This document shows, in pieces, positions 1-49,239 of a stretch of 49,239 nucleotides of DNA. Position numbers and translations under genes: made by a program. The notes under the pieces were generated by a model. The model was not told the DNA's origin. It saw only the letters and a list, made by a program, of their open reading frames with translations, and searched no databases. The stretch lies in the NCBI GenBank assembly GCA_000996245.1, contig LBYP01000001.1, positions 81,197 to 130,435 on the forward strand, in the 5' to 3' direction. Each line of letters starts with the position of its first letter. Position 1 is the first letter of the stretch. The DNA comes from Parcubacteria group bacterium GW2011_GWA2_40_23 (GTDB lineage: Bacteria; Patescibacteriota; Patescibacteriia; UBA11705; JABHMO01).

Positions 1-3000
1 AAACGTAAAGAAAGATCAGAAGAAGAACGCTTCCACTTGATTCTTCTAGCGGAAACTAACGAAGGTTACAAAAATTTAATTAAACTAACTTCCATCGCCC
101 ACTTGGAAGGTTTTTATTATAAGCCCAGAATTGATTGGGAAGTTTTAAAAAAACATAGCGCTGGTTTAATTTGTCTTTCCGCTTGTTTGCAGGGGGAGGT
201 GCCACGTTCAATCTTAAAAGGTTTTTCGGACGAACAATTAAAGGCAGTCGTAGAAAAATATCAAAATGTTTTTGGTGTGAATAATTTCTTTTTAGAAGTT
301 CAACACAATCCCAACATTCCAGAACAGAAAATTATCAATAATAAAATGTTTGAAATTGGTAAGAACTGGAATATCCCCATTGTTTGTACGAATGACTCGC
401 ACTATTTAAATTCTGATGACGCGGAGGCGCACGATATTCTTCTTTGCCTCCAAACAAAACGAACTAAGAGTGAAAAAAATCGCATGTGCATGCTGGGCGA
501 AGATTTTTCTTTCATGACTCAGCAACAAATGGCTGATAATTTTAGAGCCAATCTTGAGATTCTGGAGAATACTGTGAAGATTGCCGAGCGTTGCAATGTT
601 GAAATCAGTTTAGGAAAAATTCATTTGCCGGTTTTTGAATTACCAGAAGGACTATCGGATGACGAATATTTGCACAATATGTGTTTGGATAATGTGCCAG
701 TCCGTTTTGGGTTTGATGCGCGGCTGAGTAATTTTACATTAGAGCAAAAAAGAGTTGTAGATCGTTTGGATTATGAACTTAGTATTATCAAAAAAACTGG
801 TTTTGCTTCATACTTTTTAATTGTTCAAGATTTTATTGTTTGGGCTAAAAACCATGGCGTGGTTGTCGGCCCGGGTCGTGGTTCTGCGGCCGGAAGCTTG
901 GTCGCTTATTTAACGCGCATTACAAATTTAGATCCATTGAAATATGATTTGCTCTTTGAACGTTTTTTAAATCCAGAACGTATTTCCATGCCTGATGTGG
1001 ATACTGATTTTGCTGATGAACATCGCGAAGAAGTGATTCGTTATGTAGAAAGTAAATATGGCAAAGATCATGTGGCTCAAATTATTACTTTTGGAACAAT
1101 GGCCGCGCGCGCTGCGGTGCGCGATGTCGGTCGAGTCCTCGAATTACCATATTCTTTTTGCGATAAAGTTTCAAAGTTAATTCCCATGGACATGGATTTG
1201 TCAGAAGCTATTGAAAAAGTTGAAGAAGTAAAAGAACTTTATGAAAATAATGAAGATGCCAAACGACTTTTAGATTTTGCGCTTAAACTCGAAGGTGTTT
1301 CGCGTCATGCTTCAACACATGCTTGCGGAGTTGTCATTACCCGCGATCCAGTGGACGAATATTGCCCGCGCCAATTTGCTCGTGATCAAGAAGAAACTAT
1401 TGTCACTCAATACTCTTTGCACCCAGTCGAAGATATTGGCATATTGAAAATGGACTTTTTGGGTTTAAAAAACTTAACGATTATTGAACGCGCCTGCGAA
1501 ATTGTTGAAAAAATGTTGGGTCAAAAAATTGATATAGATAATATCCCGCTTGATGATAAAAAAGCGTATAGACTTTTTCAGGAAGGGAAAACGACTGGCG
1601 TTTTCCAATTTGAATCTAGCGGCATGAAACGCTACTTGAAACAACTACGTCCAACAAATATTGAAGATTTAATTGCCATGGTGGCTTTGTATCGTCCTGG
1701 TCCTATGGATCTAATCCCATCATACATTAGCCGTAAGCATGGATTGGAACGAGTGGAATATATTCATCCTTTGCTCGAGAATTCGCTTAAAAAGACATAT
1801 GGCATTGCTATTTACCAGGAACAAATCATGCAGATTACGCGAGATTTGGCTGGATTTACTTTGGGTGAAGCCGATGTGTTGCGTAAAGCTGTGGGAAAAA
1901 AGATTGTGGAACTTTTGGCTGAACAAAAAGAAAAATTTGTGGCTGGTTGTGTAAAAAATAATATTCCCAAAGAAGTTGGTCAACAAGTTTTTGCTTTTAT
2001 TGAACCATTTGCTGGTTATGGTTTTAACAGAAGTCACGCGGCTTGCTATGCGTACATTGCCTATCAAACAGCATATTTAAAAGCCAATTTCCCAGCGCAG
2101 TTTATGGCGGCCTTAATGACATCAGACCAACATAATATGGATCGTATCGCCATTGAAATTGATGAATCCAAGCACATGGGGATAGAAATATTGCCACCAA
2201 GCATCAATGAAAGTTTTTCAACTTTTACAGCCGTGGCTGATTCTCTGAATACTGAAAAGCCACGTATTCGTTTTGGGCTCAATGCTATTCGTAATGTTGG
2301 CGAGAATGTTGTTAAAGCTATTGTGCACGAACGTAAGCAGGGCGGAGAATTTAAAACACTAGAAGATTTTTTGTCGCGCGTTTCGAGCAAAGATATCAGT
2401 AAAAAATCTTTAGAAGGTCTGATCAAGTGCGGAGCGATGGATTTATTTGGTGAACGCAACCAATTGCTCGAGAATATGGATAAGCTGTTACTTTTTTTAC
2501 ACGAAGCTGAATCGTCACGCGACATCAAACAAGCCAACATTTTTAATTTCAATGGTGGTGAAAGTACTTATAATGCTAAGTTGATTTTGCGTGAAGTTAC
2601 TCCGGCTACTAAAGTTCAGGTTTCGGCCATGGAAAAAGAATTTTTAGGTCTCTATGTTTCGGCACATCCTTTCCGTGAATACGAAGGTAAACTTACAGGC
2701 TTGATTACGCCGCTTTTGGAGATGAAGGCCATGGTCGGCTCTGGCGCGCAAGTGCGGGTGGCAGGTGCTGTTTCCACAATCAAAAAGATTATGACCAAAA
2801 AGGGTGACCCGATGTTGTTTGTCGGATTGGAGGATGGTTTGGCAGCTGTTGAAGTTTTAGTTTTTCCACGTTTATACAAGGAGGTTCATGAAAAGTTGGT
2901 CGATGGTGGCGTAATTATTGTCGACGGTAGTTTATCTGATAAAGATGAAGAACCAAAAATTTTGGCCAATAAAATTATTTTTGTGGATGAGGATTTGATT

Positions 3001-3276
3001 GATGTGGTGGCTCAGAAATTAAGAGGGAACAATACCAAGGTTTTAAAAGTTCATAAACAGGTTATGATTGATTATCCTGTTGGGGCTAGCAAGGAATTAG
3101 CTAATAATATTAAGATGGTTTTTATGAAGTATCAAGGCAAGTATCAGGTTTTGTTGAAATTGCAAGAAAAGTTAATTAAAACAGATTTTTTAATTAGTTG
3201 TGAAGAAGATGCCACCAAAGAAATCGAGGAATTACTTGGTCATGGGTGTATGCACCCTTGTAAAGAGTTGATCTAG
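1..3276 (+). CDS. dnaE: DNA polymerase III subunit alpha, 5'-truncated by window edge
   Basis: Frame open from base 1 (KRKERSEEERFHLILLAETNEGYKNL); motifs GPGRGSAAGSLVAYLTRITNLDP, PDVDTDFADEHR, FQFESSGMKRYL, MVALYRPGPMD typical of bacterial DnaE. The ORF-track start at 37 is internal. Confidence 0.97.
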   Translation, partial: KRKERSEEERFHLILLAETNEGYKNLIKLTSIAHLEGFYYKPRIDWEVLKKHSAGLICLSACLQGEVPRSILKGFSDEQLKAVVEKYQNVFGVNNFFLEVQHNPNIPEQKIINNKMFEIGKNWNIPIVCTNDSHYLNSDDAEAHDILLCLQTKRTKSEKNRMCMLGEDFSFMTQQQMADNFRANLEILENTVKIAERCNVEISLGKIHLPVFELPEGLSDDEYLHNMCLDNVPVRFGFDARLSNFTLEQKRVVDRLDYELSIIKKTGFASYFLIVQDFIVWAKNHGVVVGPGRGSAAGSLVAYLTRITNLDPLKYDLLFERFLNPERISMPDVDTDFADEHREEVIRYVESKYGKDHVAQIITFGTMAARAAVRDVGRVLELPYSFCDKVSKLIPMDMDLSEAIEKVEEVKELYENNEDAKRLLDFALKLEGVSRHASTHACGVVITRDPVDEYCPRQFARDQEETIVTQYSLHPVEDIGILKMDFLGLKNLTIIERACEIVEKMLGQKIDIDNIPLDDKKAYRLFQEGKTTGVFQFESSGMKRYLKQLRPTNIEDLIAMVALYRPGPMDLIPSYISRKHGLERVEYIHPLLENSLKKTYGIAIYQEQIMQITRDLAGFTLGEADVLRKAVGKKIVELLAEQKEKFVAGCVKNNIPKEVGQQVFAFIEPFAGYGFNRSHAACYAYIAYQTAYLKANFPAQFMAALMTSDQHNMDRIAIEIDESKHMGIEILPPSINESFSTFTAVADSLNTEKPRIRFGLNAIRNVGENVVKAIVHERKQGGEFKTLEDFLSRVSSKDISKKSLEGLIKCGAMDLFGERNQLLENMDKLLLFLHEAESSRDIKQANIFNFNGGESTYNAKLILREVTPATKVQVSAMEKEFLGLYVSAHPFREYEGKLTGLITPLLEMKAMVGSGAQVRVAGAVSTIKKIMTKKGDPMLFVGLEDGLAAVEVLVFPRLYKEVHEKLVDGGVIIVDGSLSDKDEEPKILANKIIFVDEDLIDVVAQKLRGNNTKVLKVHKQVMIDYPVGASKELANNIKMVFMKYQGKYQVLLKLQEKLIKTDFLISCEEDATKEIEELLGHGCMHPCKELI

Positions 3277-3304
3277 TTGGCTATTTAGCTGGAAATTGGT
3301 ATAA

Positions 3305-3385
3305 TATCAGGGATAAGGGACAAGGTTTAAGGGAAAAGGGAAAAATATTATCCCATAACCCTTACCCCATACCCCATAACCCAGC
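3305..3385. repeat. G-run/C-run imperfect inverted repeat (GGGATAAGGG...CCCTTACCCC)
   Basis: agggataagggacaaggtttaagggaaaaggg followed by cccataacccttaccccataccccataaccc; related words recur at 5775-5800/6187-6220 and 8045-8115. Confidence 0.7.
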
Positions 3386-3391
3386 TTAATT

Positions 3392-4534
3392 ATGTATATA
3401 AAAAAACACACCCAAGTCGCTGAAAGTTATAAAAAATTAGTTTTAGGTTTTGTTATTATCGCGGTGGTTCTTGTTGGCATTATTCTCTATTTCTCTGCGA
3501 GCAAGGCAGTGATAAAAATTACTCCCAAAGTTACGGCTATTCAAACAGATTTTGTGGCTGATGTGGTTACTGATGGTGGCGCCATTGATCAGGCTTTACA
3601 GGGCGTACTTTTTGAAAAAGAAGTTGAAGGTGCTTTAGAAGGCGATGCCACAGGGACTCAGGTTTTAGCCGGGGGGACTATCGGTAAAGTGATTTTAATC
3701 AACAAAAGAACTGAACCCCAAACTTTAGTAAAAACTACACGTTTGCTTACTGCCGATGGAATTTTATTGAGACTTTCGGACAAAGTTGTTGTTCCAGCTA
3801 ATGGAGAAATTGAAGTAAATGTTTACGCAGACGATCCCAATGCTTTCCAAGAATTAGCTCCAACCAAATTTACTATTCCAGGTTTATGGGAAGGTTTACA
3901 GAGTTCTATCTATGGCGAAAGTAAAGCAGCCATTAAGAGCATCGGTGAATCAGTCAAGGTTGTTAAAGCCGTGGACATTGCGCGCACTAAAGATAAATTA
4001 ACAGAAGAACTTTATAATAAAGCCATTGATGACTTTAAGGCCCAGTTGCCAGGACAGAATAACACTGTCATGGTGGTCACAAAAAAAGTTGCCGATGAAA
4101 AAGTATCTGTGGAAGCAGAAACAGTTGTGGATAAATTTATTGTTAATTTAAAATTAAATGTGGTACTTGTCGCCTTGAATCAAGATGCCATTATGAAAAT
4201 GGCCGGCGAACGTCTAAAATCAGTTGTGCCAGCAAATCAGGAGTTATTAAATTTAAATGCTAATAATTTTTCGTATAAAGTTCAGAATTTTGATGAGGTT
4301 AAGAAAACAGTTAATGTGAAGGTTCATGTGGAAGGGGATTCTGTTATTGCTTCAAATCATGAAATTTTCAATAAAGAAAAATTGTCCGGTTTAAGTCCTA
4401 AAGGTTTAGAACTTTATCTCTCGAATTTTGACGAGATCGAAAAAGTTGAAGTGGAACTCTCACCATTCTGGGTTAAGAATATTCCAAAGTTACAAGATCA
4501 TATTATAATTACAATTCTTAATACTGCGAAGTAG
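3392..4534 (+). CDS. Hypothetical protein with N-terminal TM helix and large extracytoplasmic domain
   Basis: LVLGFVIIAVVLVGIILYFSA hydrophobic segment; full ORF. Confidence 0.85.
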   Translation: MYIKKHTQVAESYKKLVLGFVIIAVVLVGIILYFSASKAVIKITPKVTAIQTDFVADVVTDGGAIDQALQGVLFEKEVEGALEGDATGTQVLAGGTIGKVILINKRTEPQTLVKTTRLLTADGILLRLSDKVVVPANGEIEVNVYADDPNAFQELAPTKFTIPGLWEGLQSSIYGESKAAIKSIGESVKVVKAVDIARTKDKLTEELYNKAIDDFKAQLPGQNNTVMVVTKKVADEKVSVEAETVVDKFIVNLKLNVVLVALNQDAIMKMAGERLKSVVPANQELLNLNANNFSYKVQNFDEVKKTVNVKVHVEGDSVIASNHEIFNKEKLSGLSPKGLELYLSNFDEIEKVEVELSPFWVKNIPKLQDHIIITILNTAK

Positions 4535-4555
4535 GTAAATTTTACTAAGATATAG

Positions 4556-4581
4556 AAAAAGAGAGTGAAAGCTCTCTTTTT
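4556..4581 (+). terminator. Intrinsic terminator
   Basis: aaaaagagag-tgaaag-ctctcttttt hairpin with T run. Confidence 0.75.
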
Positions 4582-4619
4582 GGTTTTAGATTGACTAATT
4601 TTGTCATAAAGCTATAATG

Positions 4620-4836
4620 AATATAATCAGTAATGATTGAGCTATCTACCAAATAGCTACTCTTGACGAGTCCACTTTGGCTAAATTACTAGAGAACAAT
4701 AGAACCAATTAAGTGTTCATCCTTTGCTATCTCCTTTGCAAATGCTTCGGAGATCAAGAAAGCTATGGATGGGAACTTGGGTGGAACCACCCTGCTACGG
4801 TGGGATCCCAGGACTAAATTGTTTAGTCTTTTTTTA
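4620..4836 (+). promoter_or_regulatory. T-box riboswitch leader, predicted threonine-specific
   Basis: AGTA (4629-4632) opposite AGAACCA (4701-4707) in a specifier-type internal loop closed by TAAT/ATTA and ATTG/CAAT; specifier ACC 4704-4706; T-box core AACTTGGGTGGAACCACC (UGGA 4782-4785); hairpin GACTAAA-TTG-TTTAGTC plus T7 (4812-4835); lies upstream of the dtd/thrS cluster. Confidence 0.85.
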
Positions 4837-4841
4837 TTAGT

Positions 4842-5345
4842 ATGCACAAAATTATCAAATTTGATCCACGTAAAGACATCGTCATAGGTTCTGCTTTTGG
4901 AACAATGATAGTTGGTGGCTGTCTGTTTTGGTTTTTATTTCATTTACAGATAATCGCCAGTACAAGTCTAATTGGTTTTTGGGTCTTACTTTTAGTTTTT
5001 TGTCCGGTTGTTCTTGTTTTAATCTATGTTTCCAAAAGATTTGCTCAAGGTGAAATGCGGGTTGATGAGAATTTATTACACATAAACTGGGGTGAAAAAG
5101 TTAATTGTGTGTTTGATTTAGATCAGGTTAATATTGAGAAATGGCGGGCGACTTGGTCTTTCCCAGATGGGAATAGAAAGGTTTTAGTTTATAAATTGTC
5201 TGACAGCAAAAATACTTTTACTTTTTTTGTAGAAATTAGTTGGACTAAGTATAAAAGTTTACCAGAAAGAGCCATTGAGGGCGTGTATATTCAGGTTAGA
5301 GATAAGACCATATTTCAAATTCATCCTAAGTTTCAAATAACATGA
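4842..5345 (+). CDS. Hypothetical membrane protein (two N-terminal TM segments)
   Basis: Hydrophobic segments IVGGCLFWFLFHLQ and GFWVLLLVFCPVVLVLIYV; TGA stop overlaps the dtd start region. Confidence 0.8.
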   Translation: MHKIIKFDPRKDIVIGSAFGTMIVGGCLFWFLFHLQIIASTSLIGFWVLLLVFCPVVLVLIYVSKRFAQGEMRVDENLLHINWGEKVNCVFDLDQVNIEKWRATWSFPDGNRKVLVYKLSDSKNTFTFFVEISWTKYKSLPERAIEGVYIQVRDKTIFQIHPKFQIT

Positions 5346-5806
5346 AAATTTTAATACAGCGTGTAAAATCAGCTAGCGTTTCAGTCAATAATGAAATCGT
5401 CGGAGAAATTGGACGTGGGTTATTGTTGTTTTTGGGAATAGCCAAAGAAGATACTGGAGGCGAAATTGAATATCTCGTTAAAAAGATTGTGGAACTTCGT
5501 CTTTTTGAAAATGAAGAAAATAAGTTTGACTTGTCAGTGAAAGATGTCGGCGGGGAATTGCTTCTTATTTCTCAGTTTACTTTATGCGGTTCTTGCGACA
5601 AGGGCCGTCGGCCAGATTTTTTTGATGCAGCCGAACCCTTTAGAGCGAAAAAGATTTATGATGATTTTGTGAATCGATTAGGTCAAGAGGGAATTAAAGT
5701 CGCCACAGGGAAATTTGGTGAGTATATGCAGGTTAAATTAGAAAATGATGGTCCAGTCACGTTCTTGTTGGAAAAAGGGGTAAGGGATAAAGGGAAAGGG
5801 GTATGA
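5342..5806 (+). CDS. dtd: D-aminoacyl-tRNA deacylase
   Basis: MKILIQRVKSASVSV, GLLLFLGI, LLISQFTLCG, GKFGEYMQVKLENDGPVTFLLE motifs of Dtd. Confidence 0.95.
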   Translation: MKILIQRVKSASVSVNNEIVGEIGRGLLLFLGIAKEDTGGEIEYLVKKIVELRLFENEENKFDLSVKDVGGELLLISQFTLCGSCDKGRRPDFFDAAEPFRAKKIYDDFVNRLGQEGIKVATGKFGEYMQVKLENDGPVTFLLEKGVRDKGKGV

Positions 5807-6183
5807 CAGAAGAATATAAAATAAAAACATTTAAAGATTTGGAAGCATGGAAAGAAGGTCATCAGTTAGTTTTAATGATTTACATTGTTACTAAAATGTT
5901 TCCAAAAGAAGAATCTTTTTGTCTGACGTCACAATTAAGAAGAGCTATAGTCTCTTATACTTCTAATGTTGCTGAAGGATTTAGCCGAAGATCAAGCAAA
6001 GATAAAGCTCATTTTTATACTATGGCACTTGGATCTTTAACAGAAGTTCAGAGTCAATTGGAGATAGCAAAAGATGTTGAATACATAGATGTAATGACTT
6101 TTACGAAATTAAATAATCAAGCAATTATAATTCATAAAATAACCAATGGGTTAATAAAAAGTGTTAAGATGCGTAGGAATTAG
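5803..6183 (+). CDS. Four-helix bundle protein (23S rRNA intervening-sequence/S23 family)
   Basis: FKDLEAWKEGHQLVLMIY, LTSQLRRAIVSYTSNVAEGFSRRSSKDKAHFYTMALGSLTEVQSQLEIAKD typical of the family. Confidence 0.92.
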   Translation: MTEEYKIKTFKDLEAWKEGHQLVLMIYIVTKMFPKEESFCLTSQLRRAIVSYTSNVAEGFSRRSSKDKAHFYTMALGSLTEVQSQLEIAKDVEYIDVMTFTKLNNQAIIIHKITNGLIKSVKMRRN

Positions 6184-6227
6184 CTTTTCCATTACCCCTT
6201 ACCCCATAATACTTAACCCAAATACGT

Positions 6228-8048
6228 ATGAACAAACAAGACTTAGAAAAAATGCGTCACTCTTGCGAACACGTACTAACTATGGCCATGATGCGTTTGT
6301 GGCCAGGGAGAATTAAAGCAGCCATGGGACCAGCTACTGCCGAAGGATTTTATTTCGATTTTGACTCAGACATTAGAATCTCGAGCGACAATTTTAAAAA
6401 GATCGAGGCCGAAATGGCCAAAATTATTGCCGAAGATTTGCCAATCATCAGAGATGAAATGACTATCGAAGAGGCACGTAAGTTTTTCAGCGGCAATACT
6501 TACAAAGACAATGAATATAAGCATGAATGGCTCGATTTGATTGAGGGTCGTGGCGAAAAGATTTCTGTTTATTGGATGGGCGAAAAAGGTAAAGATATGC
6601 CCGAGACTTTTGTGGATATTTGTTCTGGTCCTCATGTCGAATCGACTGGTAAAATAGGCGCCTTCAAATTACAAAAAGTTGCTGGTGCTTATTGGCATGG
6701 AGACGAAAAGAATAAAATGTTGCAACGTGTTTATGGTTTAGCATTTGAAACTCAAGCGGAAATTGATAATTATCTCACTCTTTTAGCTGAGGCCGAGAAA
6801 AGAGATCATAGAATTATTGGGAAAGATTTATTTTTGATCGAGCCAAAAGTTGGTTTGGGCTTAGTCATGTGGAAACCAAAGGGCGCTTTACTCTGGAGAG
6901 TTTTGGAAGACTTTTGGTATAAAGCTCATTTAGAAAATGGCTATGACTTGGTGCGAAGTCCGCATATTGGTTCCCGTACACTTTGGGAAACATCAGGTCA
7001 TTGCAATTTTTATAATGATAGCATGTATCCGGTTTTGGAAGTGAGTAAAACCTTGAAAGAAATGCAAGACGGCGTGACTGTTGATTGTCCCCAAGAAGAA
7101 TATTTATTGAAACCAATGAATTGTCCTTTCCACGTGGAAATTTATAAATCAGAAAAATGGTCTTACAAACAATTGCCATTGCGTTGGGCCGAATGTGGCA
7201 CTGTTTATCGTTACGAAAAATCTGGAGAATTATCTGGTTTGACACGTGTTCGCGGTTTTACCCAAGATGATGCGCATATTATTTGTACTAAGGAACAAAT
7301 GGAAAGCGAATTAGCACGCGTGGCAGAATTCGCTAAGATGATGTTTGATTCATTTGGTTTTAAACAATACAAGATTTATCTCTCACTGGGCGACCCAAAA
7401 AATCCAGGCAAATATGTTGGTGATCGTGTCAAATGGGACATGGCTGAAAAGACTTTGGAAAAAGTCGCGCAGAAACTTGGCATTGAATATGAAAAAGAAG
7501 AAGGCGAGGCTGCTTTCTACGGTCCGAAGTTGGATTATAAAGTTAAAGATGCGCTGGGTCGTGAATGGCAATGCACTACAATTCAATTTGACTTCAATTT
7601 ACCAGAACGTTTTGATATGACCTTTACCAATGCCAACGGTGAAGAAGAACAACCCTTTATGATTCACCGTGCCTTGTTTGGCTCATTTGAAAGATTTATG
7701 GGGTTACTTATAGAACATTATGCTGGAGCCTTTCCATTATGGTTATCACCAGAACAGATTCGCATTTTGCCAGTATCAGAAAAGTTTGAAGATTATGCTA
7801 ATGAAATTTTGGCAGAGTGTCGTAAAAACGGTCTACGCGCTAAAGTGATTAGCGACGGAGATTCATTGCCAAAACGTATTCGTAATTCAGAAAAAGAAAA
7901 AGTTCCATACGTTTTAGTTGTTGGAGAAAAAGAAGTCACCGATAAAACAGTTGCCGTGCGTAAACATAAAGCAGGGGATTTGGGTGCTAAACCAATGAGT
8001 GACTTCATCGCACAAGTTGTTGAAGAAGTGAGTGAAAAAAGGGTGTAA
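6228..8048 (+). CDS. thrS: Threonine--tRNA ligase
   Basis: HSCEHVLTMAM, LKPMNCPFHVEIYKS, WAECGTVYRYEKSGELSGLTRVRGFTQDDAHIIC, PFMIHRALFGSFERFMGLLIEHYAGAFPLWLSPEQ. Confidence 0.97.
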   Translation: MNKQDLEKMRHSCEHVLTMAMMRLWPGRIKAAMGPATAEGFYFDFDSDIRISSDNFKKIEAEMAKIIAEDLPIIRDEMTIEEARKFFSGNTYKDNEYKHEWLDLIEGRGEKISVYWMGEKGKDMPETFVDICSGPHVESTGKIGAFKLQKVAGAYWHGDEKNKMLQRVYGLAFETQAEIDNYLTLLAEAEKRDHRIIGKDLFLIEPKVGLGLVMWKPKGALLWRVLEDFWYKAHLENGYDLVRSPHIGSRTLWETSGHCNFYNDSMYPVLEVSKTLKEMQDGVTVDCPQEEYLLKPMNCPFHVEIYKSEKWSYKQLPLRWAECGTVYRYEKSGELSGLTRVRGFTQDDAHIICTKEQMESELARVAEFAKMMFDSFGFKQYKIYLSLGDPKNPGKYVGDRVKWDMAEKTLEKVAQKLGIEYEKEEGEAAFYGPKLDYKVKDALGREWQCTTIQFDFNLPERFDMTFTNANGEEEQPFMIHRALFGSFERFMGLLIEHYAGAFPLWLSPEQIRILPVSEKFEDYANEILAECRKNGLRAKVISDGDSLPKRIRNSEKEKVPYVLVVGEKEVTDKTVAVRKHKAGDLGAKPMSDFIAQVVEEVSEKRV

Positions 8049-8115
8049 GTATTATGGGGTAAGGGTTAGGGGGTTCTATGTGTCCCATAACCCTTATCCT
8101 TTTTCCCTTTTTCCA
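8045..8115. repeat. G-run/C-run intergenic imperfect inverted repeat
   Basis: ggggtaagggttaggggg ... cccataacccttatcctttttcccttttt. Confidence 0.65.
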
Positions 8116-8144
8116 ATTAAGTAATTCGTAATTATAAAAAAATG

Positions 8145-8175
8145 AGACCCCACAACCTATGCAGGTGTGGGGTCT
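8145..8175 (-). terminator. Intrinsic terminator of GC-rich gene 8186-8908
   Basis: AGACCCCACA...TGTGGGGTCT 10-bp stem, A-run on + strand (U tail on - strand). Confidence 0.85.
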
Positions 8176-8185
8176 TTTCGAATCA

Positions 8186-8908
8186 TCAGCGCTTCCTCCA
8201 ATGGCCGGGCCAGAGCTTCGAGAGCAGGCCACGGCGTGGCGGGGTGGGCGTGTCGTCAGGTTTGTCGGGAGCGACGAGCGGCGCGGTCTCGTTCATGAAC
8301 CAGGCAGCGTCGTTGGTCAGCTGGTTCAGGTCTTCTGGAGGCACCTCAGTCTCTCCCTTGGCAGCCAGCTCCACGAGGTTTTCGTTCAAGAGGTTGGCAT
8401 GCATTCGGTACATCCTGAGGATCATCCAGAAGAAGACTTCCGCGTTCTCTAGGGTGTGATCGACAAAGGTGGGCTTATCTCGACGAACGGCGTCATTGAG
8501 GAAGGTGACTTCTTGATCCAGTTGCTTGGGATCGCCCCAGAACTTGGCCAGCGTCGCATCGATGTCGAACCAGGGCCAGGACTTGTTGTCCCACTCGTTG
8601 CGTTCGGCGAGGCGCAGCTTGTCGACCGTCATGCCCTTGGGGCGCAGTTCTTCCTGCACCATGGTAACGGTCGAGAGTCCTTTGAAGTGAGCGCGCAGAG
8701 GCGCAAGGGCCGCCACCAGCGCCGCCATTTCCTTTGTGGTGACGAGGTCGTTGTCCTCCAGATGCGCGAGATAGGCGTTAAGCGGGTGTATGAGCGAGGC
8801 GTCGAGCTGAGGAACATCCTCATCTCGTTGGGATTCGAGCAGCGTATCTTCCTCCGGCAACGGGCCGAAGGCATAGATCACGTTGCCTTCTCTCTTTCTG
8901 GTGTTCAA
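8186..8908 (-). CDS. GC-rich ORFan hypothetical protein, 240 aa
   Basis: Full-length ORF with GGGAGGG SD-like sequence before a TTG start, own terminator and promoter; base composition contrasts with flanks. Confidence 0.75.
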   Translation of the reverse strand: MNTRKREGNVIYAFGPLPEEDTLLESQRDEDVPQLDASLIHPLNAYLAHLEDNDLVTTKEMAALVAALAPLRAHFKGLSTVTMVQEELRPKGMTVDKLRLAERNEWDNKSWPWFDIDATLAKFWGDPKQLDQEVTFLNDAVRRDKPTFVDHTLENAEVFFWMILRMYRMHANLLNENLVELAAKGETEVPPEDLNQLTNDAAWFMNETAPLVAPDKPDDTPTPPRRGLLSKLWPGHWRKR

Positions 8909-8937
8909 GTGACCCTCCCTGGTGATGAACTGTCTAT

Positions 8938-8966
8938 TATTACATTTTCTATTGCTTTTGTCAAGC
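8938..8966 (-). promoter_or_regulatory. Sigma70-type promoter for 8186-8908
   Basis: - strand TTGACA-N17-AATAAT. Confidence 0.6.
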
Positions 8967-9047
8967 TGAGGATAGTAGAGTGTACGGCTACTTAAATTAT
9001 CTCAAATTTTCGTGTATAATTAAAGTATAATTTTAATTAAGTATACT

Positions 9048-11129
9048 ATGCGTTTTTTTAGTATTTTTAGTTTGACTTTACTTGTCTTTCTAAGCTCTGT
9101 AACTGGTGTTTTAGCCGGTACCGACCCTTATTTTAATTCTCAATGGTACTTACAAGAAATACGTGCGACTGAAGCTTGGTCAACCAGCAAGGGGAATCCA
9201 GCTGTTATAGTTGCTGTTATTGATACGGGTGTTGATATTGATAATCCCGACATTCAACCAAATATTTGGGTAAACACAGATGAAGTTCCAGGGGATGGCG
9301 TTGATAATGATGGCAATGGTTACATCGATGATTATAATGGTTATGATTTTGTGTCCGGTGTTGGAAACCCCAGTCCCAAGTTAACGAATGGATATACATC
9401 TAGTGGCATAAGTCATGGAACTTTTTTGGCTGGTATAATTTCTGCTGTTCATGAAAATAATTTTGGCATTAAAGGTATAACAGCCAATGTTAAAATAATG
9501 CCTTTAATCGGCTTAGGTTCTAATGGGCAGGGAACTTCTTCAGCAGTTTACAAAGCAGTTGATTATGCAGTCAATAATGGAGCTCATATTATCAACTTAA
9601 GTTTTGGTGGAGATGAATATGATGTGGCTTTAAAAAATTCTATTGCCAATGCTTATAATAAAGGTGTTTTGGTTGTCGCGGCTGGTGGGAATGCTTTAAG
9701 TGGTGGAACCGGTAAAGACGCCACTAATTCTCCAGTGTACCCAATTTGTTATGATCAAGGTTCTTCGGTAAATATGATTTTGGGCGTGGTGGCTTTAACT
9801 CAAGCAGATAAAATTGCCAGTTATTCTAATTATGGGGCCGGCTGTATCGATATAGCAGCTCCGGGAGATAATATCACCAGTTTAGCTTATCAAAATGCAA
9901 ATTATGCTACGCTTCAAGATTATGTAAAAACCGGTTGGTACGGTAGTTCTTTTGCCGCAGCTATGGTTTCCGGTGCAGCCGCCTTACTTAAATCAGTTAA
10001 TACTAGTTTAATGGCTAAGGATTTAATTAAGTTAATCAAAGAAGAAAGTGCTTTGCTAATTGTTGATCCAAAATATTCAGGAAAAGTTGGTGATGGCCGA
10101 CTTGATATTCGCAAGGCCATGGACAAAGTTTTAAGTGCTTCCGGAGCTGGGGCTCCAGTTACTATTTTGCCAGGGTACCAACAAGTTACTGCACCAACAA
10201 CTTCAATATCACCAGCGCCAAGTACTGATTCATTATTTTATGTTTCTACCAAGACCAGTGGTTCTGGTCGTGTTCATGTTTATAATTCCCAATATCAAAA
10301 AGTGAAAGAGCTAGATGTTTTGGGCGGAGCAGAATTTCATGGATTAAATTTATCGGTCGCTGACGTTAATTTAGATGGTTATAAAGATATAGTGGCGAGT
10401 GCGGTTAAAGGAGATCAACCTTTTGTCCGTGTTGTTGATGAATACGGGGTTATGCTTTCAAGCTTTTTAGCATTTGAACCAAATTTTAAAGGAGGTATAA
10501 ATGCTGCGGCCGGCGATGTTGATGGTGATGGCCAAGTTGAAATTGTAGTTGTGGCTGATTCAGGACGCGAACCGGTGGTGCGTATTTTCGATAAAGCTGG
10601 AATAAAAAAAGCAGAATTCATGGCCTATAATAAAAGTTTTACCAATGGTTTAAGTTTAGTGGTTGGAGATGTTGAGGGTGACGGCCAAGCAGAAATAATT
10701 GTCGCACCACATAAGGGCTTAATGCCAAAGGTTAAAGTTTTTAATAGCAAGGGTAGCTTAGAAAAAGAAATCACTGCCTATGCCGCCAGCTTCACTGGCG
10801 GAGTTAACCTTGGTTTAGGCGACATTGATGGTAATAATATTTTAGATATTTTAACAGCTGCTGGCACGGGTGGTGGTCCACATGTCCAAGCATTTAATTC
10901 CAGCGGTACTCGTCTTGTTAGTTTTATGGCTTATAATACTAATATGACATCCGGAGTTTATGTTCGCAGTTTTGATTGGAACCGTGACGGGAAAGCTGAA
11001 ATTGTGACGGTCGCTGCTGCCCCTGGTGGTCCGCATGTTAGAATATTTAATCGCACTGGCGTCTTGATCGGTGAATTTTTCCCTTTTCCAGTTTCTTTCA
11101 CCGGTGGCGTAAGTGTGGAGGCCAGATAA
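9048..11129 (+). CDS. S8 (subtilisin-like) secreted serine peptidase with C-terminal FG-GAP/VCBS-like repeats
   Basis: Signal peptide; triad motifs VIAVIDTGVDID, SHGTFLAG, GSSFAAAMVSGAA; repeated DxNxDGxxD/E segments (VADVNLDGYKDIV, GDVDGDGQVEIVV, GDVEGDGQAEIIV, GDIDGNNILDILT, FDWNRDGKAEIVT). Confidence 0.93.
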   Translation: MRFFSIFSLTLLVFLSSVTGVLAGTDPYFNSQWYLQEIRATEAWSTSKGNPAVIVAVIDTGVDIDNPDIQPNIWVNTDEVPGDGVDNDGNGYIDDYNGYDFVSGVGNPSPKLTNGYTSSGISHGTFLAGIISAVHENNFGIKGITANVKIMPLIGLGSNGQGTSSAVYKAVDYAVNNGAHIINLSFGGDEYDVALKNSIANAYNKGVLVVAAGGNALSGGTGKDATNSPVYPICYDQGSSVNMILGVVALTQADKIASYSNYGAGCIDIAAPGDNITSLAYQNANYATLQDYVKTGWYGSSFAAAMVSGAAALLKSVNTSLMAKDLIKLIKEESALLIVDPKYSGKVGDGRLDIRKAMDKVLSASGAGAPVTILPGYQQVTAPTTSISPAPSTDSLFYVSTKTSGSGRVHVYNSQYQKVKELDVLGGAEFHGLNLSVADVNLDGYKDIVASAVKGDQPFVRVVDEYGVMLSSFLAFEPNFKGGINAAAGDVDGDGQVEIVVVADSGREPVVRIFDKAGIKKAEFMAYNKSFTNGLSLVVGDVEGDGQAEIIVAPHKGLMPKVKVFNSKGSLEKEITAYAASFTGGVNLGLGDIDGNNILDILTAAGTGGGPHVQAFNSSGTRLVSFMAYNTNMTSGVYVRSFDWNRDGKAEIVTVAAAPGGPHVRIFNRTGVLIGEFFPFPVSFTGGVSVEAR

Positions 11130-11130
11130 A

Positions 11131-11547
11131 ATGATTAAAAGAATTCATAGTTTTATAGATCGTAAATTGGGTTTCAAGGAATTGTGCCGTTATGGTTCAG
11201 TCGGTATTATTGGCTCCTTGATTGATCTTGCTCTTTTAAATATATTAGTTCAATTCACTAAACTAGATATTTATCATTCTATTGTGGTGGCTTTTCTTTG
11301 CTCTGTTATTGTTTCATATTTTTTACATTGCAGTTGGACGTTTCGGGTAGCTCGGGGTGCAACTCGCCTTATGGTTTATGTTTTTACAGCTACCTTTAGC
11401 CTAATTCTAAATGTTGTGATAATGTATTTTTTTATGGAACATCTAAATTGGTGGTATAATTATGCCAAGCTTACGGCACTCTTAATTGTAGTTGCTTGGA
11501 ATTATTTTGTTTCTAAGGTTTTAATTTTTAAAATAAGAAATAATTAA
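11131..11547 (+). CDS. GtrA family membrane protein
   Basis: FKELCRYGSVGIIGSLIDLALLNIL, SYFLHCSWTFR; four TM segments. ATG at 11131 preferred over track start 11113. Confidence 0.85.
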   Translation: MIKRIHSFIDRKLGFKELCRYGSVGIIGSLIDLALLNILVQFTKLDIYHSIVVAFLCSVIVSYFLHCSWTFRVARGATRLMVYVFTATFSLILNVVIMYFFMEHLNWWYNYAKLTALLIVVAWNYFVSKVLIFKIRNN

Positions 11548-11553
11548 AATTAT

Positions 11554-12009
11554 ATGATTGATGGAGTCGCTCTTAAGCAGATGAAACGTTGGTGTGATGA
11601 CAGAGGATTCTTTTGTGAAGTTATTAAGTTTGGCGAAGAAACTTTCCATGAAGTTAAGCAAACAAGCTATACAGAAACTTTACCAGGTGTTATTAAGGCT
11701 TTTCATTGGCACAAAAAACAATGGGATGTTTGGTTTGTTTTGAAGGGTATGGCTCAAGTTGTTTTGTACGATTGCCGTGAAGAATCAAAAACAAAGGGCG
11801 AAACTCAAGTTGTTGTTTGCGGAGAAGATAATCCGGTTTTAATCAGTATTCCACCAGGAGTGGCTCATGGTTATCGCGTTTTGGGAAATTCACGTGTCGG
11901 TTTACTTTATCACACGAGCGAAGCATATGATCCGAAGGAACCAGATGAGCTTAGAATTGATTTTGATGATCCACAGATAAAATTTGATTGGAATACGAAG
12001 AATAGATAA
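11554..12009 (+). CDS. rmlC: dTDP-4-dehydrorhamnose 3,5-epimerase-like cupin
   Basis: GVIKAFHWHKKQWDVWFVLKGMAQVVLYD, IPPGVAHGYRVL motifs. Confidence 0.85.
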   Translation: MIDGVALKQMKRWCDDRGFFCEVIKFGEETFHEVKQTSYTETLPGVIKAFHWHKKQWDVWFVLKGMAQVVLYDCREESKTKGETQVVVCGEDNPVLISIPPGVAHGYRVLGNSRVGLLYHTSEAYDPKEPDELRIDFDDPQIKFDWNTKNR

Positions 12010-12012
12010 AAG

Positions 12013-12116
12013 CGAGATAAGCTATAAGTAAGTCTAGAATTGGCTTAGCTTGTTTATCCTGCATTTGACGTAATCGTCATAGTGCGGGGCTTACTAGCTT
12101 ATAACTTAATAGCTAA
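12013..12116. repeat. Imperfect palindromic intergenic repeat (AGCTATAAGTAAG...CTTACTAGCTTATA)
   Basis: Inverted arms flanking an inner TGACG-TAAT-CGTCA hairpin. Confidence 0.65.
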
Positions 12117-12119
12117 AAT

Positions 12120-12701
12120 ATGTTTCCACAAGAACAAAATCACGAAACAACATTTGCGCCCTACGATCGTGTCGTAAAACTTTTGTTGCCGATTATTCCT
12201 AAAAAACTTAAACCAAATCATCTCACTTTTGTTCGTTTAATTTTTACACCAGTTTTGATTGTCTCGTTATTGCTCGAGCTGTATAAAGTCAGTTTGATTC
12301 TGTTTATTGTTTTGGCTTTAACTGATCTTTTTGACGGTTCAATTGCCAGACTTAGAAATCAAATTACTGAATGGGGAAAGATTTGGGATCCCATTGCCGA
12401 TAAATTGTTGATCGGATCTGTTGTTGTTTTGCTTTTATTTAAAATAAATTTGGTTTTGACAATTTTACTTTTAATGTTTGAGATTAGTTTTATTTTGGGT
12501 GGAGCATTTATGCATTTAAACCATGGAGATGTTAAAGCCAATGCTTGGGGAAAGATAAAGATGAATTTGCAGGCCTTTGGTGGTGGTTTTTTGATTTTGG
12601 GTTTTTTCTTGAATTTGGATATTTTGGCGAGTGTGGCCGAAATACTTCTTTATTGTAGTTTATTTTTTGCTTTAATGAGTATGTCTAAAAAAGGAATTTA
12701 A
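12120..12701 (+). CDS. CDP-alcohol phosphatidyltransferase family protein
   Basis: DLFDGSIARLRNQITEWGKIWDPIADK matches DGx2ARx8Gx3Dx3D. Confidence 0.92.
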   Translation: MFPQEQNHETTFAPYDRVVKLLLPIIPKKLKPNHLTFVRLIFTPVLIVSLLLELYKVSLILFIVLALTDLFDGSIARLRNQITEWGKIWDPIADKLLIGSVVVLLLFKINLVLTILLLMFEISFILGGAFMHLNHGDVKANAWGKIKMNLQAFGGGFLILGFFLNLDILASVAEILLYCSLFFALMSMSKKGI

Positions 12702-12702
12702 T

Positions 12703-13101
12703 ATGAATGATTGTATTTTTTGTAATATTGTAAAAGGAGAGATTCCATCATACAAAGTTTATGAGGATGATAATTTCTTGGCTTTTCTCGATATTCGTCC
12801 ATTAAATATTGGACACACACTAGTCATTCCTAAACGACATGAACGTTGGGTTTGGGATGTGCAAAATGTGGGAGAGTATTTTGAAGTTACACGAAAAATT
12901 GTTTTAGCGCAAAAAAAAGCTTTTGAGACTGATTGGGTCGTCTCATTAATTTCGGGCGAAGAAGTTCCACATGCACATATTTGGCTTATTCCACGTTTTG
13001 AGAATGATGGTCATGGTGGATTCATTGATACTAAAAACATAAAGTCTTTAACCAAGGAAGAAATGCTCGCAGCACAGTCAAAAATTGTCGATAATTTATA
13101 A
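12703..13101 (+). CDS. HIT family protein
   Basis: CIFCNIVKGEIPSYKVYEDDNFLAFLDIRPLNIGHTLVIPKRH ... VPHAHIWLIP. Confidence 0.93.
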   Translation: MNDCIFCNIVKGEIPSYKVYEDDNFLAFLDIRPLNIGHTLVIPKRHERWVWDVQNVGEYFEVTRKIVLAQKKAFETDWVVSLISGEEVPHAHIWLIPRFENDGHGGFIDTKNIKSLTKEEMLAAQSKIVDNL

Positions 13102-13181
13102 ACGTTCACTATTTGCCAAACCCAAAAAAATAAAGTAAGCTGATACGAAACAGGAGGGGATAAATAAGAATAAAAAGCTTT

Positions 13182-14195
13182 ATGAAAATGTTAGTTACTG
13201 GGGGCGCGGGCTTTATTGGCTCCAACTTTATCCACTATATCTTGAACAAATACCCAGATTATGATGTTATTAATTTTGATAAGCTTACTTACGCTGGGAA
13301 TTTAGAAAATTTAAAGGAACTAGAAGATCACCCTAATTATCATTTTGTGAAGGGTGATATTTTAAACTCTGAATTATTAGAGCACGTAGCTAAGGACGTG
13401 GACATTATTGTTCACTTTGCAGCCGAATCGCACGTTGATCGTTCGGTTTTAGATCCGTTCGCATTTATCCGAACAAATGTTTTGGGTACGCATACATTAC
13501 TTGAAGTCGCACGAAAACTGGGTAATAAACGCTTTCATCATGTTTCAACGGACGAAGTTTTTGGCTCTTTATCATTAGAAGAACCAGACAAGGCTTTCCA
13601 CGAAGAAAGTCCGTACGATCCGCGCAGTCCGTACTCATCTTCAAAAGCAGCCTCAGATCATTTGGTGCGCGCGTATTATCATACTTTTGGTTTGCCAATT
13701 ACAATTTCTAATTGTTCAAATAATTACGGGCCATATCATTTTCCAGAAAAAGTTATTCCACTTTTTATCACTAATTTAATGGAAGGGAAAAAGGTTCCGC
13801 TTTATGGTGATGGAAAAAATGTACGTGATTGGATCCATGTACTAGATCATTGTTCCGCAATTGATGTTATCATTCACAAAGGGAAGATCGGACATACATA
13901 TGTAGTTGGAGGAAACAGTGAGAAATCTAATTTTGAGTTGACTATGGCTATCCTCGAGAATATGGGTATGGGCGAAGAAATGATTGATTATGTCAAAGAC
14001 AGACCGGGTCATGATCGTCGTTATGCTATACGTCCACACAAAATAAAAGCAGAGCTTGGCTGGCAACCAACAATTGGTTTTGATGATGGTATTCGTCGCA
14101 CTATCCAGTGGTATGCCGAGCATGAAGCGTGGTGGCAGGGGGTAAAGACAGGGGATTATTTAAAATATTATGATACTTGGTATAATAAGCACTAG
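13182..14195 (+). CDS. rmlB: dTDP-glucose 4,6-dehydratase
   Basis: MLVTGGAGFIGSNF, HFAAESHVDRS, VSTDEVFGSL, SPYSSSKAASDHLVRAYYHTFGLP. Confidence 0.96.
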   Translation: MKMLVTGGAGFIGSNFIHYILNKYPDYDVINFDKLTYAGNLENLKELEDHPNYHFVKGDILNSELLEHVAKDVDIIVHFAAESHVDRSVLDPFAFIRTNVLGTHTLLEVARKLGNKRFHHVSTDEVFGSLSLEEPDKAFHEESPYDPRSPYSSSKAASDHLVRAYYHTFGLPITISNCSNNYGPYHFPEKVIPLFITNLMEGKKVPLYGDGKNVRDWIHVLDHCSAIDVIIHKGKIGHTYVVGGNSEKSNFELTMAILENMGMGEEMIDYVKDRPGHDRRYAIRPHKIKAELGWQPTIGFDDGIRRTIQWYAEHEAWWQGVKTGDYLKYYDTWYNKH

Positions 14196-14392
14196 TTGCG
14201 TTCTATGCTTTTGAGTTGTCATAGATCATGGATCATGTATCAAAAAAAATATAATGTCAAAACAGCGAATAAGCGAAGCGATAGAACCCAGCACTATAAA
14301 GTGTTCCCTTTAAATGCTGGATAAACACTTTCAACAATTTGAACAATTAAGTAATTCGTAACTTCAATATAGAAAGTTTTATTTGTAAAATT

Positions 14393-16021
14393 ATGAAAAT
14401 ATTAATCGTCGGTAGTCAAGGCATGCTTGGTCAAGAATTAGCAAAAGTTTTTGCAAATGAAGAAATAACTCTTTGGGATAGAAATGATTTGGATATAACG
14501 GATAGAGAAATGGTTTATAGTAAAGTAGAGGCCTTGCGACCGGATGTCATTATTAACGCGGCTGCTTATAACAATGTTGACGCCTGCGAAGAAAACGCTG
14601 AGCCAGCTATGCGTATTAATGGCGATGGTCCAATATTTTTAGCACGTGCTGCGGAACAAATTGGTGCCAAGTTTATTCAATACGGATCTGATTATGTATT
14701 TGATGGAACCAAGAAAGAAGGTTATACTGAAGATGATTTACCACACCCAATTTCTAAATACGGCGAATCAAAACTCGCCACTGAAAATGTTTTCGCACAT
14801 TGCACTCGTTGCTATGTTATCAGAACTTCTCGACTCTTTGGTCGCCCAGCTCTTTCCGAAGGCGCTAAAAAAAGTTTTGTTGATGTCATGATTAAACTCG
14901 GTCGTGAAAAAGAATCGCTTGATCTAGTAGATGAAGAATGGGGTAACCCAACTTACGTGGTTGATCTAGCCAAGCAAACAAAAGTTTTGGTTGAGGGGTT
15001 TTATCCCTCTGGCATTTATCATGCCACAAATGAAGGTGCTTGCACTTGGTATGGTTTTGGACAAGAAATTTTTCGACAAACCGGAATTAACATTCGAACG
15101 AATCCAGTTCCAACAAGCAAGTTCCCACGTCCGGCGCGTCGTCCGATGTTTTCTTCTTTAATCAATACAAAGTTGCCACGTATGCGTTCTTGGCAAGATG
15201 CTTTGACTGATTATTTAACAACTATTAACGAAATAGAACAACCTCAAGTAAAATCAATTTCTATGAAAAAGGAAATGAAAGGTATTATTCTCGCAGGAGG
15301 GAAGGGGACACGTTTATATCCGCTTACAAAGATTACTAGCAAGCAACTTTTACCGGTTTACAACAAGGCCATGGTTATGTATCCGTTAGAAAGTTTGATG
15401 CGAGCAGGTATTAAGGAAATTTTAGTTATTGTGGCTCCAGAGTATGCAGGGGATTATCTCCGTTTATTAGGTTCTGGTAAAGAATGGGGTATAAAGTTAA
15501 CTTATGAAATTCAAGATGAACCTAAGGGTTTGCCAGAAGCTTTCATTATTGGTGAAAATTTTATTGGTGAAGATAATGTTACAATGATTTTGGGTGATAA
15601 TATCTTCTTTGACCACGATTTTACGGATGATATCAAGAGTTTTGAAAAAGGTGGTCGTATCTTTGCACTTGAAGTTCCAAACCCAGAACGTTTCGGTGTG
15701 GTGGAATTCGATAAAGACATGCGTGTCCTTTCCATCGAAGAAAAACCCAAGGAACCAAAGAGCAAATATGCCATTCCTGGAATGTATATTTATGATAGTC
15801 GCGTCTGCCATATTGCTAAAGGTATTAGACCAACCTGGCGCCCAGAGACAGACATTACTGAAGTGCATAAAGCATTTTTAGGTATGAACGAATTAGATGT
15901 TCGTTTAGTTAAGGGCCGTTGGTTAGATGCTGGCACGCATGAAGCTTTGCTTAAAGCATCTAATTGGATTGCTGCCAGAGAGTACCAAAGTAAATTAGGT
16001 TTTACCGAATTATTTAAGTAA
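14393..16021 (+). CDS. rmlD-rmlA: Fusion: dTDP-4-dehydrorhamnose reductase (RmlD) + glucose-1-phosphate thymidylyltransferase (RmlA)
   Basis: N-term MKILIVGSQGMLGQELAKVF, INAAAYNNVDACEENAE, QYGSDYVFDGTKKEGYTEDD; C-term MKGIILAGGKGTRLYPLTKITSKQLLPVYNKAMVMYPLESLM, GDNIFF; one continuous frame. Confidence 0.95.
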   Translation: MKILIVGSQGMLGQELAKVFANEEITLWDRNDLDITDREMVYSKVEALRPDVIINAAAYNNVDACEENAEPAMRINGDGPIFLARAAEQIGAKFIQYGSDYVFDGTKKEGYTEDDLPHPISKYGESKLATENVFAHCTRCYVIRTSRLFGRPALSEGAKKSFVDVMIKLGREKESLDLVDEEWGNPTYVVDLAKQTKVLVEGFYPSGIYHATNEGACTWYGFGQEIFRQTGINIRTNPVPTSKFPRPARRPMFSSLINTKLPRMRSWQDALTDYLTTINEIEQPQVKSISMKKEMKGIILAGGKGTRLYPLTKITSKQLLPVYNKAMVMYPLESLMRAGIKEILVIVAPEYAGDYLRLLGSGKEWGIKLTYEIQDEPKGLPEAFIIGENFIGEDNVTMILGDNIFFDHDFTDDIKSFEKGGRIFALEVPNPERFGVVEFDKDMRVLSIEEKPKEPKSKYAIPGMYIYDSRVCHIAKGIRPTWRPETDITEVHKAFLGMNELDVRLVKGRWLDAGTHEALLKASNWIAAREYQSKLGFTELFK

Positions 16022-16037
16022 ACATAAAAACAAAACT

Positions 16038-16931
16038 ATGAAAGTAAATAATTTTCCTTTTGGGGAATTATTAAAAAGCTCTTGGGAGTGGACCATCAAA
16101 AATAAAATTTTGTGGATCATTGCTTTTTTTGCGGGTGGAGGTAGTTATTTTTTGAATATGTCATTTAGCCGTAAGGATTTTGAATCAATGCAAAATGTCA
16201 TCCCAAACATGCAAAAAGTTCAAGACAATGTCACCGGCTTGTGGGTTAATTCTGGTGCTATTTATTTCGTGGTAGGATTAATTTTAGTTTTCGGTTTGCT
16301 TTTTTTTCTTTTGGGTTTGGCTATGAGAGCCTCTCTTATTATGAGTAACAAGCAATTAAGTCTTAATCAAGATTGTAAGTTTTGGAATTTGGTGAAAGCT
16401 GGTTTTTCATACTTCCCTCGATTGTTGTTAATGAGTGTCCTTTGGACGATCCCTAATCTTATACTTTTGGCGCTTGCCTTGGTTAGTGTCTTTAATATCG
16501 ACTCAATAGTAATGGGGATAATATTTATCTGTACTATATTTGTTGGAGTATTATTTAATATCTATGTGGGGTTACTTAGACATAATGCTTATTGTTTTGC
16601 AATTTTAGAAAATAACACAGCTTGGAATTCAATTATGAATGCCGCTAAGTTGCTCAATAAAAATTTTTGGGTACTTGTGGTTGCGGCCTTAATTCAAATC
16701 GGGTTGGGTATTGCAATCGGTGTGGGTTTATTACTTGTTTTGATTGCTGTTGCCATTCCTTTTGTTATTTTGGGCGGACTATTAATGTTTGCCATTGGCA
16801 GTGCTGGCATCCTAGTTCCATTGTTATTTGGCTCCATTGTCGTTGTCGCTGTTTTAGCAGCTTTACGTGGCGGAACTAGCTTTTTCTTTAATGCATTTTT
16901 AACAAATGTTTATTGGGAAATAAAAAAATAG
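16038..16931 (+). CDS. Hypothetical multi-pass membrane protein
   Basis: Multiple hydrophobic stretches. Confidence 0.8.
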   Translation: MKVNNFPFGELLKSSWEWTIKNKILWIIAFFAGGGSYFLNMSFSRKDFESMQNVIPNMQKVQDNVTGLWVNSGAIYFVVGLILVFGLLFFLLGLAMRASLIMSNKQLSLNQDCKFWNLVKAGFSYFPRLLLMSVLWTIPNLILLALALVSVFNIDSIVMGIIFICTIFVGVLFNIYVGLLRHNAYCFAILENNTAWNSIMNAAKLLNKNFWVLVVAALIQIGLGIAIGVGLLLVLIAVAIPFVILGGLLMFAIGSAGILVPLLFGSIVVVAVLAALRGGTSFFFNAFLTNVYWEIKK

Positions 16932-16936
16932 GATAA

Positions 16937-16978
16937 AAAAAACGTAGGGAACAAAAATTTTTGTTCCCTACGTTTTTT
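16937..16978. terminator. Bidirectional terminator / perfect 42-nt palindrome
   Basis: AAAAAACGTAGGGAACAAAAA|TTTTTGTTCCCTACGTTTTTT between convergent genes. Confidence 0.85.
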
Positions 16979-18329
16979 ATTCGCTTATTGGCAGTTGATA
17001 AAGATAGCTATCTTGTAAAAAGATAATAGCCGCATCATTTGAGTTAACAATAAATTTTTCAATATTAGGTATAGGAAATTCGAGTGTGAATCTTTTATCT
17101 CGATTATCTAATTCAAGCGCTGATATCTTTTTATTTTGAAGTGAGAAAAGATAATTTGCAGTGCTATGCGCCCAGTGAGCCTCGCCTAGATCATCGCTGT
17201 AGCGTGTAATATTGTTCTCGCGTAGTTCACTCTCGTCTAGTTTGATGTAGGATATTTCTTGTTTTGTAATAATTGATAAATAGTTTTTTTGATTGGCCAG
17301 TTCAACAGCTTGGACATTCTCTTTGTTGAAAATAATCCGATCTAATTCGGGATTAAAAATGAAAAGTGTGTTATATGTTTTTTCAAAAAGCAATAAGTGG
17401 TTTTGTACAAAACCATCAAAATTATAATCAGCTGATTTTAATTCAATGGCAGCTATCTTTTTGGTGTCATCAAGTTTCTGCCTAGTTAGAAATTTAGTGC
17501 CATTGATATTTTCAATTAAATAAATTTCATTGTTTTTGACTAAAAAGTCATTGAAGTTTTCATTTTTGGCGTTTGTGTGTATTTTAGTGTTTGTTTGGGC
17601 TAAAACATTCAATTCGTATATTATATTTTTATCCTGCCAATAAAGAATATTACTATCATCTTCGTTCCATTTTAAGTTAGTTGGGTGCGTCGATATCTTA
17701 TTGATTTGTTCTTGGAGATCAATTTTTTGCTGTGGGAAGATGGTTGTGGCCACAAGGAGTTGATCGTCTATCTTGATCAAAGCTTTGGAATCATCCTCGG
17801 CCCAAAGAACAGAAAGATCCTTCCAACTTTTATCGTTGTTAAAAATTAGTTTTTGACGAAAATTATTTAGATTAAGAAGGTATAAGAAATCTTGTTCAAA
17901 TTCTTGAGTTTCAAATAAAGCATAGCTGCCTCCGGGGGAGAAGGAAAGGAATGAAATTTTATTGTCACTGATTTTTTCGGATTGGCTTTGTGGAAAAAGT
18001 AAAACATCTTCAATAAAGGTGGTTTCTTGCGGTCGAATATCAAGTTTTTTTTGCCACGGGTAATAGCCCGCCTTGTTTATCTTGATTTCATATTCATCGG
18101 GTAAAACATTATTTTCGCGGATAGGAGTAGTTGCTGTCAGTACTTTGCTGTTTAATGAAACCTGAGCACTCTTTGGGGTGGTTTTTATAATTAAAGTACC
18201 GGTTCTTTGGACCTGAGCTTTTTTGAAATTATAACGGAAGCCGGCTGTGTAAAAGATTAGTAGCGGGGCGGTAATGAAAAATGCTATAATAAACGCAAGG
18301 GCGATAGCACGACGAATATTGATATTCAT
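16977..18329 (-). CDS. PEGA domain-containing membrane-anchored protein
   Basis: N-term TM, then GTLIIKTTPKSAQVSLNSKVLTATTPIRENNVLPDEYEIKINKAGYYPWQKKLDI (PEGA-type). Confidence 0.85.
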   Translation of the reverse strand: MNINIRRAIALAFIIAFFITAPLLIFYTAGFRYNFKKAQVQRTGTLIIKTTPKSAQVSLNSKVLTATTPIRENNVLPDEYEIKINKAGYYPWQKKLDIRPQETTFIEDVLLFPQSQSEKISDNKISFLSFSPGGSYALFETQEFEQDFLYLLNLNNFRQKLIFNNDKSWKDLSVLWAEDDSKALIKIDDQLLVATTIFPQQKIDLQEQINKISTHPTNLKWNEDDSNILYWQDKNIIYELNVLAQTNTKIHTNAKNENFNDFLVKNNEIYLIENINGTKFLTRQKLDDTKKIAAIELKSADYNFDGFVQNHLLLFEKTYNTLFIFNPELDRIIFNKENVQAVELANQKNYLSIITKQEISYIKLDESELRENNITRYSDDLGEAHWAHSTANYLFSLQNKKISALELDNRDKRFTLEFPIPNIEKFIVNSNDAAIIFLQDSYLYQLPISE

Positions 18330-18392
18330 ATAATTATATTAATAAGCCCATAATAGCTTATTTTTAGCAAAAAAACAAGAGATAAATTTGAC

Positions 18393-18421
18393 AAAATTAG
18401 AAAAAGTGCTATAATAAATTA
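18393..18421 (+). promoter_or_regulatory. Sigma70-type promoter
   Basis: TTGACA-aaattagaaaaagtgc-TATAAT upstream of 18458. Confidence 0.6.
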
Positions 18422-18457
18422 GTTAAATATAACAAATATACTTAATCAAAAAAAAGT

Positions 18458-18763
18458 ATGGCTACTTCACAAAATTTATTGGAAGAAAACATCATTTCGC
18501 TCTTAGGGTTGGAAAGTTTACCCAACGAAGAAAAGGCAGCAATCTTAGACAAAATGACTGAATTAATTCAAAAACGCACTATGCTTAGAGTGGTTGAAAT
18601 GCTAAGCGAAGAAGACGCTCAAACTTTAGCCAATACACCAATGGCACCGGCAGAAATGGTTGCTTTTGCAGCTGAAAAGGTAGGTAATTTCGAAAATATT
18701 TTAATGGAAGAAATATTAAAGGCAAAGCAAGAAATGTTAAATGCAGCACAACAAGTCGGATAA
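18458..18763 (+). CDS. Small conserved-type hypothetical protein (DUF5663-like by pattern)
   Basis: LLGLESLPNEEKAAILDKMTELIQKRTMLRVVEMLSEEDAQTL. Confidence 0.65.
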   Translation: MATSQNLLEENIISLLGLESLPNEEKAAILDKMTELIQKRTMLRVVEMLSEEDAQTLANTPMAPAEMVAFAAEKVGNFENILMEEILKAKQEMLNAAQQVG

Positions 18764-18797
18764 AGACTTGTTTTTTCTTTTTTAAAAAAATAAAAAT

Positions 18798-18983
18798 ATG
18801 GCTCAAAAGGATAAAGATCAAGATATCATCAAGAAAATGGAAGCTGCTTATGCTGATTTCACTTATTATATGGCGCAATTAGAAGCGCAGGCAAGTGACT
18901 TAGTAAAAAAGAATTTGCAGCAAATGAATACAGAAAAAATAAGTGATGTTTTAAAGAAAATTAAATCTATAAGCAAGAAGTAA
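18798..18983 (+). CDS. Small hypothetical protein, 61 aa
   Basis: Short helical ORF in an apparent operon. Confidence 0.55.
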   Translation: MAQKDKDQDIIKKMEAAYADFTYYMAQLEAQASDLVKKNLQQMNTEKISDVLKKIKSISKK

Positions 18984-19001
18984 ATTATTAATTCAAACAA
19001 T

Positions 19002-22000
19002 ATGGCAGAAGAACCAGTAGTAAAAAACCCCGGAAAAGATGAGGTACAAAAAGAGGGTGCCCCTCGTTCAACAGAGGGCGAAGCCAAGGTATCTCCAGAC
19101 GCGAAAAGAAATGAATTGGTGGGTTTGGCCGAGGGGTCTTTGGCAAGTGTAAAACTTATTTTAAAAGCCTTAGAAGGATCTTCATTAGAAGCAGAAGCAG
19201 AAAAAATTCGAGTACAAGCAGATGCTAAGTTGGAAGAATTAAAAGCTCTCTTGGCTAAATTGTTAGCACAAAAGAAGGCGGGAGAATCTGCTGAGCTTGC
19301 GCAGGTTTTAGGTGAAGTTAAAGATGTAGGCGTGAAGGTAGAAGCAGCAGTAAAAGCTAAACCCGTGAAGAAGCCAGTAGTTGAAGCACCTGTGGAAAAA
19401 CCAGGAGAACAAAAAGAAGGCGCTGATTTTGAAAAAGCCGTTGTCGGTGCTGGAAATTGGGATGAACTTATTGCCGCTCTGGGAGGGGCTAAGGGTTTCG
19501 TTGGCAGTACTGGAAAAGATTATCCAGTTGAGCAGTTAGTGAAGGGAATTGAAATAATAAAAGCTAAGGATGGGAAGGTTTCTCCAGACAGCGCTTTAGT
19601 TATTTCATTTCCTCGAACAGCAGGTTTACGTAAAAAAGTAATTGAACTTATCAACCTAGCCAAGATACGTTTTGAGTTTGACCCTAAGGGTAGAGTTTTA
19701 CATTTTGATGCAGATGGTAAACCTGTTTTGGTAGAGCCCGGGGTCATGGATAATCCAGCAGGAGTGGAACCTGTAGATCAGGCAGCAGAGCCAGCGGCTG
19801 CTTCGGCAGAAACTCCAATTGCAGCGAAGCCAGTAGAGACACCAGTGGCAGCTAAGGCAGTCGAAGTACCAGCAGCTGTAGCTCTAGAATTACCTCCAAC
19901 ACCTCCAGGTCAAGAAGGTGGTGAAAAACATGCTCGTTTAAAAGAATTGGGTGATGATTATGCTTTGAAAGAATCCATTGCCAGAAAAAAGTGGGGTGGC
20001 ATGACAGGTTTAATACGTCACGCATTTAATAGAAAAGGATATCAAGAAGCGGTTGATGCCCGAGAAGCATCTCTTAAAGCCTATCAAGAAGAAAGAGCTG
20101 AACAAGTTGGCCATTCGGTTCAAGAAATGTGCAAAGAGCAAATCGCCCTTGCGGATAGAATGGCAGAAAGAATGAGTGAACAAAAGAGAATTCTTGTTTT
20201 AAGTAATCTTTACGATTCATATAAGAAATTAGGTGATATTAAGTTGAGTAATGTTAAGTTTGGAGAAGACTCCATGTTTAAGGGACTGAATAAAATTACA
20301 CAAAGTAAATTTGGTAAGTTACTCAATGCTCGCATGGCTATTAGTTTAGGTCTTTGTGGGGTTGGTGTCGCCCTCGGTGGCGTTGCTGCTCCAATTAGTT
20401 TCTTGGCTACTCGTCGAATTGTTGGGGGATCAATGCTTGCTTTTGGTAAATATGATTCCCTCACCAAGGGAGCAGAAATTTTTGAACCAGATATAAAATT
20501 ATCTCCAGAAAATCAAGCAGAATTAAATGCCTTTTCAAGTGAGCAAAAACTTGGAGGTGTGCGTCGTGGTCTTAACAAGATTCTAGGTACTGGGGATAAA
20601 GATAAACTGTTTAAAGAGAAAAAACTGGAATTGTGTGCTAAAGAAGCATCTAAATTGAGTGAGGCTGAATTAGAAAAAGCCATTAATTATTTTGAAGGTA
20701 ATAATGTATTCTTTGGTAAGAAACCATCAGAAAATAAATCCTACATAGCTTTAATGACAGAAAAAGCACGTCGTGGTCAAGCTATTTTGGATGAAGTTGA
20801 TGGTGATATTAATAAAGAGAAGGGAGGGGCTCAAGCTAAATTTGATACAGCACTTGAGGCCAAGAAACAAGAAATGATGCAACCAAGGATTAATGAAGTT
20901 ATCGATTACATTAAGAATTGGTACATAGTTGATGCTAAGCTATTTGAAGACCTGCAAAAGGTTGTTGTTCCTCCTGGAACAACAGAAGAACAGTTAGCAG
21001 CAAAAAAGCTTACTCCTGAGTATAAGGCATGGGAGACTGAGACAGAGAGAGGAAAGGCGATGATGGCTAGTCTGCCAGATGAAGTTCAGGTGGCTTTGGC
21101 AGCCGCTCAAGGTGATAAGTTAGGACGAAAAGACGGAATGAGGTCTTTGTTGGATCTTAAAACAGCCGATGAGTTATATAAAGAAAAAGCTGAAGATATT
21201 GATCCTAGTAAGGTTGCTGATGCAGATTGGCAACTTAATGCTGGTGTAGAAAAACAAATCCGCGATATTTTAGGCAAGGATCCTAAATTTAACGAAGAAG
21301 CTAACGATGCATTTCGTGCAGAAATCGGTTTCTTATCACAAACAATGGCGGATTTTGAAAGAAATAGAGAACGAAGAAAAGATGCTGTTTTGGGCTTTTT
21401 GGATGCAGAATTAAAGAACCATGATAAACAAGTTGATGAGCGAATAGTCGTGGCCGTCAAACGTGATCTATACAGAAAATTAGCGGCCTTGGCGGCGGGT
21501 GTCTTTGTTGCTTCAGGTGCCTTTGGTAAGTTACTTAGTGGAGGTTATCATGTTATGGCTGGTGGCGAAGGTGCTGGAGCTGGTGCAGCTATTCTTGAAC
21601 AAAAGGGTGGTGGCGGCGGCACTGGTGCGGCTGTTCTTGAAAACAAGGGCGGGGCCACAGGTGTTTGGGGCGGTGGTGAAACAGTAGAAGATACGGGTGT
21701 CTGGCCAGGCTTGGAAGATAGACAATCTACTTGGGACTCATCACTTCAGGAGAATGATCCAGGTAAACTTGATTATTGCAATCCAGATGATTATCCGAAG
21801 GTCGAAGAAACAATGGCAACCCCAGAAGCGCCAATTGCTGAAGGTATGTATGGTCAAGGTGATGGTGTTATAAATGTTGCCAGAACTTTGATTAAGTCAG
21901 GTGTTGATCCAAAATTATTTGAAGGCATGAATGATACTCAAATGCAAAAGTGGGTGTTAGATCAGTTGCAAGACTATAACCTTCCAAATGGCAAGAAGGC

Positions 22001-22793
22001 AGTTGTTGATCTTGGTAATGGTCTATTCCATTATAACTTTATGCCACACCCAGGTGGTATGGTGAAGTTTCTTGTCGATGAGAATGGTCATGCTAAAGGT
22101 CTTGATTTATGTTTAGGTGATAAAGTTAATACGCTTAAAAATGGAGTTGATATTGCTACTAAGGGTTTAGTTGATCAAGCAGCACAAGCAGGTGAAAGAG
22201 TCGGAGATGCTGGTCAAAATGCGCCTGATTATAGTATAAATTCTCCTGGTCATGGCATGACGGCTAATGCAGGATTGGAAGCCTTACCTACAGATGATGA
22301 AGATTTAAAAAATCTAAATAAATTGCAGGCTGGTGTTTACAATGCCACACATAATATTGCACATCCAACTGATGTGCCAGATAATACTCCAAACATTGCT
22401 CCACAAGATGCTTCTGGTGGAGATGAAATCCCTTCAGACGCAGATGCTGATTCGGACGTTGATGGGGGGCATGATTCAGCACCTTCAGCTCGTGATGCCA
22501 TTGATGCTCATGCTGACGCTGGTTTGGGTGAGATGAAGAGCGCTACGGATGCAGCAGCCAAATTTATGAACGAGAATTTATCGGCTCAGGCACGTATTGA
22601 TGCTCTTCGAGGTGTTATAAGACCAGGAGAAAGACTTGATATTGGGGGGCAATCATTTCAATTAGCAAAAGATGGACGTCTTCTAGTTGAACATGCGGGG
22701 AAAATGTATTTTGTAGATGAACAAAATATTGGTCCAATATCAAAGGAGATGCGTCTTCTCAATGAAGTTTTAAATCCTGATGACGCTCCATGA
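19002..22793 (+). CDS. Large low-complexity/coiled-coil hypothetical protein with TM/Gly-rich segment; ends at in-frame UGA
   Basis: 1263-aa ORF rich in Ala/Lys/Glu; hydrophobic LAALAAGVFVASGAFGKLL; same frame continues after UGA. Confidence 0.85.
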   Translation: MAEEPVVKNPGKDEVQKEGAPRSTEGEAKVSPDAKRNELVGLAEGSLASVKLILKALEGSSLEAEAEKIRVQADAKLEELKALLAKLLAQKKAGESAELAQVLGEVKDVGVKVEAAVKAKPVKKPVVEAPVEKPGEQKEGADFEKAVVGAGNWDELIAALGGAKGFVGSTGKDYPVEQLVKGIEIIKAKDGKVSPDSALVISFPRTAGLRKKVIELINLAKIRFEFDPKGRVLHFDADGKPVLVEPGVMDNPAGVEPVDQAAEPAAASAETPIAAKPVETPVAAKAVEVPAAVALELPPTPPGQEGGEKHARLKELGDDYALKESIARKKWGGMTGLIRHAFNRKGYQEAVDAREASLKAYQEERAEQVGHSVQEMCKEQIALADRMAERMSEQKRILVLSNLYDSYKKLGDIKLSNVKFGEDSMFKGLNKITQSKFGKLLNARMAISLGLCGVGVALGGVAAPISFLATRRIVGGSMLAFGKYDSLTKGAEIFEPDIKLSPENQAELNAFSSEQKLGGVRRGLNKILGTGDKDKLFKEKKLELCAKEASKLSEAELEKAINYFEGNNVFFGKKPSENKSYIALMTEKARRGQAILDEVDGDINKEKGGAQAKFDTALEAKKQEMMQPRINEVIDYIKNWYIVDAKLFEDLQKVVVPPGTTEEQLAAKKLTPEYKAWETETERGKAMMASLPDEVQVALAAAQGDKLGRKDGMRSLLDLKTADELYKEKAEDIDPSKVADADWQLNAGVEKQIRDILGKDPKFNEEANDAFRAEIGFLSQTMADFERNRERRKDAVLGFLDAELKNHDKQVDERIVVAVKRDLYRKLAALAAGVFVASGAFGKLLSGGYHVMAGGEGAGAGAAILEQKGGGGGTGAAVLENKGGATGVWGGGETVEDTGVWPGLEDRQSTWDSSLQENDPGKLDYCNPDDYPKVEETMATPEAPIAEGMYGQGDGVINVARTLIKSGVDPKLFEGMNDTQMQKWVLDQLQDYNLPNGKKAVVDLGNGLFHYNFMPHPGGMVKFLVDENGHAKGLDLCLGDKVNTLKNGVDIATKGLVDQAAQAGERVGDAGQNAPDYSINSPGHGMTANAGLEALPTDDEDLKNLNKLQAGVYNATHNIAHPTDVPDNTPNIAPQDASGGDEIPSDADADSDVDGGHDSAPSARDAIDAHADAGLGEMKSATDAAAKFMNENLSAQARIDALRGVIRPGERLDIGGQSFQLAKDGRLLVEHAGKMYFVDEQNIGPISKEMRLLNEVLNPDDAP

Positions 22794-23438
22794 AAACCAG
22801 CGGCTGTGCCCACAGAAATAGGGGCTGACGCTGGATCTCAAGGGACTCCAACACGAACTGGAGCCTCGTTTGAGAATACTCCAGACGAACCAGCCGACGT
22901 TGAGCCAGAAGCGCCAACGCCGCCGGAGGTTCCTCAACATCGCTCGGGTATTGGACTTGGAGTTCATATCATTCCTGATGATACGATGAATGAAGAGGCT
23001 CGTCGATATGCACGCCGAGGAGCACGCCATGCTACAAAGTATGCGTTTGGCGGCCGTGGTGGTAATCGGCTGAGAATCCCAATGCCATATTCTCAAGGTG
23101 GGGTTGAAACGCGCGAGCTTGGTGGCAAAACTATGTATGTAGTTAAAGGCGCGGCTCGCGAAGCCTGGGAAAGAGGTGGCGGCGGAGCTACTGTTGAGGC
23201 TGGCTATTTGCCAAAGGATCATTTGCGTATTATGCGAGATCATTTGGGCCATGCACCAACGGGTCTAGATAGGCGCGATATGACCGAGCAGTTGCGCCAG
23301 ATTTCTATGCAACATACTGAGGCAGATCAATTAGAAGCTGCTGGTCGAGTGCGGGAAGCTAACCGGCTTCGTCGAGCGACTAAGCATCTTATTGATAATG
23401 TTAACACCACTTATGGTCATGTTTATACTGAATTATAG
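22794..23438 (+). CDS. Same-frame continuation ORF after UGA (GTG at 22806 possible start)
   Basis: KPAAVPTEIGADAG... continues the Pro/Ala/acidic linker style, then a distinct C-terminal domain (EEARRYARRGARHATKYAFGG...). Confidence 0.6.
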   Translation, partial: KPAAVPTEIGADAGSQGTPTRTGASFENTPDEPADVEPEAPTPPEVPQHRSGIGLGVHIIPDDTMNEEARRYARRGARHATKYAFGGRGGNRLRIPMPYSQGGVETRELGGKTMYVVKGAAREAWERGGGGATVEAGYLPKDHLRIMRDHLGHAPTGLDRRDMTEQLRQISMQHTEADQLEAAGRVREANRLRRATKHLIDNVNTTYGHVYTEL

Positions 23439-23450
23439 GTTAAATACTAT

Positions 23451-23482
23451 GAAAGAAGGGCTTTTTGCCCTTCTTTCTTTTT
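23451..23482 (+). terminator. Intrinsic terminator
   Basis: GAAAGAAGGGC-TTTTT-GCCCTTCTTTC then T run. Confidence 0.9.
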
Positions 23483-23515
23483 GGTAAAGTGTATGCTAAA
23501 ATTGAGCTGTAAATG

Positions 23516-23616
23516 GTTACGAATAGCTTCATAAAGATGATGTTACGAATCATTACATATACTCAAAGTTCAGTAGTAATTCGTAACATCCTAATAAAAA
23601 ATGTATTATTCGTAAC
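23516..23616. repeat. Nested TTACGAAT/ATTCGTAA inverted repeats upstream of murA
   Basis: Outer GTTACGAATA (23516-23525)/TATTCGTAAC (23607-23616); inner GATGTTACGAAT (23539-23550)/ATTCGTAACATC (23579-23590). Confidence 0.85.
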
Positions 23617-23625
23617 AACAATAAT

Positions 23626-24879
23626 ATGCAAAAGTTTATAATTGAAGGCGGCCATGAATTGAAAGGTGAAGTTGCTGTTGGCGGCGCTAAAAACGCGGCT
23701 CTTAAGTTTGTGGTAGCATCCATGCTTTCTAGCGAACCGGCGACTTTTACCAACGTCCCAGATATTGAAGAGGTTAATAGACTTTTAGAATTATGTACAT
23801 TTGTGGGTAGCGAAGTTTCACGTGATGATGGTCAAGTGAAAATCCAAACAAAAGAAATTACTAATATCAAACTTGATCCTGAGTTGGTCAAAAAGATTCG
23901 TGTTTCAGTTTTATTATTGGCACCAATACTTGCTCGCAAAGGCGAAGTGCATATGCCGCATCCAGGTGGTTGTGCTATTGGTCAACGTCCCATTGATTTA
24001 TTTATTCAAGGTTTTGAAAAATTTGGTGTTAAGGTTACCGAAAATGCAGAAGGTTATCATTTTAAAACAGATAAATTGCGCGGCATGAAATTTGTTTTTC
24101 CGTTGGTTTCTGTTACTGTCACTGAGACATTAATGATGGCGGCTACTTTAGCCGAAGGAAAGACTATTTTAAAAAACGCTGCTTGCGAACCAGAAATTCC
24201 AGCTTTGGCTGAGTATCTAAATAGTTGTGGAGCTAAGATAAGTGGCGCTGGTACAAATACCATCGAAATTGAGGGCGTAGCCGCACTTTCTGGTGGCGTA
24301 GCCAAGATTATGCCTGACCGCGTTGAGGCTGGTAGTTTCGCAATTTTAGGCGCTCTATGTGGTAATCCTATTAGAGTGACAAACTGCAATCCAGAGCATT
24401 TAGAGGCACTTTGGACTATGTTCGACCGCATGGGCGTAGATTACAAATTAGGGCCAGATTGGGTTGAAGTCAGAAAAACAGACAATCTTAAAGCAGTTGA
24501 TGTAGTCACGCACGAATATCCTGGTTTTATCACCGACTTACAGCAACCCTTCACTGTTTTGTTAACACAGTCTAAGGGGATGTGCATGGTACACGAAACT
24601 ATTTGGGAAGGTCGTTTATTTTATACAGACAAATTAAAACAAATGGGCGCTCAAATTATAATGTGTGACCCCCATCGTGTCATTGTTAATGGACCAAGTA
24701 AACTTTATGGACGAAAACTCGAAAGTCCAGATCTCCGCGCTGGGTTTGCACTCGTCTTGGCCGGTTTAGTCGCAGAAGGCACCACGACCATCGAAAATAT
24801 TTATCAAATAGATCGTGGTTACGAACATATAGAAGAACGTTTACAAAAATTAGGCGCTAAAATTAAAAGAGAAGAATAA
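23626..24879 (+). CDS. murA: UDP-N-acetylglucosamine 1-carboxyvinyltransferase
   Basis: FIIEGGHELKGEVAVGGAKNAALKFVVASML, MPHPGGCAIGQRPIDLFIQGFEKFGV, LRAGFALVLAGLVAEGTTTI. Confidence 0.96.
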   Translation: MQKFIIEGGHELKGEVAVGGAKNAALKFVVASMLSSEPATFTNVPDIEEVNRLLELCTFVGSEVSRDDGQVKIQTKEITNIKLDPELVKKIRVSVLLLAPILARKGEVHMPHPGGCAIGQRPIDLFIQGFEKFGVKVTENAEGYHFKTDKLRGMKFVFPLVSVTVTETLMMAATLAEGKTILKNAACEPEIPALAEYLNSCGAKISGAGTNTIEIEGVAALSGGVAKIMPDRVEAGSFAILGALCGNPIRVTNCNPEHLEALWTMFDRMGVDYKLGPDWVEVRKTDNLKAVDVVTHEYPGFITDLQQPFTVLLTQSKGMCMVHETIWEGRLFYTDKLKQMGAQIIMCDPHRVIVNGPSKLYGRKLESPDLRAGFALVLAGLVAEGTTTIENIYQIDRGYEHIEERLQKLGAKIKREE

Positions 24880-24881
24880 TT

Positions 24882-26150
24882 ATGGAAAATCAAATTACGA
24901 ATCAAACCCAGAACCACTCATTACATTCGGATTCTGGGCAAGCAAAAAAATGGAAGTTACGAATTATCGTTGGGGTTATTGTGATAATTCTATTAGGAAT
25001 TTTTTTCGCAGGTGGTTATGTTTTAGGTAAAGTAACTGATGGTAAAATAACTTTTAAAGGAGATATTGAACTATATAAGCCAACAAAGTTATCAAATCTT
25101 TTTGAGAGTAAATTATTAGAACAAGTGTGGACAATTATTCAAACAGATTTTGTGGATAAAGATAAAATTGATGAAAAGAAATTATTTTATGGTGCCATTG
25201 CCGGTTTTGTTTCTGGCTTGGAAGATCAACATACTGTTTTTTTAGACCCTGAAACAACAGCCGAATTTGAAGATGCTATTTCTGGCGCATTTGAGGGAAT
25301 CGGTGCAGAGATTGCCATTAAAGATGGTTTGCTCACGATTGTTTCTCCTCTTCAAGGTTCACCATCTGAGCGTGCGGGTTTGCTACCAGGCGATATAGTT
25401 TTTAAGGTTGATGGAAAAGACATCTTTGGTTTAAGTGTAGAGAAGGCTGCTCGTCTTATTCGTGGACCAAGAGGGACAGAAGTTACGTTAACAATTGTTC
25501 GTGGCGATGAAGATCCATTAGAAATTAAAATTGTCCGTGATGTTATTACGACCAAGAGTGTTGAATGGCAATTTCGTGATGATGGTTTAGTCCATATTAA
25601 ATTAAAAGCTTTTAACGGTGATACCAGTGAGTTGATGAAGGAATTTGCCAAAGAAGTTAAAGCAAAAAATCCTAAAGGAATTATTTTGGATTTACGTAAT
25701 GATCCAGGTGGATTATTAGACACGGCGCTTGACGTTTGTTCCTATTGGATTGAAAATCAAGTCGTTTTAATTGAAAAGTTTGGCGATGGAAGGGAAACAA
25801 AGTATCAAGCTAATAATTTAGCTCCATTTAAAAATATTCCTACAGTCGTATTGATTAATCAGGGGAGTGCTTCTGGTTCTGAAATTGTGGCCGGGGCTTT
25901 GCAAGATTATGAAATTTCCAAACTGGTTGGGGAAAAGAGTTATGGCAAAGGCTCAGTTCAAACTTTAAAAAAATTGCCAGATGGGTCTTCAATTAAAGTA
26001 ACTGTAGCTAAATGGTTTACACCAAAAATGAGAACAATAAATGAGCTGGGTATAGCCCCAGACGTAGAAGTTGATTTTACTCGTGCCGATGCGGAAGCCA
26101 AAAAAGATCCTCAGCTCGATGCGGCTATTAAGGAATTACAAAAAAAATAA
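24882..26150 (+). CDS. S41 family (C-terminal processing) peptidase with PDZ domain
   Basis: N-term TM; PDZ-like PLQGSPSERAGLLPGDIVFKVDGKDI; GIILDLRNDPGGLLDTALDV, NQGSASGSEIVAGALQD, GEKSYGKGSVQ. Confidence 0.95.
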   Translation: MENQITNQTQNHSLHSDSGQAKKWKLRIIVGVIVIILLGIFFAGGYVLGKVTDGKITFKGDIELYKPTKLSNLFESKLLEQVWTIIQTDFVDKDKIDEKKLFYGAIAGFVSGLEDQHTVFLDPETTAEFEDAISGAFEGIGAEIAIKDGLLTIVSPLQGSPSERAGLLPGDIVFKVDGKDIFGLSVEKAARLIRGPRGTEVTLTIVRGDEDPLEIKIVRDVITTKSVEWQFRDDGLVHIKLKAFNGDTSELMKEFAKEVKAKNPKGIILDLRNDPGGLLDTALDVCSYWIENQVVLIEKFGDGRETKYQANNLAPFKNIPTVVLINQGSASGSEIVAGALQDYEISKLVGEKSYGKGSVQTLKKLPDGSSIKVTVAKWFTPKMRTINELGIAPDVEVDFTRADAEAKKDPQLDAAIKELQKK

Positions 26151-26161
26151 TTTATTAATCT

Positions 26162-26608
26162 ATGCAAGTAGTTTTTACACAGAATGTAGCGAAGATTGGG
26201 AGGAGAGGTGAGGTTAAAGAAGTTAAGCCTGGTTTTGCATCAAATTACTTGTTGCCACAGAATTTAGCAGTCGTGGCTTCAGTTGCCAATGTTAAAAAGT
26301 ATTCAGAACCAGTAACAGTTAAAGAAAAAGTTCGTGCCAGCAAAATTTCTGAACCCGCTAAGATTGCGAACAAAATTCGTTCTTTGGATTTAATCTTTAT
26401 CGAAAAGGCAGATGAAAAAGGAACCTTTTTTGCTGGCGTAACGCGCGATAAAATTGCTGAAGAGTTGAAGAAACATCAGATTATAATCAAACCTAAGCAT
26501 ATTCAACTTAGTGAACCAATAAAACATGCTGGTAATTACAAAGTTGCGGTTGAAGTTGCGGCTAATGTTGTTTCAGAGGTAAGTGTCAAAACAAAAAATT
26601 TAGAATAA
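26162..26608 (+). CDS. rplI: 50S ribosomal protein L9
   Basis: MQVVFTQNVAKIGRRGEVKEVKPGFASNYLLPQNLAV signature. Confidence 0.95.
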   Translation: MQVVFTQNVAKIGRRGEVKEVKPGFASNYLLPQNLAVVASVANVKKYSEPVTVKEKVRASKISEPAKIANKIRSLDLIFIEKADEKGTFFAGVTRDKIAEELKKHQIIIKPKHIQLSEPIKHAGNYKVAVEVAANVVSEVSVKTKNLE

Positions 26609-26620
26609 AATAAAAGGAAT

Positions 26621-26710
26621 AAGCTTATAGCTTATAGCAAGTTAGCTTTTAGGTGCTTAGTATGATAATACTTAACACCTATGAGCTATAAGCTAGGCAC
26701 CTATAAGCTT
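26621..26710. repeat. About 90-bp palindromic intergenic repeat (AAGCTTATAGCTT...TTAGCTTTTAGGTGCTTA...)
   Basis: Shares 5' half with 43402-43491; arms TTAGGTGCTTAGTAT/ATACTTAACACCTA. Confidence 0.8.
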
Positions 26711-26716
26711 GTAAAT

Positions 26717-28348
26717 ATGCCAAAGTACATCTTTGTTGTTGGCGGAGTTATGTCATCCGTAGGGAAGGGCGTAGCGGCTGCTTCTATCAGTAAAATAATT
26801 CAATCTCGTGGGTATCGTGTGGCTAATATTAAATGCGACATGTACGTTAACATCGATGCTGGCACTATTCGTCCAGCTGAACATGGAGAGGTTTTTGTCG
26901 GAGTAGATGGTGTTGAGGCAGATCAAGATTTAGGCAATTATGAACGCTTTACAGACCAAATTTGTACCCGCGATAATTACATTACCACTGGTCAGATTTA
27001 TCAGGAGGTGATACGTCGTGAACGTAATTTAGAATATGGTGGGGAAGATGTTGAGGTTGTTCCAGATGTTCCCAATGAAATTATTCGACGTATTGATGTT
27101 TGCCGTCAGAAAACAAAAGCTGAGGTTATGGTTATAGAATTTGGAGGCACTGTCGGTGAATTCCAAGTGTTATTGTTTTTGGAAGCCGCTCGCATGATGA
27201 AAGCCAGAATGCCCAAGGATGTTTTGTTTGTTTTGGTCAGTTATCTACTCACGCCAAAATTATTGGGTGAACAAAAATCAAAACCAACTCAATACGCTAT
27301 TCGCACTTTAAACTCGGCTGGCATTAATCCGGATTTTATCATGTGCCGAGCCAATGATCCTGCTTCAGAATCTATCAAAACGACTATTAGCACGGTTTGC
27401 AGTTTACCACGCGAGTGTATTATTTCGGCTCCAGACGTAGAATCAATTTATGATGTTCCAGTAAACTTCGAACATGAAGGTTTGGGTGCCACAATGCTTA
27501 AAACTCTAGGATTAAAAGAACGAAAAAAGAATTTAGTCGATTTTATAACATTAGCGAAGAAGACTAAAAGTATTAAAAAAGGAGTGAAGATCGGCGTTGT
27601 GGGTAAGTATTTTAATTATAAATCATGCCGCGATACTTATATTTCAGTTCTTGAATCAATCAATCATGCGGCGTGGATAAATAATGTTAAGGCGGACATT
27701 ATTTGGCTCGATTCAGAGGAATACGAAACTAACCCAGCCAAGTTAAAAGAGCTTTCAGGTCTTGATGGTGTGGTTGTTCCTGGTGGTTTTGGTGCGCGTG
27801 GAGTGGAAGGAATTATTTCTGCCATTAAATATGTTCGCGAAAAGAATATTCCGTTTTTGGGTTTATGTTATGGCTTACAATTAGCTACAGTTGAATTTGC
27901 TCGTCATGTTTGTGGAATTAAAGGCGCTACTTCAACCGAATTGGATCCAAAGGCTGAAGATCAAGTTATTCATACCATGTTAGATCAGATTGAAAAGATT
28001 CAGAAAAAGGATTATGGAGCCACTATGCGGTTAGGATCTTACCCCTGTGTTTTGAAAAAGGAATCAAAGAGTTTTGGTTTATATAAAACAGCTAAAATTT
28101 CAGAACGCCATCGTCACCGTTATGAAGTTAATAATGCTTACCGAGCACAATTAGAAAATAAAGGTATGCTTATGGCCGGGACCTCCCCAGATAATAATTT
28201 AGTTGAAATTATTGAGTTACCTAAGCATCCATTTTTCATCGGAACTCAATTCCATCCAGAATTTCAATCTCGACCATTAATAGGGCATCCATTGTTCAAT
28301 GGTTTTATAAAGGCAAGTCTTAGTAAAAAAGCGAGACAAGCGAGATAA
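26717..28348 (+). CDS. pyrG: CTP synthase
   Basis: MPKYIFVVGGVMSSVGKGVAAASISKIIQSRGYRV; PGGFGARGVEG; FLGLCYGLQLATVEFARHV; start ATG 26717 preferred over track start. Confidence 0.96.
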   Translation: MPKYIFVVGGVMSSVGKGVAAASISKIIQSRGYRVANIKCDMYVNIDAGTIRPAEHGEVFVGVDGVEADQDLGNYERFTDQICTRDNYITTGQIYQEVIRRERNLEYGGEDVEVVPDVPNEIIRRIDVCRQKTKAEVMVIEFGGTVGEFQVLLFLEAARMMKARMPKDVLFVLVSYLLTPKLLGEQKSKPTQYAIRTLNSAGINPDFIMCRANDPASESIKTTISTVCSLPRECIISAPDVESIYDVPVNFEHEGLGATMLKTLGLKERKKNLVDFITLAKKTKSIKKGVKIGVVGKYFNYKSCRDTYISVLESINHAAWINNVKADIIWLDSEEYETNPAKLKELSGLDGVVVPGGFGARGVEGIISAIKYVREKNIPFLGLCYGLQLATVEFARHVCGIKGATSTELDPKAEDQVIHTMLDQIEKIQKKDYGATMRLGSYPCVLKKESKSFGLYKTAKISERHRHRYEVNNAYRAQLENKGMLMAGTSPDNNLVEIIELPKHPFFIGTQFHPEFQSRPLIGHPLFNGFIKASLSKKARQAR

Positions 28349-28440
28349 GTTGGTAAGTAGCTAGGTAAAAAAATATAGGTATAAGAATGCAAGAACTTAA
28401 GAACAAGCGAAGCGATACAACATTTTGAACAATACAACAA

Positions 28441-28470
28441 AAAATTCCGCCATTAATGGCGGAATTTTTT
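28441..28470. terminator. Bidirectional terminator
   Basis: AAAATTCCGCCATTAATGGCGGAATTTT palindrome between convergent genes. Confidence 0.85.
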
Positions 28471-29815
28471 AATATTGAAGATTCGATTTAATATCGCAGG
28501 TTTCTTCTATGCAATGTGAAATAATTTTGTGAATGTTGGTAACCCCTTTAGTCGAGGCTTCTAAAAATCCCTGCACTGCAGCTTCGGCAAACCAACCGGA
28601 CTTGAGCCAATCAAAAAGCCATTGATTGGTGTAGCGCGGATCTTCCATGTTCGTACCAGAGCCAATTGTTTTTAACCAACGTTGATTAAAAAGTTCTTGT
28701 GATCCAATAGGGTCAGCAATGATAATGGGGAACCCCAGCGCTGTATAAAAGCTAAGTTCACTGGGCTTGGTCCAGATAATATCTGTCCGGCGAAGATCGC
28801 GTGTAAATTGATTAAAATAATCAGCTTTTGTTTTACTAAACAATATATGGACTTTACGTTGGCGTAATTCTTTGCTCAGACCGAGAGCGATAATTTCCTT
28901 TTTGAAATAGTCATAGACTTGTTCGTGTACGCCCGCGATTAAAATCATCTGAATTTTATTGTGACGAATATCATCTTTTAAGCTTTTGACAATTTCTATT
29001 CCGAGTTCACGTTGGGCACCAGCCCCACCGACAGCAAAGGTGAGAGTGAGCGGATGTCTCTTGTGTGGCGGGAAGTTTTTAGTACCCAAGTGCTCTCGCA
29101 GAGAATCACGGTAGCGTTTTAGATATGTTTTGGTGGGATCAAGATTGAATAAACGTTCGCCCAAGTGTTTTCTAAGTTTAGTTTCTTTTTCTCCACCTAC
29201 AAGTTCGTCAGGCAAAGGAAACCCAGTTACAAAAATGTTATCAGGTTTGACTCCATACATTTGCAGTCTTTGTTCAACGCGGTGATTAGGAGCAAGATAT
29301 TTAATTTTACTTTCTTTTGGATTAAGTGGTGCCCAGGCGCGACTGATATCAGTATCCGTACATAAACAGTAAATGTCTCCAGGATAATTAAATATTTCAG
29401 CCATGAATGCAGGTATAAAAAAGGTGGAGATGATTGGTAGAGGTTTTTTAGATAATTTATCAATCAAATGTTTACCCCATTTTTTCTTTTTAATCAAAGA
29501 ATAAGTTGAAGAAAGTTGAATCGACGGTTTTGAAAGATCGCGTTTGGGATAAAAAGGTTCTATTTTTTGGAAACGATCAAAAAGATCCCAAGCGAGTTCT
29601 CCAATTAGAGGAACATTCTTAAAGCGCGAAAAAAATTCATACATTTCTCGGCTTTGTTGCCAAATGTCTTTGTCAGATTTGGGGATTCCTGCGTAGGTAT
29701 TAGCATTAAGAACGGTTTTGTTGACGCTTAGTTCACGCAAAGGGAAGGCCGCACGTTGATGGCCATAACCCATGTCTACTGCGATAACGTAAGCTTTATT
29801 GTTGGTATTTTTCAT
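28469..29815 (-). CDS. MurG/UgtP-like GT-B glycosyltransferase family protein (tentative)
   Basis: DMGYGHQRAAFPL N-terminal motif, FAVGGAGAQRELGIEIV, TKPSELSFYTALGFPIIIADPIGSQELFN. Confidence 0.65.
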   Translation of the reverse strand: MKNTNNKAYVIAVDMGYGHQRAAFPLRELSVNKTVLNANTYAGIPKSDKDIWQQSREMYEFFSRFKNVPLIGELAWDLFDRFQKIEPFYPKRDLSKPSIQLSSTYSLIKKKKWGKHLIDKLSKKPLPIISTFFIPAFMAEIFNYPGDIYCLCTDTDISRAWAPLNPKESKIKYLAPNHRVEQRLQMYGVKPDNIFVTGFPLPDELVGGEKETKLRKHLGERLFNLDPTKTYLKRYRDSLREHLGTKNFPPHKRHPLTLTFAVGGAGAQRELGIEIVKSLKDDIRHNKIQMILIAGVHEQVYDYFKKEIIALGLSKELRQRKVHILFSKTKADYFNQFTRDLRRTDIIWTKPSELSFYTALGFPIIIADPIGSQELFNQRWLKTIGSGTNMEDPRYTNQWLFDWLKSGWFAEAAVQGFLEASTKGVTNIHKIISHCIEETCDIKSNLQY

Positions 29816-29985
29816 ATGTTCATATTATATCATAAAGAAATATGTAAAAAGAATAATGAATAAAGAATAATGAAGAATAATATTGATTATAGTATTTCCT
29901 ATTTATAGCTCTAATTTTGTATATGCGATTATTCGTGACTATTCGTAGATTAGTAGAAGATTGGTAATTAGTAATTTAAAAAAAA

Positions 29986-30011
29986 CGGTCAAACCCATGG
30001 GGGAATGACCG
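29986..30011 (-). terminator. Intrinsic terminator of GC-rich gene 30019-30504
   Basis: CGGTCA...TGACCG with A-run on + strand at the left. Confidence 0.75.
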
Positions 30012-30018
30012 GAACGAT

Positions 30019-30504
30019 TTAGTGAACCAGACCCGTGAGGAAGTGGAGCAGGCCGGGGGCTTTCTTTGTGAGTGCGTTACGTTCACGTCCGCCCAAGGCG
30101 AGGAGTTGTTCGTTGGTCTGGCGCAAGTGCGAGGCCAGGCCGATGCCGAGGTTCTTGAAGATGAGCATGGCGAGCTGGGGTTCAACACGGGAGATCGTGT
30201 CCATTGTTTCTCGTGAGAGAGAAGCGATCTCGGTGCCATCAACGGTCGCCGTGATCTTGACCGAGCGCGGCTGACCATCGAGGAAGGCGATTTCTCCGAG
30301 GACGTCGCCGGGCAGGAAGTCGACTTCGAAGTCGCCGAGTCGGATCCTGGCTCCACCCAGCAGAACGATGAAGAGAGCGGTGCCTTCGTCGCCCTTGAGG
30401 ACGATCGGTTGGCCGGCTGCGAATGTCTGTCTGGTCGTGAAGCGAGCGATGACTTGGTCGTGGCGCAGCGGATCGAGGCCTTCGAGCAGCTTAGTTCTTA
30501 ACAT
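30019..30504 (-). CDS. Cyclic nucleotide-binding (CNB) domain protein without HTH, GC-rich gene
   Basis: GQPIVLKGDEGTALFIVLLGGARIRLGDFEVDFLPGDVLGEIAFLDGQPRSVKITATVDGTEIASLSRETM; SD GGAGGT. Confidence 0.88.
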   Translation of the reverse strand: MLRTKLLEGLDPLRHDQVIARFTTRQTFAAGQPIVLKGDEGTALFIVLLGGARIRLGDFEVDFLPGDVLGEIAFLDGQPRSVKITATVDGTEIASLSRETMDTISRVEPQLAMLIFKNLGIGLASHLRQTNEQLLALGGRERNALTKKAPGLLHFLTGLVH

Positions 30505-30549
30505 GGCTGACCTCCAGTGATAGCGATTTCTCGACCTAGGAGCGTCTTA

Positions 30550-30577
30550 ATCTTAGCACATTCTTGGATTCTGTTAA
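30550..30577 (-). promoter_or_regulatory. Sigma70-type promoter for 30019-30504
   Basis: - strand TTAACA-N16-TAAGAT preceded by TGTGC. Confidence 0.5.
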
Positions 30578-30851
30578 GATTGAATTATAGATTGTTGATA
30601 ACTTGATTTTCAAAATTGTAATCAATGTTTTATTATAATTAGTGAAGGCTTAATTCGGTACAATATAATAGGGATATGTTATCGTCTCCCTTCTCCGAAT
30701 TGAGCTTTCTTTTTATTGAATAAAAGAAGTTTTTAGTCTACAATATAGTTCTATATCCTCATATTAGATTACGTGAAAATCAGCAACGAGAAATGATTAG
30801 TCAGTATTTTAATTATTAGTAGATTTGTAGTAGATTCGTAATTCGTAGTAT

Positions 30852-31352
30852 ATGCAAATACCTAAACGTAAATCAGAAAATCGTCGACTGGTACCAGTGG
30901 ATACTTTTATTACAGAAGAAAGATTTAATGAGTTGAAATTAAAACTAAAAAGGATGAAAGAAGTCATGCATCCCAAATTAGCAGAGGAATCAAAAAGGTT
31001 AGCTCAGTTTGGAGATTTTTCGGAAAATGCAGAATATCAAATCGCGAAAGGTAAATTACGTGGTTTGAATCAAAAGATTTCAGAAACAGAATTTCAAATC
31101 AATCATGCACAAGTTATTAAAGCGAGTAAGAATACGGATAAGGTCGGTTTGGGACATTTTGTGACTATAGAAAGTCAGGGAAAACAAAAAACATATCAGA
31201 TTCTTGGTTCGACAGAATCGAGCCCTCAAGCCGGAATTATTTCTCGTCATTCACCGCTTGGTGAGGCTTTGCTTGGTTCAAGCGTCGGAGAAGTCGTCGA
31301 AGTTCAACTAAAAGAGAAAAAGGTAAAGTATAAAATTGTAGCTATCAAATGA
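30852..31352 (+). CDS. greA: Transcription elongation factor GreA/GreB family
   Basis: FSENAEYQIAKGKLRGLNQKISETEFQI; SRHSPLGEALLGSSVGEVVEV. Confidence 0.93.
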   Translation: MQIPKRKSENRRLVPVDTFITEERFNELKLKLKRMKEVMHPKLAEESKRLAQFGDFSENAEYQIAKGKLRGLNQKISETEFQINHAQVIKASKNTDKVGLGHFVTIESQGKQKTYQILGSTESSPQAGIISRHSPLGEALLGSSVGEVVEVQLKEKKVKYKIVAIK

Positions 31353-31513
31353 TATATAAAAGCTCTCTGGATTAAGCAGAGGGTTTTTAAATTAGATTTA
31401 GTAAATGTCAATTTCCCCTGCTTTTTGATTATTTCTTTAATGTTCTGGCTAAATTTGATATAATATAGACAGTTAAGACAGCATAGTGAATCTAATTCTT
31501 AAACAACAAAATT

Positions 31514-32464
31514 ATGGAAAATGTCATCAAAAGTACGCCCAAGGATGTGTTTTTGCATTTATTCAATATTGTCACCTTCTATTTAAGCGTTATCGGTTTT
31601 ATCATGCTTTTTATTAACTACATTAATGCCTTGTTCCCAGACGCATTAAATTATTATTTTTCTAATATTTCTAATGCGGTTAAAGTTTCTAGTTCCATTT
31701 TGTTTATTGCTGTCCCTGCTTATTTGTTATCAGCTTGGATATTGGGTAGAGATTTAAAGAATATGCCGGAGAAAAGAGATTTTTGGCTACGTAAATGGTT
31801 AGTTTATTTTACTCTTTTTGTTTCGGCCATCACGATTATTGTTGATTTGATGATTTTTGTTTATAACTTTTTAGATGGTGATTTAACAGTTAAATTCATT
31901 CTCAAGGTTTGTATTGTTTTGATTGTGACAGCAGCTGTTTTTGGCTATTATATTTGGGATTTAAAACGCAAGGAAATGAAATCTAAATTACCAAAAATAC
32001 TTGCAATTGTTTTAGCTGTTGTTGTTTTGGCGAGTATCATAATGGGGTTTTTTATAATAGGAACTCCGAGCCAACAGCGTAATAGAAAGATGGATGATCA
32101 AAGAATAATGGATTTACAGACTATTCAGGGGCAGGTAGTTGATTATTGGTCTAGAAAAGAAGTTTTACCAAAAAATTTAGAAGGTTTAGAAGATAATATT
32201 TCCGGTTTTATTGTGCCGAAAGATCCAGACACAAAAAAGGCTTATGAATATAACATCAATGATCCTTTAAAGTTTGAACTTTGTGCGGATTTTGCAACCT
32301 CAAGTTTGGATTTGCCTGCACGTGGTAAGGAAACTATGTATGATTCGCCTTATGGCGCCTTTCAACAGAATTGGGATCATCAAATTGGACGAACTTGTTT
32401 TAGTCGAACCATTGATCCAGAATTATACAAGTTGAATACTTCTGAACCAAAGGTGTTGAGATAA
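31514..32464 (+). CDS. Multi-pass membrane protein (DUF5671-like) with C-terminal pseudopilin-like soluble domain
   Basis: Hydrophobic segments, then MDDQRIMDLQTIQGQVVDYWSRKEVLPKNLEGL. Confidence 0.6.
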   Translation: MENVIKSTPKDVFLHLFNIVTFYLSVIGFIMLFINYINALFPDALNYYFSNISNAVKVSSSILFIAVPAYLLSAWILGRDLKNMPEKRDFWLRKWLVYFTLFVSAITIIVDLMIFVYNFLDGDLTVKFILKVCIVLIVTAAVFGYYIWDLKRKEMKSKLPKILAIVLAVVVLASIIMGFFIIGTPSQQRNRKMDDQRIMDLQTIQGQVVDYWSRKEVLPKNLEGLEDNISGFIVPKDPDTKKAYEYNINDPLKFELCADFATSSLDLPARGKETMYDSPYGAFQQNWDHQIGRTCFSRTIDPELYKLNTSEPKVLR

Positions 32465-32477
32465 AAAAATATTATTT

Positions 32478-32510
32478 AAACTTAAAAGATGGATTAGCTC
32501 CATCTTTTTT
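32478..32510 (+). terminator. Intrinsic terminator
   Basis: AAAGATGGA-TTAGC-TCCATCTTTTTT. Confidence 0.85.
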
Positions 32511-32586
32511 GGTTTTAAAAAAGAGATTGAAAAATATGTCGGATTTTGGTAAAGTTATTTTTAGATAACAGTAACGAGGTAGGGAA

Positions 32587-33246
32587 ATGAAAATAGATGT
32601 TGCGGGAGTCGAACGAAGCACTATTGCTTCGTTGGTGGATCTTCATGGCAAGAGCATCCTCGAGGTTGGTTTCGGCTCTGCTCGTGAGACTTCGTATCTG
32701 ACATGGCCAGACAACTTCATCTTGGCGATAGATCCAGACCCGGCGCGGCTCAAAGCTTTGCCAGGGAAGATGCCTGGGGTGGGTTTCCAATGTCTCGACA
32801 TCCTCGCGACGAATTGGTACCAGGAGTTTGATCTGGTCGTCTTTTCCATGGCTTTGCATCACATACGGACGAGGGAAGCGAAGCTGGAAGCTCTGGCCAA
32901 AGCACGCCGAGCGCGCAAGCCCAGTGGTGAGATTCTGATCATAGAACCGCCACTGGATGGTGAGTTGACCCGACTCATCTGTGAATTCGACCAGGACGAG
33001 ATTCAGGGCATCTCCGAAGCAAGGGACATTCTGGACGATTTAGAGTCCGGTTGTGTCGCTGCGGTCAAGGGCGTAAAGGCCTTGTGGGAATTCGATGATG
33101 AGAAAGAGCTGTTCGGTTTCTTTACCACCATGATGCAACGTGTTCGTGTCGGCATCACGGAAAAGGAAATTGAGTCTGCACTGTCTCTACTCGGTTTGGC
33201 TGGTCGCGCCCAGTTGATCGATGCGATCGATTTCTACGTTCTGTGA
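32587..33246 (+). CDS. Class I SAM-dependent methyltransferase, GC-rich gene
   Basis: ILEVGFGSARETSYL (motif I), ILAIDPDPARLKAL, FDLVVFSMALHHI, GEILIIEPPLDG. Confidence 0.85.
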   Translation: MKIDVAGVERSTIASLVDLHGKSILEVGFGSARETSYLTWPDNFILAIDPDPARLKALPGKMPGVGFQCLDILATNWYQEFDLVVFSMALHHIRTREAKLEALAKARRARKPSGEILIIEPPLDGELTRLICEFDQDEIQGISEARDILDDLESGCVAAVKGVKALWEFDDEKELFGFFTTMMQRVRVGITEKEIESALSLLGLAGRAQLIDAIDFYVL

Positions 33247-33255
33247 AGGTAAGAG

Positions 33256-33288
33256 GGGTTTGAGTTCACGTGCTCAAGCCCTTTTTTT
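33256..33288 (+). terminator. Intrinsic terminator of methyltransferase gene
   Basis: GGGTTTGAG-ttcacgtg-CTCAAGCCC then T7. Confidence 0.85.
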
Positions 33289-33444
33289 ATTGTTCTTTAT
33301 TAATCCGATGATACCAAAAATAACCGTTACGAATCCTATCAATTGTGTGCCGGGGCTATCATCATATCCACCATAGATAAAGAAAAACACCCCGAACAAT
33401 ATTGCTAAAATAAAATATATAATTCTGCGATGATATTTTTTCAT
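33274..33444 (-). CDS. Small membrane protein, 56 aa (not in ORF track)
   Basis: - strand MKKYHRRIIYFILAILFGVFFFIYGGYDDSPGTQLIGFVTVIFGIIGLIKNNKKRA. Confidence 0.55.
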   Translation of the reverse strand: MKKYHRRIIYFILAILFGVFFFIYGGYDDSPGTQLIGFVTVIFGIIGLIKNNKKRA

Positions 33445-33713
33445 AGTTTAATTTGTTGTTATGTATTAATTATATCAATTTTGATGGGATATTTGAAATT
33501 TGTAAACAAAAAATCCTCACAAATAGTGCGGATTTTTTGTTGGTTTACCAGGTATCGGCAGCCAACAAAGTTGGCAACTGGTATATGGCTCCCCACGTCG
33601 GTTAAGAACAATCAATAACTGTATATGTTAGGGCTTTTTTAGGGGTCGAATCGAGTGTCCCGTGACGGGGACGGGTTGAGGGCATCTTATCGACATTTTC
33701 AACAATTCTATAA

Positions 33714-34265
33714 TTATTTTAATTTTGACAAATCTTCTAACAAATGACCAAAGTCGCCTTCCTTAAAAAAATCGTTAATAACTGTTTTGCCAACAAGCGA
33801 TGTGTTTATAATCTTCCCCTTCCATTCAGCTTTAAGCACAAGGGTATTTTTACCTTTTAAATAAAATTTATTGTTATGAGCACATCCATTCCGAATATGA
33901 CAAAAGAACTGAACAATAGGCTCATTCCAAAATTTTTTTAACAAACCATTTTCCTCAAATATATTATATGCATAAATTATAAATATGCACGCAAGGGTTG
34001 CAAAAGAAACCTTAGTCAACGGTTGCGGAGACTGTTGTTGGTCAAATTTAATTTTATTAACAATATTCTTAATTGGTAAATTAAGATCCTCCTTAGGGAA
34101 CGAACTCTTAATACTTAGCATTGCCCTATCATCAGGAATACTTAAGAGGGCATCTTGCACTAACGGAATATGTAAACCCGCAAATCCTAAGTGAATTAAA
34201 GTATAAACGCCGAGAACTTCATCGAATATTTTATTTATTATTACTGGTCTCATTGTATTATCCAT
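33714..34265 (-). CDS. Hypothetical protein, 183 aa
   Basis: Full ORF, AT-rich host-like composition. Confidence 0.65.
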   Translation of the reverse strand: MDNTMRPVIINKIFDEVLGVYTLIHLGFAGLHIPLVQDALLSIPDDRAMLSIKSSFPKEDLNLPIKNIVNKIKFDQQQSPQPLTKVSFATLACIFIIYAYNIFEENGLLKKFWNEPIVQFFCHIRNGCAHNNKFYLKGKNTLVLKAEWKGKIINTSLVGKTVINDFFKEGDFGHLLEDLSKLK

Positions 34266-34355
34266 AAGTATTATTTATTACATTAAACAAAACAAACAAG
34301 CATAACCTCGCTTGTTTCTATCTTAATATATTATGCGTATTAATCATCATTCAAT

Positions 34356-34751
34356 TTATTTAATCAGCCAACTCCATATTCTCGAAAACCACGACTTTGA
34401 TGGCTTTGACTCATTTATAGGTTCAGTTACTTTAATATTTGAATTTTTTTGAATATTATTATCTAATTTCGCATTAACAGGTTTGATCGCCTTATCAATT
34501 TTAGGTTGTTTGTATTCCGAAGCAAGCGTAGTATACCCGCCATTATCTGAATAGTGGCTTTTTATTGGCTCCTTTGGCTGTGGCAATGATTTAGCCTGAT
34601 GACAGTGATATTCCCCGCTACTTAATCCCCACTTTGCGCAATTTGTACGGCACGTATGACATCCAGATGAATCGGTACGGCCTGGGTGTGCTTGAGTTAA
34701 AGCTGGAAAAAAAAGAAAAATAACTAAAACAATAAAAAAAGTTTTTTTCAT
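34356..34751 (-). CDS. Secreted Cys/His-rich protein (YHYH-type motif)
   Basis: Signal peptide; HPGRTDSSGCHTCRTNCAKWGLSSGEYHCHQ. Confidence 0.8.
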   Translation of the reverse strand: MKKTFFIVLVIFLFFPALTQAHPGRTDSSGCHTCRTNCAKWGLSSGEYHCHQAKSLPQPKEPIKSHYSDNGGYTTLASEYKQPKIDKAIKPVNAKLDNNIQKNSNIKVTEPINESKPSKSWFSRIWSWLIK

Positions 34752-34845
34752 AATAAATTATTTTTTAATAACAAAACAAACGATTTCAACCTCGTTTGTT
34801 TCTATATAAGTCAAGCACCCAAACGGGTCGCTTCAAAATTTTGAG

Positions 34846-35124
34846 TTATTGTGAATCCAGATCAGTCAAAGTATCCTTTAGCATTTGTCTTAATGTTGTT
34901 TTACCTTTGGTAGTTTTGAAATAACTTTCACGACGGAGTGCGTCGGGTTTTGATAGATAGGCTTCGAAGAAAATCAGTTTAACAGGTAATCTTTTTGCAG
35001 TCGAAATATTATCTCCGCGTTGATGTTCTAAAAAACGTCTTTCTACATCATCAGAAAAGCCAATATAAAACATTTTATCCTTAAAACTCCAGAGAACATA
35101 AACATAATAAAATTTTTCTGCCAT
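34846..35124 (-). CDS. GIY-YIG nuclease family protein
   Basis: FYYVYVLWSFKDKMFYIGFSDDVERRFLEHQRG; start ATG at 35124 preferred. Confidence 0.9.
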   Translation of the reverse strand: MAEKFYYVYVLWSFKDKMFYIGFSDDVERRFLEHQRGDNISTAKRLPVKLIFFEAYLSKPDALRRESYFKTTKGKTTLRQMLKDTLTDLDSQ

Positions 35125-35164
35125 GATTTTTCTTATTTTACTTTGGGCAGTGAACCATTCACTT

Positions 35165-35227
35165 CCCATGTACCATTCCTACCCATGTACCATTCCTACG
35201 TCAGGTACACGGTAAAGTCAGGTACAC
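35165..35227. repeat. Short direct repeats near tRNA-Gln
   Basis: CCCATGTACCATTCCTA x2 (35165-35181, 35182-35198); GTCAGGTACAC x2 (35200-35210, 35217-35227). Confidence 0.85.
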
Positions 35228-35307
35228 TGCATGAACTACTCCAATGGGCAAACCATGCGTTTTTATTACATGGCGTGCCATGAACTCGAGCGATAGCGAG
35301 TAGTTCA

Positions 35308-35381
35308 TGGCTCGGGGATAGGGATTCGAACCCCAATAGCCAGCGCCAAAGGCTGGAGTCCTACCATTAGACGATCCCCGA
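35308..35381 (-). tRNA. tRNA-Gln (anticodon TTG)
   Basis: TCGGGGA...TCCCCGA acceptor, loop CTTTGGC, T-arm TGGGG-TTCGAAT-CCCTA, encoded GCCA 3' end. Confidence 0.93.
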
Positions 35382-35456
35382 ACAACTGATAATATACTAC
35401 CTAAAAATGATCCTTTGGTCAAGTTTTGGTGATAAGTTAAGGGTCTGATAAAATAG

Positions 35457-36602
35457 ATGTATATGAAAAAGACAATTATTAGTTTAATAGCTATTTTACT
35501 TCTTATAAGCCCCGTCATGGCGTCAGCTGATGAACCTGTCGGTGATGCAGGACTTGCCCCTTTTCCAGAATTAGCCACAAGTACGGTGTTTAAAGCGCAG
35601 GTGCTCAGTGTTATCAAAGAACAGGAGCAAAGTCGCTCTAATGGGCAAAAATACACGCAACAGGACGTTCTACTGAAGGCTTTAGATGGTGATATCAAGG
35701 GGCAGGAGATCACTTATTATGGCATTGGAGATATTGATGTTTTGAGTTCCATGTATGTTAAACCAGGTGACAAGGTTTTTATGTTGGCGAGTCCATCTAT
35801 TGACGGCAGCACTCAATATTATATTACTGATCATGTGCGTAGTGGTAACCTTTTACTCATGTGTATAATTTTTGTATTGTTGATTTTGTGGGTAGGGAAG
35901 AAGCAAGGCGCAAAATCCCTCATCGCCTTAATCCTTTCTTTTGTTATTATCATGGCCATCATTATCCCCATGATTTTGCATGGTTATAGTCCGGTGGCAG
36001 TGGCGGTTTTTGGGTCAGTATTAATTTTGGCTGTTATTATTTATTTGACTTGGGGTTGGACGCAAAAATCGCACATTGCCATGTTAAGTATTATTGCTAG
36101 TTTAATTGTTACGGGAATAGCTTCGTGGTTTTTTACAGCTTTCACAAAATTAACTGGAACCGCAAGTGAAGATATCATGTCACTGTTAAGCGTCGGAACT
36201 TTTGTGGTTGATTTCCGCGGGTTACTATTGGCTGGAATGATTTTGGGCACAGTTGGTGTTTTGGATGATGTAATTATTAGTCAGATTTCGTCAGTGGAAC
36301 AATTAAAAGAAGCGAATCCAAACTTGAGTAGTCTTGAATTAATTAAAAGAACTTCAAAAATTGGCATTGATCATTTAAGTTCCATGACTAACACTTTATT
36401 CTTGGCTTATGCTGGTGCGGCCTTGCCACTTTTATGTTTATTTTATGTGAAGCAAGAACCATTTTTAAGTTTTTCTCAAATTATTAATAATGAAATGATC
36501 TCGACCGAAATTGTGCGCACTCTCGTTGGGAGTATTTGTTTAACTTTGGCTGTGCCGATTTCGACTTTTAGTGCGGCGTATTTTCTTAAAGGCAAAAAGT
36601 AA
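35457..36602 (+). CDS. YibE/F family membrane protein
   Basis: N-term signal; multi-TM; LLLAGMILGTVGVLDDVIISQISSVEQLKEANP. Confidence 0.88.
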   Translation: MYMKKTIISLIAILLLISPVMASADEPVGDAGLAPFPELATSTVFKAQVLSVIKEQEQSRSNGQKYTQQDVLLKALDGDIKGQEITYYGIGDIDVLSSMYVKPGDKVFMLASPSIDGSTQYYITDHVRSGNLLLMCIIFVLLILWVGKKQGAKSLIALILSFVIIMAIIIPMILHGYSPVAVAVFGSVLILAVIIYLTWGWTQKSHIAMLSIIASLIVTGIASWFFTAFTKLTGTASEDIMSLLSVGTFVVDFRGLLLAGMILGTVGVLDDVIISQISSVEQLKEANPNLSSLELIKRTSKIGIDHLSSMTNTLFLAYAGAALPLLCLFYVKQEPFLSFSQIINNEMISTEIVRTLVGSICLTLAVPISTFSAAYFLKGKK

Positions 36603-36630
36603 CCAGTAACCAGATAAAAACATTACTATG

Positions 36631-36665
36631 CCGCCCGGCGCTGACGCGTCTCGGGCGGGTTTTTA
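36631..36665 (+). terminator. Intrinsic terminator
   Basis: CCGCCCG...CGGGCGG then T run. Confidence 0.85.
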
Positions 36666-36722
36666 TAATTAGCGATGATTTGTAGATTCGTAGTTGATTC
36701 GTAATTAGTAATTATAAAAATA

Positions 36723-36750
36723 CTGCTGTCCTCAATGTAGAGAACAGCAG
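36723..36750 (-). terminator. Intrinsic terminator of GC-rich gene 36763-37062
   Basis: CTGCTGT...ACAGCAG with A-rich + strand flank. Confidence 0.75.
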
Positions 36751-36762
36751 TTGTGAGCTAGG

Positions 36763-37062
36763 TCAGGCGAGTTCGATCGTGTACCTGTCGGCTTCGGGGC
36801 GGTTGGGCTTGGGGACGTGGATGGGCGTGGGCGCCAAGCGCTTCAGGTGCAGCACCTTATCGTTCAGGGTGGCAGTCCAGCAGCCCATGCTGAAGATGAG
36901 CGTTCTGGGCGTACCAGGATTGTTGGGGACCCAGTCGAGCCCGTTGAGGGTACCGTTTCGGACCGTTCCTACACGGTCGTGATCGTCCAAGTGTTCCGTG
37001 ACCTTGCTGCCTGCGGGGATGGGCGTGTCATTGGTGAATACGCTCAACTTTATACCTCGCAT
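36763..37062 (-). CDS. GC-rich ORFan hypothetical protein, 99 aa
   Basis: Own terminator and promoter; GC-rich ORF. Antisense track ORFs rejected. Confidence 0.65.
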   Translation of the reverse strand: MRGIKLSVFTNDTPIPAGSKVTEHLDDHDRVGTVRNGTLNGLDWVPNNPGTPRTLIFSMGCWTATLNDKVLHLKRLAPTPIHVPKPNRPEADRYTIELA

Positions 37063-37091
37063 GGTGGGTTAAGAGCATTGACCCAATTTAA

Positions 37092-37120
37092 AATTTATCA
37101 TCAGGAGTAAAAAGTGTCAA
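37092..37120 (-). promoter_or_regulatory. Sigma70-type promoter for 36763-37062
   Basis: - strand TTGACA-N17-TAAATT. Confidence 0.55.
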
Positions 37121-37125
37121 TTCTG

Positions 37126-37262
37126 ATTACGAATAACACATTCTATTTTGAAGTTACGAATTATTGTTTACGAATAATGCAATTATATTGATGTTACGAA
37201 TTATTAGTAAGTTCAAAAAGTAATTTATATACTTCCTATCTATTCTATGTTTTATTCGTAAC
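37126..37262. repeat. TTACGAA/TTCGTAA repeat cluster
   Basis: gattacgaataac, gttacgaatta, tttacgaataa, gttacgaatta and ttattcgtaac within about 135 bp. Confidence 0.8.
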
Positions 37263-37272
37263 AAAAAAAACA

Positions 37273-37299
37273 GCCGCACCCTCCGAGAGAAGGTGCGGC
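37273..37299 (-). terminator. Intrinsic terminator of GC-rich gene pair
   Basis: GCCGCACC...GGTGCGGC with A8 on the + strand left flank. Confidence 0.88.
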
Positions 37300-37320
37300 C
37301 AAGATCAGCGAATAGTTCCG

Positions 37321-37692
37321 TTACCTGACGCGAGGCGGATCGAACACGTAGATGTCGTGTTCGGGGTTGTTCTTCACGCTTCTGTAGTTCGGCGTGCGAG
37401 TCAGGATCCAGACTTCGCTGTTTTCGGTTTGCTCCAAGAACCAGCTCTCTGGGTCAAAGTCGAACGTCTTGGGCGTGGTCTTGATGCCATGAGGTGTCAC
37501 CACGATGCGGATGAGGCCGGAGGGTAGCTGGTTAATTCTCACGACCGTCAAGAAGCGCAGTCTCGCCATCCGGCCGATCAGAACTTCGGCTGGGTCGGAC
37601 TCAACTTCTGTGCCCATGTTCCATCTTTCTTCAACCGCGAGCAGAAAGTCGGCGAGTCTCGATTCTGCGGAGGACATGAGAGCGGGAGCCAT
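37321..37692 (-). CDS. GC-rich ORFan, 123 aa, paralog of 37722-38051
   Basis: FDFDPESWFLEQTENSEVWILTRTPN aligns with FVFDDGLWNLGQTEEGGNWVLLKNTT of neighbour; shared GGTACGAAAATGGC start context. Confidence 0.72.
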   Translation of the reverse strand: MAPALMSSAESRLADFLLAVEERWNMGTEVESDPAEVLIGRMARLRFLTVVRINQLPSGLIRIVVTPHGIKTTPKTFDFDPESWFLEQTENSEVWILTRTPNYRSVKNNPEHDIYVFDPPRVR

Positions 37693-37721
37693 TTTCGTAC
37701 CCTAGGTGGTTGAATTGTTTC

Positions 37722-38051
37722 TTACTTCTTCGCGAAGATGAACACGAACTTGAGGCACTCTGGATCGCCGGGGAACTGGTTGACGAACGTGGTGTTCTTG
37801 AGTAGCACCCAGTTACCACCTTCTTCGGTCTGCCCGAGGTTCCACAGACCGTCGTCGAACACGAACTCGCCAGCGCCGACCTTGATGTGGAGGCGGCCAT
37901 CGGGCTGCACGTTGGCGTCGAGGATCACGCGACCAGGGCCGGTCACACAGAGGTCGTCCTTGTTGTAGGGGACGATGTTGGCACCCGAGCCGAGCGCGAA
38001 GAGGAAGGTCTGGACGAGTTGATTACTCGAGCTGAGAGGAACGAAGGCCAT
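37722..38051 (-). CDS. GC-rich ORFan, 109 aa, paralog of 37321-37692
   Basis: See neighbour; promoter directly upstream. Confidence 0.72.
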   Translation of the reverse strand: MAFVPLSSSNQLVQTFLFALGSGANIVPYNKDDLCVTGPGRVILDANVQPDGRLHIKVGAGEFVFDDGLWNLGQTEEGGNWVLLKNTTFVNQFPGDPECLKFVFIFAKK

Positions 38052-38096
38052 TTTCGTACCTGAAGTGGTTGATCACGTTGCTTCTCGCAACATGAA

Positions 38097-38125
38097 AGAA
38101 TAGCAGACTTTGATATTGTTGTCAA
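38097..38125 (-). promoter_or_regulatory. Sigma70-type promoter with upstream palindrome
   Basis: - strand TTGACA-N17-TATTCT; TTTTATCTAAATTTAG 8-9 nt upstream of -35. Confidence 0.7.
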
Positions 38126-38169
38126 GTGTATTGCCTAAATTTAGATAAAAACTAAACAATTAATTATTG

Positions 38170-38199
38170 TGTAGGTGCAGGTCGCGACCTGCACCTACA
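38170..38199. repeat. Perfect 30-nt GC-rich palindrome
   Basis: TGTAGGTGCAGGTCG|CGACCTGCACCTACA. Confidence 0.95.
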
Positions 38200-38248
38200 G
38201 GATGTTTTTCTTTCAAAATATGCATTTTTAAGGTAAAATATAGTCGAT

Positions 38249-39877
38249 ATGAGCTCAGAAACCTTCAAATCTGTCTGCTGTCGTAATGTCAGCATTATCG
38301 CCAAATACGTTACCAAGAATCTCGGTAGTGATAATTTGTTACTAGAAAATTTGCCACACGAGCCAGAATTTTATGAAGACGAAAATAGTTGGATTACGCT
38401 AGAAGAGTTTGTGTCCATCATGGAAAAGGCGATTGATATTCTGAAGGATCCCGAAGCTGTCTTTAACATGGGACTTTCTGCACAAGAGCTAGAATCTTGG
38501 GGCGCCTTTAAATATCTGCAAAAGGTTTTTGCCAGCGTCATTTTGGGTCCAGTGGAAGTTTATAAACAAGTTGGTAAATACAATACTCACTTTAACAAAA
38601 CCAAGGATTTGATTGTCGTTGGAGCGGAAAAAGATCGTTGTTATGTAAAGATTAAATTTAAAAATAGTATCAATCCGGTTGATGATTTTGTGAGTGATTC
38701 ATTTATTCGCGGAATTTTAATCAGCGTACCGAGAATTTGGAATTTACCCGAAGCAAAGATCATGGAGCCGATGTTTGAATATGATTTAAAGCGTCTGCTC
38801 ATTCAAGTTGGGGGAGTGGATCAATCTGAAATTAAGTTCTTGGCTGGCCGTTGTATGCTCCGCAAGGAAGAAATTGGTCATCAAGTTGTTCTGCTAAGTG
38901 AAAAAGTTAATGATGAATATTTGTTTTTGGGTGATTATCGCGAAGTTAATCCTGACGAAGACTGGGACAATGTACGTTTAGGGTTTTTGATCACAAAAAG
39001 TGTTCAGGTAAATTCGCACTTAAAAATTCAAGAAGGCGAAATTTATAATGCACCATATTTTATTTATAAAATCACTTGGCGACCGCTTAATTTCTTTCAA
39101 AAAATTTACCAAGTTTCCCTTAATTCTTTTCTCAGTAAAAAGGCCTATCGTGATGGTTTAGAGTCGCAACTTGAGACAATTAAGAATTATGTTGAAACCT
39201 TGGAAGATAAGGTTGTTGAGCGTACCGAACAATTGAATGCGACGAAAGATGAGGCTGAGTATTGGCGTGAAAAAGCTGAAACACTTTTACAAACAATGTT
39301 ACCGGAAAATGTGGCTACGAGCATGATGCAGGGTCGTTTAAAGGCTGAAGAAATGGAAGGCACTATTGTTTTTACAGACTTGGCTGGTTTTACCTCTTTT
39401 AGTCGAGATTTAGCCCCAGAAGAAGTCTCAAATCAACTCACTGGCTATTTCACTGAAATGAGCCAAATTATTAATAAGCATTCTGGTTGGGTTAATAAGT
39501 TTTTGGGTGATGGAATCCTTGCAGTCTTTGGTTTGCAAAGTGATATTGATCATGCCGAGACGGCGATTCTCGCTTCTTTAGAAATGCAAAAAGCTATGGA
39601 AAAATATCCTTGGCATAAGCGTATTGGTATTGCCTCTGGTAAATTTATCACCGGTGAATTTGGCACAGAAAAAACTCGTCGCTTCGATTGTCTCGGTCAT
39701 GTTGTCAACTTAGCCAGTCGTTTGCAATCTCATGCTGAAATTGGTGAAATTCTTGTGTGCGATAATACTTATAGCAAAATGAGTCACAAATTTAAATTTG
39801 GTAATAAAAAACAAATAGCACCCAAGGGTGTGGGTACTATTGATGTTTATTCAATTAATCCTAAAGAAAATTATTAG
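38249..39877 (+). CDS. Class III adenylate/guanylate cyclase domain protein (predicted adenylate cyclase)
   Basis: C-term VFTDLAGFTSFSRD, NKFLGDGILAVFG, FDCLGHVVNLASRL; K/D at substrate-selectivity positions favours ATP; N-terminal sensor-like region plus coiled coil. Confidence 0.9.
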   Translation: MSSETFKSVCCRNVSIIAKYVTKNLGSDNLLLENLPHEPEFYEDENSWITLEEFVSIMEKAIDILKDPEAVFNMGLSAQELESWGAFKYLQKVFASVILGPVEVYKQVGKYNTHFNKTKDLIVVGAEKDRCYVKIKFKNSINPVDDFVSDSFIRGILISVPRIWNLPEAKIMEPMFEYDLKRLLIQVGGVDQSEIKFLAGRCMLRKEEIGHQVVLLSEKVNDEYLFLGDYREVNPDEDWDNVRLGFLITKSVQVNSHLKIQEGEIYNAPYFIYKITWRPLNFFQKIYQVSLNSFLSKKAYRDGLESQLETIKNYVETLEDKVVERTEQLNATKDEAEYWREKAETLLQTMLPENVATSMMQGRLKAEEMEGTIVFTDLAGFTSFSRDLAPEEVSNQLTGYFTEMSQIINKHSGWVNKFLGDGILAVFGLQSDIDHAETAILASLEMQKAMEKYPWHKRIGIASGKFITGEFGTEKTRRFDCLGHVVNLASRLQSHAEIGEILVCDNTYSKMSHKFKFGNKKQIAPKGVGTIDVYSINPKENY

Positions 39878-41370
39878 CGTGCGTCTTCCAGTATCGCAAA
39901 GTGTTTTTTCTTGGCATAACGTAACAAATCCGGATCAGGGTTAATGGCCGTGGCATGACCAACTAAACTCATGAAAGGAATGTCGGCAAAACTATCTCCA
40001 TAGGCATAACTTTTACTAAGATCAATATTAGCTCGACTGGCGAATTCTTGTAGCAGTCGAGCTTTTACGTCTTTGTAGCATAAACATTTTACTTTGCCTG
40101 TATAGCAGTGATGTTCTTGTGCTAATTTAGTGTCGAGTGTTGTTCGGCCGGCAAAAAGGTGTTTGAATTCCTGAGCGAGCGGATGAATTACTTCGGACAC
40201 AAAGACAATTGAGTGTTTGGCCTCGGCATGATCTTTCAAGATAGGGAAGAGACCATATTGAATATTTTTGACAATTTTTTTGTAAAATGAATGATGTACC
40301 ACGTTCCTTAGTTCTCCCACGTCCCAACCATTTAAAATGAAGAGTGATTTTCTCATCAATTCTTTGTGTGGCATTTTGCCGGCTTTTTCTAAAAATAACC
40401 AGTAAAAAACTTTCAGAGCATCACCATAATGCAATTTGTGCAAAGCAAATAAATATTTAACCAAATCTTTTTGAGAGAATCCTCCGTAAATCGTACGATC
40501 GATGTCGATAAAGACGCCGATTTTTTTTGTTTTGGGTTGCTTAAAGTAATCTGGTTGATATCTCATCGGCAACATGTCAACAATGGCTTTTTCAATTTTG
40601 TTGCGCGTGGCCAAAACCTTTGCCCAAGGAAATTCAGTGTGCGATTTTTTGATTTGATTTTCAGGTGCAGGGATCTCTGCACCAAAAGTTACGGTGACTG
40701 TGCCGGGGGTTAAACTTTTTTCGTCTGGGAAAACTTTGTCAGCATTCCTTAAGGCAACTGGAATTATTGGCGTATGAGCGCCGACACTGATTCTGGCGGC
40801 GCCAGTATGAAAATAATGAAGCAAATGGGTTAGTTCAATATGACCCTCGGGAAAAATAATCAAAGAATTTCCGTTCTTGATTGCTTTGATGGCGTGTTGA
40901 ATGGCGTGCTGTTTCGATTCGCCTTTAGGATATCTAATGTCATCAATTACGTCTCGTCGGACAGTTACGGCTTCCATTTTGTTCATCCAAGTTGCAAGTA
41001 TTTTGGGGAACTGTTGTAAAGGTGCAATGAAGAGAATACTTTTTGGTCCGAGTATCGTCAATAAAATAAACCCATCAAAGTCGCTGGGGTGGTTGGCCGC
41101 ATACACAAATGACTTGCCGACTTCATGTTCGAGGTGGTTTCGGGTTTTAATGCTGATGCCATTTAAGTCAAAAGCAGTGCGGATAATCCACACTGCTGCT
41201 TTGCACCACAAAAGGCCGCGTTTTTCTGGTTTAACAAATTTTTCGATAACGATCATGGGAAAAAGAAGAATAAAGGTAAATAAACCAATATCAAAAATCA
41301 GAAAAAAATGATGCATCTTGCCAAGTAAGTTTTTGTTTCCCTCCTTATTCATGTTTATATTATACACCAA
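39874..41370 (-). CDS. Fusion of 1-acyl-glycerol-3-phosphate acyltransferase (PlsC-like) and HAD-family phosphatase
   Basis: NHPSDFDG (HX4D), IIFPEGHIE; C-term GVFIDIDRTIYGG, SYAYGDSFADIPFMSLVGHATAINPD. Exact start uncertain (41370 or 41352). Confidence 0.88.
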   Translation of the reverse strand: MVYNINMNKEGNKNLLGKMHHFFLIFDIGLFTFILLFPMIVIEKFVKPEKRGLLWCKAAVWIIRTAFDLNGISIKTRNHLEHEVGKSFVYAANHPSDFDGFILLTILGPKSILFIAPLQQFPKILATWMNKMEAVTVRRDVIDDIRYPKGESKQHAIQHAIKAIKNGNSLIIFPEGHIELTHLLHYFHTGAARISVGAHTPIIPVALRNADKVFPDEKSLTPGTVTVTFGAEIPAPENQIKKSHTEFPWAKVLATRNKIEKAIVDMLPMRYQPDYFKQPKTKKIGVFIDIDRTIYGGFSQKDLVKYLFALHKLHYGDALKVFYWLFLEKAGKMPHKELMRKSLFILNGWDVGELRNVVHHSFYKKIVKNIQYGLFPILKDHAEAKHSIVFVSEVIHPLAQEFKHLFAGRTTLDTKLAQEHHCYTGKVKCLCYKDVKARLLQEFASRANIDLSKSYAYGDSFADIPFMSLVGHATAINPDPDLLRYAKKKHFAILEDAR

Positions 41371-41387
41371 AATTGTGGTTGATTGAA

Positions 41388-41415
41388 GTAGGGAACAATA
41401 AATATTGTTCCCTGC
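41388..41415. repeat. Hairpin GTAGGGAACAATAAATATTGTTCCCTGC
   Basis: Near-copy of the palindrome core at 16941-16974, here between divergent genes. Confidence 0.85.
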
Positions 41416-41484
41416 GCTTTTTGTCGAAGTTTAGGAAATATGCTATAATTTTAGCGTCATAAAAGAATGTTATAACATAAACTT

Positions 41485-42396
41485 ATGTTGTGGTTTTGGG
41501 TTGTTTTTGCTTCACAGTTTGCCAATGCTGGCGCTCAAATATTAGATAAGTTTCTTTTAATAAAAAAGTTCCCCCGAGTTTCTGTCCTAACTTTTTGGAC
41601 AGCAGTTTGGAATTTGTTGGGGGTGGTTTTTATCTTTTGGGATTTTATCTTCTTCCCAGGCTGGACGATTTTGATTCTAGCCCTCTTGTCCGGTGTCTTT
41701 TTCACAATTGCTTTGCAGTTTTTATACTCAGCTTTAAAAACAGGCGAAGCTTCGCATATAGGTCCACTAGTTGGTGGGGTTGTGCCGATAGTTTCTTTCA
41801 TTGCTTCATACTTTTGGCTCAATGAACGCCTTTCTGGCTTTCAATTGTTTTCAATCGGTTTATTAGTCTTGGGAACTTTGTTAATTTCATTTGAAAAAAG
41901 CCGTAAACATAATGGTTGGCACATTGGCATGGTTTGGGGGATTATTGCGGGGATATTCTTTGGTCTTTCATATGTTTTGACTCGTGGTGTATTTTTAGAA
42001 ACAACATTCTCCACTGGTTTTGTCTGGGCTCGTATTGGTGGATTTATCGCGGCTTTGCCGCTACTCTTAAGTCCATTGGTTCGTGGAGATATTTTCGTTA
42101 ATACAAAAGCCAAAAAGGAGAAGTTGGAATCTGGCTTGGTGGTTTTAATTATAAATAAAACTTTGGCTGTTATTTACTTTTTAGGAATGAACTACGCTTT
42201 GTCACTCGCTAGCGCCACAGTGGTCAATGCTTTGGCTGGTTTACAATATGCCATTATGTTTTTAATGGTTTATATTTGCACCAAAACCGTCCCGAAATTT
42301 TTTAAAGAACAATTCACGCGACGGGAGATTGCCATACAAGTACTAGCAATTTTAATAATAATAAGCGGCTTAGCTTTGACTGTTTTCTCTACTTAG
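41485..42396 (+). CDS. EamA/DMT family transporter
   Basis: About 10 TM segments; SALKTGEASHIGPLVGGVVPIVSFIASYFWLNERLSGFQ. Confidence 0.88.
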   Translation: MLWFWVVFASQFANAGAQILDKFLLIKKFPRVSVLTFWTAVWNLLGVVFIFWDFIFFPGWTILILALLSGVFFTIALQFLYSALKTGEASHIGPLVGGVVPIVSFIASYFWLNERLSGFQLFSIGLLVLGTLLISFEKSRKHNGWHIGMVWGIIAGIFFGLSYVLTRGVFLETTFSTGFVWARIGGFIAALPLLLSPLVRGDIFVNTKAKKEKLESGLVVLIINKTLAVIYFLGMNYALSLASATVVNALAGLQYAIMFLMVYICTKTVPKFFKEQFTRREIAIQVLAILIIISGLALTVFST

Positions 42397-42397
42397 T

Positions 42398-43399
42398 ATG
42401 CGAAAAATTACCAAACATTTTTTAAGACTGGGAATTATCTTGATTGTTTTGTTTGTTCTAATAGTTGCTGCGTGGGTCATCTTTTATTTCCACAGCTTTG
42501 CTCAAGACAATTTTAAATTGGGAGTTAATTTTTCTAAATCATATACAGAATATTTGGGTTTGAATTGGCAGCAAACATATACAGCTATACTCGATGATTT
42601 AAAAGTAAAAAATATACGTTTAGCTGCACCCTGGAATGAGATCGAACCCATTGAAGATCATTGGGTGTTCACTGATTTAGATTGGCAGGTTAACGAAGCA
42701 GTAAAACGCAATGTTGATATTATTCTTGTTCTTGGTCGTCGCACTCCGCATTGGCCAGAGTGTCATGATCCTGTGTGGTTAATGGGTTTGCCACCAGAGA
42801 TTATTATTGATCGTCAAAATAAAATGATGACCAAGGTTATTGAACATTATAAAAATATTTCACAAATTAAAATCTGGCAGGTTGAGAATGAACCGCTGCT
42901 CGATGTTTTTGGTGTGTGTCCCCCTGGTGATATTAATTTGTTGCGGCAAGAAGTGACTCTAGTTAAAAATCTTGACGATAGACCGGTGTTAATCACTGAT
43001 AGTGGGGAATTAAGTTTTTGGGCAGCCGCTGCGAATACTGGAGACATTTTTGGCACCACCATGTATCGAGTCACTCATAATCCGTATTTAGGTTATTTAT
43101 ATTATCATTTACCACCAGCATTTTATACTGTAAAAGCCAAATTAGCAGGAAAAAATTTGAATGATGTTATTGTTTCTGAATTACAGGCTGAACCATGGGC
43201 ACCGGGCGGTCTTTTAAATACTAGTTTGGAGGAACAGCAGGTTTCTATGGACGGAATACGTCTTGTTAATCATGTTAATTATGCCAAGCGTACTGGTTTT
43301 GTGGGTGCTTATCTTTGGGGCGCAGAATGGTGGTACTGGCTGCGAGAAAAACAAGGTGTGAATGAGTTATGGGATACTGCACAGAAAATATTTAAATAA
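42398..43399 (+). CDS. Membrane-anchored glycoside hydrolase-like (TIM-barrel, GH5/GH10-clan-like) protein
   Basis: LGVNFSKSYTEYLGLNWQQTYTAILDDLKVKNIRLAAPWNEIEP, IKIWQVENEPLLD, VSELQAEPW. Confidence 0.75.
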   Translation: MRKITKHFLRLGIILIVLFVLIVAAWVIFYFHSFAQDNFKLGVNFSKSYTEYLGLNWQQTYTAILDDLKVKNIRLAAPWNEIEPIEDHWVFTDLDWQVNEAVKRNVDIILVLGRRTPHWPECHDPVWLMGLPPEIIIDRQNKMMTKVIEHYKNISQIKIWQVENEPLLDVFGVCPPGDINLLRQEVTLVKNLDDRPVLITDSGELSFWAAAANTGDIFGTTMYRVTHNPYLGYLYYHLPPAFYTVKAKLAGKNLNDVIVSELQAEPWAPGGLLNTSLEEQQVSMDGIRLVNHVNYAKRTGFVGAYLWGAEWWYWLREKQGVNELWDTAQKIFK

Positions 43400-43401
43400 T
43401 A

Positions 43402-43491
43402 AAGCTTATAGCTTCTAGTCTATTAGCTTTTAGGTGCTTAAGATCTAGAATCTTTGTAGCTAAAAGCTAGAAGCTAATTCCTATAAGCTAA
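43402..43491. repeat. About 90-bp palindromic intergenic repeat, second copy
   Basis: aagcttatagcttctagtctattagcttttaggtgctta... compare 26621. Confidence 0.8.
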
Positions 43492-43498
43492 AAAGAAT

Positions 43499-43906
43499 AT
43501 GGGAACACCAGGATCAATTAAACCAAAACAAATTGGGAAGGTGATAGTTTATTCCGTAATTTTTATAATGATAGTTTTTGCAGCGGGGATGTTAATTACG
43601 CGAATTCCGACTAGCACAAAACAAGAGGATGTCAAAAGCAGTAGCAAAAAGATTACGAGCTTTGAAGAGGATTTGGTTGAACAAGCGCAACAAATTTATG
43701 CGCAAAAAAAAGCCAAGAACGTGGATTTTAAAAATGGATCTTGTTTGTCTGATAGTTTAGCTTCAACTTGGGTAGTTGATATCGCGCATGATCCGCGACA
43801 AGCCATTGATGATTTGCCCGAAAATCAATGCCCTTCATTTATTTCAGGAAAGACGCAGCATTTTATTGAACTAGATCCAGATGGTCAATTAATTAGATTA
43901 CAATAG
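43499..43906 (+). CDS. Hypothetical protein with N-terminal TM
   Basis: VIVYSVIFIMIVFAAGMLI. Confidence 0.75.
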   Translation: MGTPGSIKPKQIGKVIVYSVIFIMIVFAAGMLITRIPTSTKQEDVKSSSKKITSFEEDLVEQAQQIYAQKKAKNVDFKNGSCLSDSLASTWVVDIAHDPRQAIDDLPENQCPSFISGKTQHFIELDPDGQLIRLQ

Positions 43907-43908
43907 CT

Positions 43909-44508
43909 ATGAAAATTATTAGTTTCTTGTGTTTGTTTGCAGTTTTGGGTTTTGTTTTTGTTCCTGGTGTCAGTGCTAATCAACCCACAGCTGTAAAATC
44001 ACCAACACAGGATTTTTTGGAAAATAAAGCCGCCATTATCGAACCAGGAGTTTTACCAACTTCTTTTTGGTATTGGGCTGATAAATTTGCTGAGCAGATT
44101 CGTTTTGTTTTTACTGTAGGCAAGGAAGGTAAGGCCGATTATTTAGTTGGCATGGCCAAGGAACGTTTGGCGGAAATGAAAAAGTTATCAGAAGAAGGAA
44201 TTACTAAGTATGCAGATGGGCTTCTGGTTGAACATGATGAGTTAATAAAAAAAGCGCAAGAAATGTATTTAGATTTAAAGGAACAGGGAATAGAAAAAGC
44301 CAAAGAGTTACAGGTCGGTACAGAAAAAAACATTTTGATTAACGAAGCGAAAATCAAATCACAATTGGGTAATGCTGAAACCACTTATAAGGTTAAAGAG
44401 GATTCTGTTGGCGCAAAAGTGCGTGCTTTTTTGGGAACAGTGATGAGTCATTTGTCTTGGAAGAACGAACAGATTCAGGGGCAGAGAGCGGATACATTCG
44501 ATAAATAA
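43909..44508 (+). CDS. Hypothetical secreted protein
   Basis: Signal peptide MKIISFLCLFAVLGFVFVPGVSA, helical body. Confidence 0.75.
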   Translation: MKIISFLCLFAVLGFVFVPGVSANQPTAVKSPTQDFLENKAAIIEPGVLPTSFWYWADKFAEQIRFVFTVGKEGKADYLVGMAKERLAEMKKLSEEGITKYADGLLVEHDELIKKAQEMYLDLKEQGIEKAKELQVGTEKNILINEAKIKSQLGNAETTYKVKEDSVGAKVRAFLGTVMSHLSWKNEQIQGQRADTFDK

Positions 44509-44594
44509 ATACTAATTACTAATCTGTTGCTAATCTACTAGTAGTTCAAATATTTGAGTGCTGTGTATTTGATTGGTACATGGTACTTTTTTTA

Positions 44595-44642
44595 TCTAAA
44601 TTTAGACAAAAGCTTGACAAAAAATAGAATATGTGCTATATT
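44595..44642 (+). promoter_or_regulatory. Strong sigma70 promoter with upstream palindrome TCTAAATTTAGA
   Basis: TTGACA (44614-44619)-N17-TATATT. Confidence 0.8.
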
Positions 44643-44649
44643 GATAATA

Positions 44650-44745
44650 CCGCAGGGCTGAGCGACCTGGCAAAGCCAGAGCCGAGCAATCGGCTAAAAC
44701 TCTCCCACAAGGAGAGAATCGAGGGTTCAAATCCCTTCTCTGCGG
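44650..44745 (+). ncRNA. tRNA-like RNA (unusual 5' half)
   Basis: Acceptor CGCAGGG/CTCTGCG, T-arm GAGGG-TTCAAAT-CCCTT; interior hairpins CTGGC-AAA-GCCAG, AGCCGA-GCAA-TCGGCT, CTCTCC-CACAA-GGAGAG instead of canonical D/anticodon arms. Confidence 0.65.
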
Positions 44746-44756
44746 CCCGCCTGGTT

Positions 44757-44789
44757 AGGGGACAGCATTCACGCTAGAAGCTGTCCTCT
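44757..44789 (+). terminator. Hairpin downstream of tRNA-like RNA
   Basis: AGGGGACAGC...GCTGTCCTCT 10-bp stem; only a weak T-rich tail. Confidence 0.55.
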
Positions 44790-44860
44790 TAAATTTGTTT
44801 GTGAATAAGCCAAAATTTAGCTATAATGAGTATTGATTAACTATCAATATTTTTTATTTT

Positions 44861-46126
44861 ATGCACAAAAAAACCATTTTTAAAAATAAGGCACGTTTAC
44901 TCTATATCCCCACACCGGGGACAGAGGCGGTAACTGTGCTTTTTTTATTTGCCGTGGGTTCACGTTATGAAACCCCAGAAATTAATGGCGTCTCGCATTT
45001 TATCGAACACCTGATGTTTAAGGGAACAAAAAAAAGACCAACTACACTTCATATTTCCAAAGAACTTGATGGTGTCGGTGCTGAATTCAATGCTTTCACG
45101 GGCAAAGATTACACTGGATATTATATAAAAATAAATCATAAGCAAGTTGATTTAGCAGTTGATGTTTTGTCCGACATGCTTTTGAATTCAAAATTTGATG
45201 CCAAAGAAATGAATCGCGAGCGTGGTGTGATTATCGAAGAAATAAATATGTATCATGACAACCCAATCATGTACATTGAAAATGTTTGTGAAGATTCCAT
45301 TTATTTCGGTAGTACTTTGGGTTGGGACATAGCTGGTCCGGTAGAAACGATTAGAAAAGTTACGCGCAAACAATTGTTGGAATATAAAAATAAATTTTAT
45401 CAACCCAATAATGTTGTTGTAGCGGTGGCTGGGAAAATTGATACTAAAGTGAAAGGAATAATCCAAAAGAAATTTGCTAACCTTTTTAAACAAAGGGCAA
45501 AACCAGAAATATTTGAACCCTTTGTTTTTGATCAGAAAGCACCACGAATTAAAATAAAATATCGCGATACGAAGCAAGTTCAACTCGGTCTTGGTTTTGG
45601 TGCCTTTGGTTATGGCGATAAGCGCACCCACGCCATGCATTTGCTCACTATAATTTTGGGCGGAAATATGAGCTCACGTCTTTTTATCTCGGTGCGCGAA
45701 AGACGTGGTCTAGCTTACTTTGTTCGATGCTATCCAAATTTTTATCAAGATGTTGGCAATATTTTTATTCAATCTGGTTTGGATGTTTCGCGACTCGACA
45801 GCGCCATAAAAGTCATCTTGGATGAATTAAAAAAGATCAAGAAGGGCGTTACGGCCAAGGAATTGAAGGATGCTAAGGAATTTGTGCGGGGTAAAATGGT
45901 TTTGAATTTAGAGGATTCATCTCACGTAGCTGAATATTTTGCCAAACAAGAACTATTAATGAACGAAATTTCTACTCCAGATCAAAAAATGAAACTCTAC
46001 GATAAAGTTACGACCAAGGAAGTTAGAGCCGTAGCGAATGAGATCTTTAAAAAAGAACGTTTGAACTTAGCTCTGATTGGCCCTTTTCGTGACGCTAAAA
46101 AGTTTCACAAGCTTATTTCTTTATAA
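44861..46126 (+). CDS. M16 family zinc peptidase
   Basis: GVSHFIEHLMFKGTKKRPTT (HxxEH), E in NRERGVIIEEINMYHDNP. Confidence 0.95.
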   Translation: MHKKTIFKNKARLLYIPTPGTEAVTVLFLFAVGSRYETPEINGVSHFIEHLMFKGTKKRPTTLHISKELDGVGAEFNAFTGKDYTGYYIKINHKQVDLAVDVLSDMLLNSKFDAKEMNRERGVIIEEINMYHDNPIMYIENVCEDSIYFGSTLGWDIAGPVETIRKVTRKQLLEYKNKFYQPNNVVVAVAGKIDTKVKGIIQKKFANLFKQRAKPEIFEPFVFDQKAPRIKIKYRDTKQVQLGLGFGAFGYGDKRTHAMHLLTIILGGNMSSRLFISVRERRGLAYFVRCYPNFYQDVGNIFIQSGLDVSRLDSAIKVILDELKKIKKGVTAKELKDAKEFVRGKMVLNLEDSSHVAEYFAKQELLMNEISTPDQKMKLYDKVTTKEVRAVANEIFKKERLNLALIGPFRDAKKFHKLISL

Positions 46127-46131
46127 TCAGT

Positions 46132-46887
46132 ATGAAAAAAATTCTTATTGCTAATTGGAAAATGAATTTAGATGTAGAGAAAACTTTACAATTGGCACGT
46201 GATTATAAAAAAGAACTTAAAGCTTTGTCAGGGATTGAACTTATAGTGGCTCCGAGTTTGCCTTTGCTTATTCCAGTTGAAGGAATTTTTGCTAAAACCA
46301 AAATTGGTTTAGCTGGCCAAAACGTAGCTGCTTTTAGTACCGGATCATATACAGGCGAAGTTTCAGCTGCAATGTTAAAACAAATCGGCTGTAAATATTC
46401 TTTAGTGGGACACTCCGAAAGGAGGCAACATGTGGCTGAAATTGATGAGATGATACACAAAAAAATTGTGCAATGTTATGCTGGCGGGCTCATTCCAGTT
46501 TTGTGTGTGGGTGAATTATTGAAGGACAAAGAAAATGGTCAAAGAGATTCTGTTATTATTAATCAATTGCATCAAGCTTTAGCTAAGGTGCCAGATTTAC
46601 CTGAAAAGGAAATTATCATTGCTTATGAACCGGCTTGGGCCTTGGGCACAGGCGTTTCAGTCGAAAAGGAAGATTTGCTGCATGTTGAACGGATTATTAA
46701 AAGGGCGATATCAAGTTTATTTTCAGAAAGTTTTTATAATGAAAAAGTTCGTCTACTCTATGGCGGTTCAGTTAATAGTAAAAATGTCAGTAATTATTGG
46801 GGCATTGAAAAGATGTCTGGTTTTTTAGTCGCCACGGCCAGTTTAGACGCAGAAGAATTTTCAAAAATTGCCTTATCAATGAAATAA
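46132..46887 (+). CDS. tpiA: Triosephosphate isomerase
   Basis: IANWKMNL, YSLVGHSERRQ, IIAYEPAWALGTG, RLLYGGSVNSKN. Confidence 0.96.
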   Translation: MKKILIANWKMNLDVEKTLQLARDYKKELKALSGIELIVAPSLPLLIPVEGIFAKTKIGLAGQNVAAFSTGSYTGEVSAAMLKQIGCKYSLVGHSERRQHVAEIDEMIHKKIVQCYAGGLIPVLCVGELLKDKENGQRDSVIINQLHQALAKVPDLPEKEIIIAYEPAWALGTGVSVEKEDLLHVERIIKRAISSLFSESFYNEKVRLLYGGSVNSKNVSNYWGIEKMSGFLVATASLDAEEFSKIALSMK

Positions 46888-46888
46888 T

Positions 46889-47755
46889 ATGTTAGTCCAC
46901 ATTAAAAAAATTATTACAGCAGCTGAAAAAGGGAAGTATGCAGTCGGCGCCTTCAATGTTAATAATTTAGAAATTGTTCAGGCTGTTGTTAACGCGGCCG
47001 AAAAAATGAAGGCTCCGGTAATTGTTCAAGTGACAGAAGGCGCGATCAAATACGCAGGATTGAAAGAAATTACAGCTCTTGTTAAATCCTATGCAACTGA
47101 AACAAAAATTCCAGTAGCTTTGCATTTGGATCATGGTCATGATTTTAAAATAATAAAAAAATGTATAACGGCCGGTTTTTCTTCTGTTATGATAGATGCT
47201 TCTGGTTTGCCCTACAAAAAGAATGTAGAGTTGACTAAAAAAGTCGTGGCTTATGCTCATGCTAGGAAAGTTTGGGTTCAAGCAGAACTGGGAACATTGG
47301 AAGGCGCTGAAGATTGGATCAAAGTTGGCAAGGGCGAAGGTTATTTTACGGATCCGAAAGAAGCAAAACGATTCGTAAAAGAAACTAATATCAATTCTTT
47401 TGCACCATCGGTTGGTAATTATCACGGTGTAGCCAAAATTGTTGAAAAAAAAGTTCTTAAGCTAGACTTGAAAAGATTAGCTGAAATTGGTAAGATAGTT
47501 CCTGTTCCCTTAGTCCTGCATGGAGCTTCTGGTTTCCCTGAGGGTCAGATAAAAGCAGCTATTAAAGCGGGCATTAGAGTAATAAATATTGATAGCGAAT
47601 TACGTCTTTCATTCGCACGAGCCGAGAGAACTTTTTTTGAGATAAATATCAACGAATACGATCCAAGAAAAATTTTGGAACCAGCTATTATAGCCATGCA
47701 AAAAGTAGTCATAAAAAAAATAACACTTTTTGGCAGTCGTAATAAAGCGAAATAA
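46889..47755 (+). CDS. fba: Class II fructose-bisphosphate aldolase family
   Basis: YAVGAFNVNNLEIVQAVVNAAEKMKAPVIVQ, ALHLDHGHDFKIIKKCI, LVLHGASGFPEGQIKAAIKAGIRVINIDSELRLSF. Confidence 0.93.
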   Translation: MLVHIKKIITAAEKGKYAVGAFNVNNLEIVQAVVNAAEKMKAPVIVQVTEGAIKYAGLKEITALVKSYATETKIPVALHLDHGHDFKIIKKCITAGFSSVMIDASGLPYKKNVELTKKVVAYAHARKVWVQAELGTLEGAEDWIKVGKGEGYFTDPKEAKRFVKETNINSFAPSVGNYHGVAKIVEKKVLKLDLKRLAEIGKIVPVPLVLHGASGFPEGQIKAAIKAGIRVINIDSELRLSFARAERTFFEININEYDPRKILEPAIIAMQKVVIKKITLFGSRNKAK

Positions 47756-47758
47756 ATT

Positions 47759-48613
47759 ATGTTTTTAAATATTATTTTTATTGCAGTTATAGTTCTGTGT
47801 CTTGGTGTGATAATTTTTATTTACCTGAGAAAATTTCCAAGAGCCAGAACTTTGGATGTTAAGACTGTACCAGCGGCCCGTCGAGCTGAAGTCCGTGATA
47901 GGATTCTGCTTGAAAGAATTAAACGCAATAGCGAATGGGGTAAGTCAATCGTGGGTAAAGGATTGGCGCCAGTTGCTAAGGTTTCTAAATTGGTTGTCAA
48001 AAAATTATTTAGCAAAATTTACGATTTAGAAGAGAAATATAAGAAAGAAGCAGCTGGGCAAAATCCACTCAAGCGTGGTCAGTTAAAGAATAAGATGACA
48101 CAACTGCTTGCGGATGCTCAAAAATCTTTTAAAGATGGAAAATATCAAGATGCAGAAAAAGTTTACATTGAAATTATCAGTTTAGATCCTAAAAATATTG
48201 AGGCTTATGAGGGTTTGAACGACGTCTATTTAGAAATCAAAGAGTATGCTCAGGCTTTGCAGACCGCTGAATTTATTTTAAAACTTGTTAGTCGACAAAG
48301 TACTCCTATAACTAAGTTCGATGATAAGGGCAAATCGTTCTCCACAGTCAGTAACGCGCACGAACTTGCTGATGTCTATTGTGATGTTGGTTATATACAT
48401 GGTTTGTTGAATCAACAAGATCAAATGTCTGATTGTTATTTTAAGGCCTTAGAACTAGAACCTAATAATCCACGTAATATTTCTTTAATGCTAGAAATTT
48501 ATATCCGACAAGGACGTAAATCTCATGCGTTAGATCTTTTGGCCGACTTGGAACGTGTTAACCCAGAAAATCAACGTTTAAAAGAATTCCGAGATCAGAT
48601 CACAAATTCGTAA
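47759..48613 (+). CDS. TPR-containing membrane-anchored protein
   Basis: N-term TM; KDGKYQDAEKVYIEIISLDPKNIEAYEGLNDVYLEIKEYAQALQTAEFIL. Confidence 0.85.
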   Translation: MFLNIIFIAVIVLCLGVIIFIYLRKFPRARTLDVKTVPAARRAEVRDRILLERIKRNSEWGKSIVGKGLAPVAKVSKLVVKKLFSKIYDLEEKYKKEAAGQNPLKRGQLKNKMTQLLADAQKSFKDGKYQDAEKVYIEIISLDPKNIEAYEGLNDVYLEIKEYAQALQTAEFILKLVSRQSTPITKFDDKGKSFSTVSNAHELADVYCDVGYIHGLLNQQDQMSDCYFKALELEPNNPRNISLMLEIYIRQGRKSHALDLLADLERVNPENQRLKEFRDQITNS

Positions 48614-48621
48614 CTACGGTC

Positions 48622-48756
48622 AACCTCGACCTGTGCTTGCACAGCACTCGAGGAACTAATGTTTATAACCTTGACCTGTGTTTGCACAGCATGCGAGGAA
48701 CTAATGTTTATAACCTTGACCTGTGCTTGCACAGTACTCGAGGAACGAGTAGTACT
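48622..48756. repeat. 45-bp tandem repeat, 3 units, each with hairpin CTGTGC-tt-GCACAG
   Basis: Units start 48622, 48667, 48712: aaccttgacctgtgcttgcacagcactcgaggaactaatgtttat. Confidence 0.92.
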
Positions 48757-48758
48757 GT

Positions 48759-48834
48759 GCCGTTGTAGCTCAGTTGGTAGAGCATCTCCATGGTAAGGAG
48801 AAGGTCTCGGGTTCGAATCCCGACAACGGCTCCA
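48759..48834 (+). tRNA. tRNA-Thr (anticodon GGT)
   Basis: GCCGTTG...CAACGGC, loop ATGGTAA, T-arm TTCGAAT, encoded TCCA 3' end. Confidence 0.96.
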
Positions 48835-49045
48835 GGTACCATTCACTAGCGTTCAGGTACCTGGTAAACCATTTCGTACAGATTTTGTTTAACCTCATGG
48901 CAAGCCATTCATTGTAACTTCGTTTTAGACGAGGTTTTTTTGTTTATTTCTATCAACAGAGTCTTTTTAGATGGTATTATTTTATCTAAATTTAGAACTA
49001 ATTCATGTCTTTTTTTGTGCTCAGCTATTTTGTAGGGTACAGCTG

Positions 49046-49074
49046 TTGACATTATTTTATTAATATGCTATTAT
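49046..49074 (+). promoter_or_regulatory. Sigma70 promoter
   Basis: TTGACA-ttattttattaatatgc-TATTAT. Confidence 0.8.
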
Positions 49075-49079
49075 ATATT

Positions 49080-49205
49080 TATCGACGTCTGAGATGCAGT
49101 AATAAAAATCAGACCATGTTCGTCACACCCGCAACGCAAGGTTACCGTTACCTTTTGGGTGCTTTTATACCCGGAATTTCAGGCCATTTGGCCTGTTTTT
49201 TAATA
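49080..49205 (+). ncRNA. Structured leader/attenuator or small RNA ending in a terminator
   Basis: Helices GACG/CGTC, TCTGA/TCAGA, CACCC/GGGTG with AAGGT/ACCTT; terminator CAGGCC-ATTT-GGCCTG-TTTTTT. Confidence 0.6.
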
Positions 49206-49239
49206 CTTACTTCAAGCGAAGTTTTGCCGTTTAAATGTT

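Follow-up and report, generated by a model that had tools for sequence, protein, structure and literature searches.

T-box riboswitches have been divided into four classes: classes I and II have a long Stem I with the IDTM, class III presents its specifier in a 5-6-nt apical loop and has an obligatory Stem II, and class IV presents it in a side bulge (PMC10482949). According to a review, T-boxes acting on transcription generally need a long Stem I with the IDTM, an elbow-binding motif, so that the tRNA is captured fast (PMC7583486), and a survey of 2008 recorded T-boxes in Firmicutes, Actinobacteria, Chloroflexi, Deinococcus and a few Proteobacteria (PMC2494555). A partial literature search, with TBDB outside it, found no report that links T-box riboswitches with Patescibacteria or describes the layout presented here.

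We analysed a 49,239-nt stretch of DNA (the window) from a Patescibacteria genome of 1.22 Mb (37 contigs, 99.8% complete), in which an earlier note had placed a threonine T-box ahead of dtd and thrS. The sequence comparisons strongly support a threonine-specific T-box at positions 4626-4836 that governs the dtd/thrS operon through tRNA-Thr(GGU). The best explanation of this leader, to which we give a probability of roughly 0.88, is a transcription-attenuating T-box riboswitch whose predicted architecture lies outside the four described classes. By function and by its discriminator half it would be a kind of T-box, with a bulge that complements the 3' end of the tRNA and a specifier that matches both the anticodon and the regulated amino acid, while its decoding half appears to be undescribed.

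The discriminator half is canonical and agrees with the Rfam T-box model RF00230 in Stem III, GGGUGGAACC, a UGGN bulge complementary to NCCA (UGGA in the window), the predicted antiterminator/terminator pair and an aminoacyl-tRNA synthetase downstream; the decoding domain, in contrast, has an unrelated layout. RF00230 scored 28.6 bits at the window (E 8e-5) in the whole-genome search and 21.9 bits (E 0.0048) locally, below its gathering cut-off of 93, and the 5' half of this alignment is spurious because the terminator hairpin of the upstream gene serves as Stem I. The earlier note had considered a T-box in a CPR genome notable, which held in part, since RF00230 matches were found in 37 of 95 relatives from the same taxonomic class, five of them above the cut-off. 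It had also named findings that would speak against its reading, and these came out divided: no RF00230 match in the window reached the gathering score, and the orthologous leaders do have ACC, UGGA and strong covariation, in a structure different from the proposed one.

The features of the locus are collected in the table below. Nearly all related leaders (51 of 53) have a promoter-like pair immediately ahead of P1, and as the promoter of the window ends at 4618, the transcript should begin at P1 (predicted start ~4625; the element itself starts at ~4626). The four-way junction formed by P1-P4 was the unprompted RNAfold minimum free energy (MFE) structure of 4626-4693 alone (-10.2 kcal/mol). 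The full-length MFE differs from it and speaks against the reading given here: this is a tRNA-free fold, with the CUAA side paired with the T-box region.

Features of the threonine leader, its operon and the predicted tRNA ligand (positions in the window)
Feature	Position	Strand	Details and basis
Sigma-70-type promoter	4591-4618	+	TTGACT-16-TATAAT; 11/12 matches
P1 5' strand	4626-4634	+	ATCAGTAAT; includes AGTA at 4629-4632, paired with 4687-4690
Conserved GAUUG, P1-P2 junction	4635-4639	+	At least 73/76 at each position
P2 specifier hairpin	4640-4658	+	6 bp AGCUAU/AUAGCU (4640-4645/4653-4658); 7-nt loop CUACCAA (4646-4652)
Specifier ACC (Thr)	4648-4650	+	Complementary to anticodon GGU; ACC in 75/76 sequences
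P3 hairpin	4659-4671	+	ACUC-UUGAC-GAGU; abutting-hairpin test with P4
P4 hairpin	4672-4680	+	CCA-CUU-UGG; abutting-hairpin test; in MFE
Conserved CUAA, between P4 and P1 3' strand	4681-4684	+	At least 72/76 at each position
P1 3' strand	4685-4693	+	ATTACTAGA; fold and covariation
UUAAGUG and long Stem III hairpin	4709-4773	+	Hairpin at 4716-4773; fold
Antiterminator	4776-4812	+	A1 CUUGGG/CCCAGG (4776-4781/4807-4812), 7-nt bulge UGGAACC, A2; sequence and energies
T-box sequence	4779-4791	+	GGGTGGAACCACC; inside antiterminator
UGGA	4782-4785	+	Complementary to tRNA-Thr 3' UCCA
Intrinsic terminator	4810-4836	+	AGGACUAAA-UUG-UUUAGUCUU, then U run; 9-bp stem 4810-4830
167-aa protein	4842-5345	+	Two predicted membrane segments by eye; no family match
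dtd, D-aminoacyl-tRNA deacylase	5342-5806	+	TIGR00256, E 4.5e-53
Four-helix-bundle/23S-IVP protein	5803-6183	+	TIGR02436, PF05635
thrS, threonine--tRNA ligase	6228-8048	+	TIGR00418, E 2.8e-198
tRNA-Thr(GGU), predicted ligand	48759-48834	+	Encoded 3' end UCCA

The decoding structure was examined by comparison of leaders lined up via the RF00230 matches among the 95 relatives. In many thrS leaders GATTG recurs, followed by a hairpin with the loop NNACCAA, and the window has the equivalent at 4635-4658. A first covariance model, R1, used 15 leaders in which NNN replaced the specifier, and a second model, R2, was made from 50 sequences with the window left out. The held-out window was scored by R2 at 50.1 bits (E = 4.3e-9), and on the other T-box loci tested R2 gave no match below E 0.2 except for known members of the group. 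In the masked-triplet test, the 37 parsed matches of R1 outside its seed set comprised 36 ACC and one ACA, all with thrS downstream. The seeds of R1 had been picked for having the ACC hairpin, and P1 partners by best pairing, which counts against the reading; the new matches, by contrast, were supplied by the model. UGGA, which is absent from the model, was found downstream in 53 of 53 parsed leaders; three leaders bear the variant T-box sequence GGGUGGAAAC.

Covariation of P1 and P2 across 74 distinct sequences was 0.879, compared with 0.273 ± 0.015 after shuffling, with slid controls not exceeding 0.18, in an alignment that was fitted to the model and is thus biased toward the structure; an earlier MAFFT alignment agrees (0.949 versus 0.281). 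In the 74-sequence set 86.5% of cells were paired and 368 cells had changed on both sides. P1 was paired in 79% of cells, with both-side changes in all nine pairs, and P2 in 97.5%, with both-side changes in all six. In 43 of 51 leaders the gap is taken up completely by P3 and P4 as two adjoining hairpins, as against 9.2 ± 2.7 after shuffling; the remaining eight lack two clean abutting hairpins. P2 has 6 bp in nearly all sequences, and its constant length beside the variable P3 and P4 suggests that the specifier must lie at a set distance from GAUUG/CUAA. GAUU/UAA may resemble a UAA/GAN internal loop that has one additional U.

The loop consensus over 76 sequences is Y-U/C-A-C-C-R-A: position 1 is a pyrimidine (C or U) in 74 of them, position 2 is U in 62, and the base that follows the triplet is always a purine (76 of 76). 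Judged by sequence, this pattern (Y U NNN R A) is that of a tRNA anticodon loop, and the U before and the A after the triplet could lengthen the pairing to include the tRNA residues A37 and U33. The T-box sequence exposing UGGA, the tRNA-Thr with anticodon GGU and 3' UCCA, and the downstream order of 167-aa protein, dtd, four-helix-bundle protein and thrS were all found as the earlier note had reported them, with family matches for the last three proteins. U73 is present in all three tRNA-Thr of the genome and, among the tRNAs read, otherwise only in those for Gly and Cys.

We then compared the locus with the described classes. Of the rival readings, a class III-like T-box with an ultrashort Stem I, as in Nocardia farcinica ileS (PMC10482949), survives best, although we consider it improbable. 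The shared features are an apical-loop specifier on a short hairpin and the lack of an IDTM, and apical-loop T-boxes with an S-turn and F-box do occur in the same phylum ahead of aspS, valS and ileS. However, specifier pairing in class III would be stabilised by the Stem II S-turn and the IIA/B pseudoknot, and the window has no Stem II, S-turn or pseudoknot. Between P1 and the T-box sequence there is a median of 42 nt, with Stem III already counted in, which leaves no room for Stem II, and the motifs of Stem II, sought in 51 leaders, occurred in one leader each (S-turn-like 1/51, F-box CCGUUA 1/51). Membership of class III was therefore rejected. The loop has 7 nt rather than 5-6, the amino acid is threonine and not isoleucine, the predicted mode is transcriptional, and the hairpin is enclosed in a four-way junction whose outer P1 and GAUUG/CUAA are not part of class III as described.

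Classes I, II and IV were compared in the same way. Like B. subtilis glyQS of class II, the leader is, by prediction, transcriptional, lacks a Stem II domain and is directed at a single amino acid; unlike glyQS, it has no long Stem I, IDTM or internal specifier loop. With class I (B. subtilis tyrS, thrS type) it shares the transcriptional mode and the target gene thrS, but has no long Stem I, internal specifier loop or Stem II. Its specifier is in the loop that closes a hairpin of 6 bp, not in an internal loop of a long Stem I with a distal IDTM, and its apical position also differs from the side bulge on an intermediate Stem I in class IV.

The earlier note had taken AGTA/AGAACCA, with its ACC, for a specifier-type internal loop, which implies a canonical class I leader with a long Stem I. 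In favour of this reading, the window does contain AGTA and GAACC, specifier loops typically have GAAC-like strings, and the rest of the T-box is canonical. However, AGTA is part of the covarying 5' strand of P1, and the ACC of the other side (4704-4706) lies in an unconserved linker with GAACC in only 2 of 53 leaders, as opposed to ACC in the P2 loop in 75 of 76 sequences. No IDTM hairpin was found, and the RF00230 score of 28.6 bits is far from the 93 required. We regard this reading as very improbable: threonine-specific control of dtd and thrS is strongly supported, and the comparison refuted both the place proposed for the specifier and the canonical Stem I that goes with it.

The E. coli thrS mRNA has a hairpin that mimics the anticodon arm of tRNA-Thr and is bound by the synthetase. 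A translational operator of this kind, through which ThrRS would control its own synthesis, is just as improbable, for although the anticodon-loop-like P2 loop always stands ahead of thrS, it displays the codon ACC and not the anticodon NGU and so complements tRNA-Thr instead of mimicking it, every leader has the T-box UGGA bulge, and promoter, Stem III and terminator precede the start codon.

For the T-box riboswitch with the four-way junction, switching would proceed as follows. The transcript would begin at P1 and fold into the junction, and P2 would offer ACC in its anticodon-like 7-nt loop (Y-U-ACC-A-A) for loop-to-loop pairing with the GGU anticodon of tRNA-Thr. When the tRNA is uncharged, its UCCA end would pair with the UGGA of the antiterminator bulge and stabilise A1; as long as A1 is held, the terminator stem would be incompletely formed and dtd-thrS would be transcribed. 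With charged tRNA, A1 would open and transcription would end at 4829-4836. Anatomy, covariation, conservation of ACC and UGGA, and genomic context are supported directly by the alignments and gene calls; tRNA binding, the sensing of charging and switching are inferred from the sequence.

Since the terminator starts at 4810, it takes up the final three bases of A1 (4810-4812), so the remark in the earlier note that terminator and antiterminator barely overlap was confirmed. The overlap, with both structures predicted, is 3 nt in the window and 5-15 nt in most of the cleanly parsed relatives; the automatic terminator parse places A1 wrongly in some leaders, which makes zero overlaps unreliable. 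An overlap of 3 nt was also found in L107 of the same family and, by eye, in the Falkowbacteria leader L032, and other lineages overlap more. The energies were -8.1 kcal/mol for the antiterminator alone, -10.4 for the terminator with a trimmed antiterminator and -9.8 for the full antiterminator with a 6-bp terminator. With only 3 nt shared, the predicted fold has room for the terminator alongside a trimmed antiterminator, which counts against the proposed switch. In this model a tRNA-locked A1 would leave just a 6-bp stem that is set apart from the U run. Most relatives have AAGUG and a short Stem III.

It is probable, though less so than the main reading, that these leaders make up a fifth structural class of T-boxes, specific for threonine and typical of Patescibacteria. 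In this class a mimic of the anticodon arm, held by a four-way junction, would capture tRNA-Thr by a loop-loop (kissing) interaction, and the conserved GAUUG/CUAA motif would stand in for both the contact with the tRNA elbow and the Stem II S-turn. In the main reading, too, the fixed-length P2 together with GAUUG/CUAA would take over the stabilisation provided elsewhere by the IDTM or by the Stem II S-turn. A transcriptional T-box without elbow-binding motif or Stem II would represent another way to read and grip a tRNA, with the GAUUG/CUAA motif as the place to look for the grip. The decoding domain is small (~70 nt) and therefore suited to structure determination and engineering. The element also gives a large and mostly uncultured phylum a candidate regulatory RNA, and its architecture explains why Rfam-based annotation misses such leaders.

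The distribution was determined with both models, and the layout returned ahead of thrS in much of the phylum. Among the relatives, 33 of 89 thrS upstream regions matched R2 at E < 0.003 (34 of 90 with the window). R1 gave 52 matches in 51 of 384 genomes of the taxonomic class; one weak match was rejected on inspection, with neither thrS nor a T-box, and the lowest two lie outside the examined set. In a second class of the phylum, matches were found in at least 17 of 289 genomes, and ten of the ten fetched had ACC and thrS. These genome-search counts are lower bounds because many true members escape the search, including the window, which is overlooked genome-wide although cmsearch detects it with R1. 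About 300 genomes from the phylum of an Izemoplasmatales MAG gave no true match; the lone candidate was a chance match in a coding region, with no thrS and no T-box. No match came, either, from a search of the nine genomes in which outside or more distant loci lie. A search of the order for the exact pattern GGGTGGAACCACC found the window alone, and the loose pattern GATTG..ACCAA..CTAA was dropped for its many chance matches.

As for the operon, only 3 of 53 leaders have dtd after the T-box, and in L032 the first downstream start is by eye that of dtd; dtd co-regulation is therefore a trait of the close relatives of the window. The thrS product is 61-66% identical to homologues from Falkowbacteria RIFOXYC2_FULL_36_12 and a Patescibacteria MAG. 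The 23S-IVP gene is an insertion between dtd and thrS with similar GGGGTAAGGG-type sequences on either side. Convergent with thrS lies a 240-aa ORF (8186-8908, minus strand) in a GC-rich island (55% compared with ~37% around), for which Pfam and NCBIfam searches gave no match.

Some leaders carry large insertions. In L056 (genome G001, same family) ~170 nt are added between the P2 hairpin and the T-box, both of which are intact, with dtd and thrS following. L279 and L280 (~1540-1680) have big insertions inside P3 and retain P1 and P2, suggesting that P3 accepts added domains.

Other T-boxes were also observed in Patescibacteria. Three relatives (L014, L044, L051) have canonical-looking long-Stem-I thrS T-boxes with ACC and without S-turn and F-box motifs; two decoding domains are thus combined with one discriminator in the same taxonomic class. 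T-boxes precede aspS in five loci, valS in six and ileS in one; their specifiers (GAC or AAC, GUC and AUC) lie mostly in a short hairpin loop, with one valS leader (L026) outside that check, and most have an S-turn-like GUAGA and an F-box-like CCGUUA. These leaders look like class III, yet terminators appear to follow them. Three aspS leaders (L009, L013, L048) have AAC (Asn) in place of GAC; this would be consistent with charging of tRNA-Asn by the same synthetase. Four further T-boxes (L017, L022, L025, L045) stand before trpD-like genes, look-alikes of anthranilate phosphoribosyltransferase.
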